DNA of 64,000 bases, taken from positions 1,266,593-1,330,592 of the forward strand of contig DP000238.1 in NCBI GenBank assembly GCA_000200715.1, read 5' to 3'. Both the position numbers and the translations under genes were made by a program. The first letter of the stretch is position 1; each line of letters begins with the position of its first letter. This document shows, piece after piece, positions 1 through 64,000 of the stretch. Below the pieces are notes generated by a model. That model did not search any database, had not been told where the DNA came from, and saw only the letters and a program-made list of their open reading frames with translations. Source of the DNA: Cenarchaeum symbiosum A (GTDB taxonomy: Archaea > Thermoproteota > Nitrososphaeria > Nitrososphaerales > Nitrosopumilaceae).

Positions 1-622
1 GGCCCACCGCATGGGCATAAGGACGACGTCGACCATGATGTTCGGCCACGTAGAGACTATCGAGCAGAGGGCAAGGCACATCGCGCTGATACGCGAGATA
101 CAAAAGGAGACGGGCGGCTTTACAGAGTTTGTACCGCTCAACTTTATCTTCCACGAGGCGCCAATGTACAGGATGGACGAGACGGATTCTGTCGGGCGCG
201 GCGCAGGGCCCTCCGATGTGCTGATGACGCATGCGGTATCAAGAATCATGCTAGACGGATACATAGAGAACATCCAGTCATCCTGGGTCAAGGAGGGCCC
301 CGAGATGTCGCAGCTGCTGCTCCGGTGGGGCGCAAACGACCTCGGGGGGACCCTCATCAACGAGAGCATATCGACGTCGGCGGGCTCAGGATACGGCCAG
401 CTGATGCAGCCAAAGCAGTTTCGCAGCCTTGCAAGGGGGGCAGGCCGGACGCCTGCAGAGCGGGACACTATGTACGGGCTGCTCAGGGTCTTTGATGAAG
501 AGCCCGGGGGCGGAGGCCTAGACGAGGTGGAGGATGCCGGCCGCTTTGGCTCGTACTTTGAGCTGATCAAAGCCGACGGGTTCAGGTACGAGAATCTGCG
601 GCGCGGCGTGCACAGGCCCTGA
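1..622 (+). CDS. cofH: FO synthase subunit 2 (CofH), 3' part
   Basis: The left edge cuts this gene; the frame is already open at the first bases (AHRMGIRTTSTMMFGHVET). The TMMFGHVE block and the following FTEFVPLNFIFHEAPM stretch are characteristic of the radical SAM enzyme CofH, which joins a tyrosine-derived fragment to the ribityl-uracil in making the deazaflavin FO, the chromophore of coenzyme F420. The conserved LRWGANDLGGTLINESIS segment is also present. The Fe-S cysteines lie upstream, outside the window. The gene ends normally with TGA. F420 synthesis is known in Thaumarchaeota. Assignment is by motif and is strong; the true start is not visible. Confidence 0.93.
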   Translation, partial: AHRMGIRTTSTMMFGHVETIEQRARHIALIREIQKETGGFTEFVPLNFIFHEAPMYRMDETDSVGRGAGPSDVLMTHAVSRIMLDGYIENIQSSWVKEGPEMSQLLLRWGANDLGGTLINESISTSAGSGYGQLMQPKQFRSLARGAGRTPAERDTMYGLLRVFDEEPGGGGLDEVEDAGRFGSYFELIKADGFRYENLRRGVHRP

Positions 623-710
623 CAGTTCCGCCGGTTTGCCAAGGGTATACGGGGCACCTTTCCCGTGTGTATTTTGATGGGATCCGACCAAGAGGGCGCA
701 GTCGCGCAGG

Positions 711-722
711 AAATTAATATAT
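711..722 (+). promoter_or_regulatory. TATA-like box of the hydrolase-fold gene
   Basis: An AT-rich block (TTAATATAT) lies about 30 nt before the ATG at 748 in otherwise GC-rich spacer, as expected for a leaderless archaeal transcript. Confidence 0.5.
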
Positions 723-747
723 TGTGTAACGAGTCTGTATTCTCACG

Positions 748-1797
748 ATGATTGAGCTTCTGCTTGTCATGATGGCCATGCCCGCCATGTGCGAGGATAA
801 CATGATATACGCAGAGAGGCCCAATGGGAAGATCGCACATGTATGCCCGGATACGGCCGAGCTGCTCGGGTGGGCCGACATTACGGTCAAAGATTATGAC
901 AGCATACCGCTCGACAACCCCGGCAGGACGGATATGGGGTTCGGAAAGATACTGCCGGTGGAGCTGCCCGACTCGGCAAGTGCCGACGAAGAGATGCCGG
1001 ATGGTGAGATCAGCCATACAGGTACAGTTCACAAGTACGGCCCCCACCCCCGTGATACGTTCGTGTTATACCGGGCAGACGGGCAGAGCTCCCCCGTGAT
1101 GATATACTTTCACCAGGGAGGAAGCATCGACGATGTAACGTATGGGGAGTGGCACATTACAACCGAGCAGCTGATAGACAGCGGAATATCCGTGATACAC
1201 GCCGACTATCCGTTCGTCGACGAGACGGAGATAAAGGGCATGGTGGGCAATGCATCGCTCATAGTCCCGTATGTGATGGATAACGGGGCAGGCCTTGGGC
1301 TAGACCCGGAAAGGATCGGAGTGTACGGCGCGGGTGCAGGGGGCGGCATAGCGCTATACATTGGAACAGGCGAGTATTCCGATGAAATATCCGTGATAGG
1401 CCACTTTGACGCCCCGTCTACGTTTGATCTGGGCGGATGGCCCGCGATAGTCGACATCAGTCTTACAGATCTTATACGGGAGGGCGGCAACCTGGTACCG
1501 CCGCTGTATGGCGCCGAGACACTCCACGATCTGGTTTTGGGGGAAAAGTTAAAGCTGCGCCGCTCCCTTGACATGCTGATGATGATGGATGCCGACGACC
1601 CGCCGGTTGTAGTTCTGACAGACGGGGTGGCCGACGGGGGAAGGCTCGGCAGGATAATAACCCATCCGGGCCACTCGGCGGCTGTGCTCGAAAAGTGCAC
1701 GGAACAAGGCTTGTTGTGCGTCGATGGCAGTGTAGAGGGGATGGCACTGTTTGAGGAGCGGCTGATGGCAGGACAATCCGGCCATATCAGCGGATGA
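748..1797 (+). CDS. Alpha/beta-hydrolase-fold protein without nucleophile Ser
   Basis: The 349-residue protein has a short hydrophobic N-terminus (about residues 1-15) that may be a signal peptide. An esterase-like core follows: YFHQGGS (about 124-130) resembles the HGGG oxyanion loop of acetyl-esterases, and GAGAGG (194-199) sits where GDSAGG would be. Gly196 replaces the nucleophilic serine. A late HPGHS gives a candidate His. The fold call is inference from these landmarks and spacing. The protein is probably secreted or surface bound. Because the serine is missing it is likely not a classical esterase; binding or another chemistry is possible. It stands alone, with its own TATA-like box. 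Confidence 0.6.
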   Translation: MIELLLVMMAMPAMCEDNMIYAERPNGKIAHVCPDTAELLGWADITVKDYDSIPLDNPGRTDMGFGKILPVELPDSASADEEMPDGEISHTGTVHKYGPHPRDTFVLYRADGQSSPVMIYFHQGGSIDDVTYGEWHITTEQLIDSGISVIHADYPFVDETEIKGMVGNASLIVPYVMDNGAGLGLDPERIGVYGAGAGGGIALYIGTGEYSDEISVIGHFDAPSTFDLGGWPAIVDISLTDLIREGGNLVPPLYGAETLHDLVLGEKLKLRRSLDMLMMMDADDPPVVVLTDGVADGGRLGRIITHPGHSAAVLEKCTEQGLLCVDGSVEGMALFEERLMAGQSGHISG

Positions 1798-1933
1798 TGC
1801 GAGCCGCCGTTTTCAGCATAACACAAGGCAGGGCTCTGCAATCATCCCGGATATGACAAGATGTCCTTCAATGAATGCCGCAGTCTGCAGACAGGGAGAA
1901 CATGATATGCCGGATCCGGCTGTGCTGACCGGA
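1798..1933. other. Spacer between convergent genes
   Basis: This short spacer separates the hydrolase-fold gene from the end of the L12 gene on the other strand. It holds a weak match to the dispersed intergenic element (AGGCAGGGCTCTGC near 1826-1839). No convincing gene is visible. Confidence 0.4.
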
Positions 1934-2230
1934 CTAGCCAAAGAGAGACGAGAGGCCTTCCATGGCCTGAGCCTCGGACTTGCCGTCATCCTTCTTTTCT
2001 TCCTTGGCCTCTTCCTTTGCTGCTGCCTCTGGGGCTGCAGCTGCTGCCACTGCAACGGGTGCAGCCTTTACAGCCTCGTCTATGTCTACATCTGCTAGCG
2101 CCGCGACCAGTGATTTTACCTGTGCCTCGTTTACCTCGGCGCCTGAGGCCTTGACCACAGACGTAAGGTTCTCCTCGCTGACTTCCTTCTTGAGCTTGTG
2201 AAGCAAGAGTGCCGCGTAGACGTATTCCAT
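1934..2230 (-). CDS. rpl12: Ribosomal stalk protein P1/L12
   Basis: This 98-residue acidic protein is the archaeal stalk protein that dimerises on P0/L10 and recruits translation factors to the large subunit. The N-terminal dimerisation region begins [19 protein letters not shown]. An Ala/Pro hinge (about 57-70) follows, then a charged [10 protein letters not shown] stretch and the family's C-terminal factor-binding tail ending GLSSLFG. Length is normal. In most archaea it follows L10 directly, but here L10 ends about 3.4 kb upstream and this gene has its own TATA-like box at 2255-2264, about 27 nt from the ATG, so it is probably transcribed separately and leaderless. Confidence 0.95.
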
Positions 2231-2254
2231 TATGTCGGGCCTGCCCGACGGGAG

Positions 2255-2264
2255 TAATATAAAA
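2255..2264 (-). promoter_or_regulatory. TATA-like box of rpl12
   Basis: On the minus strand this reads TTTTATATTA, centred just under 30 nt before the rpl12 ATG at 2230. It supports independent, leaderless transcription of rpl12 away from L1 and L10. Confidence 0.65.
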
Positions 2265-2355
2265 CTATAGAGAAATTAGTGTCCTCGGCTGGAAAGCGCA
2301 TCACATGTGATATGATATTCCCATCCGGCCATGCCTAAGCGGATTTCCACGGCTT

Positions 2356-3000
2356 CTAACAATTCGTGTCCAAGCCGATTCTACGGAAAAGTTCCCATTC
2401 TGGAGATCTCCCTGTCCCATTTCCCCCCAGTGTGACGTTCCAGACCTCCCATCTAGGGTCTTTTGAGCCTTGGTCGGTCTCAGATATGCCGGGGTCTTGG
2501 TCATCCTCCCCGGCCTCCAAATCTTGGTCATCCTCCGTGCCCTCTGGACTCTGGCCGTCTCCCGGCCCCTTACCACCCCCCGCCCCTTGTTTGTCCTCGG
2601 GGTCATTTCCCCCGGCACCCTTATTGTTGGACAGGGGATATTTCCCCCCGGGGGGACCAGCGTGTCCCATTATGCCCTCCATCATGCATCGTGGCATGTA
2701 GACTGGCTCTATGTCTGGGCCGTAATGCCAACCAATGAACTTTTTATCTTCCCAACTACTCGATCCCACTCCCTTTTCTACAAACTCACAAAATGTGCAC
2801 AGTGGGCGCGGCACTACAGCTATGTTCTCCGGAAAATCGCGAATTACGGCCTATGCAGCCCGTGACGTACAGGTTGATTCCATATACAGGCCATCCCGCG
2901 TCGTCATGCGGCTAACTGTAAAGTTCCCAAGAATATCGCATGCGCCGTGCGTCCGTCCAAAAGCTCTCGCATCTGCCACCTTGGAGGTCATCCTGGCCAT
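2356..3000 (-). pseudogene. Hypothetical acidic protein gene with in-frame amber
   Basis: From the ATG at 3000 the frame is open for 49 codons and ends in TAG at 2851-2853. It then continues in the same frame (AVIRDFPENIAVVPRPLCTF onward) to 2356. A TATA-like AT-rich stretch at about 3022-3036 sits at the leaderless distance from the ATG, so the upstream half looks like the natural start. The second half has CTFCEF, a PRCMMEG segment and then a low-complexity Gly/Asp/Glu-rich tail. A GTG at 2814 could start a shorter 152-residue product. I recognise no family. The best reading is a gene broken by one nonsense mutation; a sequencing error at 2851 is possible. Confidence 0.45.
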
Positions 3001-3151
3001 CACGTAACTACGGCCCTAAGGGAAAAAAATTTGGGAGAAAATTCTGTTTCGTTGCTTGATGGCACTCGGCGCCGCCAGTTACCAGCACGGGTGGGACGCC
3101 GGATTACCCTATCAGAGCCCCGCCATGTCATTTCGGGTAAACCGGCCGGTC

Positions 3152-3562
3152 CTACTGCATGTGGTCCGCCGGCGCCTGCGGTGCGGGGTACCGCCACCCC
3201 ATTATGTCATAAACAGAAGGCTCCGGACCTGCCGGAATCCCTAGGGGTTGTCCCGTGAGGACATCCCCCCAATGCTGCCAGTTGGGCACGCACCTCCTTA
3301 TGGGCTCCCTACACACTATCACATCTTCCACGCCAAAGGCTCGGCTATCTCTGTTCAGTATGTCATATTCCTTTTTAGTGAGGTCACTAAAAGTGTTGCA
3401 GATCCCCCTAGTCAGCTCCAACCCCGGTGGATAATAACACTTCACTTCGGTCAATAGATGGGTGGATACGGCGGCTGCAGCAATGCACAAGACGAGTATG
3501 ACGGCCCTCCTGACGGTAATCCACCGGCGCAGGCGGCCTGATACAGTTCCGAGCAATGCCAT
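3152..3562 (-). CDS. Membrane-anchored NWQHWGDVL-family protein, copy 1
   Basis: The 136-residue product has one N-terminal membrane span (about residues 17-37) and an external domain with several Cys: KCYYP, a GICN block, a VCREPIRRC-like block, then NWQHWGDVLTGQPLG. It matches the product at 4477-4863 along its length, so the two are duplicates. I chose the ATG at 3562 because a TATA-like box at 3586-3593 sits 28 nt upstream, exactly as in the second copy; the frame is open further upstream but those codons are not conserved. The function is unknown. It is likely anchored outward in the cell membrane. It lies in the island between ribosomal genes L10 and L12. Confidence 0.6.
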   Translation of the reverse strand: MALLGTVSGRLRRWITVRRAVILVLCIAAAAVSTHLLTEVKCYYPPGLELTRGICNTFSDLTKKEYDILNRDSRAFGVEDVIVCREPIRRCVPNWQHWGDVLTGQPLGIPAGPEPSVYDIMGWRYPAPQAPADHMQ

Positions 3563-3585
3563 CGCACGCAGTGGCTCGTGCAGCG

Positions 3586-3593
3586 ATATAAAC
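3586..3593 (-). promoter_or_regulatory. TATA-like box of NWQHWGDVL copy 1
   Basis: The minus strand reads GTTTATAT followed by CGCTG. The same GTTTATATCGCTG block precedes the second copy at identical spacing, so the duplication included the promoter. Confidence 0.6.
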
Positions 3594-3698
3594 CGCCTCT
3601 GCGAGGCCCGGCCAAGTTGATGCGTCAGTTCACGGGTGTTGGTAAATAGATTCCTCGCCGGCGCAGAACCAGCATCTTCCCCAAACGTTGCCCGTTCT

Positions 3699-4173
3699 CT
3701 ATGGCGCATCTACGTCAGTGGCCACATAGGAGAAGCAGTCCGTCCTCACACTGTCTTCCATGAAGAGACCGCGGCGCAGGACTTTATCGGAGCACTGGTG
3801 TGAAAAATCCGAGGGTTCCCGGTCGTAATATCTGATGATCAAGTATGCGCTTCTGTTGTCATCACTTGCAGCATAGTCGAACTCGACAGGATTCATGCTA
3901 TAGTTGGTGAATACTATGTCGCGCCCCCCGTACATCTCATGGAATGCCTCCACCTCCGGAAGGCCCCTTATCTCATCCATGTGGTCCTCCACGGAACCAT
4001 AGTAGGCGGAGTTTTCAAACGGCCAGAGACTTCATGTGTCGTTCGTGCCTGTCCGCTGCATGGAACACCCAGACGGCAACCCTGGCGGCCACGACCAGCA
4101 AGACTATGATGATCGCCATCACTACCAGCCGGTTGATGGTCGGGTCATCCGCCATACGCAGTTGTACGGTCAT
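3699..4173 (-). pseudogene. Frameshifted single-span membrane protein gene
   Basis: An ATG at 4173 opens a frame with a clear membrane span (VVMAIIIVLLVVAARVAVWV) that stops at TGA 4015-4017. Just before the stop, another frame takes over with FENSAYYGSVEDHMDEIR and continues through GGRDIVFTNYSMNP and FSHQCSDKV to 3699. The two halves read as one membrane-anchored extracellular protein broken near 4016-4024. The start overlaps the end of the upstream cupredoxin remnant by 4 nt, suggesting the two genes were once translationally coupled. The family and function are unknown to me. Confidence 0.55.
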
Positions 4174-4496
4174 GGTTCCCGCACCTCAAGCCAGCCTTGC
4201 ATCCACGGATGGACTAGACATCAATACCCATAGTGTCCCGTGTCAAGCCCGCCGGTATCAAGGGAGTATGTCCTGCCAGGCACGATTATCCCGGTCTCAA
4301 ACGCGCCGTCCGGCCCCTTGCCGGGCGAGATCTCCGAACCAGGCTACCCGCTTGCCAGATTGTGCCATAACGGGCTGTCGTTGGACCATGTTATGCGGAT
4401 GCCGCGCGGTGCAGCCACGTACGCCTTGTCAAAGTGTGCGCCGTAGGGGCATTCCAAGTTCTTCTGCCAAATGCTGTTAAGGGATCCGAGACATGC
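4170..4496 (-). pseudogene. Blue-copper (cupredoxin) gene remnant with two stops
   Basis: One minus frame reads YVAAPRGIRITWSNDSPLWH, then ASG, TAG (4344-4346), PGSEISPGKGPDGAFETG, IIVPGRTYSLDTGG, GHYGY, TGA (4221-4223) and CLVHPWMQGWLEVREP. This is a thaumarchaeal plastocyanin-like domain: the four type 1 copper ligands are all visible (His of LWHN, then Cys, His and Met of CLVHPWM). Two in-frame stops interrupt it, the second just before the ligand Cys. No signal peptide or clean start is visible, because the 5' part runs into the end of the copy 2 gene at 4477. It ends overlapping the next gene. Such proteins carry electrons in Thaumarchaeota; this copy looks dead. Confidence 0.75.
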
Positions 4497-4863
4497 CAGT
4501 CCATCCCTGCTGGATCTCTCCCGAGCTGCCGAGGGGTCGGCCCGAGAGGACATCCCCCCAATGCTGCCAGTTGGCCGCACATTTCTTTCTCGGTTCTATG
4601 CACCTTATTACATCCTCATGTGTGCCCATCGGGGGAGGTGGGGGGTAAAAGCTTTCCAGTATTGTACGCTCCCTTTCAGTAAGGTCATCAAGGTGATTGC
4701 AAATCATTCTCCTCAGCTCCATCTCCGAGGGATAATAGCACTTCATTTCGGTCGATAGATGGGCGAATACAGCGGTTGCGGCAATACATGAGACTAATAT
4801 GATGGCCCTCTTGACAGTAATCCGCCGCCTCAGGTGGCCTGATGCTGATTCAAATAATGTCAA
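4477..4863 (-). CDS. Membrane-anchored NWQHWGDVL-family protein, copy 2
   Basis: This 128-residue product is a paralogue of the one at 3152-3562. It has a basic ITVKR stretch, a membrane span (about 16-34), MKCYYPSEMELRRMICN, a proline run (PPPPP) and CAANWQHWGDVLSGRPLG. An ATG at 4878 would also work, but alignment with copy 1 and the TATA-like box at 4887-4894 favour a TTG start at 4863, giving the same 28-nt spacing as copy 1. The last 17 codons differ from copy 1 and overlap the cupredoxin remnant. Function unknown; probably an outward-facing membrane protein. Confidence 0.6.
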   Translation of the reverse strand: MTLFESASGHLRRRITVKRAIILVSCIAATAVFAHLSTEMKCYYPSEMELRRMICNHLDDLTERERTILESFYPPPPPMGTHEDVIRCIEPRKKCAANWQHWGDVLSGRPLGSSGEIQQGWTGMSRIP

Positions 4864-4886
4864 CGTGATCAATGGCATGCTCAGCG

Positions 4887-4894
4887 ATATAAAC
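4887..4894 (-). promoter_or_regulatory. TATA-like box of NWQHWGDVL copy 2
   Basis: The minus strand reads GTTTATAT followed by CGCTG, the same block and spacing as before copy 1. Confidence 0.6.
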
Positions 4895-4931
4895 TGCCTA
4901 TGAGGACGGACAGATACCGGTTTGAGTATTC

Positions 4932-5590
4932 CTACCCCGGACGCACTAGATTCAGCTCCTCCTCCACGTTCTCCCAGGCGCTGAATATCTTGTAATTATT
5001 GACTGAGGGAAGAATGCCGCACCAAGGGAAGTAGTGGCGGGTATCCACCAAGGGGTAGCCCTCAGAAGCAGCCGAAAATATGCAAATCGTTCCCCTGTGG
5101 ACGCCTATCAGGGTGGCCACATCCTCCCCATGGTGGACTATGGCAGCCCCGCTGTCCCCTGTTTGGGACGGATATTTGGATATGCCCATGTTGCGGAGAA
5201 AAGTATCGCCGGCAAACTCTGTGGCATTCTTGAACATGATGGTGCTATGCCCGTTATTATGCCAGCCGTAAGCGGTAATGGTCTCGAGTTGGGATATGAT
5301 ACAACTGTGGCGTGCCAGTACCTGTGAGCGTTTACGGTGCTCGTGGATTTGGCTGCAGGCAACGTGCCACGTTAGGGCATGAGACTATGCTGCACAGTTC
5401 GGTCTGGAATTTGGAAGATACTCATGTCATTTGGCTGCCCACTCTTTGATCCATGTCGCCCATATTGGGCAGGGCCAGTAGAGTCCCTCTGCGATCAGGC
5501 TTTGTGACGATGTGCCCCGCCACCCTTCATCGACCCGCTATCCGCAACTGTCGTAGCTGCCTACGCCATCCTGATGGCCAGAAGCCCCAT
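4932..5590 (-). pseudogene. Trypsin-like serine protease remnant
   Basis: The 3' half is an open frame from about 5384 to 4932 containing SQTGDSGAAIVHHGEDVATL (the Ser of GDSGA near 5148-5159) and IGVHRGT, typical of the C-terminal barrel of S1-fold proteases. Upstream, in a different frame, RVAGHIVTKPDRRGT (about 5490-5526) looks like the catalytic-His strand and ends at TGA 5422-5424. The His-to-Ser spacing, about 120 codons, fits the family, but the parts lie in different frames and I find no start, signal peptide or catalytic Asp. It looks like a decayed secreted protease. The upstream limit is approximate. Confidence 0.6.
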
Positions 5591-5626
5591 TATTCGTACA
5601 GGATAGAACAGGTTGCAGGGCCCCGC

Positions 5627-6493
5627 TCAGGCAGGTGTGTAGCCCTTTGCCTTTGAGGCAAGGGAGCGCGCCGAAGCGTCCGCCTTTTGTATGATCTGCT
5701 CGGAGGTCTCGTCGGTCATAAAGGCCGATTCTACCGACAGCGAGCGCGCATGCTGTGCAGCCCGCGCCAGCACCTGTCCGACATTCTCCGGCGTGACATA
5801 TGCGGCCTCCACTGATAGCGATAGCGCCTCCTGGTGCGCCTGTGCAAACCCGGCCCTTATCGCCTCTACGTCCACAGCCAGATCCTCCCTGGAATAGATT
5901 ACACCCTCTTCGAGCGCCGATTCGAGCGCGATGACAGCCTCTACTGGCTTTATGTCGAGCTTGCCCAAGAGAGGGGCCAGCTTGTCCCCGATGGGCTCGC
6001 CCTTTTTGACGGGGGTGGTATCCTTGAGTATCCATATTGTCCCCTGGTCTATCTTGGTCGGTATCCCTGCCTCCTTGAACTCTGTAAGCATGGGCCCGGG
6101 GGCTATGCCCGTGTTCTTTGCGGGGACAGTCACGTCAATGCTGGCTATGTCGCCAGCCCTTGCCGCCATCATGGTCTTGTTCTTTTTGAGCAGCACATTG
6201 AGCGTAAACGGGGAGATATCCGTAAACATGAACATGCACTGGCCTGTAAGCTGGTCCATCATCTTGTCCATGCCGGGCACATCAGTCTTTGCAAGCGCCT
6301 TGCGCGCCACCTTGTCCTTTATGCTGAAAAACGATACTGAATCCCGGAGCTTTTTTCTCAGCGGGAGTATCTGCGAGGCGCGTATAGACTCCATCCTTAC
6401 CAGGGCCATCACCTTGTGCTTTTTCGGCAGCTCCTGCAGGTCCGCGTACATCTGGGCTTTTCCGGCGGGGTAATCTGTACGGTTCTCGCGCAT
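5627..6493 (-). CDS. rpl10: Ribosomal protein P0/L10
   Basis: The 288-residue protein is the archaeal stalk base, which binds 23S rRNA and carries L12 dimers. The N-terminal rRNA-binding domain includes KKHKVMALVRMESIRASQIL; the central insertion seen in archaea (IDVTVPAKNTGIAPGPMLTE) is present; and the helical C-terminus (about 200-285) carries the L12-binding spine. The usual acidic tail ending in a GLSSLFG-like motif is absent; the protein ends SLASKAKGYTPA. The ATG directly follows the L1 stop codon, so the two are co-transcribed. L12, its partner, is displaced downstream behind the exported-protein island. Confidence 0.95.
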   Translation of the reverse strand: MRENRTDYPAGKAQMYADLQELPKKHKVMALVRMESIRASQILPLRKKLRDSVSFFSIKDKVARKALAKTDVPGMDKMMDQLTGQCMFMFTDISPFTLNVLLKKNKTMMAARAGDIASIDVTVPAKNTGIAPGPMLTEFKEAGIPTKIDQGTIWILKDTTPVKKGEPIGDKLAPLLGKLDIKPVEAVIALESALEEGVIYSREDLAVDVEAIRAGFAQAHQEALSLSVEAAYVTPENVGQVLARAAQHARSLSVESAFMTDETSEQIIQKADASARSLASKAKGYTPA

Positions 6494-7141
6494 CTAGGCC
6501 ACGGTCCCAGACTGCTTTACTATGCTTCCCATCGAGGTCTTTACCATGATCTGCCGGACGTTCTTGCTGCCCTGGGGCAGCTTCTTCTCCACAGTCCCGT
6601 AGACCGCCATTGCATTGGCCACAAGGTCGGCGTCGTCCATGGTCTCGTCGCCTATCTTGCAGGACAGCGAGAGCGATGCCCGGGCACGCACCCGGACTGA
6701 CGACCTGAACCTCTCCAAAAACGACTCTATCGGGGCGTTGAACGCGACCGGCGTGGGCATCTTGCCGCGGGGGCCCAGGATCTGCCCTAGCACCTTTCCG
6801 ACCACAGGCATGAGCTGCGTATCGGCCAGGAAAAAGTCATACCTGTTGATGAACTTGCGGGATTCGCGCTTGTTTGTGCCCAGTTTTTCCAGGCCGTCCG
6901 CATCGACCACCATGTCCGCCTTGGCGTTCTTTGCCCTGACGCCCATGTCGCCTGATGCCAGCACGCAGACTGTCGACGGCGAGGAGGTCTTGGGCAGCTG
7001 AACAGTCTCGTTTATCGCAAAGCCCTTTTTGATGTCTATATCCTTGAAGACCATTATGAACTCGAGCGTCTGTGTAAAGTTACGCTTGTCGCCCTCCTTG
7101 GCCTTTTTTATCATCCTGGCAACCTCCGCCTCGTCAACCAT
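6494..7141 (-). CDS. rpl1: Ribosomal protein L1
   Basis: This 215-residue protein is L1, which forms the mobile L1 stalk that handles the E-site tRNA. Diagnostic blocks are RNFTQTLEFIMVFKDIDIKK near the N-terminus, the domain II segment, and the signature LGQILGPRGKMPTP at about 118-131. Length is normal for archaea. A TATA-like TTTAAATA at 7163-7170 lies about 26 nt before the ATG, consistent with a leaderless mRNA that also carries L10. In bacteria and some archaea L1 represses its own operon by binding its mRNA; I cannot see such a site here. Confidence 0.96.
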   Translation of the reverse strand: MVDEAEVARMIKKAKEGDKRNFTQTLEFIMVFKDIDIKKGFAINETVQLPKTSSPSTVCVLASGDMGVRAKNAKADMVVDADGLEKLGTNKRESRKFINRYDFFLADTQLMPVVGKVLGQILGPRGKMPTPVAFNAPIESFLERFRSSVRVRARASLSLSCKIGDETMDDADLVANAMAVYGTVEKKLPQGSKNVRQIMVKTSMGSIVKQSGTVA

Positions 7142-7162
7142 AATGGGAGCTCTCCGGGAGCC

Positions 7163-7170
7163 TATTTAAA
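7163..7170 (-). promoter_or_regulatory. TATA-like box of the L1-L10 operon
   Basis: The minus strand reads TTTAAATA about 26 nt upstream of the L1 ATG. Confidence 0.65.
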
Positions 7171-7243
7171 ATCGTTTATTGGGCTGCAGGCCGGCCCCCC
7201 GCAGGTACAGGGCATGGAGAGGCCGGAACCGGACTGCCCCCGC

Positions 7244-7771
7244 CTACTGGTTCGAGAGGATCTTGAGGCTGCGGCTTACAGAGTACAGGTTCCTCCGCAG
7301 GTCCTTGTCCAGGAGCGTGTCGCCCTTCTGCTTGAGGGTCCTCTTTGCCGTGTCCCGCTCAGGGCCCGGAGGCAGGGACAGCACGTTGTTTATCAGCTCG
7401 GGGATCTCCTCGCGGATCCACCCGTCAAGTATCGAGTACGACTTTGGGGAGATCACCTCGAACCTCTCCTTTTTCGTGTCCATCACCTCGGTAAAGTTGT
7501 CCTGCTCAACCCGGTAGATCAGAGCAAATATGGCGTTTTGTGCAGTGGGGTTTTGCAGGATCTCGACCGAGCGCGGGCCCGCCTTGCCCTGCTCCACCTT
7601 GTTCTTTAGCCCTACCGGGTCTATCAAGAGTCCGTTGACCCCCATGCGGTCGCCATCCACCCCGGTTATGGCGCCAAATGCAAAGTCCTTGTACTCGCCG
7701 TCTCCGCGCGGCAAAAACACGTACAGCCCCTCTTTTAGCGCCGCAGGCTTGCGTCCAAGCATGGTCGGCAT
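7244..7771 (-). CDS. Conserved hypothetical protein upstream of L1
   Basis: This 175-residue soluble protein has no motif I can name. It begins with a probable beta-rich part (EGLYVFLPRGDGEYKDFAFG, then AITGVDGDRMGVNG). A helical part follows (REEIPELINNVLSLPPGPER) and the C-terminus is basic. An ATG at 7762 is a likely alternative start, because the TATA-like AAATAAAT (7784-7791) is about 25 nt from it. The position beside ribosomal genes suggests a housekeeping role, but that is only context. It is not L11, which one might expect here: L11 motifs are absent. Confidence 0.7.
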   Translation of the reverse strand: MPTMLGRKPAALKEGLYVFLPRGDGEYKDFAFGAITGVDGDRMGVNGLLIDPVGLKNKVEQGKAGPRSVEILQNPTAQNAIFALIYRVEQDNFTEVMDTKKERFEVISPKSYSILDGWIREEIPELINNVLSLPPGPERDTAKRTLKQKGDTLLDKDLRRNLYSVSRSLKILSNQ

Positions 7772-7830
7772 TACCCTATAGTGTATTTATTTGATCCCGG
7801 TGAGAGCTTGTATCCTTGCAAAACCCGGCC

Positions 7831-7847
7831 TTAGGCACGGATTCTGC
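7831..7847 (+). repeat. Dispersed intergenic element, copy a
   Basis: The sequence TTAGGCACGGATTCTGC is preceded by CCCGGCC. It matches elements at 20777, 32768, 34169 and 36478 and an inverted one at 32873. It lies between the stop of the 62-residue gene and the start of the gene at 7771. Confidence 0.5.
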
Positions 7848-7874
7848 AGTCCTCTGGCAGTAGATCCCCGGGGC

Positions 7875-8063
7875 CTACATGAGGCCGGGGCCGGCGGCGT
7901 GGTCGGGTGCCTTGCCTTCATACAGGACCAGCACCGTAACCTGCAGCTTCTCGTTGAGGATATAGCTCGATACCTTTGCGTCGGCCACCTTGACATCCCT
8001 GGCGAACCGGTTCACCGACTTTTCGACCACATGGGGGGCGCCGGTGAATATCTTTATCTCCAT
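7875..8063 (-). CDS. Small conserved hypothetical protein (62 aa)
   Basis: From the ATG at 8063 the product is MEIKIFTGAPHVVEKSVNRF followed by DVKVADAKVSSYILNEKLQV and a short tail. Its alternating hydrophobic pattern suggests an alpha/beta or ferredoxin-like small fold. A TATA-like box (8086-8094, AATTAATAA on the minus strand) is at the leaderless distance and divergent from the alaS promoter. The much longer minus frame through alaS is a shadow. No function can be assigned. Confidence 0.6.
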   Translation of the reverse strand: MEIKIFTGAPHVVEKSVNRFARDVKVADAKVSSYILNEKLQVTVLVLYEGKAPDHAAGPGLM

Positions 8064-8168
8064 GGGGCCCGCGCGTGCGTGATTGTTATTAATTGCTTGT
8101 GTGTGTACGGGGGCGTTTCCGCGGCGGCGCGGGATTGTTTTTATTCCCGGCACGGGGGGGCCGCCCTG
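8064..8168. promoter_or_regulatory. Divergent promoter region, small gene and alaS
   Basis: Two TATA-like boxes point outward: AATTAATAA for the minus gene at 8086-8094 and TTTTTATT for alaS at 8138-8145, each roughly 25-30 nt from its start codon. Confidence 0.5.
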
Positions 8169-10853
8169 ATGGAAAAGCAGGAGATTCTCAGGGAGTTCTC
8201 TTCGGACCCCGAAAAATACTATACGGTGAGGCTCTTCAGGGAGGAGGGCTTTGAGAGGAGGGCGTGCAGCGTATGCGGCAGGTATTTCTGGGCGCTCGAC
8301 GGCAGGCCCGCCTGCCCCGAGGATTCCGATGATACATATTCCTTCATAGGCGACCCGCCCGCCCCCCGGGCCTACGACTATGCACAGGCCTGGCGGACCA
8401 TAGAGGAGTATTTCGTAAAGAACGGGCACGAATCCGTCCCAAGGTATCCCGTTGTATGCAGGTGGCGAGACGATCTCTACTTTACGATAGCCAGCATAGT
8501 GGACTTTCAGCGGGTCATGGGGTCCAGCGTGGTGTTCGAGTTTCCCGCAAACCCGCTTGTCGTGCCCCAGACGTGCCTGAGGTTCAAGGATCTGGAGAAC
8601 GTGGGCGTTACGGGAAGGCACTTTTCGTCGTTCTGCATGATAGGGCAGCACGCCGTCCCCGGGAACGGCGGCTACTGGAAGGACGAGTGCATAGACCTCG
8701 ATTACGGCCTGCTGGTTAGGCAGCTCGGCATACCAAAAGAAGAGGTGGTCTTTGTGGAGGATGTATGGGCGGGCGGCGGCTCGTTTGGCCCGTCGCTGGA
8801 ATACTATGTCAGGGGTTTGGAGCTGGGAAATGCGGTGTTTACGGAATTCCAGGGAGAGCTTGGGAATCATACGACCCTTGACCGGAGGATAATCGACATG
8901 GGGGCGGGCCTTGAGCGCTTTGCCTGGATCACCACGGGAACGCCGACTGCCTACGACTGCTGCTTTGGGCCCGTGATGGGGCGCCTGGCGGAGAGCCTTG
9001 GCGCCGACCAGGATTCTGCCGAGCTTGCGGCATACTATACAAGGGTGGCCGTGAATCTTGGCAGGTGCGGCGACCTCAATGAAGCTAGGAGAAGATCCGC
9101 GCAAGAAGCGGGGATAAGCGATTCTAGGATGGCTGGCGCCATTGCGCCGCTGGGCGAGGCGTACATGGTGGCAGACCACATCAGGACGCTGATATTTGCA
9201 ATATCCGACGGCGCCCTTCCCAGCAATGTGGGCGGCGGGTACAACCTCAGGATGATGCTGCGAAGAGTGGCTGGCGCCATGGAGAGGACGTTTCCGGGGC
9301 TGGATCTTGACGAGCTAGTAGATTTGCATATAGACTATCTTATGGGCACATACCCTGAGCTGGACGGGGCCAGGCAGGACGTCAAGACCATCCTGGATAT
9401 AGAGGCCTCAAGGTACGGCGATTCCAAGGAAAGAATGGGCAAGATTACTGCAAAGATCACAGACAGGGGGAGAGCCCCCGGCGTGGACGAGCTGGTGACT
9501 CTTTATGAATCCGACGGGATAACCCCCGAGTATCTCATCGAGGCTGGCGCGATACAGGAGGTGCCCCCAGAGTTTTACTCGAGATTAGACGAGCTGCACG
9601 CGCCTCCCCCAAAGGCCGCAGGCCCCGGGCCGGAGCTCGCAGGCCTTGCCGATACGGAGATGCTATTCTACGGGGAGGATCCGCCCGAGTTTGAGGCAAG
9701 GGTCATGCATAGCTCGGATGGCGGAGTGGTGCTCGATAGGACCTCGTTTTACGCAAGGGGCGGGGGGCAGGAGCCCGACCACGGGACCATAGGCGGCTTT
9801 CGGGTTACAGATGTGAGCAAGCACGGGGGGATAATACTGCACAGGCTGGACGGCGGTTCTCTTGCCGAGGGATCCACCGTCAGGTGTATCCGCGACGAGA
9901 AAAGGCGCGCGGGCATAACCAGGAACCACACCAGCACGCACATACTCAACGCCTCGGCGCGCGGCGTGCTCGGCTCGTGGGTGTGGCAGCACTCTGCATT
10001 CAAGGAAGAAGACCACGCAAGGCTCGACATTACCCACCATTCGCCGCTCTCGGCGGCCGAGGTGAAAAAGATAGAGGCGGCCGCAAACGGGATAGTAAAA
10101 GAGGACAGGGGTGTATCGATAGGGTACCACCCAAGGGGCGAGGCTGAGCAAAAGTACGGCTTTCGCATATACCAGGGAGGGGTGGTGCCAGTCAGCACGG
10201 TAAGGATAGTCACGATAAAGGGGTACGACGACGAGGCGTGCGGGGGAACGCACGTGAAGAGCACCGGCGAGGTGGGCCTGATCAGGATAACTAGGACCAA
10301 GAGGATACAGGACGGAGTGGTCAGGCTGGAGTTTGTATCCGGCGATGCAGCCATCGAGCACGAACGCACTGCAGCGGCCCGCGCCGAGGGCGACCGTGCT
10401 GCAGAGGAGGCCAAGGGCCGGCTCCAAGAAGAGCGCGACGCAGGCAGGCTCAAAAGCAGGGAGATCATACCAGGGATGCTAGAGGAGATAACAGGGGGCG
10501 GCAGTGCAGAGGGCATGGAGGTTGCAACGGGGCCCGGGGGCAGGCGCTGCCTTGCAGCCGGCATCCACGACGAGTACTTTCATACAAGCTTTGGCAAAAA
10601 GCTTGTGGCCATGGACCCCGCGTGTGCATACTGTGCGATATTCGAGGCAGGGCCCACCGTGAGGGTGCTGGCATATGCGGGCAGCAAGTCCGGCGCCGGC
10701 GCTGACGAGATAGTGCGGGAGGTCTCTGCCGTGCTGGGGGGCTCCGGCGGGGGCGCCGCGGGATTTGCCCAGGGAGGCGGCAAGGATTCATCGAAGATGG
10801 CAGAGGCCGTGGCCAGGGCGCGCGTGCTGTTATTCGGGGGTGATAATACATGA
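8169..10853 (+). CDS. alaS: Alanyl-tRNA synthetase
   Basis: The 894-residue enzyme charges tRNA-Ala. The archaeal N-terminus begins MEKQEILREFSSDPEKYYTV with a CSVCG pair. The class II core includes a GGGSFGPSLEYYVRGLELGN stretch and an IIDMGAGLERFAW block (motif 3 region). The editing domain has HTSTH starting at residue 587 and CGGTH at 691, the zinc-binding set that clears mischarged serine or glycine. A C-terminal coiled coil and DHHA1-like domain follow. The frame is open back to 7791, but the ATG at 8169 matches the family N-terminus and has a TATA-like box 25-30 nt upstream. Its last 4 nt overlap leuS (ATGA). Confidence 0.96.
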   Translation: MEKQEILREFSSDPEKYYTVRLFREEGFERRACSVCGRYFWALDGRPACPEDSDDTYSFIGDPPAPRAYDYAQAWRTIEEYFVKNGHESVPRYPVVCRWRDDLYFTIASIVDFQRVMGSSVVFEFPANPLVVPQTCLRFKDLENVGVTGRHFSSFCMIGQHAVPGNGGYWKDECIDLDYGLLVRQLGIPKEEVVFVEDVWAGGGSFGPSLEYYVRGLELGNAVFTEFQGELGNHTTLDRRIIDMGAGLERFAWITTGTPTAYDCCFGPVMGRLAESLGADQDSAELAAYYTRVAVNLGRCGDLNEARRRSAQEAGISDSRMAGAIAPLGEAYMVADHIRTLIFAISDGALPSNVGGGYNLRMMLRRVAGAMERTFPGLDLDELVDLHIDYLMGTYPELDGARQDVKTILDIEASRYGDSKERMGKITAKITDRGRAPGVDELVTLYESDGITPEYLIEAGAIQEVPPEFYSRLDELHAPPPKAAGPGPELAGLADTEMLFYGEDPPEFEARVMHSSDGGVVLDRTSFYARGGGQEPDHGTIGGFRVTDVSKHGGIILHRLDGGSLAEGSTVRCIRDEKRRAGITRNHTSTHILNASARGVLGSWVWQHSAFKEEDHARLDITHHSPLSAAEVKKIEAAANGIVKEDRGVSIGYHPRGEAEQKYGFRIYQGGVVPVSTVRIVTIKGYDDEACGGTHVKSTGEVGLIRITRTKRIQDGVVRLEFVSGDAAIEHERTAAARAEGDRAAEEAKGRLQEERDAGRLKSREIIPGMLEEITGGGSAEGMEVATGPGGRRCLAAGIHDEYFHTSFGKKLVAMDPACAYCAIFEAGPTVRVLAYAGSKSGAGADEIVREVSAVLGGSGGGAAGFAQGGGKDSSKMAEAVARARVLLFGGDNT

Positions 10854-13709
10854 TTGACTGGGCCGGCGTAGAGAAACGCTGGAGGGAGAGATGGGAGAAA
10901 GAGAAGCACTTTGAGACCAACCCGGGGGAGAAGCCAAAAAAGTTCATCACCGTTGCATACCCGTATCCCAACTCGCCCCAGCACATAGGTCACGGCAGGA
11001 CGTACACGCTGGCCGACGTGCATGCAAGATACCACAGGATGAAAGGGTACAATGTGCTATTCCCCATGGCGTTCCACTATACGGGCACGCCTATACTGGG
11101 AATGGCGGACAGGGTCAAAGACGGGGACCTCGTGCTGATGGACGGGCTGCGCAGGCTGTACGGGGTGCCCGAGGACGAGATACGGGGATTTGTAGAGCCC
11201 GAGAAGATAGCGAGGTACTTTCACGGCGAGATAAAGTCGGGCATGATAGAGATGGGATATTCGATAGACTGGCGCCGCGAGTTTACCACGATAGACCCCG
11301 CATACAAGAGCTTTATCGAGTGGCAGTTGGGCAGGCTCCGCGAGGAGGGGCTTATCATACAGGGCTCGCACCCGGTAGGGTGGTGCCCCCGGGATCAGAA
11401 TCCGGTCTCCCAGCATGACACGCTGGGCGATGTCGAGCCGGGGTTTACTGAATATACGCTGGTAAAGTTTGCCTTTGGGGAATATGTGATCCCCGTCGCC
11501 ACGCTCAGGCCCGAGACGATATTTGGCGTGACCAACCTGTGGGCCAACCCAACTGTAACGTACAAGCAAGCCGACATAGACGGCGAGAAATGGATAGTCT
11601 CAGAAGAGTGTGTACACAAGCTCGAGTTCCTGGGCAGAGAGATTACGATAGAAGGCGAGGTTCCAGGATCAGAGCTTGCGGGGGGCAGCGCCACGCCCCC
11701 CCATGGAGGCGCCCCCGTGCCCATTCTGGCAGCAGAGTTTGCAAGGCCGCAGACCGGCACGGGCCTCGTCATGTCTGTTCCCGCGCACGCGCCTTTCGAC
11801 TGGAGGGCGCTCGAGGACCTCAGGGAATCAGGGGGATGCTGCAGCATCTGCGATACGGCCCGTACCCATCATATCGACAGAGGGGCTAGGCGAGATACCC
11901 GCGATGGAGGCGTGCAAGAAATTTGGCGTCTCGGGCCAGGACGACCCCAAGCTCGAAGAGGCCACGGATGAAGTGTACGGAAAAGAGTTCTATTCGGGGG
12001 TCCTGCTGGATAATACGGACAAATTTGCAGGCATGAAGGTGCCTGAGGCCCGGGATGCGGTGGCTGCATGGCTCGGGGAGAAGGGGTCCACGGATATGAT
12101 GCTCGAGCTTGCAGACGCACCTGTGCGGTGCAGGTGCGGCACCGAGTGTGTTGTAAAGATGCTCTCCAACCAGTGGTTTCTCAACTACGGGGACGAATCG
12201 TGGAAGAAAAAGGCCGCCGCATGCCTTGATAACATGGAGATCCTGCCTCCAGAGATACGCGGCGAGTTCGGCCAGGTCCTCGCGTGGCTGCACGAGCGCG
12301 CGTGCGCAAGGCAGCACGGGCTGGGCACAAGGCTGCCCTGGGACAAGGACTGGATAGTGGAGAGCCTCTCGGATTCTGTGATATACATGGCATATTACAC
12401 GATAGCAAAGCATGTAGGGAGCGGCGCACTCGGGGACGGCGGGCTTCCGCCAGAGTTCTTTGACTATGTCTTTCTTGGAAAGGGGGATGCCGCGGATGTA
12501 GCCCGCGCGGCCGGGGTGGCTGCAGAGGCGGTGAATAGTGCAAGGAGAGAGTTTGAGTACTTTTACCCGGTGGATGCGCGCCACTCGGGGAGGGACCTTG
12601 TGCCAAATCATCTTTCATTTTTTGTGCTCAACCACGTGGCGATATTTCCCGAGAAACACTGGCCCCGGAAGATAGTGGTCAACGGGTCGGTTCTCATGGA
12701 CGGCAAGAAGATGTCAAAGAGCATGGGGAATATAGTGCTGCTCCGCAAGGCCATAGCCGAGCACGGCGCCGACCCGATAAGACTGGCCATCATAATATCG
12801 ACAGAGCTGCTCCAGGATGCGGACTTTAATTTGGAATCCATGCAGGGGATAAAGGGCAGGCTCGAGACGATGCATGACGAGTGCGCCCGGCTCTCGCCTG
12901 GCGGCCCCGGCCCGGACTGCGCCGAGGACCGGTGGATAAAGAGCAGGCTGCACGGATTGGCCGCTGATGCTGCCGCGACAATAGAAAAGATGAGGCTGCG
13001 CGAGGCGCTCCACTCTGTACTGTTTGGCTTTGAGCAGGACATACAGTGGTATCTAAAGCGCGCCGCGGCAAAGGGCAGGACGGACACGGGCGGCATGCTA
13101 TACGAGGCATGCAAGGCGCGCGTGGCCATGCTGTCCCCGTTTGCGCCGCACATATCTGACGAGATGTGGTCCCGGATGAAACTAGACGGCATGGCATCAA
13201 GGTCCGGCTGGCCCGAGTTTCCTGGCTGGGAGGACCCGGAGTCGGAGCATGCGGAGGGATTCATCAGGGGAATGATGGATGACATTGCCAGCATCATAAA
13301 GGTGACAAAGATATCCCCGTCGAGGATAATCCTGTATACGGCGGGCGGGCCCAAGCGGGAGGCGTACAGGGCCATACTGAGACTTGTAGAGTCCGGGGGC
13401 GCCGGCATGGGCGAGGTGATGAAAGGACTCGGTGCAGATCCCAAGACGGCAGATATTAGAAAGAACCCGGGCTTTGTGCAAAAGGTCATCAAGGACATAC
13501 TATCGGCGCCCGAGGAGACCCGGCGGATGAGGCAGGAGATGGCAGGCTTTGATGAAAAGGCGCTCATACTGGAGGAGCTGGCAGGCCTGGCGGGGGCCGA
13601 GTTTGGCGCAAAGGTGGAGGCGTATGGCGAATCAGAGGAGGGCATCTACGATCCAAAGGGCAAATCTGTCCATGCGAGGCCCTTCAAGCCGGCGATATAC
13701 ATGGAGTAG
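10850..13709 (+). CDS. leuS: Leucyl-tRNA synthetase, one frameshift
   Basis: The gene encodes archaeal LeuRS of about 950 residues, which charges tRNA-Leu. The first frame (10850-11971) carries the class I signature HIGH at residues 45-48, the connective editing region (VATLRPETIFGVTNLWANP, then SVPAHAPFDWRALEDL), and loses sense after about 11826. A second frame, sensible from about 11855 (PVPIISTEGLGEIPAMEACK), runs to 13709. It has the CRCGTECV zinc knuckle, KKMSKSMGN and the anticodon-binding domain. The join needs a net +1 insertion or -2 deletion between about 11826 and 11866. The enzyme is essential, so an error in the sequence is more likely than loss. It overlaps alaS by 4 nt. Confidence 0.92.
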
Positions 13710-13803
13710 GTCTCGGCGGGGCTAGACGCGGGCGGTCCAGGGATGTGGCAGGCCGTGTATAGTGATGAAAAAAACTGACCCAAGCAAGAATTAATTTAAT
13801 TTC

Positions 13804-13814
13804 CATATTTCTTA
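13804..13814 (+). promoter_or_regulatory. TATA-like box of the FN3 protein gene
   Basis: CATATTTCTTA lies about 29 nt before the GTG start at 13838 within a locally AT-rich spacer. Confidence 0.45.
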
Positions 13815-13837
13815 ACGGCTCCGGCCGCGTAGACCTT

Positions 13838-16106
13838 GTGAGGATCGTACTGGGGGCGCTGGCGGCGCTGATAGCGCTTGGCGCCTATTCCGCGTATGCA
13901 GATGTGCCGGACAAGCCCGTGGGAGTTATCGCGGACGACATAGCACCCGATGAAATCCAGCTCTCGTGGAGTCCTCCCGAGGACGACGGGGGGTCACCAA
14001 TCACAGGATACAGCATAGAGTACAAAATTCTGGGAGACACAGAGTTTAAGACATTAAAAGACGATACAGAATCAAACAGCACAACATACACCCACAAAGG
14101 TGTGGAGAAAGGTGAGGATTACGTTTACAGGATATATGCGATTAACGCAGACGGAATGAGTGATCGTTCCGCAGAGGCTAGTGGGGAGACGAGTGATTCG
14201 TCGATCCCGCCGGACAACGTAGCACCCAACCCCCCGGATGACCTAGACGCAAAGGCCATATCGCCTACCGAGATAGAGCTGACTTGGAAAAAACCCAAGG
14301 AGAATAATTCTCCGCCCGTAGAGGGGTACAAAATAGAGCAGATGAGGGAATCCGACGATTACGCCACCATAAAAAATAACACGGAGAGCGGAGCCCTCAA
14401 ATATAGTCGAGGGACTCAAGACGGACACAGAATACACCTTCAGGGTCTCGGCGTGGAACTCCATAGGCCTAAGCACCGCATCCGGGGAGGATACAGAAGA
14501 GCCGAAAGATGATTCTGAGCGAGAAGAGTCTGCGACGAAGCCGAACAGCCCAAAGAACGTAAAGGTCGAGGCGCTTTCACCCAGCATGCTGCACATAAGC
14601 TGGGAGGAGCCGACGGCCAACGACGGCCCCAAAGCGACAGGCTACCGCATAGACTACAAAACAAGAGACGGCGACTATACCACCCTAATAGATGACAATG
14701 GACAGAAGACCTCGTACACGCACACGGCACTGAGCAGCGGCGAGACGTACAGCTACAAGATATACGCAAAGAACCAGCACGGTGAGAGCAGAGCCTCAAA
14801 CATCGTGTCCGAGAAGCCAGCTGGTACCCAGTCACCCGTAAAGCTCACTGCAACCGGACTCTCCCCCACCTCGGCGAGACTGGACTGGTTCGCACCGTCG
14901 GATACAGTTGGGCTGAAGATAGTGAGTTACAGCATAGAGAGGTTGACCTCCAATAATGTATTCCTTGATGCTGAAAAAACTGGGAGTTCCGATACATCAT
15001 CCATACTAAACAACCTAGAGACCGATAAAGAGTACAGGTTCCGAGTGTTTGCACACCTTACCCAGGGTGTTTCCTCGCCAAAGTCCGAGCCGGTCGTGTT
15101 CACCCTCACAGAAGACTCTGGCAAGAACGTAGAGCGGTCCCCCGAGAGCCCCGGCAGTCTCCAAGTGACAAGTTCGTCTCACGACCAAGTCTCCCTCACA
15201 TGGAATGAACCGTCGAATAATGGCGGAACCCCCATCACAGGGTACAGAATAGATGTAAGGTCAGACGGGAACTATGAGACGATAGAGGCCGACACGGGTA
15301 GCACCTCACGCAGCTACACCCATACCGACAGGGTCGCCGAGACGGAATACACCTACAGGGTATACGCGATAAACAAAATAGGGTCAGGCCCTCCAACGAC
15401 GGAGGTATCAGTCACCACCGCGGCCGAGCCCGAGGAGCCAGTCTTGGCAGCCCCCTCATCCCCTAGGAACCTCGAGGCCAGCGCCTCCTCTTCGGACCGG
15501 ATAGACTTGAAATGGGTGGAGCCGGCGGATGACGGCGGCGCACGCATCAGTGAGTACAGGCTAGAGGCAGACAGCGGGGACGGCTTTGAGAGAATCTCCG
15601 GCGGGAGAAGCACCACATACGCGCACATGGGGCTAGAGCAGGATACAAAATACACCTACAGGGTGTACGCTACAAACTCCGAGGGCACAAGCAGCCCCTC
15701 CGTGGCGGCAAGTGCCACCACTGAAGAGGAGGAAGAGCCGGAGGATCCGCTGCTGCGCGTGCCAGGGTTCCCCGACCCAGACAGGGACGCCAGGTATTAC
15801 GTGGACAGGTATGAGAACGAGCCCGAGTACAAGGCATGGTTTGACAGCAACTTCCCCGAGTATGCCATAGAAGAGATAGTGGGCACGCCAGAGGAGCTGC
15901 CCGAGGAGGAAGAGCCGGAGCTCACCACAGAGAGCCGCCTGGAATACTATAACGACAGGTATTCAGAGTCCGTCTACAAGAGATGGTTTGACTCCTACTT
16001 TGGGGGCAGGGCGCTGGAGGATGTAGTGCCAGACGAGCCGTCGTTTGGAACGTGCGGCGAGGGCACGGAACTAACAGACGGCATCTGCCAGATAATAATA
16101 GAATAG
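13838..16106 (+). CDS. Secreted fibronectin type III repeat protein, one frameshift
   Basis: A GTG start gives a signal peptide (MRIVLGALAALIALGAYSAY, cleavage near ADV). Six fibronectin type III repeats of about 90 residues follow, each with an L-W-x-P strand, a GYRIEYK-like strand and a YTYRVYAIN-like strand. The frame breaks in repeat 2 near 14405-14420 and resumes with GLKTDTEYTFRVSAWN; comparison with the other repeats suggests two lost bases at YSH. After a Glu-rich linker the C-terminus has two copies of a YYxDRYxxxxxYKxWFDS motif and a CGEGTELTDGICQ end. Such proteins are probably displayed on the cell surface for adhesion, which could suit a sponge symbiont (inference). Confidence 0.85.
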
Positions 16107-16151
16107 GATCCCAGGATTACCACGCACGGGGGCGGTGCCTCCTAAAGAGTC

Positions 16152-16352
16152 CTATCTTCGGAATTTGTTGACGGTGGCCGTCTTTTTCTGCGAGCGCTTT
16201 ATGCCAGTCGTCTTTATCTTGGACTTTGTGACCTTGCCTTCCGGCTTGGCGGGACTGCCGGAGCGCCGGGCAGCCCTGTCAAGGGAGCTCCTCAATTTTT
16301 GGTTCTTTTTGTTCTTTTCAATCTCGGCCTTGGTCGCGTTTCTTCCAGTCAT
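16152..16352 (-). CDS. Small lysine-rich basic protein (66 aa)
   Basis: From the ATG at 16352 the product begins MTGRNATKAEIEKNKKNQKL and is very rich in Lys, Arg, Ser and Thr, ending NKFRR. A TATA-like TTTAAA (16378-16383 region) lies about 27 nt upstream; a TTG at 16370 would be too close to it. The composition suggests a nucleic-acid or ribosome-binding protein, but there is no motif to confirm it. Confidence 0.55.
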   Translation of the reverse strand: MTGRNATKAEIEKNKKNQKLRSSLDRAARRSGSPAKPEGKVTKSKIKTTGIKRSQKKTATVNKFRR

Positions 16353-16370
16353 AGTTCTGTATGGTGCCAA

Positions 16371-16588
16371 TGGACGTTTTAAACTTGTTGCCCCGTACAG
16401 GCGAGTTGTTTGATATGAAAATCATCTCCGCTATTCAGCGCTGCCCTCCTCCATCTGGCCAGGGTTGGCCTCCCGGACCCCCTAGCGTATAATGAAGGAA
16501 AATCGTTAAGATAGGGGGCGCTTATAGATGGCTATGGGAGCAGGATAGATATGGCAGCGGAGGAAATCCATAGAATGGGAGCAGGGGG
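16371..16588. other. Spacer between divergent small genes
   Basis: The spacer holds the TATA-like box of the basic protein gene and short broken frames only. I see no RNA gene. Confidence 0.4.
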
Positions 16589-16783
16589 TTGAACATCTTG
16601 TCAGAGTTTAAGCGCATATCGTTACTGGATAGAAATTATCAGGAAGTAGATAGCATCTCCGAGGCAGTTCACATACTGGCCCAGATAGGCAATGAGATGA
16701 CAACCCGTCGAGTTGCACCGGGGGAACCAGATGGTCTGGCCATAGCTTATACCCCCAATCATGAAAGGCACGAGATAGAATAG
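16589..16783 (+). CDS. Possible small hypothetical protein (64 aa)
   Basis: A TTG-started frame reads MNILSEFKRISLLDRNYQEV and is more AT-rich than its neighbours. A purine-rich GCAGGGGG lies just upstream as a possible ribosome site, but I see no well placed TATA box and no recognised family. It may be real or chance. Confidence 0.3.
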   Translation: MNILSEFKRISLLDRNYQEVDSISEAVHILAQIGNEMTTRRVAPGEPDGLAIAYTPNHERHEIE

Positions 16784-16908
16784 GCAGACATGCTTCATAC
16801 CAACCGGAAAAGTATTTCGGGAGGCATAATTTCAGCTCAAGAGACCAATCAAATTTACAATCATGGCCCTCCCGCAAGGTAAAAATTGGATCCCCGCATG
16901 CTATATCC

Positions 16909-17301
16909 ATGGGCGATCAGCTAAAAGTCTCCTCAATGGACCACGTCAACATGAAGGTCAAAAGCCTTGACGGCACGATAAAGTTCTATGGCGATCTGTT
17001 CGGCTTCCAGGTAAGAAAGGACGAGAACCCCAACAAGACCGGCTCCCCCTCCAAGATAATAGGCAATGATACGGTAAAGCTCTGCCTGTACGAGCATCCA
17101 ACAATGACGCCAGAAGGCGGCATAGCCCACTTTGGGCTCCACATAGAGAACTTTGATGACGTAATGGACAGGTGCAGAGAGCTTGGCGTCGAGGTGCTAT
17201 ACGACGGGCTGATAGAGTTCGAGGGATCCCGGTCAGTCTACATAAAGGATCCCAGCGGCTACGAAGTCGAGCTTACAGAAAAACAGGGCGGCGGGCTCTA
17301 G
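16909..17301 (+). CDS. Glyoxalase/VOC-fold protein
   Basis: The 130-residue protein has the vicinal oxygen chelate layout: two beta-alpha-beta-beta-beta units, the first beginning MDHVNMKVKSLDGTIKFYGD and the second IAHFGLHIENFDDVMDRCRE, with the closing YIKDPSGYEVEL strand. Metal-ligand candidates are His of DHVN, Glu97-region residues and the late Glu in YEVEL. VOC members include glyoxalase I, dioxygenases and methylmalonyl-CoA epimerase; the substrate cannot be read. It converges on phnE with a 4-nt overlap. Confidence 0.82.
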   Translation: MGDQLKVSSMDHVNMKVKSLDGTIKFYGDLFGFQVRKDENPNKTGSPSKIIGNDTVKLCLYEHPTMTPEGGIAHFGLHIENFDDVMDRCRELGVEVLYDGLIEFEGSRSVYIKDPSGYEVELTEKQGGGL

Positions 17302-18080
17302 CTCTTAACCTCTGCACCGCGCTGCGGCTTTACTATATACCGGTCCCTTATCCTCAGGCTGGCCCAGTCGAGCAACAGGACAGTCACCAGCACTACCAGC
17401 ATGAATACTGCGGCCTTGCCATACTCAAAGAACTTGATGTAATTTATGATGTAAAACCCGATCCCGCCGGCGCCCACCAGCCCCAGTATGCTAGTCTGCC
17501 TTACATTATAGTCGAACATGTACAGCAGCTGCCCCAGCAGGTGCGGCGCAGACTCTGGCACCACCACATGCCGTATCAGCTGCCACCTGCTAACTCCTAT
17601 CGCGCGCACAGCCTCGACGGGCCCCGGATCTATCGCCTCTATCGCCTCGTACTGTAACTTTCCCACAAACCCTATCGTATACATTATAATCGCCAATACC
17701 CCCGCAAACGGGCCCAGCCCCACCATTATCACAAATAGAATGGCCCACAGTATAGATGGAAATGTGCGCACTGCAGCCAGCAGCGCCCTGACCGGGACAT
17801 ACACCCACCTGCTGCTAAGGTTTCTTGCAGCCAGCATCCCCATGGGAAGCGCAATGCCCACCCCCACAATGGTCCCTATGAACGCCATCTGGATGGTCTC
17901 GAGCATCGACCAGACCGCCGTGTCCAGCAGCTCAGCATCCACTTGCGCCATCTCTTCTACAACCACTGCAAGGTTCCCAAACCCGCCGACAAACTCGACG
18001 GGATCGGCGCCCAAGTTCACCGATGCGGCCACCACCGCTGCAACGACGGCCGCCGTGACTAAATTCCCCCTAGGGCTCAC
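17298..18080 (-). CDS. phnE: Phosphonate/phosphate ABC transporter permease
   Basis: The protein (about 260 residues from a GTG at 18080) is an inner-membrane permease with about five or six spans. The binding-protein-dependent transport signature is at EAVRAIGVSRWQLIRHVVVP, and QTSILGLVGAGGIGFYI is typical of PhnE. The GTG start overlaps the end of phnC by 11 nt, so the two are likely translationally coupled; a longer start at 18134 would run deep into phnC. With phnC and phnD it forms an importer for phosphonates or phosphate-like anions. No C-P lyase genes lie in the window. Confidence 0.9.
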   Translation of the reverse strand: MSPRGNLVTAAVVAAVVAASVNLGADPVEFVGGFGNLAVVVEEMAQVDAELLDTAVWSMLETIQMAFIGTIVGVGIALPMGMLAARNLSSRWVYVPVRALLAAVRTFPSILWAILFVIMVGLGPFAGVLAIIMYTIGFVGKLQYEAIEAIDPGPVEAVRAIGVSRWQLIRHVVVPESAPHLLGQLLYMFDYNVRQTSILGLVGAGGIGFYIINYIKFFEYGKAAVFMLVVLVTVLLLDWASLRIRDRYIVKPQRGAEVKS

Positions 18081-18870
18081 GGCCGTACATCTCCAGTATC
18101 TCTTCCTGAGAGAGCCCGCTTGACTCAAAGTCAACTATGCGGTCCCCCTCGACCCCTATCTCCAGCTCCTTTCTTCCTTCCTTGATCATGGCCACCCTGT
18201 CCGCATATTCGAGCGCCAGCCCCACATCATGGTGAACCATTACAGCTGTAAGCCCAAAGCGCTCCTGCGCATCCCGCACAAGGTCCATTATCTCGGTGGC
18301 CGTAGAACGGTCAAGCTCCGAGACCATCTCGTCTGCCAGCAATACCTCGGGCCTCTGGACTAGCGCCCGCGCTATTGCGACCCTCCTCCTCTCGCCCCCG
18401 CTGAGCATGTGCGCCTTTCGGTCCGACTTGGATCCCAGGCCCACCATCCCGAGTATTCTCCTGGCTGCCTCCACTTCTGCCTCGGGAAACTCGCCGAGCA
18501 TCGACTTTATCCGCCCCGTCCGGGGGAGCGCCCCGATCAGCGCATTGCCCAGAACAGTCAGATTGTCCACAAGGCCCAGCCCCTGCGGGATGTACCCTAT
18601 CTGGGGCATCATTCGCCGAAACTCCCTGTTGTTCTGCCCCGGCCTCACATAGTCAACCATTACCCTTCCCCGGGCGGGGGCCATCATGCCGTTTATCAGC
18701 CGCAGCAGGCTCGACTTGCCCGAGCCGGACTGGCCTATTATCGCATAGTTGCTGCCCCTTGCAACAGAGAGGCTCACCCCCCGGAGCACGTGCGTCTTTG
18801 AATCGTATGACGCCCAGACATCATTAAGCTGTATTACATTTCTTGACAGGATCCGCTCGTGTGCCACCAT
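18070..18870 (-). CDS. phnC: Phosphonate/phosphate ABC transporter ATPase
   Basis: This 266-residue ABC ATPase has Walker A GQSGSGKS at 46-53, the Q-loop region IGYIPQGLGLVDNLTVLGNA, signature LSGGERRR, Walker B VLLADEMVSELD and the switch His in MVHHDVG. The mid-region is typical of PhnC, which energises PhnE. It lies between phnD and phnE in the order D-C-E on one transcript, with a gap of only 9 nt after phnD. Conventional PhnC signatures include LSGGQ; here Gln is Glu, a common variant. Confidence 0.92.
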   Translation of the reverse strand: MVAHERILSRNVIQLNDVWASYDSKTHVLRGVSLSVARGSNYAIIGQSGSGKSSLLRLINGMMAPARGRVMVDYVRPGQNNREFRRMMPQIGYIPQGLGLVDNLTVLGNALIGALPRTGRIKSMLGEFPEAEVEAARRILGMVGLGSKSDRKAHMLSGGERRRVAIARALVQRPEVLLADEMVSELDRSTATEIMDLVRDAQERFGLTAVMVHHDVGLALEYADRVAMIKEGRKELEIGVEGDRIVDFESSGLSQEEILEMYGREP

Positions 18871-18879
18871 CGATGAATG

Positions 18880-19923
18880 TCACTTGTCCAGCATGAGGGC
18901 ATCGAGGCCGGCCAGCCTGTCTATGTTCGATCCAAAGTCCCCCACGTGCATAGCGGTGGTGGTCGGCAGCAGCGCCTCGGCGCCGTACAGATCCCGCAGT
19001 ATGTGGTTGTACTCCTCCCTGTTAAGCTCTATCAACGCCGACACAAGGGCCTTCTCCTCTGATTCTGTCACATCGGGCCCCACGACAAACGCGTGCGACG
19101 GTACCGCCCCGGATATGGCTGCCGCCTTTACCCGGGCCCTGTCCTGCTCGTCGAGATACTTTGCCGGGGCGATATCGGATCCAAACGCGACATCGACCTT
19201 GCCTCCCAGCAGCAGTTCCAATGCAGCCTTGTACCCACCAGCAAACGTGTGCTCCTCAAAGGAATCCGACAGGGCCATCTCCAGGGCGACTATGTCATCA
19301 CCAGGTATGCTGATTGCCCCAGACGAGACAAGCCCGCCCACCGGCCTTACAAACCCGGAAGATCCCGTTATGCTGGTAAACGCCACGCGCTTGCCCAGCG
19401 TATCCTCGATGGTATCCACGGAATCATCATCTGCCAGCACCCACGCGGTAGCCTGGTAGTTTATCTTTCCCCCCACCACCTCGGCTAGCACCACCTCGGC
19501 GCCCGTCCTCGAATGTGTTATCCACGCGGGGCCCGTGTCCATGAATGCCGCATCGATATGCCCGAATCTAATCCCCTCTATTATCGCCTCATAACTTGTG
19601 GGCACCACTATCTCCACGTCTATTCCGGGCATCCTCTCTTCCAGGAACAATGCCAGCGCTTCTGCCTTTGGGGTCAGCTCATCTGCCTTCTCCACGGGGA
19701 TAAAGCCTATCGTGATGGAATCCGCGGACAGTGCCTCCGCGTCGCCCACCGAGATTACACCGGCATCTATCAGGTATTCAATAGCCGCCACAAACTCGGC
19801 GTCGTCAATCTCCCCGCTGGCCCAGAATGCGGCCACCTCCTTTATCCAAGGAGGTATCTCGCCCTGCGCGGCGGGAACGGCCGCAATTACCAGAACCAGG
19901 GCCGGGATCAGGATCAGTTTCAT
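18880..19923 (-). CDS. phnD: Phosphonate/phosphate-binding protein with N-terminal helical module
   Basis: The 347-residue protein starts with a signal peptide (MKLILIPALVLVIAAVPAA). It then has a short module, IPPWIKEVAAFWASGEIDDA followed by EYLIDAGVI, of a type often found in thaumarchaeal extracellular proteins. The PhnD-like periplasmic-binding fold follows: ITIGFIPVEKADEL, IDAAFMDTGPAWITH, VAFTSITGSSGF and DVAFGSDIAPAKYL. It delivers phosphonate- or phosphate-like ligands to PhnE. The first gene of the operon, it has a TATA-like TTTAAATA at 19953-19960. The added module could tether the protein at the surface (inference). Confidence 0.9.
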   Translation of the reverse strand: MKLILIPALVLVIAAVPAAQGEIPPWIKEVAAFWASGEIDDAEFVAAIEYLIDAGVISVGDAEALSADSITIGFIPVEKADELTPKAEALALFLEERMPGIDVEIVVPTSYEAIIEGIRFGHIDAAFMDTGPAWITHSRTGAEVVLAEVVGGKINYQATAWVLADDDSVDTIEDTLGKRVAFTSITGSSGFVRPVGGLVSSGAISIPGDDIVALEMALSDSFEEHTFAGGYKAALELLLGGKVDVAFGSDIAPAKYLDEQDRARVKAAAISGAVPSHAFVVGPDVTESEEKALVSALIELNREEYNHILRDLYGAEALLPTTTAMHVGDFGSNIDRLAGLDALMLDK

Positions 19924-19952
19924 GCCTGTGCCATCTTAGGAACAGCTAACCG

Positions 19953-19960
19953 TATTTAAA
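19953..19960 (-). promoter_or_regulatory. TATA-like box of the phnDCE operon
   Basis: The minus strand reads TTTAAATA about 30 nt before the phnD ATG. Confidence 0.6.
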
Positions 19961-20010
19961 CGGATTCTAGAATACGCCGTTCTATTACAAAAGCTTGGAA
20001 TGTGCCCTGA

Positions 20011-20349
20011 TCACTCGGCGCTGCGCGCCGGATACAGCCGGAGCACCGGATCCATGTCCTCCATGGTTATCTCCACTTTGCCTATCCTGGAACGATACAG
20101 CTTGATCTTTTTGCCCTCGGGCGTTATCACGTATTTTTCCACATCGAGCAGCGCCATGCCTTCTAGCATCGAGGCCGTCTTGTATACTGTCGATAGCGAT
20201 ATGTTTAGCTCGTCTGATATCTGCGAGGCGTCCTTTGCGCGGTCCCTCACCGAGAAGAGCACCGCCCGCGTGCACACATTGCTGAGCAGTTCTATGATCC
20301 GCTGCGTCATGTCGTACTCGCTGAGCCGCAGTATGTTGGGGCGGGCCAT
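20011..20349 (-). CDS. Winged-helix transcription regulator, copy 2 of tandem pair
   Basis: The 112-residue protein has a winged-helix domain: DASQISDELNISLSTVYKTA is the helix-turn-helix and the strands after EGMALLDVEKYV form the wing. The C-terminus (KIKLYRSRIGKVEITMEDMD) aligns with the next gene upstream (KFKVYRSKISKAEISIKKPE), so the two are tandem paralogues separated by one base. They probably regulate transcription as dimers; the target is unknown. Their neighbours are phnDCE and cbtBA. Confidence 0.8.
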   Translation of the reverse strand: MARPNILRLSEYDMTQRIIELLSNVCTRAVLFSVRDRAKDASQISDELNISLSTVYKTASMLEGMALLDVEKYVITPEGKKIKLYRSRIGKVEITMEDMDPVLRLYPARSAE

Positions 20350-20350
20350 C

Positions 20351-20680
20351 CTAGTTGGGGATTAGCTTGAGGGCGGGCTCGGGCTTTTTTATGGATATCT
20401 CTGCCTTGCTTATCTTGGACCTGTATACCTTGAACTTTCTTCCCTTGTCTGTCTGTATCACCTTTTCTATCTGGACCAGCGAGAGGTCCTCGAGGTCGCC
20501 GAGCTTTTTGTACACAGAGCTCAGCGGGATCTTGAGGTCGTAGGATAAATCAGATGCAGTCCTGCCCTTTTTCACCATCGAGAAGAGTATCGACCGGGAT
20601 TCCGCATCCACCAGCGCCTTTAGCACGTTCTGTGTAATGTCGTACTTTTTGAGCTGTGGTAAGGTGAACCTCTTGGCCAT
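20351..20680 (-). CDS. Winged-helix transcription regulator, copy 1 of tandem pair
   Basis: The 109-residue paralogue of the downstream gene has a helix-turn-helix at RTASDLSYDLKIPLSSVYKK and the shared KVYRSKISKAEISI end. The ATG at 20680 has a TATA-like TTTAAATAA about 28 nt upstream (20703-20714), so the pair is probably a leaderless two-gene operon. Which genes or signal it senses cannot be read; there are no metal-binding Cys clusters. Confidence 0.8.
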   Translation of the reverse strand: MAKRFTLPQLKKYDITQNVLKALVDAESRSILFSMVKKGRTASDLSYDLKIPLSSVYKKLGDLEDLSLVQIEKVIQTDKGRKFKVYRSKISKAEISIKKPEPALKLIPN

Positions 20681-20776
20681 TGCTCCCCGTCAGCACTGCA
20701 AGTTATTTAAACGAAACCCGCCGGAATATCGGGCCATTCAACAGGGGAAAAAGCCCGCAGATGCCTGCAGGCCGGT

Positions 20777-20793
20777 TTCAGGCACGGATTCCA
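20777..20793 (+). repeat. Dispersed intergenic element, copy b
   Basis: TTCAGGCACGGATTCCA is preceded by GGCCGG, matching the other copies. It lies between the end of cbtA and the start of the regulator at 20680. Confidence 0.5.
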
Positions 20794-20813
20794 TCCCTGT
20801 CCGGCCGCAGGGG

Positions 20814-21527
20814 CTAGAGAGCCCTCTCCTGGACCCTCTTGTCTGGCCGGAACTTGTGCCATAAAGCTCCAAAGACCAGCGGCATCACAATCCAGAACAC
20901 CGCCATTCCCAGAACGGACATTGCACGAAAGCCTGCCAGCAGGTCCCCGGGGGCGTCGCCTGCCGGGGCGCCCGGCAGTATCGCCGCCGCTGCCGCCACG
21001 AGTACTACATATCCGGCGGCTGCAGCCAGCTTTTTCCTGCCTTTTAGCGCCCGGGATAAAATGTAAAACCCGATGGCAGACGCGCCAGACAGGGCGGTAA
21101 ACCCGATGTATAATGCACTCCGGTAGGAGAGATCGTCTGCATCCCCTATCCCGGGCGGGCTGGCAGGATATTTCAAAAACGGGACAAGGAACAATACGGC
21201 AAACATGACCCCGCCGAGCACAAGGGCCCGCTTTACGTCGTGGCCGCCGGGGAGCGATCCCCGGAGATACCCGTATACGATCCCAAAGAGCGCGCCCATC
21301 GAGGTACCCAGCATCGCGCCGGCCACCACCTGGCCGCCCCTCTGCCAGTCCCTGTACGCGCCGTATTCAACAGGGAGCTCAAGTTCTGAACCGGCAAACT
21401 CCAGCGCTATGGCATCATCAAGATACGGGCCGATAGTCACAAGGCCGACTCCGCCGTGCACAAGTCCTGCAAGCGCACCAGAAGCTAGGGCTATTGCAAC
21501 AAGGGCGCCCGAACGCAATGTGGACAC
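20814..21527 (-). CDS. cbtA: CbtA-family predicted cobalt transporter subunit
   Basis: The 237-residue protein has about five to six membrane spans and the CbtA layout: an N-terminal span with GALAGLVHGGVGLVTIGPYL, an external EYGAYRDWQRGGQV segment, then GAMLGTSMGALFGIVYGYLR and a C-terminal WHKFRP. CbtA with CbtB is predicted from cobalamin-riboswitch contexts in bacteria to import cobalt. Thaumarchaeota make cobalamin, so a cobalt importer fits. It begins with GTG immediately after the cbtB stop codon. Confidence 0.85.
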   Translation of the reverse strand: MSTLRSGALVAIALASGALAGLVHGGVGLVTIGPYLDDAIALEFAGSELELPVEYGAYRDWQRGGQVVAGAMLGTSMGALFGIVYGYLRGSLPGGHDVKRALVLGGVMFAVLFLVPFLKYPASPPGIGDADDLSYRSALYIGFTALSGASAIGFYILSRALKGRKKLAAAAGYVVLVAAAAAILPGAPAGDAPGDLLAGFRAMSVLGMAVFWIVMPLVFGALWHKFRPDKRVQERAL

Positions 21528-21740
21528 CTAGTGGCAGGGTAGGCCTGCCGCGTGCCTCATGTCATGGGTAAGCTCGTGCAGGTATGACGTGTCAAATGCC
21601 TCCGCCCCCTGTACTATACTAAACAGGTGGCCCTGGTCGAAACCGGCTACAAAGAGGCCCACCGAGAATACGGCGACCAGCACTGCAAGGGCCCTGGCGG
21701 GAATTCCCCCGGCAGTGCTCCTCATACTGGTAAGTGACAT
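21528..21740 (-). CDS. cbtB: CbtB-family predicted cobalt transporter subunit
   Basis: The product is about 70 residues, with one membrane span (ALAVLVAVFSVGLFVAGFDQ) and the hallmark C-terminal HELTHDMRHAAGLPCH, a His-rich segment expected to bind the metal. I chose the ATG at 21740 because a TATA-like TTAAATAG (21762-21769) lies about 26 nt upstream; an ATG at 21752 is the alternative. It is co-transcribed with cbtA. Confidence 0.88.
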   Translation of the reverse strand: MSLTSMRSTAGGIPARALAVLVAVFSVGLFVAGFDQGHLFSIVQGAEAFDTSYLHELTHDMRHAAGLPCH

Positions 21741-21838
21741 AATGGTGGCCAAATCGAATCTCTATTTAACCTCTTGGCCGGTTTATCCAATATATATACG
21801 GCCGGAGGTCCGCGCGCGATCTGCACCGTGAGATTGAC

Positions 21839-22465
21839 ATGCTGCAGAGGATGGCCGCAGGCAGGGTGACTGGCAAGTCCCTTGCCTTTGGCGCCCCGCA
21901 CCTGCTCAAGGCCATTCAGCTGCTAGAAGAGACGAAATATGTGAGCCGCGGCATGATGGCAGAAGAGCTGCACCTCGGCGAAGGATCCACAAGGACGCTG
22001 CTTGGCCGGCTCGGGGAGCAGAACATTGCAGATTCTATAAGATCCGGCGCATACCTCACCGAGGAGGGCGGTCGGTTTGCGCGGAAGATACAAGATGTGA
22101 TGCCCGGCGAGTGCGGCCTGCCCCATTCACCGCTGCCCGGCGGGGAGAGCAGCCACGCGGTGATGCTCAGGGGGTGCGCCGGCTCGGTAAGGTCCGGCGT
22201 GGAGCAGAGGGACTATGCTGTAATGTACGGGGCGGGCGGCGCCATGACCCTTGTGTACAAGGGAGGCAGGTATACATTTCCCGACGGCAGGGACGCCGCG
22301 TTTCCGGGCGGCGCCATCCAGGGGGCGCTATCAGGCCTGGGCCCCATAGACGGGGACGTCTTGATAATAGCTGCAGCGGGCGACAGCTTCACATCGGAGA
22401 TGGCCGCAAAAAACTCGGGCCTGCTGACTGTACAAAACGGCACCCCGCGGATGAGACGCAGATGA
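21839..22465 (+). CDS. HTH regulator-like protein (DUF4443-like)
   Basis: The 208-residue protein has an N-terminal winged helix (LLKAIQLLEETKYVSRGMMA then LHLGEGSTRTLLGRL) followed by an alpha/beta ligand-binding-like domain (residues about 95-205) with AVMYGAGGAMTLVYKGGRYT and DGDVLIIAAAGDS. The layout resembles archaeal DUF4443 proteins; that name is from memory of the pattern. It is divergent from cbtB, with a TATATATA stretch at about 21790-21797, and may regulate its neighbours (inference). Confidence 0.6.
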   Translation: MLQRMAAGRVTGKSLAFGAPHLLKAIQLLEETKYVSRGMMAEELHLGEGSTRTLLGRLGEQNIADSIRSGAYLTEEGGRFARKIQDVMPGECGLPHSPLPGGESSHAVMLRGCAGSVRSGVEQRDYAVMYGAGGAMTLVYKGGRYTFPDGRDAAFPGGAIQGALSGLGPIDGDVLIIAAAGDSFTSEMAAKNSGLLTVQNGTPRMRRR

Positions 22466-22530
22466 GGCGTGCCACGGGAGCGACATGAACAGCGGGCAAG
22501 CTTTTTACCGCAGCCGGTGCACGCACCTGC

Positions 22531-23177
22531 ATGAAAGGTGCTCCCTACCTGGGTATACCCGTGGCGGTCGGGCTGCTTGCGGCATTTGCAATGGCCTCCG
22601 GGGGGACAGAGGCGCCAGCGTCCGGGCCGCTAACCGCCTCGATGATGGCAGGCGACGCGCCTGTCCTGGGCGACCCGGGTGCCGGCATAACAATTGTAGA
22701 GTGGGGCGACTATCAGTGCACATTCTGCTTTAGGTTCCACGGCACCAGCCTGCAGGCGCTAAAAGCCGAGTACATAGATACAGGAGATGTAAAGCTCGTA
22801 TTCAGGGACTTTCCGCTCAACGGTCCTGATTCTGTGCTGGCCGCCGAGGCTTCATACTGTGCAAAAGAGCAGGGCAGGTACTGGGAGTACCACGATACCG
22901 TGTACAAAACTGGGCGGGCGAGAGGACGGGATGGGTCACGCGCGATTCGCTTGCGGGCTTTGCAGAGTCGTCGGGGCTTGACCCGGGCGAGTTTGAGGGC
23001 TGCATGGACGACGGAAGGAACCGGCAGGTGGTCCTCGATGCGGAATCGTACGGGAGGGAGATAGGCGTGGACGCCACCCCGTCGTTTTTCATATTCAACG
23101 ATGAACAGGTGATAAAGATACGCGGCAACCAGCCGGTCGACGCGTTTAGAATGGCAATAGACGAGCTGTCCGGCTAG
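22531..23177 (+). CDS. DsbA-like secreted thiol-disulfide oxidoreductase, one frameshift
   Basis: A signal or anchor sequence (residues 6-22) precedes a thioredoxin fold with the active site CTFC at 63-66 in VEWGDYQCTFCFRFH. This is the DsbA/DsbG-like family that makes or reshuffles disulfides outside the membrane. The frame breaks in an A-run at 22906-22909. Restoring one A gives NWAGERTGWVTRDSLAGFAE through the cis-Pro loop DATPSFFIF to the stop at 23175-23177. Without correction the product ends at 23064. A TATA-like TTTTTA lies about 27 nt before the ATG. Confidence 0.85.
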
Positions 23178-23341
23178 GATTTCTGCCGGGCCTTTCTTCT
23201 TGTGCGCAGCTGCGTGCCGCAGCATGGGCAGTGGACGGACTCGGAATGCATGTACACGTCGCAGTGCGAGCATCGCTTGGCACCGCCGGCATACCTGCTC
23301 TTCTCGGACCTGTACCTCTCGCATATCCCCCTGCACGCCAA
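23174..23341 (-). CDS. Small zinc-ribbon protein
   Basis: The product (about 55 residues) begins CRGICERYRSEKSRYAGG and has the Zn set CSHC...CPCC, so a rubredoxin-like knuckle is likely. Related short proteins are common in Thaumarchaeota, where they may serve in transcription or RNA metabolism (inference). I favour a TTG at 23341 since a TATA-like AATTTATTTG (about 23367-23377) is about 30 nt upstream; the frame is open to 23383. Its end overlaps the end of the DsbA-like gene by 4 nt. Confidence 0.75.
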   Translation of the reverse strand: MACRGICERYRSEKSRYAGGAKRCSHCDVYMHSESVHCPCCGTQLRTRRKARQKS

Positions 23342-23433
23342 AGCAGCATTGACGCGGTACAGATCAAATAAATTCCTAGACACGCAGGCATCCCGCCCAA
23401 AGCACTAAATCCCGCAGGCCCGGGCGGTGTTTC

Positions 23434-24297
23434 GTGAAGCTCGCAGTCTGCTCCCACTGTACGATAGACACTACAGGGTCCGGAGGATCGTCCGAGAGGC
23501 AGCTGGGCGGGCCCGCCTGCTATTCAAGCATTACAGCTAGGCGGCTCAAGTTTGACGTGGACCTGTTTACAAGGTTTGGCCCGGACTTTCCCCATTCGTA
23601 CCTGGAAGGCGAGGGGATCCGCGTCAACTGCGCGCCCGGCGGGGGCCCCACAACAGGAATAACCATGGAGGATGGCTCGGAGGGATCCGCGGTAATAGGG
23701 GACCTGTGCGGACCGGTAGAGTTTGCCGGGACCGACGCCGACGGGATACTAGCCAGCCCGGTATTTGGCGAGATCACCCAGGATGTGCTGGATAACATAA
23801 GGCGGTGCGGCGGGGATCTATTCCTGGACCCGCTCGGTTTTCTACGGAAAAAGGGCCCCGGCGGCAGATTGATCCTGGAGGGCCAGGGGCCCGGCCTAGA
23901 TGGCGCGGCAGTCAGGGTGGGCCCTGCCGAGGCCGCCTGTATAACAGGCAAGACAGGGCAGGACGCCATGGCCGCCCTGCAAAAGATGGGCGCAAAAAGC
24001 GTCCTGTATGCGGACGCGCCGGAGGTATCGCTCCTTGCTGGCGACCGCCTCTACTCGCTCAAGCTGCCCAACAAGAAAAGGCACGATACTGTCGGGCTTG
24101 GCGCCATACTATCGGCAGCGTTTGCGTGCACCATGCTAAAAGAGGACGACCAGCTGTGGGCTCTCAGCTTTGCAGCAGGCGCCGCACAGGCGGCGCTGGA
24201 TTCTGACGAGCCCGGCACGTCAAAGGTGCCCCCGAGGGGGGCCGTCGAGTCGAATGCCTCGTACTTTTACAACACGGTAGACTTCAAGGGCGTCTGA
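23434..24297 (+). CDS. PfkB-family (ribokinase-like) kinase without catalytic Asp
   Basis: The 287-residue protein has the ribokinase fold: an N-terminal LGGPACYSSITARRL segment for substrate binding, a central LFLDPLGFLRK strand, and the C-terminal ATP-site motif, here DTVGLGAILSAAF. In the family this reads DTxGAGDxF, where the Asp is the catalytic base; residue 224 is Ala (codon GCC, one base from GAC). The rest is intact. The substrate could be a sugar or nucleoside. It starts with GTG, with an AT-rich TATA-like region about 25 nt upstream. Loss of the Asp suggests weak or no kinase activity, or a base-call error. Confidence 0.8.
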   Translation: MKLAVCSHCTIDTTGSGGSSERQLGGPACYSSITARRLKFDVDLFTRFGPDFPHSYLEGEGIRVNCAPGGGPTTGITMEDGSEGSAVIGDLCGPVEFAGTDADGILASPVFGEITQDVLDNIRRCGGDLFLDPLGFLRKKGPGGRLILEGQGPGLDGAAVRVGPAEAACITGKTGQDAMAALQKMGAKSVLYADAPEVSLLAGDRLYSLKLPNKKRHDTVGLGAILSAAFACTMLKEDDQLWALSFAAGAAQAALDSDEPGTSKVPPRGAVESNASYFYNTVDFKGV

Positions 24298-24343
24298 TCC
24301 GGGGCATCTTAGGCTTTTATTGGCCGGGACAGAAGATGCATTC

Positions 24344-25345
24344 ATGCACGCCGGCATATACGGCAGGGGGGCGCCCGATGCGTCCGTCCGGGCCGCCAAG
24401 AGGATGCTTGGCGCGGCAGGAATACGCTCGTCCCCCGTGCACAGGAGGCCAGGTTCCGGGGGGCTGGACTGTGTTATAGTGCTCGGGGGCGACAGGGGCG
24501 TGAGGAGCTACTTTCGCGGCGCGGCAGACCCTGGCGTGCCCGTGCTCGGCGTAAGCGAGGCAGAATCAGGGGGCTTTCTCGCCCAGATAGACCTCAAGGA
24601 GCTCCCCGCGTATGCGGCGCGCCTCAGGGGCGGGGACTATATCGTCGAGGAGCTGCCCCGGCTCGGCGTTAGAACCGACGGCGGGGCCGTCCGTCCAGTG
24701 CTGAACGATGTGGCAGTATTCCCGTCAAAGAGCGCGATGCTAATGGAGCATACTTTGCGGATAGACGGAGAAGAGGTCTGGCACGACAGCAGCGACGGGA
24801 TAATGGTCTCTACACCTCTGGGATCGTCTGCCTACTCCATGTCGGTCGGCGGGCCCGTCATATTCCCGGGCGCGCCGGTATTCGAGGTGATCTCGGTCAA
24901 CTCGCTTGACGTGACCCGGCGGCCCCTGATAGTATCCGGGGGGAGCTCGATAGAGATAGAGGAGATATCGTCCCGCCTGCACTGCGAAGTGATACTCGAC
25001 GGGACCGACAGGTACAGCATAGGCGGGACGGTCAGCTGCGCAAGGTTTGATCCGCCGGCAAGGATCATAAAGATGAGGGGCGATTCCACTGCCATATCGG
25101 CGCTCGCAAAAAAGGTCAGGCTGGCGGAGGATCTTCTAAAGATGCCGCCAAGCTCAAAGCTTATCCTCAAGACGCTGGAATACGAGGGCAGGCTCAGCCA
25201 GAAGGAGCTTGCAAGCAAGACGCTCCTCCCCGACAGGACGGTCCGGCTGGCGCTCAGCCACCTTCTAGACAGGGGCCACGTAAAGCGCAAGATATCGGCG
25301 CGAGACGCCAGGCAGAAAATCTACGAGATAGCGCATGTGGGTTAG
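24344..25345 (+). CDS. NAD kinase fused to a C-terminal winged helix
   Basis: From the ATG at 24344 the protein has the NAD-kinase N-domain with VIVLGGDRGVRSYF (48-51 is GGDR, where the family has GGDG), then ESGGFLAQI, LNDVAVFP, and the C-domain SDGIMVSTPLGSSAYSMSVG. It ends with a helix-turn-helix module (LEYEGRLSQKELASKTLLPD, RTVRLALSHLLDRGHV) at about 265-330, which ordinary NAD kinases lack. NAD kinase makes NADP. The frame is open to a TTG at 24320 but a TATA-like TTTTATT favours 24344. It converges with pyrG with a 4-nt overlap. Confidence 0.85.
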   Translation: MHAGIYGRGAPDASVRAAKRMLGAAGIRSSPVHRRPGSGGLDCVIVLGGDRGVRSYFRGAADPGVPVLGVSEAESGGFLAQIDLKELPAYAARLRGGDYIVEELPRLGVRTDGGAVRPVLNDVAVFPSKSAMLMEHTLRIDGEEVWHDSSDGIMVSTPLGSSAYSMSVGGPVIFPGAPVFEVISVNSLDVTRRPLIVSGGSSIEIEEISSRLHCEVILDGTDRYSIGGTVSCARFDPPARIIKMRGDSTAISALAKKVRLAEDLLKMPPSSKLILKTLEYEGRLSQKELASKTLLPDRTVRLALSHLLDRGHVKRKISARDARQKIYEIAHVG

Positions 25346-26934
25346 CCGGCTGCTGCCCCCACAAAGGCCTCAAAGGCCTCCTCTGGAAACCCGGGCCTGC
25401 TGCTAAACTCCGGATGGAACTGCACGCCGATAAAGAACCTGTGAGAGGGCACCTCGAGCACCTCCATCCTGCGCCCCCCGTCGCTCTCTCCCGTAAACAG
25501 CATGCCGCCCTTCTCGAACCTGTCAAGGTACGACTTGTTGAACTCGTACCTGTGGCGGTGGCGCCGGTGTATCACAGGCGAGCCGTACATGCTACGGGCG
25601 GCAGAACCCTCCCGGAGCGCTATCTCGTCAGCTCCGAGCCGCAGCGAGCCCCCCATGCCGGAGGCCGACCTCTGTTCTGGCAGCAGGTCCACCACGGGGT
25701 CGGGCGTATCACTGCATATCTCTGTAGAATCCGCACCCTTCAGGCCGAGCTCAGACCGGGCAAACTCGACTGCCGCAAGCTGAAAACCAAAGCATATCCC
25801 AAGGAACGGGACCGCATTCCTCCTCGCAAAGCCCGCCGCCGACATTATCCCCTCGGAGCCGCGGGTCCCAAAGCCGCCAGGCGCCAGTATGCCGTCGTGC
25901 CCCTCCAGCAGGTTGGAGGTGAGCGTTTCAGAATCGAGTAAAGATATCTCCACTGACCGGCCCAGCCTGGCGCCCGCATGTTTCAGGGCCTGGTTTACGC
26001 TTACATAGCTGTCCGCAAGGGAGACGTACTTGCCCACCATTGCTATTTTTACAGGATCGCCCCCCTTTACAACCGAGGAGACTATCGAGTTCCAGCTGTC
26101 CCAGCCGGCGGACGCATCAAGCATTCCGACCCTGCCAAAGCGCGTAAAGATGGAATCGACTATCCCCTGGCCGTGCAGCATGCGCGGCACCTCCAGGACC
26201 GACTGCGCGTCGTGGCATGAGAGCACGTCCTGTTTTGGCACGTTTGTAAACAGGGCAAGCTTCTCCTTTGTCTTTTCCTGGAGGGGCTCCTTGCAGCGGA
26301 CCGCGAGATAGTCGGGCTGTATGCCTATTCTCCGCAGCTCCTGCACGCTGTGCTGGGTCGGCTTTGTCTTCTGCTCGCCGACCACTTCGAGCGACGGGGC
26401 CAGCGTAACATGGACAAACGCGACCCCCTGCGGGCCGTCTTCTACGCGGATCTGCCGGAGCGCCTCGAGAAACGGCAGGCTCTCGATATCCCCGACGGTC
26501 CCGCCGCATTCCACCACCAGCGTGTCGAGGCCCTCTTTTTCCGCTATCCCCCTTATGCGGCGCTTTATCTCGTCTGTAACGTGCGGTATTATCTGGACGC
26601 ATGCGCCGAGGTACTTGCCGTCCCTCTCGGCCTCTATCACCGCGGAATAGACCTGGGCCGTGGTTATGTTGTGGCTCCGGGGCACGTTCTGGTTGAGAAA
26701 GCGCTCATAGTTGCCGACATCCATGTCGCACTCGCCCCCGTCCTCTGTGACAAAGACCTCGCCGTGGGCTATGGGGTTCATCGTACCCGCATCATAGTTG
26801 AGATAGGGGTCGATCTTTACACAGGATACCTTTTGGTTGGCCAGCTGCATGAGTTTTGCTATAGACGACGAGACCACGCCCTTGCCGAGGCCCGACATGA
26901 CGCCGCCCGTTACAAAGACGTACCTAGTCCGCAT
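25342..26934 (-). CDS. pyrG: CTP synthase
   Basis: The 530-residue enzyme converts UTP to CTP with glutamine as the nitrogen donor. The N-terminal synthase domain starts [20 protein letters not shown] (P-loop) and includes [15 protein letters not shown] and [11 protein letters not shown]. The C-terminal glutaminase domain has [10 protein letters not shown], nucleophile Cys in [11 protein letters not shown] and the His/Glu pair in [11 protein letters not shown]. Length and domain order are normal. A TATA-like GGATTAAAG lies about 28 nt before the ATG. It is followed by nothing on the same strand. Confidence 0.97.
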
Positions 26935-26965
26935 GGGAGTGTGCAGTAAATCCCTTCTTTAATCC

Positions 26966-27808
26966 TTAGCGGCGCCCCGCCCCGCCGGCAGATCGCGATG
27001 ATCTGCCGCGCGGGATGGTGGCCTGTTTCAGGCCCGCCGTAAAGTCTGCTATGCGGCCCTCCAGGCCCGCCCCCCCTGTACCTGCCAGTTTCAGTATGGC
27101 GCTGCCCACTATGACAGCATCTGCGCCTGCGTCTACAAACCTTGCCACATCTTTCGGCCCCGAGACCCCAAAGCCCGCGCCTACGGGCAGCCCGCCCGAT
27201 TCCTTGAGGGCCCTGCGCACAGCGCGGACCGCATACTCCTTTACGCCGCCTGCCGCGCCAGTAGTGCCGTAGACTGCCACAACGTACAGAAAGCCGCTGG
27301 ACGCTGAGGCTATCTCGCGCATTCTTTCGGGGCCCGTATTTGGCGATGCAAGCAGTATGGCGGCAGCATCCTCTTTTTTTGCGCATTCAAGATACTCGGC
27401 TGCCTCTTCTACCGGCAGGTCGGGGATTATGAACCCGTCTATTCCTGCAGATGCAGCCTCCCGCATGAACCTGCACAGGCCCCTCCTGTACAGTACGTTG
27501 GCATAGGTCATCAAGACCAGGGGGACATCGGTCTCGCCGCGGGCCCGCCGCACAAACTCCAGCAGGTTCTTTCTGTCCATGCCGCCGCGGATGGACTCTG
27601 CTGCCGCGTCCCGGATTACGGGCCCGTCGGCCAGCGGGTCGGAGAATGGAAAGCCCACCTCGATGATGTCGGCGCCCCCGCGGGCCAGCCCGCGGAGCAC
27701 CTCGAGGTCCCGCCCCGGGGGGTAGCCTGCCATCATATAGGCCACAAGGGCCCTCTCGCCCCGGGCCGCAAGCCCCGCGAAGCTAGCCGCTATCCTCGAG
27801 CCCTGCAT
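26966..27808 (-). CDS. trpA: Tryptophan synthase alpha subunit
   Basis: The 280-residue TIM-barrel enzyme splits indole-3-glycerol phosphate into indole and glyceraldehyde phosphate and passes indole to TrpB. The catalytic Glu is in [12 protein letters not shown] and the Asp in [24 protein letters not shown] and the phosphate-binding GFGVSGP and VIVGSAI loops are present. It is last in the trp operon and overlaps trpB by 26 nt. The C-terminus has a short basic tail ([14 protein letters not shown]) beyond the fold. Confidence 0.96.
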
Positions 27809-28961
27809 ATTCCTGCACCACCTGCACGTCCTTGTCGCCCCTTCCGGAGAGCGTAACCACCACCGATTCCGAGCTCGGCATCTTTCGCGCCAGCTTCAGG
27901 GCCCCCGCCACCGCGTGTGCCGATTCAAGGGCGGGAATTATCCCCTCTGTTTTTGCCAGCAGCATAAACGCGGCTACTGCCTCCTTGTCGGTTGCCGATG
28001 TGTACTCTGCCTTTTTTGCATCCTTGAGGTATGCATGTTCGGGGCCCACGCCGGGATAGTCGAGCCCCGCGGATATGCTGTGGGCCTCGCCTACCTGGCC
28101 TTCCTTGTCCTGCAAAAGGTACGTCATCATCCCGTGCAGTACGCCCCGGCTGCCAGCCGAGAGCGGCGCCGAGTGCTCGCCCGAGCCGAGGCCGCGGCCC
28201 GCAGCCTCTACTCCAACCAGCCTTGTGCCAATTCCCAGCAGCGGATGAAACGTCCCTATTGCGTTTGAGCCGCCCCCGACGCATGCTACTGCCGCGTCGG
28301 GCGCGCCCCCCATCTGTTCGATAATCTCCCTGCCTATCACGCTCTGAAAATCGCGGACCATTGCGGGATACGGGTGCGGCCCCACGGCCGATCCCAACAG
28401 ATAGTATGTGTCCCGGACGCGGGTTATCCAGTCCCTGATCGCCTCGTTTATCGCGTCTTTTAGCGTCCTGGCGCCTGAATCCACCCGGTGCACCTCGGAT
28501 CCCAGCAGGCGCATACGGTATACGTTAAGGCTCTGCCGTTCCGCGTCCTTGGACCCCATGTACACCTCCGAGTGGATCCCAAGGCAGGCGCACGCCATGG
28601 CCGTGGCCACGCCGTGCTGGCCGGCGCCAGTCTCGGCTATGATCCGCCGCTTGCCCATTCTTTTTGCCAGCAGGGCCTGTCCCAGCGTGTTGTTTATCTT
28701 GTGCGCCCCTCCGTGCAAAAGATCCTCCCTCTTTAGGTATATGCGCGCGCCACCCGCCTTTTTTGTCAGGTTTTTCGCAAGGTAGAGCGGCGTGGGGCGC
28801 CCCGCGTACTCCCGGAGCAGGCAGCCGAGCTCGTCATCAAATGCAGGGTCCGCGCGCGCGTCCGCGTATGCTTCTTCAAGTTCCCGTACCGCGGGCACAA
28901 GGGTCTCCGGGATGTAGCTTCCCCCGAACTCGCCGAACCTGCCGTCTTCTGGTCCTAGCAT
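27783..28961 (-). CDS. trpB: Tryptophan synthase beta subunit
   Basis: The 392-residue PLP enzyme condenses indole with serine. The PLP lysine is K88 in [29 protein letters not shown]-like ([13 protein letters not shown]) and the phosphate loop GGGSNAIG are present, as is the ESAHA motif. It is the standard TrpB1 type by length and motifs. It overlaps trpC by 7 nt and trpA by 26 nt, so translation is likely coupled. Confidence 0.97.
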
Positions 28962-29716
28962 GCAGAGATCATCTCCCTGACTGTTCCCTCTATGTCGCGC
29001 CCGCCCATTATGCCAGAGCCCACAAGAAAGCCGGCGGCGCCGGCCTTTTTCAATCTAGCTATGTCGGCCGCCGATTTTATCCCGCTCTCCGATATGACCC
29101 GGGATCTTGTATTCCTGCCGGCGAGTATCTCCTCGGTGGTACCAAGGTCAATCTCGAGCGTGTCGAGATTCCGGTTGTTTATCCCTATCAGGTCGGCCTC
29201 TGTATTTTGCGCGCGCTCAAACTCTGCCGCCGTGTGCACCTCGAGGAGCGTCCTTACCCCCCTGTTGTGCCCCATCTCTATGAACTCGTCCATGTTATGC
29301 GCGTACCCCCCGTCAAAGACCGACTGTATGAGCAGCATATAATCGGCGCCAAGGGCCTCTGCGGCCGCCACCTGCGCCTCATCCACGATGATATCCTTCA
29401 TGATCATGGGCACATCCACCGAGCGGCGGACCCGTGCAAAGTACTCCGGCGAGCCGTGAAACAGCAGAGGCTGCGTGAGCACCGAGAGTGCGTCGGCGCC
29501 GCCCCTAACCATAGAGGCGGCTATCTCCTCGGGGTCTGCGCCCTCCCTTATCCAGCCCGCAGACGGCGAGGCAAGTTTTACCTCCGTTATGAGCGCCGCG
29601 CGCCCCTCCTTCCACTTTATGGAGCGGCCGCCGCGCGCCGCACCCCGTATCTCGTATACCCCCGCATCCACCGAAGTTCTGGAATTTTTTACCAGCGTCT
29701 CGAGCATTCTAGCCAC
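28955..29716 (-). CDS. trpC: Indole-3-glycerol phosphate synthase
   Basis: The 253-residue TIM barrel closes the indole ring from CdRP. Visible are the [20 protein letters not shown] segment (EVKxxSPSxG), catalytic Lys in [25 protein letters not shown], and the SESGI and VGSGIM phosphate loops. It is monofunctional: no PRA isomerase (TrpF) domain follows. It starts on the last base of trpD's stop codon. Confidence 0.95.
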
Positions 29717-30750
29717 TACTCCCGGGCCTCCCGCAGCATCCCCGGATCCCCTGCCTTTGCCACAAACCTGTCGAGTAAATCTGACGCGGCGCCGCCCTCT
29801 ATTGCTACTCTTGCGGCCTCTATGCCGTCTGCGAGGCCCTCAGATATGCCGCCCACTACTAGTGCTGCTGCAGCGTTGAGCTCGACTGTCTCGGCCATGG
29901 CCCTGCCGGCCCGGCCGTCGAGGACAGCCACAAACGAATGGAATGCCCCGCCTGCCGAGTGAATACGCAGCTCGTTTGCAGAAGAAGCGTGCAGTCCGAG
30001 CGCCTCCGGGTCGACCCGCTCCGTGTACACCTCGCCCCCCCGCAGGATGCACGCGCTGCCGTGAGAGCTAGTCGAGAGCTCGTCCATTCCGTCATCCGAC
30101 ATGACGGCCATGGCGGAGCCGGCCCCCCTCCTGTGCAGTATCCGGGGGATCCTACCGAGCAGGTCCTGCGACGAGACGCCGACTAGCTGGTCGCGCACAC
30201 CCGCCGGGTTGCACAGGGGACCCACCAGGTTGAAGACGGTCCTGCCTCCCACTTTTTTGCGCGCGTCGGCTATTCCCGCAAGGGCCGGATGGTAGCGCGG
30301 CGCGTACATGAAGCATATGTTGAGATCCTCTAGCAGGCTGGCCGCATCCCCGGGCCTCTGGTCAAGATCACACCCGAGGCGCTCGAATATGTCGGCGCTG
30401 CCAGAACAGCCAGAGCTGGAGCGGTTGCCGTGCTTTGCCACCGTGCAGCCAGATGCTGCCGCCACAAACGCGCACGCAGTCGATACGTTGAGTGTACTCA
30501 TCCCGTCGCCGCCCGTGCCGCATACATCTATCACAGTGCCGCTGTTCCTTGGAACAACCCGCTCCGAGTGCTCAGACACGGCCTCGAGCACGCCGAGCAG
30601 CTCCTCGTCGGTCTCGCCCTTGCGTGCCAACAGCGATAGCAGCTCGGCTGATTCGTCTGTGCCCATGCCCCCGAGCATGCCAGAGGCTGCATCGTGCGCC
30701 TCCTCAAGGGTAAGATCCTCGCCGCGCCGCAGCTTTTCTGCCGCCATCAC
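29716..30750 (-). CDS. trpD: Anthranilate phosphoribosyltransferase
   Basis: The 344-residue enzyme joins anthranilate to PRPP. The signature DVCGTGGDGMSTLNVSTACA, followed by KHGNRSSSG and GSADIFERLG, identifies the PRPP and anthranilate sites, and FNLVGPLCNPAGV matches the second block. It overlaps trpG by 4 nt and trpC by 1 nt. Length is normal and all expected motifs are intact. Confidence 0.96.
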   Translation of the reverse strand: MMAAEKLRRGEDLTLEEAHDAASGMLGGMGTDESAELLSLLARKGETDEELLGVLEAVSEHSERVVPRNSGTVIDVCGTGGDGMSTLNVSTACAFVAAASGCTVAKHGNRSSSGCSGSADIFERLGCDLDQRPGDAASLLEDLNICFMYAPRYHPALAGIADARKKVGGRTVFNLVGPLCNPAGVRDQLVGVSSQDLLGRIPRILHRRGAGSAMAVMSDDGMDELSTSSHGSACILRGGEVYTERVDPEALGLHASSANELRIHSAGGAFHSFVAVLDGRAGRAMAETVELNAAAALVVGGISEGLADGIEAARVAIEGGAASDLLDRFVAKAGDPGMLREARE

Positions 30751-31337
30751 AGGGCGCCCGCCCCCCGAAGAAAGTTGGCGATTATCTTCCTGCCGTCCTC
30801 GGTCATTATTGACTCCGGGTGGAACTGAACACCCACTATCGGATGTGTACGGTGGCGCACGGCCATTATCTCGGAATCATCCTGTGCGACAGCTGTAACC
30901 TCGAGCTCCGGCGGGATGGCAGTCCGGTCGCCTGCCAGCGAGTGGTATCTGGTTGCGCGAAACGGGTTTTTCACGCCCTCGAACAGGGGCGTATCTGTGT
31001 GTTTTATCATGCTGGTCTTGCCGTGCCTGACCTGCCCCGCGTTGGCCACCCTGCCCCCAAAGGCGCTTATTATCCCCTGGTGGCCGAGGCAGACTCCAAG
31101 CACGGGTATCTGCGGCCCCACCTGCTTTATCACCTCGGAGCATATCCCAAAGTACCTCCCCTCGTCGGGCGTTCCGGGCCCCGGCGATATGACTATCGCG
31201 TCGTACCCGCCGCTTTTCACCTCGTCTACTGTTATTGCATCATTGCGGACCACCGTGCACTCGGCGCCAAGCTCCCCTATGTACTGGGCAATATTGTACA
31301 CAAACGAATCATAGTTGTCGATTACAAGCACCTTCAA
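30747..31337 (-). CDS. trpG: Anthranilate synthase glutamine amidotransferase
   Basis: The 196-residue class I amidotransferase supplies ammonia to TrpE. It has VIDNYDSFVYNIAQYIGELG at the start, ISPGPGTP, the nucleophile C83 in LGVCLGHQGI, and the His-Glu of VQFHPESIMTEDG. It is a free subunit rather than fused to TrpE or TrpD. It overlaps trpE by 4 nt. Confidence 0.96.
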   Translation of the reverse strand: MKVLVIDNYDSFVYNIAQYIGELGAECTVVRNDAITVDEVKSGGYDAIVISPGPGTPDEGRYFGICSEVIKQVGPQIPVLGVCLGHQGIISAFGGRVANAGQVRHGKTSMIKHTDTPLFEGVKNPFRATRYHSLAGDRTAIPPELEVTAVAQDDSEIMAVRHRTHPIVGVQFHPESIMTEDGRKIIANFLRGAGAL

Positions 31338-32695
31338 CGGGATGCCTCCCGCAGCGCCTGCAGCATCGCCCCCGCCTTGTGTTCGGTCTCGTCAAACTCG
31401 TCAGAGGGGACAGAATCCGAGACTATCCCCGCACCCGCCTGGACAAAGCCCCGCCCGCCCTCGATGAAGATGCTGCGTATCGCTATGGCAAAGTCGCAGC
31501 ACCCGTTGTGCGCAAAGTACCCCACTGCCCCCGCGTACGGGCCGCGCGGAACAGGCTCGAGCTCGTCTATTATCTCCATGGCCCGCACCTTGGGCGCGCC
31601 AGAGACTGTCCCCGCCGGGAAGACTGCCTTGAACGCATCCACTGCATCGTGCCCCTCCCCTAGCCTGCCGGTTACATGCGTCACCATGTGCTGGACGTGG
31701 CTAAAGCGCCTTATCCCCATCAGGTCCTCCACATGGACGCTGCCGTACTCGCAGACGCGCCCCATGTCGTTTCTGCCAAGGTCCACAAGCATTGTGTGCT
31801 CGGCGAGCTCCTTTTCATCATGTCTAAGCTCGTCTGCAAGGCGGAGGTTCTCTGCCTCGTCGGGCACGGTCTTGCGCGTGCCAGCTATCGGGAACGTCTC
31901 TGCGGTGCGGCCGTCGGCCCGGACCAGCATCTCGGGTGACGCGCCGATTGTGACACTCTTCCCCTGCTTTAGATGGTACATGTACGGCGAAGGGTTGAGC
32001 TTTCTCAGGGCCCCGTATATCGCAAGCTCGTCTCCCTCCACGTCAAACGAGGTCCTCCGGGACAGCACCACCTGGAAGACATCCCCGTCGTTTACGTACT
32101 CCTTGGCCCTGCCCACCATGCCCTCGTATTCGTCCCTGCAAGTCTCCGCCCGGAAGTTTGAGACGCGTACGTCGCCGTGTTTTCCCGACATGAGCAGCTC
32201 CGAGAACCGGTCCTCGCCAAGATGGAAATAGTACAGCCGCCCCTGCCTGTTGTCGTATAAAATGCCGTCGTCGTACACGCCAAACTCCATGAGCGGCTCC
32301 GGCGGCGGGTCCTTCCGGGGCACCCTCTCCCAGAGCCCCGCCGCGTCATAGTTGACCCTGCCGACGGCCCCGCCGAGATACCTGTATGGGTGCCCCACAT
32401 CTACGGCGGCCTGCCTCAGCTCCTCCAGCGGATCGCCTGCATCCGCCACCCGGACCCCGCCGTCCCTGCCGGTTATCTCGACCCTGTCGGAGTAGCCCCG
32501 CACGATATACGCGGGATCAAAGCCCATGACCGACGTCTCGGCGAGAATCTCGGGGCCCGTCAGGGACTCGAAGAGAAACGAGTGCTCGTAATTGGGCGAT
32601 ATCATGCTGTATAACTCGAACTGGTTTTCAGGCAGGTCCAGGGGCACAAGCCTCGGTTTTGCTGCTCCAAAGGCGTCCACCCATGGATAAGGCAC
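31334..32695 (-). CDS. trpE: Anthranilate synthase component I
   Basis: The 453-residue chorismate enzyme makes anthranilate with TrpG. The C-terminal catalytic domain includes GDVFQVVLSRRTSFDVEGDE, PYMYHLKQG, MLVDLGRNDMGRVCEYGSV, GTVSGAPKVRAMEIIDELEP and GAVGYF. The N-terminal feedback domain is shorter and diverged. The GTG at 32695 begins MPYPWVDAF; a GTG at 32680 is another option. It heads the trpEGDCBA operon; the TATA-like TATTTATAA at 32706-32714 may drive it. Confidence 0.95.
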   Translation of the reverse strand: MPYPWVDAFGAAKPRLVPLDLPENQFELYSMISPNYEHSFLFESLTGPEILAETSVMGFDPAYIVRGYSDRVEITGRDGGVRVADAGDPLEELRQAAVDVGHPYRYLGGAVGRVNYDAAGLWERVPRKDPPPEPLMEFGVYDDGILYDNRQGRLYYFHLGEDRFSELLMSGKHGDVRVSNFRAETCRDEYEGMVGRAKEYVNDGDVFQVVLSRRTSFDVEGDELAIYGALRKLNPSPYMYHLKQGKSVTIGASPEMLVRADGRTAETFPIAGTRKTVPDEAENLRLADELRHDEKELAEHTMLVDLGRNDMGRVCEYGSVHVEDLMGIRRFSHVQHMVTHVTGRLGEGHDAVDAFKAVFPAGTVSGAPKVRAMEIIDELEPVPRGPYAGAVGYFAHNGCCDFAIAIRSIFIEGGRGFVQAGAGIVSDSVPSDEFDETEHKAGAMLQALREASR

Positions 32696-32705
32696 ATCCG
32701 CTCGC

Positions 32706-32714
32706 TATTTATAA
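32706..32714 (-). promoter_or_regulatory. TATA-like box of the trp operon
   Basis: The minus strand reads TTATAAATA just upstream of trpE. Distance is about 15 nt to the GTG at 32695 and about 30 nt to the GTG at 32680, so it may favour the shorter start. Confidence 0.5.
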
Positions 32715-32767
32715 TTTTGAAACCCGGGGCCGGTATGAGGGCTTGCCCCCGTCTGCGCAAGCCGTAA

Positions 32768-32786
32768 TTCAGGCACGAATTCTGCC
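32768..32786 (+). repeat. Dispersed intergenic element, copy c
   Basis: TTCAGGCACGAATTCTGCC is preceded by GCCGTAA. It forms an inverted pair with the copy at 32873-32888, about 90 nt away. Confidence 0.55.
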
Positions 32787-32872
32787 ATGACTGCTTTTTC
32801 ACCGCGCCTGAGCCTAGACATTCACGGTCCGGTGGCGGGAGTTCGGATTCGGGCGCAGGGAAAAATTTCCCA

Positions 32873-32888
32873 GGCAGATTTCGTGCCC
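32873..32888 (-). repeat. Dispersed intergenic element, inverted copy d
   Basis: On the minus strand this reads GGGCACGAAATCTGCC, preceded by GCCCAATTAC, mirroring the copy at 32768. A palindrome GGGAAAAATTTCCC (32858-32871) lies beside it. The pair could fold as a long stem in RNA. Confidence 0.5.
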
Positions 32889-33035
32889 GTAATTGGGCTT
32901 CACATGGCAAAGGGCGGGCTCCCGCTGCAGCGGGGCCTCCAAAGTTCATGTTGCGGGCAGGCGCGGATGGGTTGCAACATATAGTCCGCGCTCATAACGG
33001 AAATAGATTTTAATTCGCAAACTCCAAGCCTAAAC

Positions 33036-33143
33036 ATGGACACTGGCGCGAACCTGTGCACGATGGATCCGATCCCGGAACAGGCAGCCATCATGCCTTG
33101 TGCAGCACCAGATAATTCCCGGGAGGCTGGCGCGCGTGGTTAG
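33036..33143 (+). CDS. Short ORF in leader of methyltransferase gene
   Basis: An ATG at 33036 lies about 25 nt after a TATA-like TTTTAATT (33009-33016) and opens a 35-codon frame (MDTGANLCTMDPIPEQAAIM...) ending at TAG 33141-33143. The methyltransferase frame overlaps it. It may be a leader peptide, or the true 5' end of the methyltransferase gene separated by a frameshift near 33130-33140. Confidence 0.3.
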   Translation: MDTGANLCTMDPIPEQAAIMPCAAPDNSREAGARG

Positions 33144-33879
33144 GGCAAAGGGTGCATCTTCCCGGTCCTCGGTCCTGCAGAGCCGGACAGGGGGTGTCAC
33201 CATACTCGAGCCCGCAGACGTGCTGGAGACGCTTGAATCCGCAAGGGACGCAAGCGCCGTGATACTGGATCCTTGGTACAACCGCGGCGTCGGAGGGGTG
33301 CGGCACAACTATGATGAGTGGCTTGGAACGGTAGTGGACAGATCCTTTGACGTGGCCGACCATGTGTACGTCTGGGGCTTCCCCCAGATAGTATGCAGGG
33401 TCTTGGACAAGCTTCCCCCCAAGACGGAGCTTACCGCATGGATCACGTGGTACTACAAAAACTGTCCCTCGATGATCAGGGGCTGGCGTTCCGCGCAGTA
33501 TACGTGCCTGCACCTCTCAAGGGACGGGGCGCGCCTTTACCCGGAGAATTTCATGACAGAAGAGCAGCAGGAAAGATACCGGGAGGGAAAGATGCGGTAC
33601 ATACCAGGGCCCCCGTCGGTACTAGAGGTACCGCTGAACATAGGATTCGTGGGCAGGGGGGAGCAGACCGGCCATCCCGCGCAAAAGCCCCTCAAGACCA
33701 TCGAGCCCCTGGTCAAGATGTCCAGCAAGGAAGGGGATCTGGTGATAGATCCCATGTGCGGCTCAGGCACCACCGGCGTGGTGTGCAACATGCTCAACCG
33801 CAAGGCCGTTCTCTGCGACATGTCAGAGGAGTATACGGCCCTTGCACGCAAGCGGGTCCTCGAGAATGCCGGCCAATAG
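33100..33879 (+). CDS. DNA methyltransferase, beta-type (N4-C or N6-A)
   Basis: The product, up to 259 residues, has motif IV as DPWY in AVILDPWYNRGVGGVRHNYD near the N-terminus and motif I (DPMCGSGTTGVVCN) near the C-terminus after HPAQKPLKTIEPLV. The order IV...X-I marks a permuted beta-type amino-methyltransferase, acting on adenine N6 or cytosine N4 in DNA. No target-recognition domain or cognate restriction gene is visible nearby, so it looks like an orphan. The start is unclear: GTG 33100, a later GTG (VVRAKGAS), or the short upstream frame after a shift. Confidence 0.85.
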   Translation: MQHQIIPGRLARVVRAKGASSRSSVLQSRTGGVTILEPADVLETLESARDASAVILDPWYNRGVGGVRHNYDEWLGTVVDRSFDVADHVYVWGFPQIVCRVLDKLPPKTELTAWITWYYKNCPSMIRGWRSAQYTCLHLSRDGARLYPENFMTEEQQERYREGKMRYIPGPPSVLEVPLNIGFVGRGEQTGHPAQKPLKTIEPLVKMSSKEGDLVIDPMCGSGTTGVVCNMLNRKAVLCDMSEEYTALARKRVLENAGQ

Positions 33880-34258
33880 GCCCGAGCATGCAGTGGCAAG
33901 TAGAAAATACACCCGAGTCAGTTGTTGAAAGGCTCGAGGTTTTTTTTCTGGGCAAGATAGCCAACCCCGCCTGTGCCAATATCCCCTGCCAGATTGTTGT
34001 TTCCCGCCGTGTGGGCGGGCACGTCACAAGCCAAACATGCCCGTGCCGCCTGCCGTCTTGGGCCGCCTTCACCCGCCCTGTCTTGTGATCGCCTTGAGGC
34101 GGGCGGTGCTGGAAAGGGGCCCCCATGCGCGGCCTCTAAACATCCCCGGGCCCGTCCAAAGCCAGGTTCTAGGCACGGTTCTTGCCCGGATGCCCCCCGG
34201 CCTGCGTTAGGGCCTGCACCCCGGTACTATCAAATACCTTTGAGTACGGTATGTTTAT
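33880..34258. other. Intergenic spacer with hairpins and element copy e
   Basis: The spacer has a hairpin CCCGCC-GTGTG-GGCGGG at about 34006-34022, the dispersed element at 34169-34186, and a TATA-like TCAAATACC about 27 nt before the gene at 34259. I see no tRNA and no convincing frame. Confidence 0.45.
34169..34186 (+). repeat. Dispersed intergenic element, copy e
   Basis: CTAGGCACGGTTCTTGCC is preceded by AGCCAGGTT and matches the other copies in core and flank. Confidence 0.45.
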
Positions 34259-34486
34259 ATGAACGAGTGTGCCAGCATATGCATGAGCCAGATCCTCTCA
34301 AGACCCCGCAGAGGCACGCAGATTCAGGACATCTGCCTCCCGATAGTCAGGCCGTATGTGAGCACCAGCACCCTGTCGGCCGAATGTTCGGTGTGCGGCA
34401 GGGGCCCCGAGGAGTCATCGCTGTCATCGAGGACCGCGGGAGGCGAGTCGGTCCTGCTGTGCAGGGATCACGATCTTCCCGCCTGA
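34259..34486 (+). CDS. Small Cys-rich (zinc-binding) protein
   Basis: The 75-residue protein begins MNECASICMSQILSRPRRGT and then IQDICLPIVRPYVSTSTLSA. It has a Cys-x2-Cys at CSVCG and a late Cys-Arg-Asp-His, so a small zinc knuckle is likely. A TATA-like box about 27 nt before the ATG supports a leaderless gene. The function is unknown; the motif set is typical of small thaumarchaeal zinc proteins. Confidence 0.65.
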   Translation: MNECASICMSQILSRPRRGTQIQDICLPIVRPYVSTSTLSAECSVCGRGPEESSLSSRTAGGESVLLCRDHDLPA

Positions 34487-34508
34487 TGCGCGCCTTTGTG
34501 CTATAATA

Positions 34509-36178
34509 TCAGACCTGTGCCGGCATTGTCCTGGCGCCCTGTGCCGCAGATCCCACCAGCGAGGCATACTTTGCAAGCGCCCCCGTTGTATAGTTGGGCT
34601 CGGGCCTCGTCCAGAGCTCCCTTCTCTTGTCCAGCTCTTCAGCAGATACCAGCAGGTCTATGCTGTTTTTTTCCGTGTCAACTGTTATCCTGTCCCCGTC
34701 CTTTACCAGCGCTATGGGGCCGCCAACAAACGCCTCGGGCGCCACGTGGCCGACCATGAACCCCCGCGTCCCGCCGGAGAACCTGCCGTCGGTGACCATT
34801 GCAACCTTCTTGCCGAGCCCCTGGCCGACGAGTGCGGCAGTCGTAGATAGCATCTCCCTCATGCCGGGGCCGCCCCGCGGGCCCTCGTACCTTATGACCA
34901 GAACATCGCCCTCCGATATCTCCCCGCGCGAGACTGCGCCAAATGCATCCTCTTCCCGGTCAAACGTGCGCGCATTCCCCTCGAACCGGGTCATCTCCAC
35001 ACCCGCCGTCTTGATCACCGCGCCATCCGGTGCCAGGCTGCCCCGGAGTATGACTGCCGTGCCCTCCGCGTGCATGGGGTTCTCTACCGGCCTCACTATT
35101 TTCTGGCTGGGCTCCGGCGGGGCTCCCGCAAGGTCCTCGTGGATCGTCTTGCCCGAGACGGTAAGGCATGAGCCATTAAGCAGGCCCTGCCCGTCGAGCT
35201 TTCGTAGCACCAGCGGGATGCCGCCCGCCTTGTCTAGCGAGTTCATCACATAGCTTCCGCCGGGCTTCATGTCGGCAAGGTGCGGAGTCCTCTTTCTTAC
35301 CCGCTCAAAGTCATCATAGGTAAGCCCGATGCCCGCCTCGCCCGCGAGCGCGAGCAGGTGCAGCACGCCGTTGGTGGAGCCGCCCAGCGCGTTGAGCACG
35401 GTGATGGCATTCTCGAATGCCTCAAAGGTCAGTATGTCACTTGGCCTGATGCCAAGCTCCAGCAGCCTGGCGCACGCCGCCCCTGAATCACGCGCCACTG
35501 CAGCCCTCCTGTCGTCTTCTGCGGGCGGCGACGCGCTGCCCGGCAGCGCCAGCCCTATCGCCTCCGATATGGAGGCCATCGTATTGGCCGTGAACATTCC
35601 GCCGCACGAGCCCGCGCTGGGGCACGCCGTATTCTCTATGTTCTTGAGGTCGTCTATCGAGATCTTCCCTGCATCATACGAGCCTACCGCCTCGTATACA
35701 TCCACCACCGTGAGCTCCCTGCCGTCGAGCATTCCGGGCATTATGGAGCCGCCGTAGACAAAGACCGACGGGACGTTGAGCCGGGCCATGGCCATCATGG
35801 TCCCTGGAAGGGACTTGTCGCAGCCCGCTATGCCGACTAGCGCGTCGTACTGGTGTGCCCTTACCATGAGCTCGATAGAGTCCGCTATCACCTCCCGTGA
35901 TACAAGCGACGACTTCATACCCTCATGACCCATGGCTATCCCGTCGCTTACCGCTATCGTAGAGAACTCGCGCGGGGTTGCGCCCCCCGCCGAGACGCCC
36001 TCCTTGGCCTGGAGGGCAAGGCCCGGCAGGTGTATGTTGCAAGGGGTAGACTCGTTGCCCGTGTGGCAGACCCCCACAAACTGCTTCCCGAGGTCCGCGT
36101 CGTCAAGGCCCATGGCCTTGTACATGGCCCGGTGGGGGCCCTTGCAGTCCCCTCAACTACGTTCCTGCTCGATATCAC
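34509..36178 (-). CDS. ilvD: Dihydroxy-acid dehydratase, frameshift near 5' end
   Basis: The enzyme dehydrates dihydroxy acids in Ile, Val and Leu synthesis, using an Fe-S cluster. The main frame from 36125 includes VGVCHTGNESTPCNIHLPGL, GCDKSLPG, PSAGSCGGMFTANTMAS (cluster Cys) and the C-terminal GRFSGGTRGFMVGHVAPEA. Upstream, a GTG at 36178 opens VISSRNVVEGTARAP in another frame, which is the family N-terminus; inserting one C in the run at 36134-36138 restores APHRAMYKAMG. So the gene starts at 36178 with one deleted base, or initiates at the ATG 36125 and loses about 18 residues. Confidence 0.92.
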
Positions 36179-36221
36179 GGCGCGGCCTGACCCCCGGCCA
36201 CTTATGTTTGTAGTCGCGCGG

Positions 36222-36430
36222 GGCCCTGCATAAAAAAAGCAGGGCATGCCGGTCCGGGAGGGGGCCGTTCCCCCAGACATACGGGCGGGCCGAGAGGGGC
36301 CGCGGGGACAAGATGTCTGGAAGTCCGGGTCTGTGTCGGCAGAGCAGGCGCCCATGCAAGGGGTACAGGCCCACGCCGAAATGGCACAGCCCCGCCGTGC
36401 AAGGTTGCACGGCAGGCGGGCTTTTCGATA
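36222..36430 (+). ncRNA. Candidate structured RNA or terminator region
   Basis: Beyond the ilvD start lies a strongly self-complementary, GC-rich stretch. It has GCCCTGC/GCAGGGC around an A-rich loop (36223-36245), GGGGG-CCGTT-CCCCC, an 8-bp CCAGACAT/ATGTCTGG stem, and at the end a CCGTGCAA/TTGCACGG hairpin followed by TTTT, as in an intrinsic-type terminator. No coding frame looks real. It could encode a small RNA on the plus strand; no known family was recognised. Confidence 0.3.
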
Positions 36431-36477
36431 TCCCCATCTGCGTTCTTTTAGGCAGCGATCTACTGACAGGCGTTGAA

Positions 36478-36496
36478 TACAGGCATGGATCTGCAC
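36478..36496 (+). repeat. Dispersed intergenic element, copy f
   Basis: TACAGGCATGGATCTGCAC, preceded by GGCGTTGAA, is a looser match to the element. Confidence 0.35.
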
Positions 36497-36602
36497 GATT
36501 GATTTTGTATTGACCCAGAGTCAATTTTCCACAAAAGGATATTTTGATTAATGGGTTTGTTGGCAAACTTGCACGGAGCCCAAGCCAATTACTATATACG
36601 AT

Positions 36603-37142
36603 GTGATAGTCCTGATCCTGCATGCGAATAAAAATAGCTACAGTGGCAGGACAGTACTGCAGAAACTGGCCTATTTCTGGACTGTCTACATTTCACAAAT
36701 TAACGAGGTAGTCTACAAGCCGCATGACCACGGCCCATACAGCCCCCGGCTGCGTCAGGCCATGGCAGAGTTGATCTCGTATGCGTTTATGGACGAAGGC
36801 ACCAAGTCAGGGCCCGCGTTTGACAGCTATCATTACATGTTATCGGATGATGGCAGAAAATTTGCAAAAGACGCCATGAAAGATTATAATTCAGAATACA
36901 GCGCAATTTGTCGCATAGTAAGGGCATGCGAAGAAAGGGACAGCGTTCAGCCCGGCCAGCTCGCAGATGCGGCAAAAATGGATTATATAATGCGATCTGC
37001 CAAATCCGTTGAAAAATCTGACGATGAGATAATAAAAGATGCCTCGAAACTTGGCTGGCGCATGACAAAGGACGACGTGGCTGCAGGCAGGGTGCTTCTT
37101 GGGGAGATCATACAAGCAAGCAGAAACGAGATGCGGCAGTGA
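36603..37142 (+). CDS. Uncharacterised protein, YwgA-like
   Basis: The 179-residue protein begins with a helical segment (NSYSGRTVLQKLAYF) and has HDHGPYSPRLRQAMAELISY, resembling the archaeal and bacterial YwgA-type family whose function is unknown; a looser resemblance exists to SocA/Panacea antitoxin-associated domains. It is rich in charged residues and more AT-rich than its neighbours, hinting at transfer. It starts with GTG after a TATA-like ACTATATA, but the box is only about 10 nt upstream, so the start may be later or the frame may extend upstream. Confidence 0.6.
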   Translation: MIVLILHANKNSYSGRTVLQKLAYFWTVYISQINEVVYKPHDHGPYSPRLRQAMAELISYAFMDEGTKSGPAFDSYHYMLSDDGRKFAKDAMKDYNSEYSAICRIVRACEERDSVQPGQLADAAKMDYIMRSAKSVEKSDDEIIKDASKLGWRMTKDDVAAGRVLLGEIIQASRNEMRQ

Positions 37143-37425
37143 CCACACCGTCCGGGATCCTCCGGGTTTATCGGGGCCGAAAACAGGGATAATCAGTGCT
37201 CCTGCTCTTCAGACTGCATATTAGACAACTTGCACATGCCCTGTCTGGCGCGCCCATATGCAACTCAATGCATCGGGCCATTCTCAGGCAAGGATGGGCG
37301 TCTTCAGGGGCTTTTTCCGCGTGTGCCCCCGGGACTCCCGCACCGGATAAAGCCGATCAAAGATGGGCCCGCGGGGAAAGGCCCTGCAGGTCATCCAAGA
37401 CCGGAACACAGTCGTAGGGCTACAT
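37143..37425. other. Intergenic spacer between convergent genes
   Basis: Nothing convincing is seen: a weak TCAGGCAAGGAT match near 37280 and scattered short frames. Confidence 0.35.
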
Positions 37426-38022
37426 TCATGCGAGTATCGGCTGCCCGTCGAGCTCGAGCAGGTATCGCTCTATGTCGTCGTCCGATTCATCACCGTAGGT
37501 TATCAGGATCCGGTCGTCGTTCTGTATGATGTACTCGTTTATGTCATCGACCGGCTCGTGGTTGACGTAGAACTTCAGGGAGTACTCTTCGTTGCTGCAA
37601 AACTCGCGCCCGTTGGGGAAGATATAGCACTCGTCGTCCAGCTGGACGGAGAGCGTCTCAAAGAGATACCCAAGCGAGACCCCTGCCGCGTGCCGGTGTA
37701 TGGTGGTCCCATCCTGCGCCTCAAAGTGGATCCAGCTGCTCTTTATCTGGAATGCTGGGCCCGAAAAGTCGAACTTGTCTCCGAATATGCGGACCAGTAT
37801 GGAGGCGTGCTCGTGCTCCCCTCCCAGGGTTCCGGCCCCCGGGGGCGCCCCCATCACGGCAGGCGGGGCGACTGCAAAATTGTACGCAGAGACGCCCACT
37901 ATGGACGCGATCGCCGCCAGCACTGCGGCGGCTATCAGCACGTTTTTGCGCTTGGCCTTGCCCCTCTGCGAGGCGTACGTGTCGCGCCGGGCCTCCCTCT
38001 CCTTCCTGGTCTTCTTGCCCAT
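37426..38022 (-). CDS. Membrane-anchored conserved protein (198 aa)
   Basis: A basic N-terminus (MGKKTRKEREARRDTYASQR) leads into one membrane span (NVLIAAAVLAAIASIVGVSA), then an outward domain of about 140 residues. That domain has GGEHEHASILVRIFGDKFDF, SSWIHFEAQDGTTIHRHAAG and a DDECYIFPNGREFCSNEEYS pair of Cys, suggesting metal binding (several His) and a disulfide. I recognise no family. A TATA-like box at 38046-38054 lies about 28 nt from the ATG. It shares its promoter region with the divergent HIT gene. Confidence 0.75.
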   Translation of the reverse strand: MGKKTRKEREARRDTYASQRGKAKRKNVLIAAAVLAAIASIVGVSAYNFAVAPPAVMGAPPGAGTLGGEHEHASILVRIFGDKFDFSGPAFQIKSSWIHFEAQDGTTIHRHAAGVSLGYLFETLSVQLDDECYIFPNGREFCSNEEYSLKFYVNHEPVDDINEYIIQNDDRILITYGDESDDDIERYLLELDGQPILA

Positions 38023-38096
38023 GTACGGCTTCGGGGCGCCGGACCCTAATTAAGCGGATCGGATAACCTAAATAAAATTCCGCACAGAGCATCCCC
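38023..38096. promoter_or_regulatory. Divergent promoter region of membrane protein and HIT genes
   Basis: TATA-like CTTAATTAG (minus, 38046-38054) and CTAAATAAA (plus, 38068-38076) each lie about 27 nt from their start codons. Confidence 0.55.
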
Positions 38097-38522
38097 GTGA
38101 AGAACTGCATTTTCTGCGAGATCATACGCGGCGGCAGGCGCGGGGCATTCGTGTACAGGGACGGGGGCGCCATTGCCATACTGGACAAGTACCCGATAGA
38201 CCTAGGCCACTGCCTCGTCATCCCCAGGGAGCACCACGAGACCATAGGCGAGATGGACCCGCGGGCGGTAGGGGATCTCTTCTCCAGGGTGCCAAAGATA
38301 GCCCGCGCGGTCGTGGCCGGGACGGGCGCGGACGCGTTTAGCATAGCCCAGAACAACGGCAGGGCCGCGAGGCAGATAGTCCCGCATGTGCACATCCACA
38401 TAATACCGAGGTTCAACGGCAGGACTACCGAGTGGACCAGCAGGACCATACCGGAAGACGACGAGCTGGAGCAGCTGGCAGGGGAGATACGCGGGCACCT
38501 GCCGGGGCCCGACCAAACTTAA
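38097..38522 (+). CDS. HIT-family nucleotide hydrolase
   Basis: The 141-residue protein has the HIT active-site HVHIHIIPR, with the His triad at 97, 99 and 101, and an N-terminal CIFCEII zinc pair. It belongs to the HinT/diadenosine-hydrolase type that cleaves nucleoside phosphoramidates or dinucleotides. It starts with GTG about 27 nt from a TATA-like box and lies just upstream of aRF1. Confidence 0.9.
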   Translation: MKNCIFCEIIRGGRRGAFVYRDGGAIAILDKYPIDLGHCLVIPREHHETIGEMDPRAVGDLFSRVPKIARAVVAGTGADAFSIAQNNGRAARQIVPHVHIHIIPRFNGRTTEWTSRTIPEDDELEQLAGEIRGHLPGPDQT

Positions 38523-38549
38523 TATTCGCTCAGGCGGGCCTGTGCTGCA

Positions 38550-39824
38550 TTGAAAAAGATCAAGATAGAAAAGCAGGACTCTGTAAAGATGTACAAGATA
38601 AGAAAGATGCTCGACGAGCTCTCCGGGATATCGGGCCGCGGCACCGAGCTTATCAGCGTGTACATACCCAAGGGCAAGCAGCTCCACGAGATCATCAGCG
38701 TGCTCAAGGAGGAGCAGGGGACCGCCGACAACATAAAGTCCGACCTTACCAGGACGCACGTGGTGGACTCGCTGGCCAAGGTGGTCCAGAGGCTCCGGCT
38801 GTACAAAAAGACCCCCGAGAGGGGGCTGGTGATCTTTTGCGGCGCGCTGCCCCCCGAGGGCGGCGGGCCCACCGGCAGCGAGACGGTGCGGGCCTTTGAG
38901 ATAGACCCGCCAAAGGAGCTCAGGACTTTCCTGTACAGGTGCGACGACCACTTCCACGTGGACATACTCAAGGGGATGCTAAAAGACGACAACCTCATAG
39001 GCTTTCTTGCAATAGACGCAAAGGACGCAGGCTGGGGGCTGCTCCGCGGCGACAAGGTGGAGGTGCTCGCCCAGACCGGCTCCGGGGTGGCAGGCAAGCA
39101 CAGGCAGGGGGGCCAGTCCGCAAAGAGGTTCCAAAAGCTCCGGGAGATGGAGCTGACCTACTATTACAACAGGGTGGCCGGCACCACCAGGGAGTACTTT
39201 ATCGACATATACCCAATCAAGGGGCTCATAGTGTCCGGCCCGGGCCCCACAAAGGAGGAGTTTCTCAACGGGAGCTATCTCGAATACAGGCTGCAGGAGA
39301 TGGTGATTGCGACGCTTGATACATCGTATTCGGGCTCGGAGGGGATCAGGGAATCATTTGCAAAGTCTGCGTCTGTGCTCTCCGACTTTAGGATGGTCGA
39401 GGAGGGCGCGCTAGTAGAGAAGCTCTTCCGCGAGGTCAACTCGCACTCGGGCCTCGGGGCGTACGGTTTCGCAGAGGTCTCGGACCTGCTGGACAGAAAT
39501 GTAGTCGAGACGCTGCTGATAACCGACGACGCGAACCTGCACCGCGTGGAGGCCAAGTGCAGGAGGTGCGGCAATGTACAGGATCAGACCGTGGAGGGGC
39601 CGCGCGTGATACCCGTAAGGACGGGCATGCTTGGCGCCCCCTGCCCGTCGTGCAATTCCACGGATCTTGAGGCATCCCAGAGGGATGTAGTTGACTATTT
39701 CGGCCTGGTGGCTGCAAAAAACGGGGCAAAGATCGAGGTCATATCGGGCAAGGCCGAGCACGGCATGATGCTCTCAAGCCTGGGCAAGGTGGCGGCCATA
39801 CTGCGGTACAACCCCGGCTACTGA
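38550..39824 (+). CDS. prf1: Peptide chain release factor aRF1
   Basis: The 424-residue factor recognises all three stop codons and triggers peptide release with the archaeal GTPase partner. It shows NIKS at 61-64 (stop-codon decoding), GGQ at 187-189 within KHRQGGQSAKRFQKLR (peptidyl-tRNA hydrolysis) and a C-terminal domain with zinc-ribbon-like CRRCGN and CPSCNS pairs. It starts with TTG after a TATA-like ACTTAATATT at a spacing that fits a leaderless message. Length is normal. Since several genes here hold in-frame stops, an intact aRF1 of ordinary type gives no hint of stop reassignment. Confidence 0.96.
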   Translation: MKKIKIEKQDSVKMYKIRKMLDELSGISGRGTELISVYIPKGKQLHEIISVLKEEQGTADNIKSDLTRTHVVDSLAKVVQRLRLYKKTPERGLVIFCGALPPEGGGPTGSETVRAFEIDPPKELRTFLYRCDDHFHVDILKGMLKDDNLIGFLAIDAKDAGWGLLRGDKVEVLAQTGSGVAGKHRQGGQSAKRFQKLREMELTYYYNRVAGTTREYFIDIYPIKGLIVSGPGPTKEEFLNGSYLEYRLQEMVIATLDTSYSGSEGIRESFAKSASVLSDFRMVEEGALVEKLFREVNSHSGLGAYGFAEVSDLLDRNVVETLLITDDANLHRVEAKCRRCGNVQDQTVEGPRVIPVRTGMLGAPCPSCNSTDLEASQRDVVDYFGLVAAKNGAKIEVISGKAEHGMMLSSLGKVAAILRYNPGY

Positions 39825-39864
39825 CCCGGGCTGGAATTAAATACGCGTCAGGTGGTGCAGCGCC

Positions 39865-40251
39865 GTGGATGCCCAAAAGCTTGCAGGACTCGCCCCGCTG
39901 GTGATATATGACGACAGGTGCTCTGCATGCACAAGGTTTGCGCGCGCAGTCGGCTTTCTCGCCCGAGGACGGTTCCTGCTGGTGGGCCACTATTCGCAGA
40001 TGGGCGGGGAGATGCGCGCCCTGCTGGAGCCCGGCGCTCGGGACGTATTCTGGTTTATCGACGGAAGGACCGCGTTTGGCGGCAGGCCGGCATTGCTGCC
40101 CATGCTGCGCGCACTGGTCCTTGGCCGCGGCAGGCGCCGCGGCGGGGAGGCTGCAGGCGAATGCTCGTCTGAATGCGGGGCATCGGCTGTCCTGCTGCGC
40201 TCGGCCAGCCTGTTAAAAAAGGGAAAGATTGTAGAGCTGCTCCCAAGCTAG
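39865..40251 (+). CDS. DCC-family thiol-disulfide oxidoreductase-like protein (DUF393)
   Basis: The 128-residue protein has the DUF393 signature VIYDDRCSACTRFARAVGFL with the redox pair C19-C22 and a following GRTAFGGRPALLPML stretch. Related proteins are thioredoxin-fold, of uncertain substrate. The later SECG and KIVELLP tail is unremarkable. It begins with GTG about 28 nt from a TATA-like GGAATTAAATA. Two further Cys in CSSEC may matter. Confidence 0.8.
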   Translation: MDAQKLAGLAPLVIYDDRCSACTRFARAVGFLARGRFLLVGHYSQMGGEMRALLEPGARDVFWFIDGRTAFGGRPALLPMLRALVLGRGRRRGGEAAGECSSECGASAVLLRSASLLKKGKIVELLPS

Positions 40252-41195
40252 CCCTTCATGCCGTACCCTGTCAGCACCGAATAGCACCCGAGCCCGCACT
40301 CTTCACAGCGTGGCTTTAGCATCTTTTCGTCGGCGCTGCCTATGCAGCACGGGTGCTTTTCGCGCCCCAGGTGGTCCACGGACAGCATGGCCCACGTGGG
40401 GCAGTCGACGGGCGTGGTGCCCTTGCCGCCCCAGCTCCGCCTCATTGTGTTCAGCTGGTGCACTGGGTTGACTATGTAGTCAGAGTACTCGCCGGACCTC
40501 ATGTCGAGTATCTCGTCTATCACGGCATCCCTCTCCTTCCCAAATGGGAGCCACAGGGGATCGTCCTTGATGAACGGCGTGTGAAACTGAAAGCCTATCT
40601 TGTTGGAGTACTCCCGCCAGTCCTCTATCACGGTCCTGACGGTCTTGTAGTTTCTAGAGTTTATCGTCATGGTTATCCAGATGTCCTTCCACGCCTTGTC
40701 GCTGCCGCGGACATACTCTAGCACGTTCTCGCGGGTCTTGGCCCACGCGCCCTCGCCCCTTATACCGTTGTGGACCTCTTCTGAGCCGTCTATGGAGATC
40801 CAGTAAAAGTAGATGTCCCGGAGGCGCGGTATCGGCCACGTCCCGTTGGTCACAACGCATGCCCTCTTGGGGAACTCCTTTGCAAAGAGCTCGACTATCT
40901 CGGGCCTCATGAGCGGCTCGCCGCCCACCACCGTGACCACAAAGACGTGGTTCTTTTTGAATTTTTCATCTATGATCTTCTTCCATTCCTCGACCCCGAG
41001 CTCCTCGTTCTCCTTCCTGTTGAGCCACCAGTAGCAGTGCACGCAGTGCAAGTTGCATGAGTTGATTATGTCTGCCGACCCGTACAGCGGGCTCTTCCTG
41101 CCAAAGAGCCTGTACCCTGCAAACTTGACGCCAAGGTGAAAGTACAGTGGCGACTCCCGGAGTATCTGCCTGGCGCCCCTGCCCATTATCTCCAT
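40248..41195 (-). CDS. Radical SAM protein
   Basis: From the ATG at 41195 (the frame is open to 41306) the 315-residue protein has the radical SAM Cys triad C47, C51, C54 in SCNLHCVHCYWW, then GGEPLMRPEIV and the barrel strand segments TNGTWPIP and YFYWISIDGSEEVHN. A C-terminal Cys set (CCIGSADEKMLKPRCEECGL) suggests an auxiliary cluster. A SPASM-like maturase or tailoring role is likely, but no substrate gene is obvious. A TATA-like TTTTAAAGG about 27 nt upstream supports this start. It converges on the DUF393 gene by 4 nt. Confidence 0.85.
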   Translation of the reverse strand: MEIMGRGARQILRESPLYFHLGVKFAGYRLFGRKSPLYGSADIINSCNLHCVHCYWWLNRKENEELGVEEWKKIIDEKFKKNHVFVVTVVGGEPLMRPEIVELFAKEFPKRACVVTNGTWPIPRLRDIYFYWISIDGSEEVHNGIRGEGAWAKTRENVLEYVRGSDKAWKDIWITMTINSRNYKTVRTVIEDWREYSNKIGFQFHTPFIKDDPLWLPFGKERDAVIDEILDMRSGEYSDYIVNPVHQLNTMRRSWGGKGTTPVDCPTWAMLSVDHLGREKHPCCIGSADEKMLKPRCEECGLGCYSVLTGYGMKG

Positions 41196-41595
41196 GTATG
41201 GACATGTTGCATGCCGCGTTTTAAAGGCGCGGCGCACCCTGTGCCTGCAGCATGTGCGATCCGTGTCTCGTGCAGGGCCCCGGTGTGAGTTTGCACTATT
41301 GTACAAAATCGGGCTTCAGATACGGCCTCCGCCTCGGCTGTTTCTCTCCGTACAGTTCCTACGGGATGGCGCCCTGAGAGGGGTCCCCGGCCTATCCAAG
41401 CATGCGGGGCTCGGCAGACAGGTGGCGGGCCTCCGGCTCACCGCCCTGAATGTGCGGGACGCCGGTCAGCGTTCCAGCGGTGCGGAGACGTGGAAGGGCG
41501 CGCGCGTTATTGTTCACCGAGGCGTGGAGAAAGACCGATCCGGGCATTGCGTCGATAATTACAGGACAAACACTTACGCTTGTTTTTACGTTAAA
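41196..41595. other. Long spacer without confident gene
   Basis: This 400-nt spacer carries the radical SAM promoter on the minus strand and a frame that is open through to the next gene but has no conserved start. I see no RNA gene. Confidence 0.4.
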
Positions 41596-41868
41596 ATGAC
41601 GGATTGGGATGGGTACCCTATGAGACCCATCCCCAAAAGCGACGAGGAGCGGATCCGCATGATGCAGGAGATTGTGCACTCAGGCATAAAGAAAATGCAC
41701 CGGGTCCGGTTCCGCTTCTATGAGGAGGAATTTATTGACCAGCTTAAGGGGATCATGCATGACTTGAAGGACTTGCACACCATGGAGCAAGAGCTCAAAA
41801 AAATGCGGAAAATGCTCAATGCCATGGAATCTGAACGGCAGAAGGATCGATTGGCCCTGCAGAATTGA
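41596..41868 (+). CDS. Small coiled-coil protein (90 aa)
   Basis: From the ATG at 41596 the protein is MTDWDGYPMRPIPKSDEERI and then a charged, mostly helical run with heptad-like spacing (EQELKKMRKMLNAMESERQK). An AT-rich stretch with CTTACG lies about 25 nt upstream. The frame is open to 41194 but those codons do not resemble protein. I recognise no function. Confidence 0.5.
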   Translation: MTDWDGYPMRPIPKSDEERIRMMQEIVHSGIKKMHRVRFRFYEEEFIDQLKGIMHDLKDLHTMEQELKKMRKMLNAMESERQKDRLALQN

Positions 41869-42053
41869 TATGAATCCGAACCACTCTATGGTTATTCCCC
41901 AGTTGGGCATCGCACCTCCAGATGTGTCAGGCGTTGACAAGAATTGTGGATTCTTGAGACGCGGCATCATCTGTGTATTGTGCAGTTTGTCGCACTGGCC
42001 CTCGCCGGTATCGGGAAATTGCCTAGTCGGTGCTAGAATGGAAGGTAAAGGGC

Positions 42054-42634
42054 ATGACGGTTGAACTTCTGGCAGCAATGGACATGTCTCGTAGTCATAC
42101 AGACGAGTATCTGGCAGTAATAGTTGGTCTAAAGAAGAACATGATCGCCACATATCAGGGTCTTGGATACAACTGAATCCACATGAGAAGAATCGATTAA
42201 AAAGTAGAGAGAAAGTTCTTGCTAGGCTAAGCTTTGATCGTAGATATTGCGCTGCATTCTGCTTGAAGATAGACAGGGAGTCCATAATCGATGAAATTAT
42301 GAAATTAAGGCACGTTAGAATGACAGAAATTAAGAAAGGGGCCGTCATGCGCTGGTTTGATAAGAGTGTATTTGAGCATGTTAGCAAGGAGATAGCGGTA
42401 TTTCTGTGCGGATACAAGAAGAATATGTCGGACTTTGTCTTTGAATGTGATTCCGATAGTAGATATTTCGTAAGTGGAAAGGGTGGAAAGTGTACCAAAC
42501 CGGGAATTGTGCACGAACTAGCAGACATAATCGCATGGTCCTATGTGCGCAAAAGGAAATTGAAGTGCGTAAATTACAGAGACAAGACGGCGGAACTCCT
42601 CAGTACGTTGGAACAAATTGTATCAAAAGTATAG
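42054..42634 (+). pseudogene. Possible frameshifted DUF3800-like gene
   Basis: An ATG at 42054 gives MTVELLAAMDMSRSHTDEYL and AVIVGLKKNM, ending at TGA 42174-42176. A second frame, open across 42111 to 42634, continues with NPHEKNRLKSREKVLARLSF, the KIDRES strand and the C-terminal LADIIAWSYVRKRK. A D-x-S near the start and a late LAD-I-A match the general pattern of DUF3800 nuclease-like proteins, often mobile. The region is AT-rich against its neighbours, suggesting transfer. The frameshift lies between about 42130 and 42176. A start at 42263 with 123 residues is the alternative. Confidence 0.4.
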
Positions 42635-42869
42635 TGGCCCCCGGCCACCATGACCTGACGACAACCGTCAGATCACGGGGCGTAAGCCACCGAATGAACA
42701 AGGACAATTATTGTTTAATAACCTTCGTTTTCATCAGCGGTGAGTCTAGGCTCCGATCCGCACAGGCATGCCCCCTGTGCGTGAATAACGCATGGATCTT
42801 CCGGCCGGACGGTGCCAAATCCGCGCCTGCGGGGCAACGCTAAAAATACGGGCATGATACACCCCGTCC

Positions 42870-43370
42870 ATGAGCAAGCCCGGCAACGCATGGCGCAAGA
42901 TACACGGCAGGGTGACCGGGCAGCCGACAAACTTTTCCTGGGTCATAGAGGGGAGCCTGGCGGGCTCCGGCATGCCCACCACCGCGGGCGAGTTCGGCTG
43001 GCTGCTCAGCCAGGGGGTAAAATCGGTAGTCACCATGACACAAGAGGCGCTGCCCGGCGAATGGACTAACAGGGTAGAGTACTGCCATGTGCCCACGCCG
43101 GACATGGGATCCCCGGGAATGGAAGGCATAGAGTCCGCTGTCAGCTTTATACGCGGCCAGATCGCCGCCGGCAACGCCGCAGTGGTCCACTGTGCAGCAG
43201 GCATGGGCAGGACGGGGACCATACTTGCATGCTATCTTGTAAAACACGAGGGGCATTCTGCAGACGAGGCCATAACCAGGATAAAAAAGGACAGGCCGGG
43301 ATCCATCCAGTCGGATGTACAAATGGAGGCAGTCGCCATGTATGAAAAGTATCTCGCGCGCGGGGACTAG
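42870..43370 (+). CDS. Dual-specificity/tyrosine phosphatase
   Basis: The 166-residue protein has the Cys-based phosphatase signature HCAAGMGRTG at 107-116, with nucleophile C108 and the phosphate-binding R114, and a general-acid-loop candidate near PTPDMGSPG. It removes phosphate from tyrosine, serine or threonine, or possibly from nucleotides or polysaccharide. It is cytoplasmic with no signal sequence. A TATA-like GCTAAAAATA lies about 25 nt before the ATG. Confidence 0.9.
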   Translation: MSKPGNAWRKIHGRVTGQPTNFSWVIEGSLAGSGMPTTAGEFGWLLSQGVKSVVTMTQEALPGEWTNRVEYCHVPTPDMGSPGMEGIESAVSFIRGQIAAGNAAVVHCAAGMGRTGTILACYLVKHEGHSADEAITRIKKDRPGSIQSDVQMEAVAMYEKYLARGD

Positions 43371-43516
43371 TCTGTTACCTCGGAGACCAGCTTTCCGTCG
43401 ACCAGCCTTATCTTTACGCTCTTGCCGTCGGTAAATGTCAGGGTCAGGCCGCCCTCGGAATCCGGGTCCTCGACGCTTACCAGGTCCTTCATCTTTATGG
43501 GGTCGTACTTTGTCAT
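43367..43516 (-). CDS. Tiny paralogue 2 (49 aa, MTKYD)
   Basis: The frame reads MTKYDPIKMKDLVSVEDPDS, then EGGLTLTFTDGKSVKIRLVD and GKLVSEVTD. It matches the adjacent gene in the pattern M-x-KYD, E-D/E-PD-x-EGG and F-x-D. It is a short beta-rich protein with no known name. It overlaps the phosphatase end by a few bases and is encoded 6 nt downstream of the first copy. Confidence 0.6.
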   Translation of the reverse strand: MTKYDPIKMKDLVSVEDPDSEGGLTLTFTDGKSVKIRLVDGKLVSEVTD

Positions 43517-43522
43517 CTCTAT

Positions 43523-43675
43523 CTACTCCGGTATGGAGACGGTGTCGATCTCGCCGTCCAAGGCCTTTACAAAGAGGAACCTGTTGTCCTTGAAGATCAC
43601 AGTGATGCCGCCCTCCTTGTCGGGCTCCTCCACTTCGAGGACCGGCTGGCCTAGCAGGCCGTCATATTTTGCCAT
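43523..43675 (-). CDS. Tiny paralogue 1 (50 aa, MAKYD)
   Basis: The frame reads MAKYDGLLGQPVLEVEEPDK, EGGITVIFKDNRFLFVKALD and GEIDTVSIPE, a paralogue of the next gene. A TATA-like ATATATG at about 43697-43706 lies 26 nt from the ATG, so the pair may form a leaderless operon. No known family was recognised. Confidence 0.65.
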   Translation of the reverse strand: MAKYDGLLGQPVLEVEEPDKEGGITVIFKDNRFLFVKALDGEIDTVSIPE

Positions 43676-43706
43676 GCGTTAGTGTCAAAAGGGGTGTCAT
43701 ATATCC

Positions 43707-44243
43707 CTAATTGATCGTCAGCTCTATCTCGCCGGACAGGCCCTTTACGCTCTCGGACTCTGTAAAATAGTGCTTTTGCCACGAGGCGTGCGCCTCGGCG
43801 GAGATCCTGTGCTTTCCAGGGCCAAGGTCCGCCGCCTTGAAGACCATCGGCTCGTCAAAGTCAAAGAGCTCCCCCCGAGTCTCCTCCTCGGACAGCCGCA
43901 GGTACGGCTTGAAGTTCTTGGCCACCTGGGCCCACACCCTCTTGTTCTTCATGGGGTTGACCAGCTTGGGGTTCCGGGTCCAAAAGAACGACGCCTTTCT
44001 GTACGCGTCTATCTCCTTGCCTATGGTGTGCTTTCTGACGCCGCTCGAGCGGATCTTTATCCCGTATTTTAGCTTGAATGTATTGTCGTACTTGCTGTAG
44101 GCCCGGGTCCAGTTCTTTTCGTTAAAGCCTTCCCTGACGCTCCCCTGTATGGAGAACTTTACGTTGAAGGTGATATCCTCGCTGCTGGCAAACTCCGTCC
44201 TGCCGCCCACAAGCTCCAATCCCGATATGCTGCTCTCCGCCAA
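43707..44243 (-). CDS. Conserved hypothetical protein (178 aa)
   Basis: A TTG start at 44243 gives LAESSISGLELVGGRTEFAS, followed by ITFNVKFSIQGSVREGF, a Lys-rich middle and an RISAEAHASWQKHYF end. The TATA-like AATATTAAG (44268-44277) is about 29 nt upstream, which argues against the longer frame to 44324. The layout suggests a soluble beta-rich domain. I recognise no family. Confidence 0.6.
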   Translation of the reverse strand: MAESSISGLELVGGRTEFASSEDITFNVKFSIQGSVREGFNEKNWTRAYSKYDNTFKLKYGIKIRSSGVRKHTIGKEIDAYRKASFFWTRNPKLVNPMKNKRVWAQVAKNFKPYLRLSEEETRGELFDFDEPMVFKAADLGPGKHRISAEAHASWQKHYFTESESVKGLSGEIELTIN

Positions 44244-44343
44244 CCTGCTGCCGCCCGGGGCCCCGCCCTTAATATTCCATATACGGGGCGTGCAGGAGGC
44301 CCCAAGGGGGGATCGGGGCATCATTCATGCAGGATCACGCTAC

Positions 44344-44353
44344 GTTTTTAATC
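44344..44353 (+). promoter_or_regulatory. TATA-like box of ahbAB
   Basis: GTTTTTAATC lies about 25 nt before the ATG at 44374. Confidence 0.5.
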
Positions 44354-44373
44354 AAATCAGCCGGCCTGCGCCC

Positions 44374-45393
44374 ATGGCAGCCCCGATGGACGATCTGGAC
44401 CGCGAGATCCTCGATCACATACAGTGGACCTTCCCACTGGTGGCCAGGCCGTACGACGAGATAGCGGCAAAGTTTGCCATCACGCCGGACGAGGCAAAGG
44501 CGAGGATCTCCCATCTAAAGGAGCTCGGCGTGCTCAGGCAGCTGAGCGCCATATTCGACACAAGAAGGCTCGGCTACAAGAGCTCGCTTGTCGCAATGGA
44601 GATCGAGCCGGACAGGCTCGTCGAGGTGGCAGAGCACATCAACTTGCACCCGGGCGTCAGCCACAACTATGAGCGGGACCACAAGTTCAACCTGTGGTTT
44701 ACGCTGGCCGTCCCCCCGGGGGCAGACCTCAAGACCGAGGTGGACAAATTCCAGGAGCTGCCCGGCATAATCTCGGTCCGGATGCTCCCCACCATACAGC
44801 TCTTCAAGATAGGCGTCAAGCTGGAGATGTCAGCCAAGCGCGAGGTCAAGCCGTCAGAGAAGAAAAAAGAGGTAAAGAACATAAAGTTCGAGCCCACTGA
44901 AGAAGACAAGGAGTTCATACGGCAGCTCCAAAAGGACCTAAAAGTAACGGACAGGCCGTTTCTGCCCGCCGCCGAGGCTCTAAACATGACAGAAGAGGAG
45001 GTATTCGAGAGGCTAAAATATTATGAATCCATAGGCGTCATGCGCAGGTACGCCGCGATACTCCGGCACAGGGACGCAGGCTTCTCCGCCAACGGCATGA
45101 TAGTCTGGAAGGTGCCGGAGGACAGGATAGACGAGGTGGGCGCCACGCTTGGCGCGTTCCCGCAGGTGAGCCACTGCTACCAGAGGCCGGTCTACCCCGA
45201 CTGGCCGTACAACGTATTCTCGATGGTGCACTGCAAGTCGCAGGACGAGGCCAAGGATGTTGCCCGCGCCATACAGGGCCAGATAGATGTAAATGAATAC
45301 AAGATACTCTTCAGCACGCGCGAGTTCAAAAAGACGCGCGTCGAGTACTTTGTAGAGCACAAGTTTGTCGTAGGACAGGCGCCTGCGACCTGA
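44374..45393 (+). CDS. ahbAB: Fused siroheme decarboxylase AhbA-AhbB
   Basis: The 339-residue protein has two AsnC/Lrp-type modules, each a helix-turn-helix plus a RAM-like domain. The first ends with SHNYERDHKFNLWFTLAVP, the second with SHCYQRPVYPDWPYNVFSMV. The two conserved His-x-YxR patterns are the hallmarks of AhbA and AhbB, which decarboxylate siroheme to 12,18-didecarboxysiroheme in the alternative heme pathway. In many archaea they are separate; here they are one chain. The linker is Lys-rich (SEKKKEVKN). It probably acts in heme synthesis rather than gene regulation. Confidence 0.85.
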   Translation: MAAPMDDLDREILDHIQWTFPLVARPYDEIAAKFAITPDEAKARISHLKELGVLRQLSAIFDTRRLGYKSSLVAMEIEPDRLVEVAEHINLHPGVSHNYERDHKFNLWFTLAVPPGADLKTEVDKFQELPGIISVRMLPTIQLFKIGVKLEMSAKREVKPSEKKKEVKNIKFEPTEEDKEFIRQLQKDLKVTDRPFLPAAEALNMTEEEVFERLKYYESIGVMRRYAAILRHRDAGFSANGMIVWKVPEDRIDEVGATLGAFPQVSHCYQRPVYPDWPYNVFSMVHCKSQDEAKDVARAIQGQIDVNEYKILFSTREFKKTRVEYFVEHKFVVGQAPAT

Positions 45394-46395
45394 TCAGGCG
45401 GCCGTCGCTTTCAATTCATACGGGGGCCAGCTGCCGTATATGCCGCCGATCTCCTCCATGTCCTGGGCGCCGATATAGCCGCCGTCGGACATTGCGGCAA
45501 AGTCCACTATCTCTTCTTCGCTGATTACGGTCGGCATCACCGAGGATATGCCGCTCTTTGATAGTATGAACTTGATGGCAAGCTCCGCTATGCTGAGATC
45601 GTTTCTCTCGGCGATGGGCCGGAGCTGCTCTATCTTGTCATACGCGGACTTTATCCACTCGTTCTTGCGAAACGCCCGGTGGTCGGAGTCGTCCTTGACC
45701 GTCCCGGGCTTTAGCTTGCCAGTCAATACCCCGGACGCGTCGGGCACCCTGACCAGGACGCCCGTCCCCGTCTCGGAGGCCTTTGCCAGCAGCTCGTTGC
45801 CGGGGGTCTGTTCGAGTATATTGTATACGGTCTGGACTGCGCTGATGACGGGCCTCTCCATCACCTCGAGGCCCTCCTGGGTCCAGCCTATGGCGGGGCC
45901 CAGTGCCGCCTGGCATGCGCCGACCTTTCCGTCTTTTACAAGGCCCTCGAGCGTCTCGAATATGGAATCATCCCTTATGTGGCCCAGCTTTGGGTTGTGC
46001 AGGCCGTAGACGTCTATTCTGTCGGTCCGGAGCCTCTCGAGGCTCCCCCGCACGGCCGATTCAGTAAACGCGCGGTCAAACTTTTGTGGAAGCTCGCTGT
46101 GGCCCACCTGCCGGGCCTCTGAAAAGTCATAGCCGTACTTTGTGGATATGACGACCTCGTCCCTCATGCCCTCAAAGACCTCGCCTATGAGCCTCTCGCT
46201 CTTGCCCTTGCCGTACATGTCGGCAGTCTCGAAAAAGTTGATCCCCACATCGTACGCCTTTTTCAGCATGCGGCGGGCCTCGTCTTCTTCTATCTTTTTG
46301 CCCCACCAGTCGAGCGCTATCGACCACGCGCCAAAGCCAATCTCGGATACCTTGATCCCGCTCTTTCCGAGCATCTTGTACTTCAAACCTAGCAT
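45394..46395 (-). CDS. Aldo/keto reductase
   Basis: From the ATG at 46395 the 333-residue TIM-barrel enzyme begins MLGLKYKMLGKSGIKVSEIG and has the catalytic tetrad region NFFETADMYGKG (Asp, Tyr), a Lys in VISTKYGY, then VYGLHNPK with the His; the NADPH part near the C-terminus is standard. It reduces aldehydes or ketones with NADPH; the substrate is not readable. The frame is open to 46455. It ends just after ahbAB on the opposite strand. Confidence 0.9.
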   Translation of the reverse strand: MLGLKYKMLGKSGIKVSEIGFGAWSIALDWWGKKIEEDEARRMLKKAYDVGINFFETADMYGKGKSERLIGEVFEGMRDEVVISTKYGYDFSEARQVGHSELPQKFDRAFTESAVRGSLERLRTDRIDVYGLHNPKLGHIRDDSIFETLEGLVKDGKVGACQAALGPAIGWTQEGLEVMERPVISAVQTVYNILEQTPGNELLAKASETGTGVLVRVPDASGVLTGKLKPGTVKDDSDHRAFRKNEWIKSAYDKIEQLRPIAERNDLSIAELAIKFILSKSGISSVMPTVISEEEIVDFAAMSDGGYIGAQDMEEIGGIYGSWPPYELKATAA

Positions 46396-46481
46396 GCTGT
46401 GCGGTGTTTGGCATTTATGTCTATCCTGATCCGCGGGGCTCCCGGCCCTACACATTTAATCCGCCGTTACATAGCTCGCCC

Positions 46482-47777
46482 ATGGTCTTTGGCTGGGGCA
46501 AGAAAAAGCCCGCCCGCGAAGAGCCCGCCGAAATGCAGGAGCAGCAGGAGGTCGAGATAGGCCTTGCGGAGATAGGGGGGATCCTCGAGGAGGTGAGCGC
46601 CGCCAGGGGTGCCGCCCTGGTCAGCGAGGCGCGCCAGCTCAGGGAGAAAATGTCCCCGCTGCTCAAGGAGCTCGGGTCGCTCGCCGACCAGCTCGACGGG
46701 GACAGCCTCGATGTAGAAGAGATAGACAAGCACCTCCGGACTATAATCGAGCGCGGAAAAAAGCACATCATACCGATAATCAGGGCCGAGACCGCCCCGC
46801 TGCCGGAGGTCTCCACCATACAGGACGCAGAGGCGCTGGGCGCAAGGGCCGTCCGCTCGCTAAAAAGGATAGAGGACGCGCTGGGCAGGCAGTCCAAGGT
46901 GATAAACCAGTTTGCCAAAAAGTACGCAGCAAGGCTCAGGGTTGTGCTGGCCGACCTCGAGGTGCACAGGAGCTCCATGCAGGGCCTGCTTGATGTGCAC
47001 GGCAGGGTCCGCAGGGGCATCGATACGATAAACGGCGGGATCACCGGGATAAACGGGGCTGCCGCATCTTTGGAGCGGGGGGCGCGCAGGATAACGGAGC
47101 TCGAGGGATCCCTTGCAAGGCTCGAGGAGGCGGCAGGCCGCGCAAGATCATCGATAAAGGAGGCCAAGGGATCAGGGGCCTATGCGGCCTCGCTTGAGAT
47201 ACAGGGCGAGCTTGGGCGGCTGAGCCCCGAGAGGGCGGCCCTCTCCAGGGAGACTAGCGACCAGTTCACAAAGATATCAAGGCCGCTTGGAAAATACGGG
47301 TATGTCTCTGCGCTCGACAAGGCCGGCAGGGAGCTGCTCAAGGAGCTCTCCGAGAGGCCCTTTGAGGCCATATCAGAGGTGAACAAAGATGGCATAAAGG
47401 AGATACTCGGTTCTGTGCGGAGGGGGGTCCAGGGGGGATCAGTCTCGGTAAAAGATCCCGACAAGGCGGTCCAGTCGATAGACGAGATAACGGAGATGCT
47501 AGGCGGGCTCATACGGAAGAAGGCGGAGTTTCTAAAAAGGGAGGACGGCCTCAAGGGGAGGCTCGGCGGTCTTGACCTTGGCGGCCTGCGCGCGGCAGAG
47601 ACAGACCTGGAAAAGGCATCGGCAGGGCTCGACGATGCGCGCGCCAAGGTGGAGAGGCTCAAATCCGAGATGTCCGAGACCGCGCGGAGGCTGCCCGGCA
47701 TGGTCATGGATGTGGAGTCTGCCCTGCGCCGCATATCGCCCGTCCGGTACAGGCTGCGCATGCCGGAGAATCCTTAA
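46482..47777 (+). CDS. Coiled-coil protein
   Basis: From the ATG at 46482 (MVFGWGKKKPAREEPAEMQE) the 431-residue protein is almost wholly helical, with heptad-rich stretches such as EELGSLADQLDGD, LEGSLARLEEAAGRARS and LDDARAKVERLKSEMSETA. There is no P-loop or membrane span. Such proteins often bind chromosomal or cytoskeletal partners; I cannot name a family. A TATA-like CACATTTAATCC at about 46451-46461 is 25 nt upstream; the frame is open to 46404 but those codons are upstream of the box. Confidence 0.75.
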   Translation: MVFGWGKKKPAREEPAEMQEQQEVEIGLAEIGGILEEVSAARGAALVSEARQLREKMSPLLKELGSLADQLDGDSLDVEEIDKHLRTIIERGKKHIIPIIRAETAPLPEVSTIQDAEALGARAVRSLKRIEDALGRQSKVINQFAKKYAARLRVVLADLEVHRSSMQGLLDVHGRVRRGIDTINGGITGINGAAASLERGARRITELEGSLARLEEAAGRARSSIKEAKGSGAYAASLEIQGELGRLSPERAALSRETSDQFTKISRPLGKYGYVSALDKAGRELLKELSERPFEAISEVNKDGIKEILGSVRRGVQGGSVSVKDPDKAVQSIDEITEMLGGLIRKKAEFLKREDGLKGRLGGLDLGGLRAAETDLEKASAGLDDARAKVERLKSEMSETARRLPGMVMDVESALRRISPVRYRLRMPENP

Positions 47778-47804
47778 TTATACAGGGCGGCCCAAGCGGG
47801 ATCG

Positions 47805-48209
47805 ATGCGCCTCTTCAAGGGCAAGGGCGAGTTCAAGCGCAGCGTATCGCTGACCAAGGATGCGCGCGACGGCATACTCACCTTTTGCAAGATGAACCAC
47901 CCAAACGAGGGCATACTTGTTCTAAGGGGCAAGTCCAGAAAGGGCAACATAAGGATAGACGGGCTGGTCGTGCCGCCGTTCTCAGAGACCGGCCCCGCGT
48001 TCGCGGGCTTTCCCCACAGCTTCCTGCCGCTAGACATGAGCTATGTCGGCGTAGTACACTCGCACCCGGGGAACTCGGCCAGGCCTTCTCTTGCCGATCT
48101 GCAGAACTTTTTCGGGCTCATATCGCTGATAGTAAAGTACCCCTACGAGGATGACGACATATTCGCATGGGACAGCGGGGGCAGAGAGGTGGAGATCTCT
48201 GTAATCTGA
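47805..48209 (+). CDS. JAMM/MPN-domain metalloprotease-like protein
   Basis: The 134-residue protein is a minimal JAMM domain: E35 in NEGILVL, then HSHPGNSARPSLADLQ with H85, H87, S95 and D98, the complete HxHx7SxxD zinc set. Archaeal members cleave ubiquitin-like SAMPs from proteins or process sulphur carriers. No SAMP gene is adjacent. The ATG follows a TATA-like CTTAATTATA by about 25 nt. Confidence 0.88.
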   Translation: MRLFKGKGEFKRSVSLTKDARDGILTFCKMNHPNEGILVLRGKSRKGNIRIDGLVVPPFSETGPAFAGFPHSFLPLDMSYVGVVHSHPGNSARPSLADLQNFFGLISLIVKYPYEDDDIFAWDSGGREVEISVI

Positions 48210-48261
48210 GTGGATTAATTAGTCATAAACCTTATATGTGATTCTGGATCAGTAGGATCGC

Positions 48262-48585
48262 TTGTTCAATTACAAATTCTACATCATATTTCTTGTGGCA
48301 TCGCTGGGGATAAGCATAGGCCTGCAGCTGCTCTTGCCGTTCCCCTTCGGGATAGGGGCCGCGCTGGCAATCTTCATAGCATTCCCCCTGCTCCTGCGCA
48401 GGCGCTACATGGGCCGCCTCCGCGGCTACGGGGGCTCAAGCCAGGGGTCCGGCGCCGGGGGCTTCTTTGGGATGAACTCTGGGGGCGGCAGCAGCGTAAA
48501 GTACGTCTGCCTTGTATGCAACAACAGGTACAAGGGCGGGTCCTGCCCCAGATGCGGCTCCAAGGTGAAGAGGGCTGACTTTTAG
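48262..48585 (+). CDS. Membrane protein with C-terminal zinc ribbon
   Basis: A TTG start gives two membrane spans in the first 45 residues (FYIIFLVASLGISIGLQLLL and GIGAALAIFIAFPLLL), then a Gly/Ser-rich linker and a ribbon with CLVCNNRYKGGSCPRCGSKV (two CxxC pairs). A TATA-like CTTATATG lies about 29 nt upstream. Function unknown; a membrane-tethered nucleic-acid or protein adaptor is possible. The following gene starts one base after its stop. Confidence 0.75.
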   Translation: MFNYKFYIIFLVASLGISIGLQLLLPFPFGIGAALAIFIAFPLLLRRRYMGRLRGYGGSSQGSGAGGFFGMNSGGGSSVKYVCLVCNNRYKGGSCPRCGSKVKRADF

Positions 48586-48891
48586 ATGTCGCTCGACAAG
48601 CTCAGAAGCAAGGTCGCCTTCCACAATTCCATAGACGTCTGGATAGCCGCATGCGAGGAGAAGGGGGCAAAGTGGCGCGATGCCGAAGGGTACAAAAAGT
48701 TCGTAAAGCACCTCGAAGACAGCGGCCTCACACTCCAAAAGTACCAGCTCTGTGTGAGCGACGCCGACAGCACCGACGAGGCAGAGAGGGACAAGGAATC
48801 CTTTGCGACAGAGCTCAAGGATGCAGGCAGCCCCGCGTATACGATAAGGCTCAGCGACAGCGCGCTAGAGACGATACGCGCATCAGCCTAG
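48586..48891 (+). CDS. Conserved small hypothetical protein (101 aa)
   Basis: It begins MSLDKLRSKVAFHNSIDVWI, is strongly charged and has no Cys cluster or span. It is encoded immediately after the membrane/zinc-ribbon gene and likely co-transcribed, ending against the permease gene on the other strand with a 4-nt overlap. The function is not recognisable. Confidence 0.7.
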   Translation: MSLDKLRSKVAFHNSIDVWIAACEEKGAKWRDAEGYKKFVKHLEDSGLTLQKYQLCVSDADSTDEAERDKESFATELKDAGSPAYTIRLSDSALETIRASA

Positions 48892-50249
48892 CGGCGCCTC
48901 AGCCGCGGGTTGACTATCGCATCCATTGCATTTCCTATGAATACAAACGCAAGGCCCGTCGCGGCTATCATGAGTCCCGGGGGAACGACCCACCACCACA
49001 GCCCGCGGGATACGGCGCCGTGCGCGTTTGCGTCGTGGAGCATCTGGCCCCACGTGGGAAACGAGGGGTCGCCAAGGCCAAGAAAGCTCAGCCCCGCCTC
49101 GGTGGTTATTGCAGCGGGGACCGATATGGCTATGCTGGCAAAGGCGTACGGGAGCAGCTGCGGTATTATATGCTTGAATATCACGCGCGTGCCGCCCTGC
49201 CCCATCATCCTTGATGCCTGCACGTATCCGCGCGTCTTGATCTGCAAGGCCATGCTGCGCGAGACCCTCGCTATGCCGACCCACCCAAAGATCATAAGAA
49301 AGCCTATGATCACGAATATGCTGCTGCTGATAGTCACGGCCAGTATTATCAGAAACGGCAGGGCGGGCAGGGCGTAGACTATATCGTTGAGCCTCATCAT
49401 GCCCTCATCCGTGGCCCCGCCCCTGTATCCCGCGTATACGCCGTATACTAGCCCCATGACGACCGAGCCCACCGCCACGGCCAGCCCTATGAACAGGGCA
49501 AGGGGCGTGCCCCAGACCAGGCCGACTGCAAGGTCCCGGCGCAGCTCGTCGGTCCCCATCATGCCAAACGCCTTGCCGCCTATTATCAGCCGCGAATCGA
49601 GCGCCACATCATCCGTCCCGTATATCCCTGCGAGAAAAGAGTACTCGCCTGGCAGCACCTCATGGGCGGACGCTTTTGAGAATATTACATCCTCAGGTGG
49701 CAGGCCCTCGACGGAAAATGCAAATGCATCCGACTGGAACTCGAGGGCCTTTCGGATAGAAGGGTCTGTCGAGAAGACCCTCCCCGAGTGGGCCGCGCCC
49801 CCGGGGGCGGGGGGAAGCGACTCTGAGAGCAGCTCAAGTTCCAGCCCGTCGGGCCGCACCACTGTTATGCGCAAAAGGGGCGAGCCCGTATACTCGGCAG
49901 TATACTCGTAGATGAAGCCGCTTGGAAAGTCCCCATAGTCGAACCCGACTGTATACCCGTGGCCCTCGGAGGATACGCCCCCCTTGTGCATGGAGACCTC
50001 CGGCCTATCCAGGATCATATGCTCGGGGATCCTCTCTGACTGGAGCCAGTTGACCCAGACGGGAACAGACGCCTTTGGAAGGGAGATCCAGCTGCCGGGG
50101 TTGTTCCACTCGTGGAATACCTCGACGGGGACAAGGATGACTGCCGAGATGGAGACTGCGACCAGTATAGCAAGTATCCCCACCCCCGCCAGGCCGGTCT
50201 TTGAGCGGCGCAGCTCATTCAGGATGCCCGCGAGGCCCTCACCGTCCAC
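48888..50249 (-). CDS. Peptide/nickel-type ABC permease, DppC-like
   Basis: The 453-residue inner-membrane protein has an N-terminal span (VGILAILVAVSISAVILVPV), a large extracytoplasmic insertion of about 180 residues (longer than usual for DppC), and then four to five spans with the permease signature near RSMALQIKTRGYVQASRMMG. It pairs with the permease encoded upstream and overlaps it by 11 nt. No ATPase (DppD/F) is in the window. It would import peptides, nickel or other solutes with the solute-binding protein at 55093-57558. Confidence 0.85.
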   Translation of the reverse strand: MDGEGLAGILNELRRSKTGLAGVGILAILVAVSISAVILVPVEVFHEWNNPGSWISLPKASVPVWVNWLQSERIPEHMILDRPEVSMHKGGVSSEGHGYTVGFDYGDFPSGFIYEYTAEYTGSPLLRITVVRPDGLELELLSESLPPAPGGAAHSGRVFSTDPSIRKALEFQSDAFAFSVEGLPPEDVIFSKASAHEVLPGEYSFLAGIYGTDDVALDSRLIIGGKAFGMMGTDELRRDLAVGLVWGTPLALFIGLAVAVGSVVMGLVYGVYAGYRGGATDEGMMRLNDIVYALPALPFLIILAVTISSSIFVIIGFLMIFGWVGIARVSRSMALQIKTRGYVQASRMMGQGGTRVIFKHIIPQLLPYAFASIAISVPAAITTEAGLSFLGLGDPSFPTWGQMLHDANAHGAVSRGLWWWVVPPGLMIAATGLAFVFIGNAMDAIVNPRLRRR

Positions 50250-51297
50250 GGCCCGTCCTCATCCTCGGATCAAGGTACCCGTACAATAAATCGGCGGCAA
50301 AGATGCTGGCAAGGAAAAAGACCGTCAGCACATAGGTGGCCCCGATTATCACGGGGAGATCCAGCACGGTGATCGCCTCAAAGTAGAGCCTGCCCATGCC
50401 GGGCCAGTCAAAGACGGCCTCTGTGATTATGGCGCCGCCCAAGGATCCCGAAAGGCTCAGCGCCAGTATGGTCACCACCGGGGGGGCCGCATTTCGCAGC
50501 GCGTGGGAATAGACTATCTTCCTGCCCGATATGCCTGCCGCCCTCTTTGCGGATACAAAGTCCTCCTGTAGAATCCCCACCATGAAATTCCTCACAAGGT
50601 ACGCCCATGATCCAAAGCCTATGAGAACGATGGTTATCAGCGGAAGCGCCATGTGGTAGAGCAGGGCGGCCACGTATCCCGGGTCGCCTGGCGGCAGGTC
50701 GGGCGTTGCCCTCGCCGGAAAGACCTGGTAGGTAAACGCAAAGGCGAATATCATGAGCATCCCCACCCACCAGACCGGAAAGCTCGAGCTCACCACCGCA
50801 AACGCCGACGTCATCCTGTCGATGGCCGAGCCCGCCCTGCTAGCCGAGAGCGCCCCGAGAAATATCCCCGCTATCGATATGAGCACGGTGGCAGTGGTAA
50901 ATAGCAGCACGGTCCGCGGCAGCTTTTCAAAGATTATCTCCCCCACATGCGACGAGCCCGTATCGCTGGTAAGAAATGTGGCGTGCCCAAAGTCGAGCAC
51001 AAGTATCCTGTACATGGCCAGCCCGACGCGCTGCGGCGAGTACCACGGCTCGTCGAGCCCCAGAGCCTCCGCCCGCGCGTCGACCCGCCCCTGCACGAAC
51101 GCCTCAAACTCCTCTGCCGTCTCAAAGGCGGCGGCAGAGCCGTCGCTGACTAGCTCGCTGCGCACCTGGAAGACTATCCCCTGCTTTAGTATCGCGTCCA
51201 TGTTGGAGCCTACAAGCACTATCGTGAGGAGCAGCGTCACCATCAGCACCCCGAACATGGTGGCCAGCCGGGTCAGCACGAATCTTTTGAGGCCCAC
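50239..51297 (-). CDS. Peptide/nickel-type ABC permease, DppB-like
   Basis: From the GTG at 51297 (VGLKRFVLTRLATMFGVLMV) the 352-residue protein has six spans, a DppB-type GMGRLYFEAI end and the cytoplasmic loop FVSAKRAAGISGRKIVYSHA that contacts the ATPase. A TATA-like CTTTATAG at 51320-51327 sits about 26 nt upstream, so this is preferred to the longer frame up to 51450. It is the first gene of the two-permease operon. Confidence 0.85.
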   Translation of the reverse strand: MGLKRFVLTRLATMFGVLMVTLLLTIVLVGSNMDAILKQGIVFQVRSELVSDGSAAAFETAEEFEAFVQGRVDARAEALGLDEPWYSPQRVGLAMYRILVLDFGHATFLTSDTGSSHVGEIIFEKLPRTVLLFTTATVLISIAGIFLGALSASRAGSAIDRMTSAFAVVSSSFPVWWVGMLMIFAFAFTYQVFPARATPDLPPGDPGYVAALLYHMALPLITIVLIGFGSWAYLVRNFMVGILQEDFVSAKRAAGISGRKIVYSHALRNAAPPVVTILALSLSGSLGGAIITEAVFDWPGMGRLYFEAITVLDLPVIIGATYVLTVFFLASIFAADLLYGYLDPRMRTGRGR

Positions 51298-51545
51298 GGA
51301 ACGGGCCCTGTTGCACGGACTATAAAGATTGGGCCCTAAAGACCAGCAGGCGCGCCGCTGAGATCCCCGCCCGCGATGTGGCCCCCGGCAGTGCAAATGC
51401 AGCCTGCCTGTCGGTCCCGCGGCACAGGGGAGCCCCGGGGGCAGGATCATGCAGTGTATGAGCCGCTCGTATCCGCGCAGGCCATGCCAGGGAGCACGGC
51501 AAGAGCCCCGGTTAAAATTTACATTGCCGGAATATGGCGGATTCG
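51298..51545. other. Spacer holding the permease promoter
   Basis: Apart from the TATA-like box for the permease operon, I see only short frames and no RNA gene. Confidence 0.35.
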
Positions 51546-51932
51546 CTATTCCAGGAACATTATATCGGATATTGATATTTTGAAGTTTATCTTGCGCTCG
51601 CCCGGCTTGCAGTGCATCATGTTCCCGTCAATCTTGACGGTTGTCTTTTTTTTGTCATTCCTGCATTCTATGAACGAATCAACCTCCCCGGTAATTCTTT
51701 GTATGTATTTCTGCATGACAGTTATCTCCTTGTCGGTTGCCTTTTTGTCAAATTCCGCGTCTACTATCATATGGACCGTATTCTGGCCGGCCTGTGACTC
51801 GCCCGATGCGGCCGGTGCCGGCAGCTCCTCAAAATTCAGCTGTTTTATGGGCATTGTAAAGTCGCCAATGGAAAAGTCGGCAGAGTCCAGCCTGAATGAT
51901 TTCAACCGGTCTAATTCCTTCATCTGCATCAC
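51546..51932 (-). CDS. Hypothetical protein (128 aa)
   Basis: The product begins MMQMKELDRLKSFRLDSADF and is more AT-rich than its neighbours, with HMIVDAEFDKKATDKEITVM and KKKTTVKIDGNMMHCKPGER. There is no signal sequence or motif I recognise. A TATA-like TTTAAAATA lies about 35 nt upstream of the GTG; ATG codons at 51929 and 51923 are alternatives. The base use may point to recent acquisition. Confidence 0.55.
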   Translation of the reverse strand: MMQMKELDRLKSFRLDSADFSIGDFTMPIKQLNFEELPAPAASGESQAGQNTVHMIVDAEFDKKATDKEITVMQKYIQRITGEVDSFIECRNDKKKTTVKIDGNMMHCKPGERKINFKISISDIMFLE

Positions 51933-52329
51933 CTGTTTGAATTACTGACTAATAGGTATTGATATTTTAAATACTTGAATCCCGCCCGGTGTGCCCTGCA
52001 GCCAGGCCGTGATTTTCAACAAGGGCGCCGGGCAGGAACTTGGCAAGATACGCCGTTATTGCCAGGCCAGGCCCGGTTTACCGCCCGCGGGCCCTGCCGC
52101 ACGGCATCCTGCACGGGGGGCGCGCTGCCGGCGGCGTTACAAGGAGCGCCCCGCTGATCGCCACTGGCAACATGCCGGACCAGCCGCCCCCATGCGGCGG
52201 CCCTGCCTGCTTTGCCGGGCCATCTAGGCCGCAAAAGGCACGCACGGAGGCAGATCGGTACGGATTGTATAGCATCCAGGCAGGTCGAAACAAGGGTTTT
52301 TATGTAAACCACCTCCGCCGAATACAAGC
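51933..52329. other. Spacer of about 400 bases, no confident gene
   Basis: The spacer is GC-rich and carries a TATA-like GTTTTTATG near its right end for the Sec61-beta gene. I tested it by eye for tRNA, SRP and RNase P landmarks and found none. Confidence 0.4.
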
Positions 52330-52494
52330 ATGAGCAGCAAGAAAGGCGCACCCCTGCCAGCATCCAGTGCGGGACTGCTCCGGTTCTTTGAGGACGAGAC
52401 CAAGGGCTTCAAGGTAGACCCCAAGATTGTGGTCACCGTGCCCATAGGCCTGATAGTGGTCTCGTGGCTCATGGAGATCCTGCTCATTCCGTGA
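52330..52494 (+). CDS. secG: Preprotein translocase Sec61-beta (SecG)
   Basis: The 54-residue protein reads MSSKKGAPLPASSAGLLRFF, then EDETKGFKVDPKIVVTVPIG and one C-terminal span (LIVVSWLMEILLI). The AGLLRFFEDE segment and single tail anchor are the signature of archaeal Sec61-beta, which stabilises the SecYE protein channel. A TATA-like TTTTTATG lies about 29 nt upstream. It is 6 nt before the DUF2070 gene, so the two are probably co-transcribed. Confidence 0.9.
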   Translation: MSSKKGAPLPASSAGLLRFFEDETKGFKVDPKIVVTVPIGLIVVSWLMEILLIP

Positions 52495-52500
52495 GCGGCG

Positions 52501-54237
52501 ATGGAATCGCACGACGACGTATCCCGGATACAAAAAAGGTACACATTGACACTGATCAACCCATCTTCGCGCTATCTATCACTGGCCTTCTCGGTGGTGG
52601 TGGTCGCCGTCCTGACAGCCGTGGCCACCATAGTGTACAGGCAGGGGGACGACACAGCCTGGAGGATCATGCTGGTGATGCCAGTCCTGCTGGCCACCCA
52701 GTATATAGACTCGCTCTTCATCAGGAACAAAGAGATCTCAAAGTCGCTGCACATGGCGCTCTTTGGCAACTCCATCTGGCTGCTCACAGCAGCGGCCGGC
52801 CTGGGGGCCGCATACATACTTGGCAAGCCCGAGATATCCTACTTTTACATCGCCGAGGGCATGTTCTTGCTTGCCAGCTTCAGAATAGGGATATTCACCA
52901 CGACCCTTGGCGCCAGCTTGCGCAAGGCCTGGCTGGTCTGCTTTTTGCAGCCGGTGGCGATATTCCTGGCGATAACGCCGGCAGACATGTGGGTGCCGGC
53001 GCTCACCGACCCTGCCGCCCTTCTTGTCGGCGCCGCCTTTCTCGTTATAACCACGGCATGGTCCCGCTGGACCGACAGGGCAGGCATGCCCAACGTCAAG
53101 AGCACGCACAGGCTCATACAGGCGTACCTCTTCTCCGTATCGAGGAATGATCCCAGCGAGGTTGAATCTATAATAGAAGAGCAGTCGAGTCCGTCCAGGG
53201 TATCCACCACGCAGATCCGGCTCAACACGGGCGGGGACGGCCGCGACTTTAGGATTGTTCTGCCGGACATACACCCGGGCCCGTACCACCCCGTCGGGGG
53301 GAGCAACATACCGTACCTGATATACAAGAACCTTGATTCGTCCGCGATGGTAATGCACAGCATATCGGACCATTCGCTGAACCTGCCCTCGCAGACCGAG
53401 GTGAAAAACTACCTCAGCAGCCTCTCGCACGGCGCGGTCGTCGGCGAGGGGGCCCGCTGTGCAGAGCCCGTCACCGTCCAGGTGAACAAGGCCCGCGCGG
53501 CAGGGCTGCTCTTTGGAAAGACCGCGGTCCTGTGCCTGTCGCTCTCCCCGCACGGCATGGAGGACATACCGCTCCACATAAGAAACGAGATTGAGCAGTT
53601 CTCCAAGAGCCGCGGCTTTGACGGCGTGCTCGCCGTGGACTGCCACAATGCAATGGGGGAGGGGCTCTCCGACGCGGATTCCGCGGACCTGCTGGCAGCC
53701 TCAAAGTCGGCTCTAGACGCGCTAAGAAACAGGGAGGCGCATGATCTCGAGTTTGGCTATGCAAACTCTGACGACATGGGGCTCGACGCGCCTGACCTCG
53801 CGCTAGGGGGAATAGGGATACTCTGCCTGCGGATAAACGGCAAAAAGTTCTTTCTCGGCTGGGCCGACGCCAACAACATGGAAAACGGCGTCCGCGAGGA
53901 GATAGTCAAGAGATTCTCGGACAGCGGCAGGGAGCTCATAGAGATATGCACGTCTGACACCCACTACAGCACGGGGGTGAGGAACAGAAACGGGTACTAT
54001 CAGCTGGGCATAGTCTCCAAGGCGGCAGAGATAGCCGGGTGGTATCTAGACGTGGCCAAGAGGGCCGAAGCAGGCATAAAGCCCGCCTCGTTCGAGGTGC
54101 TCGAGCACGTGGTCAGCGCCAAGGTGATGGGCCCCGGCATATTCAGGGACTATTCCAGGGCGGTGGACCGGTCGATGGTGATAACAAAGATTGTCATGGC
54201 AGGCTGCGCCGGCCTGTTCCTGCTCAGCCTGCTCTGA
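52501..54237 (+). CDS. DUF2070 family membrane protein
   Basis: The 578-residue protein has an N-terminal membrane domain of about six spans (residues about 24-190) and a large cytoplasmic part with IVLPDIHPGPYHPVGGSN, HSISDHSLNLPS and AVDCHNAMGEG, plus a C-terminal span (VITKIVMAGCAGLFLLSLL). These His/Asp motifs are typical of DUF2070, a family found across archaea and of unknown function; the conserved His and Asp hint at a hydrolase. It is probably co-transcribed with secG. Confidence 0.9.
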   Translation: MESHDDVSRIQKRYTLTLINPSSRYLSLAFSVVVVAVLTAVATIVYRQGDDTAWRIMLVMPVLLATQYIDSLFIRNKEISKSLHMALFGNSIWLLTAAAGLGAAYILGKPEISYFYIAEGMFLLASFRIGIFTTTLGASLRKAWLVCFLQPVAIFLAITPADMWVPALTDPAALLVGAAFLVITTAWSRWTDRAGMPNVKSTHRLIQAYLFSVSRNDPSEVESIIEEQSSPSRVSTTQIRLNTGGDGRDFRIVLPDIHPGPYHPVGGSNIPYLIYKNLDSSAMVMHSISDHSLNLPSQTEVKNYLSSLSHGAVVGEGARCAEPVTVQVNKARAAGLLFGKTAVLCLSLSPHGMEDIPLHIRNEIEQFSKSRGFDGVLAVDCHNAMGEGLSDADSADLLAASKSALDALRNREAHDLEFGYANSDDMGLDAPDLALGGIGILCLRINGKKFFLGWADANNMENGVREEIVKRFSDSGRELIEICTSDTHYSTGVRNRNGYYQLGIVSKAAEIAGWYLDVAKRAEAGIKPASFEVLEHVVSAKVMGPGIFRDYSRAVDRSMVITKIVMAGCAGLFLLSLL

Positions 54238-54847
54238 CCTGCCTCATGGAATCCAGGTTGCCGTAAAACTCGTCTATAAACGACTGAAAAGCCGATATGG
54301 GGACTACGGGCGCCCCGTCTATCATTTGTATGCCCTCGCTGTGCAGGGTGACAAGAACGGGCACGGCAACTGCCCCGCCCGTGGACGCAACATAGTGCTT
54401 TGTGCGGCCTATCTGCTTTTGCACCACCTTGCGAAGTGCCGCCGCGCCCGTCCTCCGCCAGTGCTTGCAGTCGATAAGCAGCGCTATGCCCAGCCTTATC
54501 CCAACCACGTCGATCTCCATGCGGGGCTTTTTGAGCATGAGGTTTCTCATTGTCGCAAACCCGTTCTCGGCCAGTATCTCGGCTGTCAGCCCCTCAAAGT
54601 CCCTCCAGTGTATCAGCTCGGCGGCCTCTTCCACGGGCGCGCCCTGCCCGAGCGCTGCCATCACCGCCCGGAGGCGGTCCCCCTCGGTAAACTCGAATGC
54701 ATCCCCCGCGTCCCTTCCAATGCCTGCGCGTTCAAGCGCCCTGAGCATCCTGGCCGCATCGGCCCTGCCCGCCTTGGTGGCCGCGGCAAAGTCCTCCTCC
54801 GAGACTCCACCCGGTATTATACCCGGCAGGCAGTCGAGCAGGTCCAT
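54224..54847 (-). CDS. PD-(D/E)xK restriction-endonuclease-like protein
   Basis: The 207-residue protein has an N-terminal helical region and a nuclease-like core at about 105-180: ENGFATMRNLMLKKPRMEID, VVGIRLGIALLIDCKHWRR gives the D...(x)CK motif of the fold, and Gln-rich KVVQKQIGR follows. The family includes Mrr-like and Holliday-junction-type nucleases; the substrate is not determinable. It overlaps the end of DUF2070 by 14 nt. Confidence 0.7.
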   Translation of the reverse strand: MDLLDCLPGIIPGGVSEEDFAAATKAGRADAARMLRALERAGIGRDAGDAFEFTEGDRLRAVMAALGQGAPVEEAAELIHWRDFEGLTAEILAENGFATMRNLMLKKPRMEIDVVGIRLGIALLIDCKHWRRTGAAALRKVVQKQIGRTKHYVASTGGAVAVPVLVTLHSEGIQMIDGAPVVPISAFQSFIDEFYGNLDSMRQVRAG

Positions 54848-55092
54848 GGCATCACACTTTCCATGGCCGTGATAAACCTAGGGCCGCGGCTGCCAGGTAT
54901 ATGGCCGCAGAAAATAGCGGAGAATGGAACGAATGCCCAAAAAGTGGTTTTACGCACAAGCGCCCGCCGGGATGCCGTGCGTCTTTATTCCACCATGTCC
55001 GGGCGGCCGCAAATCCGCGCGGCCTGCAGGATTGCCGGGTTTGAATTTGCCCCCATGCCACCCTTAATTACGGGCTAGACAGGACTCTTCCC
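54848..55092. other. Divergent spacer upstream of SBP gene
   Basis: The spacer separates the nuclease-fold gene from the solute-binding-protein gene. CCTTAATTACG near 55061-55073 is a candidate TATA box for the latter. I see no other gene. Confidence 0.4.
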
Positions 55093-57558
55093 ATGCGGAT
55101 CCTGCCAGCCGTGGCGGCGGTACTGCTGCTCGCCGGGGCCGCCTGGGCCCACGGGGAGAAGGGCACATATGTAGACGACATCAGGTTCATACAGTATCTA
55201 GACGAGAGCACGGCCCTCGAAGAGGTCAGGCACGGCAACCTGGATCTATACTATTCCAGGATATCACCCGACAGGATAGAGGCGGCAGGCTCGAGGGAGG
55301 GCCTGCAGGTCTTTTCATCGACTGGCGGCTCGTACAGCATACTGGTCAACCCGGCAGAATCAAAAGAGATCAACCCGTTCTCGTCAAGGGAGGCCCGGTT
55401 CGCGCTCAACTATTTGGTGGACAGGGGGCTCATAGTCGACGAGCTGATGGGAGGGTACGGCGTGCCAATGGTGTCAAACTACGGCCCCTTTGATCCCGAC
55501 TACCTGCACATACTGGACCAGCTGGAATCATTCCGCTTTGAGTACAACCCCGCCCTTGCGGACGGGATGATATCGGGCGCCCTGGAGGATGCGGGCGCCA
55601 GCAAGGTAGGCGGCATGTGGCAGTCAGAAGGGGAGCCCGTCGAGGTGCGCGTCTTCATACGGAGCGACGATCCTGTAAGAAAGTCGATAGGGGAGATACT
55701 CGCCTCCGAGCTCGAAGATATGGGCCTGGCTGTACAGAGGGACTATGGGGACCTCAACAAGGCGCTAGTGGTGGTGTACGGCTCGGATCCCGCGGAGCTA
55801 AAGTGGTCGCTGTATACTGAGGGCTGGGGCGGCCGGTCTGCGTTTGTCCGGTACGACCCTCTAGGGCTGGGCCAGATGTATTCCCCGTGGTTCTCCAGCA
55901 TGCCCGGCTTCAACAACCCGGCCTATTGGAACTATGAGAATGTCCGGCTCGACGAGCTGACCCAGAGGATATTCACCGGCAACTTTACCTCGGCAGAAGA
56001 GAGGGCGGATTTAATCAGGGAGGCGACGGCCGAGGGCGTCTCTGAATCGGTCCGGGTGTTTCTGGCCGCAAAGGTGGACCAGTACGTTGTGAACAGCGGA
56101 GTAGAGGGAATAGTCAACGACTTTGGGGCAGGGGTGCCAAGCAGGTTCACCCCGATAAATGCAAGGACCGGCTCTGAGACCCTGGAGATAGGGGTCAAGC
56201 AGATCTACCAGGGCGCGTGGAACCCGGTCATGGGGCTAAGCGACAGCTACAGCACGCAGATATGGAACACATTGTTTGATCCGGGGATATTCAAGCACCC
56301 GTATACGGGGGAGAGCTTTGCGGTCCGGACAGACTGGGAGGTCGAGACGGCGGGGCCCGGCGAAAGGCTTGCCGTGCACCCGGGGACGATAACATGGGAT
56401 CCCTCCTCCCAGGAATGGATAGAGCTGCCCCCCGGCTCGACTGCAGTAAGCAGGGCCACCTTTGAGATGGCCTTTGCGGACTGGCACAACGGGCAGCCCA
56501 TGGATATGAACGACATACTGTACTCTGCATACTTTGTGCTCGAATGGGGCTCAAGCCCGGGGGAGGATGACAGGACGCATGATTCAGAGTACACCCCGAG
56601 GGCGGCAAGCAGCGCCGAGACCCTGGTCGGCCTCAGGCCGATAGACGGGGATACCATCGAGGTGTACATCGACTATTGGCACTTTGATGAATCAGAGATA
56701 GCAGACCGCGCCTCCGTGTGGAGCCCCATGCCGTGGGAGGTCTACGCGGCCATGGAGGAGGCGGTCCTGGACGGCAGGGCGTCGTTTTCGCGCTCGGGCG
56801 CGGTCAGCGGGGGAATAAGCTGGCTCTCGCTGATAGTCCCCCAGGACGCGGAGATGATCAGGGGGTATCTGGAGGATATGAGATCCTCGGGTACAATACC
56901 TGCCCCGCTGCAGGGCCGCGCCGGAGAAGAGTACACCGCCTCCAGGTACAGCTCGTCGATATCCTGGGTAGACGAAAAGGGGCACGCCGTGATCAGCAAC
57001 GGCCCGTTCTACCTGGAAGGGTACTCGCCGGAATCTAGAACCATACGGGCTGCTGCATTCGACGACGAATCGTACCCGTTTGAAGAGGGCAGATGGGGCG
57101 GCTTTGAAGAGGTCAGGCTGCCCAGGATCACGGGCGCAAAAGTGCCGGATATAGTGGTCATGGGCGATACCCTCGAGGTGCCCGTAAGCACAGAGGATGC
57201 ATCTTCACTGTACTATTTCCTGTCGGGCCCCGGCGGGGACCATGCATCTGGCGTGCTAGATGTGGGCGGCGGCTCGGCGGTGATCCGGCTCGACGGGCCC
57301 GCAACGTCCAGGCTGGGCGAGGGGGCAAGCGATCTGAGGATGTTTGCAGTCTCAGACGAGGTGCTCCGGCCCGACATATACGAGACGAGTTTTCTTGCGC
57401 TTGCCGCAGGGCCCGCCGAGCTGCCCCCCGTGCGGGCAGGGCAGGCCGCCGTTCCGGCAGAGACAGGGTGGCTGTGGGCAGCAGCGGCAGCTGCCGCCGC
57501 GGCAGGCGCGATGGTACTGTTAAGGAGTCCCGTCAGGAGGGCTTTTTCCCGGTTATGA
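55093..57558 (+). CDS. ABC solute-binding protein, family 5, membrane-anchored
   Basis: The 821-residue protein has a signal peptide (MRILPAVAAVLLLAGAAWAH), a family-5 (peptide/nickel) binding fold whose halves include FALNYLVDRGLIVDELMGGY and DMNDILYSAYFVLEWGSS, a C-terminal beta domain, and a final span (WAAAAAAAAAGAMVLL). It would hold a solute (peptide, nickel or chelate) and feed the DppB/DppC-like permeases, although it is several kilobases away and on the other strand. It is bigger than usual, with an acidic insertion. A C-terminal anchor is typical of archaeal binding proteins. Confidence 0.85.
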   Translation: MRILPAVAAVLLLAGAAWAHGEKGTYVDDIRFIQYLDESTALEEVRHGNLDLYYSRISPDRIEAAGSREGLQVFSSTGGSYSILVNPAESKEINPFSSREARFALNYLVDRGLIVDELMGGYGVPMVSNYGPFDPDYLHILDQLESFRFEYNPALADGMISGALEDAGASKVGGMWQSEGEPVEVRVFIRSDDPVRKSIGEILASELEDMGLAVQRDYGDLNKALVVVYGSDPAELKWSLYTEGWGGRSAFVRYDPLGLGQMYSPWFSSMPGFNNPAYWNYENVRLDELTQRIFTGNFTSAEERADLIREATAEGVSESVRVFLAAKVDQYVVNSGVEGIVNDFGAGVPSRFTPINARTGSETLEIGVKQIYQGAWNPVMGLSDSYSTQIWNTLFDPGIFKHPYTGESFAVRTDWEVETAGPGERLAVHPGTITWDPSSQEWIELPPGSTAVSRATFEMAFADWHNGQPMDMNDILYSAYFVLEWGSSPGEDDRTHDSEYTPRAASSAETLVGLRPIDGDTIEVYIDYWHFDESEIADRASVWSPMPWEVYAAMEEAVLDGRASFSRSGAVSGGISWLSLIVPQDAEMIRGYLEDMRSSGTIPAPLQGRAGEEYTASRYSSSISWVDEKGHAVISNGPFYLEGYSPESRTIRAAAFDDESYPFEEGRWGGFEEVRLPRITGAKVPDIVVMGDTLEVPVSTEDASSLYYFLSGPGGDHASGVLDVGGGSAVIRLDGPATSRLGEGASDLRMFAVSDEVLRPDIYETSFLALAAGPAELPPVRAGQAAVPAETGWLWAAAAAAAAAGAMVLLRSPVRRAFSRL

Positions 57559-58153
57559 AGAGCGTGCCCATTTCGCGCCTCCACGCGGCCCTGCCGCGCG
57601 GATCGGTGACTCTCCGCGACGAAACCCTAAAGCCCGCGCCGCGGAATGCGGCCCTCCACTCTTCCTCAGAGAGCAGCTGCATCTCCATGCCGCACCTCTT
57701 GGGCCAGCCAGCCGTGGCCGTGTTCTCGCCGTAATAGTCGGTCCCGCAAAAAAAAGTGCCGCCCTTCCGCAGCAGCGAGTAGACACTCGAGACGGCCGCC
57801 CCCACCGACGGGGAATAGTATATCGCCTCCATCGAGAATGCATAGTCGAATGGCCCGCCGCTCCACTCTTCAAGTCCTGTCCTGAAGAACTCCTCCTTGG
57901 GGCCAGCAAGGGAGCTTGCAAGCTGTATCATGTTGGCGCTCTTGTCTATGCCGACTGCCCTTGTGCAGCCCTTCATGCCTGCGGCCCTTCTTACGAGCCA
58001 GCCGTTGCCGCAGCCCACGTCAAGGAACTCAAACGGCCGGCGGAACCGCACCCCTTGTAGAAAGCCCACTACAGTCTTGCCGTGCTCCTGCTCCATGCGC
58101 TCCGAGCGCCCGTCAAGCGCCCACCCGTCGAAGTTGCGGCCTACGTCGTCCAC
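57533..58153 (-). CDS. SAM-dependent methyltransferase (class I)
   Basis: From a GTG at 58153 (MDDVGRNFDGWALDGRSERM) the protein has the Rossmann SAM motif FEFLDVGCGNGWLVRRAAG, then VGIDKSANMIQLA, FDYAFSMEAIYYSP and LRKGGTFFCGTDYY, as in Methyltransf_11/25 enzymes. The frame is open to 58279. Substrate unknown. It overlaps the upstream gene by 26 nt at its 3' end. Confidence 0.8.
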   Translation of the reverse strand: MDDVGRNFDGWALDGRSERMEQEHGKTVVGFLQGVRFRRPFEFLDVGCGNGWLVRRAAGMKGCTRAVGIDKSANMIQLASSLAGPKEEFFRTGLEEWSGGPFDYAFSMEAIYYSPSVGAAVSSVYSLLRKGGTFFCGTDYYGENTATAGWPKRCGMEMQLLSEEEWRAAFRGAGFRVSSRRVTDPRGRAAWRREMGTLFITGKKPS

Positions 58154-58203
58154 GGTGCAGCGGGCGCGGCTTGCAATTTCAAGGTTGGGTACGCGGGGGC
58201 AAG

Positions 58204-58884
58204 ATGCAGGCGCGGGTTCAGGCCTGGAAGTTCTTCCGCGCCTTGCCGGGATCTTGGCATATAAGCCGCCGTTTGGCATATAGAATCATGGGGGAACAGC
58301 CCGTGCCGCCTGAAAAGTCACGCAAGCGCGAATGGGTGCGCCACGAGTGCAAGTACTCGAACGCGATGTGGCATGCAGACTGGCACATCATAAAGGATCC
58401 CGATATCGAAGGGCTGAACCTGATGGCATTCATGGATGATGCATCGCGGTGCATCGCCGGCTGGGGCATCTTCGACGAGGCAGCACCGGAAAAGTCGGTG
58501 CATGTTCTGCGGCACGCCATAGAGCTCTTTGGAAAGCCTGCCAGCATGCTACCCGGCAAGGGGCCGTGCTTTACGGCGGGCAAGGGGCGGGAGTCCCTCT
58601 TTGAGGATGAGCTGGGCAGGAGCGGCATCAGCCTGGCGGGCCCCCGGCCTGGCCGCCCCCAGATCGGCGCCAAGCTGGGGCGGTTCTTTCGGACCTTCGA
58701 GATGGAGTTGCCCTACTTTGAGGACGTGGAGGCGTTCATGGAGCATTACAACGAGAGGAGGATCCACACCTCCCTGGACGTGGCCCACTACGAGGTTCCC
58801 CTGGAGGCCTTCAGGCGCAAGAGGACCCCGGAAGGGTACAGGGAGGCCCACCCACGCTGGATGGAGGAGTATAGCAAGGACTAG
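58204..58884 (+). pseudogene. Transposase (rve/IS481-like) remnant, catalytically dead
   Basis: The 226-residue product starts MQARVQAWKFFRALPGSWHI, then MWHADWHIIKDPDIEGLNLM, FMDDASRCIAGWGIFDEAAP and FEMELPYFEDVEAFMEHYNE with a SLDVAHYEVPLEAFRRKRTP end. It aligns with an integrase core, keeping the first Asp (HADWH). The second Asp, normally in a SDNG turn, is lost (LPGKGP), as is the Glu normally in GKLERFF (AKLGRFF). The usual N-terminal helix-turn-helix is short or absent. No inverted-repeat ends were found, but a 75-bp tandem repeat adjoins it. It is a dead element. Confidence 0.8.
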
Positions 58885-59141
58885 CGGACATGATTTTCAT
58901 ATCGTACGGGCAGGTGGTCCATGCAGGTGGTAAAAACCCACTTTGACACGCTTCTGTGGGGGCGAACCTGATTTTCGGACAGTACGGGCAGGCCCGTAGA
59001 TCCGGTAAAAATCCGCTTTGACACGCCTCAGCGGGGGCGAACCTGATTTTCGGACAGTACGGGCAGGCCCGTGGATCCGGCACAAATCCGCTTGAATACG
59101 CCTCTGTATAGGCGGACATGATTTTCGGATAGTACACCCGT
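58884..59141 (+). repeat. 75-bp direct repeat array, about 3.5 units
   Basis: TGATTTT recurs at 58891, 58969, 59044 and 59119 (periods 78, 75, 75). Each unit reads GCGAACCTGATTTTCGGACA then GTACGGGCAG and later TTTGACACGCCT. Units differ by substitutions and small indels. It abuts the 3' end of the dead transposase and is not a CRISPR: the units have no spacers. A minus frame across it is open only because the unit is a multiple of three. Confidence 0.85.
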
Positions 59142-59159
59142 AGAAAAGCTACTGAAAAC

Positions 59160-59167
59160 CTAAATAG
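59160..59167 (+). promoter_or_regulatory. TATA-like box of the large secreted protein gene
   Basis: CTAAATAG is about 27 nt before a GTG at 59191 and closer to a TTG at 59182. Confidence 0.55.
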
Positions 59168-59190
59168 AATGCTCAGAGGCTTTGATCCTA

Positions 59191-62172
59191 GTGAATCGTC
59201 AGCTCCTCGCCATCCCCTTGGCCGTAATGCTGCTCATCCCCGCCCATGCGGTAACGGGCCAGTTCTCTGACAGCATAATCATTTTAGACAACTTTGGCAT
59301 GCACGCCCGGGGCGAGCCGCTGTTCATATTCGGCGAGATAACCCTGCTGGAGCCCGATGCATACCTGATAATGCAGGTGATCAACCCGCATGGGGACATA
59401 TGCCAGATCCAGCAGCTCAGCCCCCTGCCTGACGGGCTCTTCATCAGCGAGCCGATACCCCTCAAGGGCAGGATATGCGGTGTAACAGGCGATTATGAGG
59501 CCAGGCTCTTCTACGGGGGGGCCTCCACGTCTGCTGCATTTACTGTAACCACCGATACATACCCCGAGCCCTCTGCAGAAGTCCAGGAAGAGAGGGGCGC
59601 AACTCTGGTAAGCGACAAGATGGACTCGCTTGAATCAATAGGAGGCCCGTTCGGCGGCCCCGGCATCACGCTCAACGTAGAGCGCGGGGAGCTAATCAGT
59701 GCCACGAGTATAGACGAAATAGAGAGAATATACAGGGACCTCTGGCTGGACTATAACATAGAAGATGAAGTGTACGAGCTGGATCCCGCCTTCCGGCCGG
59801 CCATCACAGCCATGCTGGCATCCACAGACAGGCTGATCGATGACGGCAAGCTTCCACCCACCGAGGCGGCCAAGATCCACGGCGAGACGTACTCGGCGGC
59901 ATTCCGCTATGAAATAGGCGACAAGCAGGAGGCCGTCGAGAGGCTCAACGACGTCTTTGTGACGCTCCAGAACGCAGACCCCGAAAAGGCGGTAGTGGAG
60001 AGGCCCCCCACGTATGCAGAGCTCGAGGAGGGCCTGCAGAATATAATGACCAAGAGCGGAACCATCCTGGGCGAGGACGTAAAGGAGGAGCTATTCTTCA
60101 TATTCTCGAGGGGGACGGTCCCCCTGTACGCAGAAGAGCTCGGCGAGCTGCTCGGCATGCTCACAGAGGCAAGGTATGTGGATGTGATCACCCGCAAGGA
60201 CAACCCGCTGTACAGGCTGGTGCAAAACGACTGGGAGTCCGCAAGGAGCTCCCTGCCGGAAAAGAACAGCATAGAGGACCTGCTTGAATCAAGGGACAGG
60301 GTGGGCAAGCTGTATAGTGCGACACTGCTTCTGCGCGACCTGGATGATGTATCCAGGTTTATAGACTCTGACAGGGAGGAGAATTCCGAGCTCATCCAGC
60401 TTGTGCTGGACGACTGGGAGGGCCTTGTGCGCGGGCTGGAGCTGGCGGGATCCGTCGACGACATACTGGAATCGCGCGGGGAAATAGGCAGGATGAAATC
60501 TGTAATCGATATAACGTCAAGAATATCCAAGGTGGTGGAGATAACCCGCGCCGTGGGATCCGACTCCGCCACGGAGGAGGGCTGGGCCGACCTTTTGGAC
60601 AGGGTGGGGGCGGCCTCCAGCATGGACGAGGTGCTGGAGATAGTGACCGAGTTTGACGCGGCGATGAGCGAGCTGCGCGAAAAGAGGAGCCCCGTGTCGA
60701 TACTCCGGTTTGATTATGAAAAGCTCCGCAGCCTGGCAGAGGTGCAAGGCGACACCGGGAACCTCATAAAGATAGACAACGCCCTCAAGTATCTAAAGAA
60801 CGCAGAAGAGGTGGAAGAGGGCCAGGCGTCCGTCAGCAGGCTGGACAGATCCGAGGTGCTGCTGGCATGGGCAAGCGAGTCGCTCCCCGGAATAAGGGCT
60901 GATCTTGAATCGTACGGCAAGGAGGACCACATATCGAAGGCGTCTGACATACTTACCCGCGCAAAATCAATAGAGAACCTCGTCGACTTGAGCCTGCGGA
61001 ACAGCAGGTTCCTTCCAGGGTACACCAACTTTACGGATTCAATGAAGGACAGGATAGACGAGGCCCGGAACCTTGTGATAAAGAGGGACTTGGATGCTGC
61101 CGATTCAATGGTGCGGTCGCTGTTTGATGAGTGGCAGCAGGTCAGGCAGGCGTATACGGAGGATCCCCGCGGGTCCGCCGCAGGATACAACCTCGACGAG
61201 CTCAAGAGGATCGAGCTGCGCGAGAGGCTCGACGATCTGGACGGCGCGACGGGCAACTTTTACAACGCGGACTTTGCTGCACACCAGTCCGAATACAACG
61301 GGCTCGTCGATGACGCAGAAGAGGCCATAGATCTCGGCAACTTTGTCGACGCAGAATCCCGGATAGACGGGATAGGCTTCTTTTTGGAGGACCACCTGGC
61401 GCTAAACCACGACGGGATAATACTCGACATACGGTACGACGTGGAGCGGGACATCTGGTCGATGGAGGGCTATCTTGACAAGACCGCGGATACGCGGCAA
61501 AAGCTATTCGTTACAGTATACGACGAGGAGAAGAATACCGTAAGCAGCCTCTCGTTCCGGGATACGAAAAATGGCGAGTTCTTTACCAACTGGCACGCGC
61601 CGGCAGACCCCGGCCTCTACGTGGTGATGCTCGAATGGGAGAATGCGGCTGCATCGAGCGTGATATACGTGCCCGAAGAGCCGAGGCACCAGGAGGAATC
61701 CGGGAGCGGCGACCTGCTCGAGGTGACCCGCGAGTTTGAGGAGATCACGGGGTTCATAGAGGAGTTTGGCGGCAGCAGGGCCGGCCTTTCGGCCATAACG
61801 GACGTGATGGATGCTGTCAGGGACGCAATAGTGGACAAGGACGCGCGCGCAGCCGAACGGCAGCTCGACGCGCTACGGCTGGCCATAGAGAGATACCTGC
61901 CTGCGCGCTCGCCCGAGGCGGTGATAGACGCAGAATACAGCAGCGGCAACCTGCACCTGTCCGGGGCGGTGCAAAAGTCCGTCCTGTTCAGCGAGGACAT
62001 ATTTGTAGATATATTCGACCAGAGGGGAGACAAGGCAAGGGAGGTCGCCCTCAAGGATTCCGCCGGTGGACAGTTCGGCGAGACGGTACAGGTGGCGCTA
62101 GAGCCCGGCATATACGTGGCGCAGCTCAACTACCACAGCTCTGTCGTGACAGACTTCTTTACGGTAAACTAG
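59191..62172 (+). CDS. Large secreted or surface protein (993 aa)
   Basis: A GTG at 59191 begins MNRQLLAIPLAVMLLIPAHA, a signal peptide. The N-terminal beta-sandwich-like region (about 25-130) is followed by a very long mostly helical middle with repeated LESRxxxGRM/VGKLY-like units (DLLESRDRVGKLYSATLLLR; DILESRGEIGRMKSVIDITS) that suggest an internal repeat. Two beta domains close the protein (about 755-850 and 915-993), the last with a GIYVAQLNYHSSVVTDFFTV end. No anchor or catalytic motif is seen. It is probably an S-layer-associated or adhesion-like protein, possibly thaumarchaeal-specific. A TTG at 59182 would add three residues. Confidence 0.8.
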   Translation: MNRQLLAIPLAVMLLIPAHAVTGQFSDSIIILDNFGMHARGEPLFIFGEITLLEPDAYLIMQVINPHGDICQIQQLSPLPDGLFISEPIPLKGRICGVTGDYEARLFYGGASTSAAFTVTTDTYPEPSAEVQEERGATLVSDKMDSLESIGGPFGGPGITLNVERGELISATSIDEIERIYRDLWLDYNIEDEVYELDPAFRPAITAMLASTDRLIDDGKLPPTEAAKIHGETYSAAFRYEIGDKQEAVERLNDVFVTLQNADPEKAVVERPPTYAELEEGLQNIMTKSGTILGEDVKEELFFIFSRGTVPLYAEELGELLGMLTEARYVDVITRKDNPLYRLVQNDWESARSSLPEKNSIEDLLESRDRVGKLYSATLLLRDLDDVSRFIDSDREENSELIQLVLDDWEGLVRGLELAGSVDDILESRGEIGRMKSVIDITSRISKVVEITRAVGSDSATEEGWADLLDRVGAASSMDEVLEIVTEFDAAMSELREKRSPVSILRFDYEKLRSLAEVQGDTGNLIKIDNALKYLKNAEEVEEGQASVSRLDRSEVLLAWASESLPGIRADLESYGKEDHISKASDILTRAKSIENLVDLSLRNSRFLPGYTNFTDSMKDRIDEARNLVIKRDLDAADSMVRSLFDEWQQVRQAYTEDPRGSAAGYNLDELKRIELRERLDDLDGATGNFYNADFAAHQSEYNGLVDDAEEAIDLGNFVDAESRIDGIGFFLEDHLALNHDGIILDIRYDVERDIWSMEGYLDKTADTRQKLFVTVYDEEKNTVSSLSFRDTKNGEFFTNWHAPADPGLYVVMLEWENAAASSVIYVPEEPRHQEESGSGDLLEVTREFEEITGFIEEFGGSRAGLSAITDVMDAVRDAIVDKDARAAERQLDALRLAIERYLPARSPEAVIDAEYSSGNLHLSGAVQKSVLFSEDIFVDIFDQRGDKAREVALKDSAGGQFGETVQVALEPGIYVAQLNYHSSVVTDFFTVN

Positions 62173-63357
62173 CCGCGCACCATCTCAAAGAGCCGCCTGG
62201 CGGCAAGCAGCGGGTGCCTAGCTGCCAGGCGCGCCATCCGGGACGGCGCAAAGTCGGCCCGCACAAAGTCCACAAACTCGTCCGCCCCGAGGGCGCGGAT
62301 TATGTCCACTTCACGGTCCCAGCCTGCATCATCTAGCCCGAGCCATCTTTTTTGCACCCTGCCTGCCGCGCGCAGCCTCGACCGTACTGCAGCAGTCCAC
62401 CGTCCTCGTACGCCTTGAGGGCGCCAAAAGACGTATCTCCGGCGGCAGCTGCTGATGCAGCAGTCTCGCCGGCAAGCCCGCCGAATCTTATTGCGTACCG
62501 AATGCCTTCCAGAACCAGCGGGTTTGCCTGCCCCGCCGAGTCCCCGACTAGGAGCAGCCCGTCGTATGCTGTCTTGCGGGAGGGCCCGTCGTTTGGTATC
62601 AGCCCGTAATGTGACTCTATCATTTCTGTGCGGCCTAGCGCCGCAACCGGCCCCGCATCCTCCTTCATGATGCGGTCTAGCAGCACCCGGGGGTCGGCGC
62701 CGGACTCGGGCTTGCCGACGCCAACACCGACGCGCACAATGTCGCCCCCTACTGGAAATATCCAGGCATACCCCGCGGGCGAGTACTTGCTGCCAACCAT
62801 GAGCCACCAGGTGTCGGGGTCTGCATTCTCGGCGCGGATCTCATACTCGGCGCCCGCCCCGAACCGGGACCAGGAATGGGGCAGCCCCGCATGCTTGGAG
62901 ACTGCCGACTGGAAGCCGCTGGCGTCTATCACCACGCCGGCGCGAAGCCGCGCGCCGCCAGCTGTAACTCCGGCCACCCTTCCCTTATCCATGATCACGC
63001 CCGTGGCCGGCGTGCCAGTGAATATGCGGGCGCCCGCGCCCTCCGCGCGGGCCGCAAGCCACCTGTAGGTCCCCCGGACGTCGAGCACGGCCGCCCTGGC
63101 GGCGCCATCCTGTACGGTCACCTCCCTGTTGGCAGATACAAAGGAATAGTTCCTGACGGGGTTGTAGTATTTCGGGGGGATGCCAAAGGATTCGGCGTCC
63201 GAGGTCCACGTGACGCCGCTGGTCCTGACGGTCAGGGCGATCTCGTCCTCTTTTCAAGCAGGATGACGCTGGCGCCCGCGCGGGCGGCCGCATAGGCGGC
63301 AGACGACCCCGCCGGCCCGCCGCCGACCACCACTATATCGTACTCACCGTCTTGCAA
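62169..63357 (-). CDS. Geranylgeranyl reductase family flavoprotein, two frameshifts
   Basis: A TTG at 63357 opens EYDIVVVGGGPAGSSAAYAA, a Rossmann FAD motif, and ends at a TGA after LLEKRTRSP. The next frame continues with EIALTVRTSGVTWTSDAESF through IDASGFQSAVSKHAGLPHSW and VGDSAGQANPLVLEGI, and a third frame ends RWLGLDDAGWDREVDIIRAL to 62169. Each join needs a single missing base, near 63245 and near 62425. Digeranylgeranyl reductases saturate archaeal membrane lipids. As related paralogues may exist elsewhere, this copy may be dead or the sequence wrong. A TATA-like AAAATTTT lies about 29 nt upstream. Confidence 0.8.
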
Positions 63358-63512
63358 GCGAGCCGCGTGGGCGGGGCCCCAAATTTTAGCGCTGCAACCC
63401 CGGGGCTCGCGCGGACGCCGGGGGATCTGCGGCCGGGGACGGGCGCGGTGCCGCAATCGGGGCAGGCGCCTGGCCCCGCCGGGCGATCGCACTATCAATA
63501 GGGCCTGCCCTG

Positions 63513-64000
63513 ATGATGGTGCCCTCCGGCGCTTCGATCTCCGAGGACGGTCTCATGATGTACGGGATGGCCGAGGTTACGATCAAGAACGCCAACGGGG
63601 ACGTGCTCTCATCAAATACCGTCCACAACGCAATAACCGACGAGGGGGAAGCGGCCATACTGAGCCTGTTGTTCGACAGGACCGCCAACCATGCCGCATT
63701 AGGCTCTCCTACCGTGATATGCATTAGTGATGTACCATTTGGACCGGATGATAGCATACAGGAAGAGGCATCCTATGTGTCGTTCAACCATTCAGAGAGC
63801 TTTGCCCCCTTCATACCATTGCTGGAGGTACCGGATCCACTCTTTACCCAGACTTCAGCTTCCAGTAAAGTTCGGGTAGACATACTAGTTCCTTTGGGCA
63901 GTTCGTTTACCGTGACCACCCACCCGGTACAAGATGCACAGAACGTCACTTTTGGCGGTGCGACCTTTACCAGCGGCAGTGATACCTATTCAGCGGGCGA
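63513..64000 (+). CDS. Hypothetical protein, cut by right edge
   Basis: An ATG at 63513 opens a frame (MMVPSGASISEDGLMMYGMA, EVTIKNANGDVLSSNTVHNA, ITDEGEAAILSLLF) that is still open at the last base. It has no Cys-rich or P-loop motif in the visible 162 residues; the beta-rich pattern and SSNTVHNAIT-like text resemble viral tail or surface proteins, but weakly. TATA-like CTATCAATA is 15-22 nt upstream. Confidence 0.6.
   Translation, partial: MMVPSGASISEDGLMMYGMAEVTIKNANGDVLSSNTVHNAITDEGEAAILSLLFDRTANHAALGSPTVICISDVPFGPDDSIQEEASYVSFNHSESFAPFIPLLEVPDPLFTQTSASSKVRVDILVPLGSSFTVTTHPVQDAQNVTFGGATFTSGSDTYSAG

Follow-up and report, generated by a model that had tools for sequence, protein, structure and literature searches.

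Probable remnant of a transposase-less cassette of exported-protein genes between the ribosomal protein genes L10 and L12 of Cenarchaeum symbiosum A

The stretch analysed here (the window) comprises 64,000 nucleotides, positions 1266593-1330592 of the single-contig Cenarchaeum symbiosum A genome of 2,045,086 bases. The genes for ribosomal proteins L10 and L12 both lie on its minus strand and are separated by 3,399 bp, in agreement with the spacing of about 3.4 kb on one strand given by the first-pass annotation. Between them lies an island of genes on the same strand (Table 1), for which that annotation had listed a serine protease remnant, a cupredoxin remnant, a frameshifted membrane protein, an amber-interrupted acidic protein and two intact paralogues. 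Every item of this inventory could be verified, although it had missed a terminal inverted repeat next to L10, a second, paralogous cluster at another place in the genome, and the lack of an L10-L12 operon in this lineage.

Table 1. Features of the L10-L12 region (window coordinates) and complete repeat-bounded units (genome coordinates)
Feature	Coordinates	Strand	Basis or content
Ribosomal protein L12	1934-2230	-	3,399 bp from L10
L12 promoter box ATAGTTTTATATTA	2255-2268	-	kept in 10/10 upstreams compared
Acidic ORF with amber codon	2356-3003	-	amber at 2851-2853
Possible second-repeat fragment, 22 bp, inner part	3024-3045	-	weak
56-bp segment	3065-3120	.	80% identical to 3' flank of 1.482 Mb cluster (blastn)
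Membrane-anchored Cys-containing protein, 185 aa, open	3152-3709	-	ORF list
Gene-conversion tract	3495-4375	-	81-100% identity per 100-column block to 1.482 Mb cluster
TM162-family membrane protein, frameshifted	3699-4173	-	2-base deletion
Cupredoxin remnant, two in-frame stops	4173-4433	-	comparison with paralogue
Membrane-anchored Cys-containing protein, 133 aa, open	4477-4878	-	ORF list
Trypsin-like serine protease remnant	4932-5297	-	tblastn, 60% identity to residues 107-226 of intact paralogue
Right terminal inverted repeat	5389-5476	-	E 2e-22, whole-genome model scan
AGTAGAGT, expected target-duplication position	5477-5484	.	once in window
Ribosomal protein L10	5627-6493	-	3,399 bp from L12
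Unit, 2.8 kb	466585-469412		228-aa exported protein and serpin
Unit, 1.8 kb	1235139-1236982		251-aa exported protein and TM162
Unit, 4.8 kb	1252733-1257504		853-aa protease and serpin
Unit, 2.4 kb	1809314-1811748		double cupredoxin

The protease remnant retains the C-terminal half with its GDSG serine, and the family alignment showed that the half bearing the catalytic His and Asp is missing, leaving only the Ser part of the triad. Intact paralogues, among them proteins of 226 and 231 aa, have a complete S1-type His-Asp-Ser triad in the contexts VVAAHS, NVDxAFIP and GDSG, invariant in four paralogues or homologues, with a match to Pfam Trypsin below its cut-off; a profile search by sequence gave no match in PDB. 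The stops in the cupredoxin remnant, which is related to amicyanin/plastocyanin-type domains, are a TAG and a TGA in frame relative to its paralogue. The predicted structure of TM162 was fair (pLDDT 74) and had no PDB match, a membrane-protein paralogue gave a poor model, and no relative of the acidic ORF was found. The 133-aa membrane protein showed a dN/dS of 0.41-0.50 against its paralogues. In simulations of neutral drift its 133-codon frame stayed open in 1.5-2.5% of cases at the higher divergences and in 7% at the lowest one tried; for the C-terminal part of the 185-codon frame the values were 3.6-5.8% and 15%, respectively. Given these low rates, it is probable that selection acted on both open paralogues for much of their history.

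The families of the island occur, mostly intact, in a second cluster 210 kb away, at 1.4787-1.4842 Mb (locus L035, hereafter the 1.482 Mb cluster). Its order is protease, membrane protein, cupredoxin, TM162 and membrane protein, and the five island genes are collinear with it; the cluster then continues with another protease and a cupredoxin protein of 477 aa. Similarity between the two loci is uneven. Within a tract of the island, five blocks are 97-100% identical to the cluster, and outside it identity falls to 54% and 44%; likewise, dS between island and cluster is about 0.45-1.0 outside the tract and 0.08 within it (TM162). Both edges of the tract lie inside genes, and the 185-aa membrane protein is a chimera of two paralogues from the cluster. 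Such an abrupt high-identity tract is the mark of ectopic gene conversion. A 56-bp segment matching the 3' flank of the cluster sits after the 185-aa gene.

The assumption that L10 and L12 are normally neighbours on a single strand did not hold in this archaeal order. In a gene-order sample of 61 genomes, L10 and L12 shared a contig in 52, and in 49 of these 52 contiguous pairs from relatives L12 was convergent with L10, at a distance of 1 kb or less in 44 of the 49. L12 lay on the L10 strand only in the present genome, G006 and G016. A further set of named loci gave convergence in 72/72, with a gap above 1 kb in 11. Thus, the co-directional and adjacent L10 and L12 that an interrupted operon would call for are not the arrangement of relatives; the locus has the same genes as the archaeal L11-L1-L10-L12 ribosomal operon, but across this order L12 converges on L10 and is served by a promoter of its own. 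The TATA-like box that the first-pass annotation had noticed before L12 is real and intact: the ten upstream regions of L12 compared, that in the window included, all carry ATAGTTTTATATTA or a closely similar sequence, and TTTTATAT, which starts 34 nt before the L12 ATG in the window, starts 32-34 nt before it in 72 of 72 named loci. A conserved box at so fixed a distance indicates that L12 is very probably an independent transcription unit, and since it has its own promoter, the island does not separate it from one. Islands between an independent and convergent L12 and L10 would therefore break no operon in this order.

The gap between L10 and L12, about 0.3 kb in a genome of the same genus (G001), is a recurrent insertion site, as the larger gaps of relatives contain unrelated genes. 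That of G016 holds restriction-modification genes (a methylase, a PLD-type protein and a helicase), that of G006 a LivK-like binding protein, and that of G029 a histidine kinase among others. In relatives, an unnamed gene and alaS lie beyond L12, and L1 has L11 and NusG on its upstream side. The present order is L12, island, L10, L1 and the unnamed gene, all on the minus strand, followed by alaS on the plus strand, with L11 at 290 kb, about 980 kb away. The ORF at 7244-7771 was considered as L11 and ruled out; it is the unnamed protein adjoining alaS, the true L11 being the gene at 290 kb. Compared with relatives, the region would have required at least two rearrangements, and the best reading places the island at a rearrangement junction.

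It must be taken into account that the species is sampled by a single assembly, in which no empty allele was seen and which we presume to be a composite of environmental clones. A chimeric join near the island, in a mixed symbiont population, could have produced both the rearrangement and the broken genes, and a gene order unlike that of relatives would fit such an artefact. However, the lesions are several and of differing types, the edges of the conversion tract fall inside genes on both sides, the region upstream of L12 is intact and canonical, and an L12 on the strand of L10 is seen in G006 and G016 as well. We therefore regard an assembly artefact as highly improbable.

A blastn search with the strip between the protease remnant and L10 returned similar stretches at further loci of the island families. 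The aligned copies form a repeat of about 70-95 bp with the common outer end GGCTCTGTCC, whose terminal GG..CTGT may resemble the ends of IS6 elements. In the island, the outer end of the repeat, at 5476, reads 5'-GGCCCTGCCCAATATGGGCGACATGGATC (consensus GGCTCTGTCCAATATGGGTGCCATGGATC) and faces L10, 150 bp away. The repeat is 84% identical to that found 5' of the 853-aa protease gene of one of the units described below, and the similarity between the two loci runs on inward beyond the repeat to a total of 137 bp; moreover, it has the same placement in both, here 5' of the protease remnant. No partner copy of the octamer AGTAGAGT was found in the window, and model scans of 12 kb and 8 kb found no left repeat of the island. 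A 22-bp fragment oriented the same way as the right repeat (E 0.007 in 12 kb with model R1; 0.04 in 8 kb with model R2) is suggestive only.

A sequence-only model of the repeat, built from six copies with that of the island among them, was run over the whole genome and gave ten strong copies and one weak one; the repeat was absent from seven relatives scanned, one of them of the same genus. Eight of the copies pair up in inverted orientation, all with the same outer terminus, and delimit four units of 1.8-4.8 kb (Table 1); at 1610098-1610189 there is a half-unit that, like the island, has lost its other end. Perfect 8-bp direct repeats flank the unit at 466585 (ATCCAGAA), that at 1235139 (CGGCTAGA) and that at 1252733 (AGATTTAA). 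Between random 8-mers of the genome a perfect match has a probability of about 3e-5 in each case, and swapped pairings among these three units match at 2-3 of 8 bases. The fourth unit has TGTCAGCA/TCTCAGCA, a 7/8 match obtained only with the ends shifted, which we consider a degraded duplication. Pfam and NCBIfam searches of the unit ORFs tested gave no transposase domain, and in none of the four units does the repeat pair enclose a transposase. Judged by sequence, the four units are non-autonomous transposon-like cassettes carrying exported-protein genes, and their cargo (the trypsin-like protease, serpins, a cupredoxin and TM162) corresponds to families of the island.

The repeat lies 5' of cargo genes at several loci, as would be the case for a promoter or terminator region common to a co-regulated family of exported proteins. 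A regulatory element of this kind is hardly credible as a substitute for a transposon end, being already disfavoured by the inverted copy with the same outer terminus that all four units also have 3' of their cargo, and by the perfect 8-bp duplications outside the repeats in three of them. A plain segmental duplication deserves more consideration, although we consider it rather unlikely. On this view, homologous or illegitimate recombination would have copied a piece of the 1.482 Mb cluster to a site beside L10, where it decayed, and the repeat at the edge of the island would be no more than former 5' flanking sequence of the protease gene that came with it. The five collinear genes and the common 3' flank at both loci would be explained in this way, as would a single repeat end at the island with none at the cluster. 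However, no terminal repeats were detectable in the cluster by the repeat-model scan, so that in its present form it could not have donated one, and the island repeat stops at the conserved outer terminus, 150 bp from L10.

Of 400 genomes of the order scanned, 9 had the protease family; in one of them, G006, a trypsin-like protease of this family adjoins a serpin. The same 400-genome scan gave one weak relative of TM162, in G100, which lies near a gene resembling, by eye, the neighbour of the 1.235 Mb copy. Only weak fragments of the membrane-protein family were seen beyond the present genome, and none of the families was found in the same-genus genome G001. The same genes were not found intact between L10 and L12 in relatives, which favours insertion. 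Other origins were considered and rejected: a virus or provirus (TM162 and the protease have no relatives in viral contigs), foreign DNA by composition (the G+C content of the island, 51-58%, is about that of its surroundings) and tRNA-linked integration (the window has no tRNA gene).

Taken together, the sequence data suggest, with a probability of about 0.75, that a non-autonomous transposon-like cassette with no transposase of its own has decayed into the present island. The earlier alternatives of an insertion or a decaying surface-protein operon thus both keep their substance, without the adjacency of L10 and L12 on which they had been built. We infer transposition of the island copy and the following order of events. 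A cassette bounded by two inverted repeats of about 70-95 bp with GGCTCTGTCC ends, around one or two exported-protein genes and creating an 8-bp target duplication on insertion, would have come to lie about 150 bp 3' of the L10 stop codon, in the gap that separates the convergent L10 and L12 of relatives. Later, the first half of the protease would have been lost, the cupredoxin and TM162 would have gained stops or a frameshift, and about 0.9 kb of the island would have been overwritten by gene conversion with the 1.482 Mb cluster. The left end would also have been lost, probably through the same rearrangement by which L12 came to lie on the strand of L10 and L1-L10 were parted from L11; the flip of L12 and the loss of this end may even be one event, for example a recombination between inverted repeats. 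L12 would tolerate the island since it is transcribed separately, from a conserved promoter of its own. As for the 1.482 Mb cluster, which has the same gene order and lacks the repeats, its copying need not have used them.

Mobile insertion cassettes (MICs), or transposase-less IS-type elements, likewise combine inverted-repeat ends, target duplication and passenger genes with the lack of a transposase. All four complete units have terminal inverted repeats at both ends and passenger genes with no internal transposase, and three of the four have a perfect 8-bp target duplication. The island has the inverted repeat at its right end only, and is thus termed a remnant of such a cassette, not a working member. 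Unlike MICs, the present units have ends of about 70-95 bp, an archaeal host and a cargo of serpins, protease and copper proteins, and no matching autonomous element was seen; the MIC papers cited here concern bacteria or annotation tools (PMC3129680, PMC6542083, PMC5444012). IS6-family elements and MITEs/tIS also produce 8-bp target duplications, as the present units do (PMC7986276). However, IS6 elements have inverted repeats of about 14 bp and measure about 0.8 kb with their transposase (PMC7986276), whereas the repeats are far longer here and no IS6 transposase lies inside the units. Cenarchaeum symbiosum A has been reported to have zero IS elements, the sole such case among 21 thaumarchaeal genomes, and composite (passenger-gene) transposons are listed as a class not detected in archaea (PMC6563490). 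In the literature searched, to which the 2006 genome paper does not belong, no earlier description of the inverted-repeat units was found.

Serpins and trypsin-like proteases of C. symbiosum have already been published, and in Ca. Nitrosospongia ianthellae serpins adjoin extracellular proteases, according to the relevant portions of two reports (PMC6790972, PMC7848895). The protease-serpin pairs described in those portions involve subtilisin-type (S08A) proteases, unlike the trypsin-like protease here, and neither inverted repeats nor target duplications are mentioned there in connection with them. In the sponge host, the cargo would presumably have a function, and we tentatively propose, at odds slightly short of even, that the symbiont may spread and reshuffle presumed host-interaction genes (secreted serpins, trypsin-like protease and cupredoxins) by means of a dedicated family of transposase-less cassettes with shared ends, mobilized by a trans-acting transposase, with gene conversion between copies adding diversity. 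Repeat ends, duplications and empty sites in population data would provide a handle on mobility. If this is true, the units would reveal by what route the secreted proteins of an animal symbiont were multiplied.

An exported protein of about 250 aa adjoins a TM162-type membrane protein in a C. symbiosum cassette, and such a pair is also found in the distant relative G100. The likeness of the C. symbiosum and G100 pairs was judged by eye, and it hints that the two genes form a module that predates the cassettes. An additional weak copy of the cassette repeat (E = 0.0004 in 211 kb) lies immediately after a tRNA-like sequence, and no partner repeat was found for it.

Between the L12 ATG and its TATA box there is a perfect palindrome, GTCGGGC-CT-GCCCGAC. 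The window has a single copy of it, which would arise by chance with a probability of about 0.01, and it was not found in the other L12 upstream regions compared alongside; it is possibly an operator or a hairpin.

Genes also occupy the L10-L12 gap of two relatives. G006 has a LivK-like periplasmic binding protein in tandem with a shorter related ORF. In G016 there are an Eco57I-type methylase (1355 aa), a PLD-type protein and, resembling DISARM DrmD, an SNF2-like helicase of 920 aa; this group is a candidate defence island. In G001, of the same genus, the DNA upstream of L1 contains an IS630 transposase along with genes of restriction type, and therefore the other flank of the ribosomal block also draws insertions.

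Coordinates of the features described
Feature	Source	Local position	Genome position
Exported/TM162-type pair	C. symbiosum, L076	6375-7576	
Exported/TM162-type pair	G100, L092	1866-3236	
Weak repeat copy	C. symbiosum, L217	1545-1608	1158543-1158615
Palindrome	window	2234-2249	
Gap genes	G006, L049	3025-5434	
Gap genes	G016, L091	4729-12540	
Genes upstream of L1	G001, L036	1116-2180 and 2728-5544
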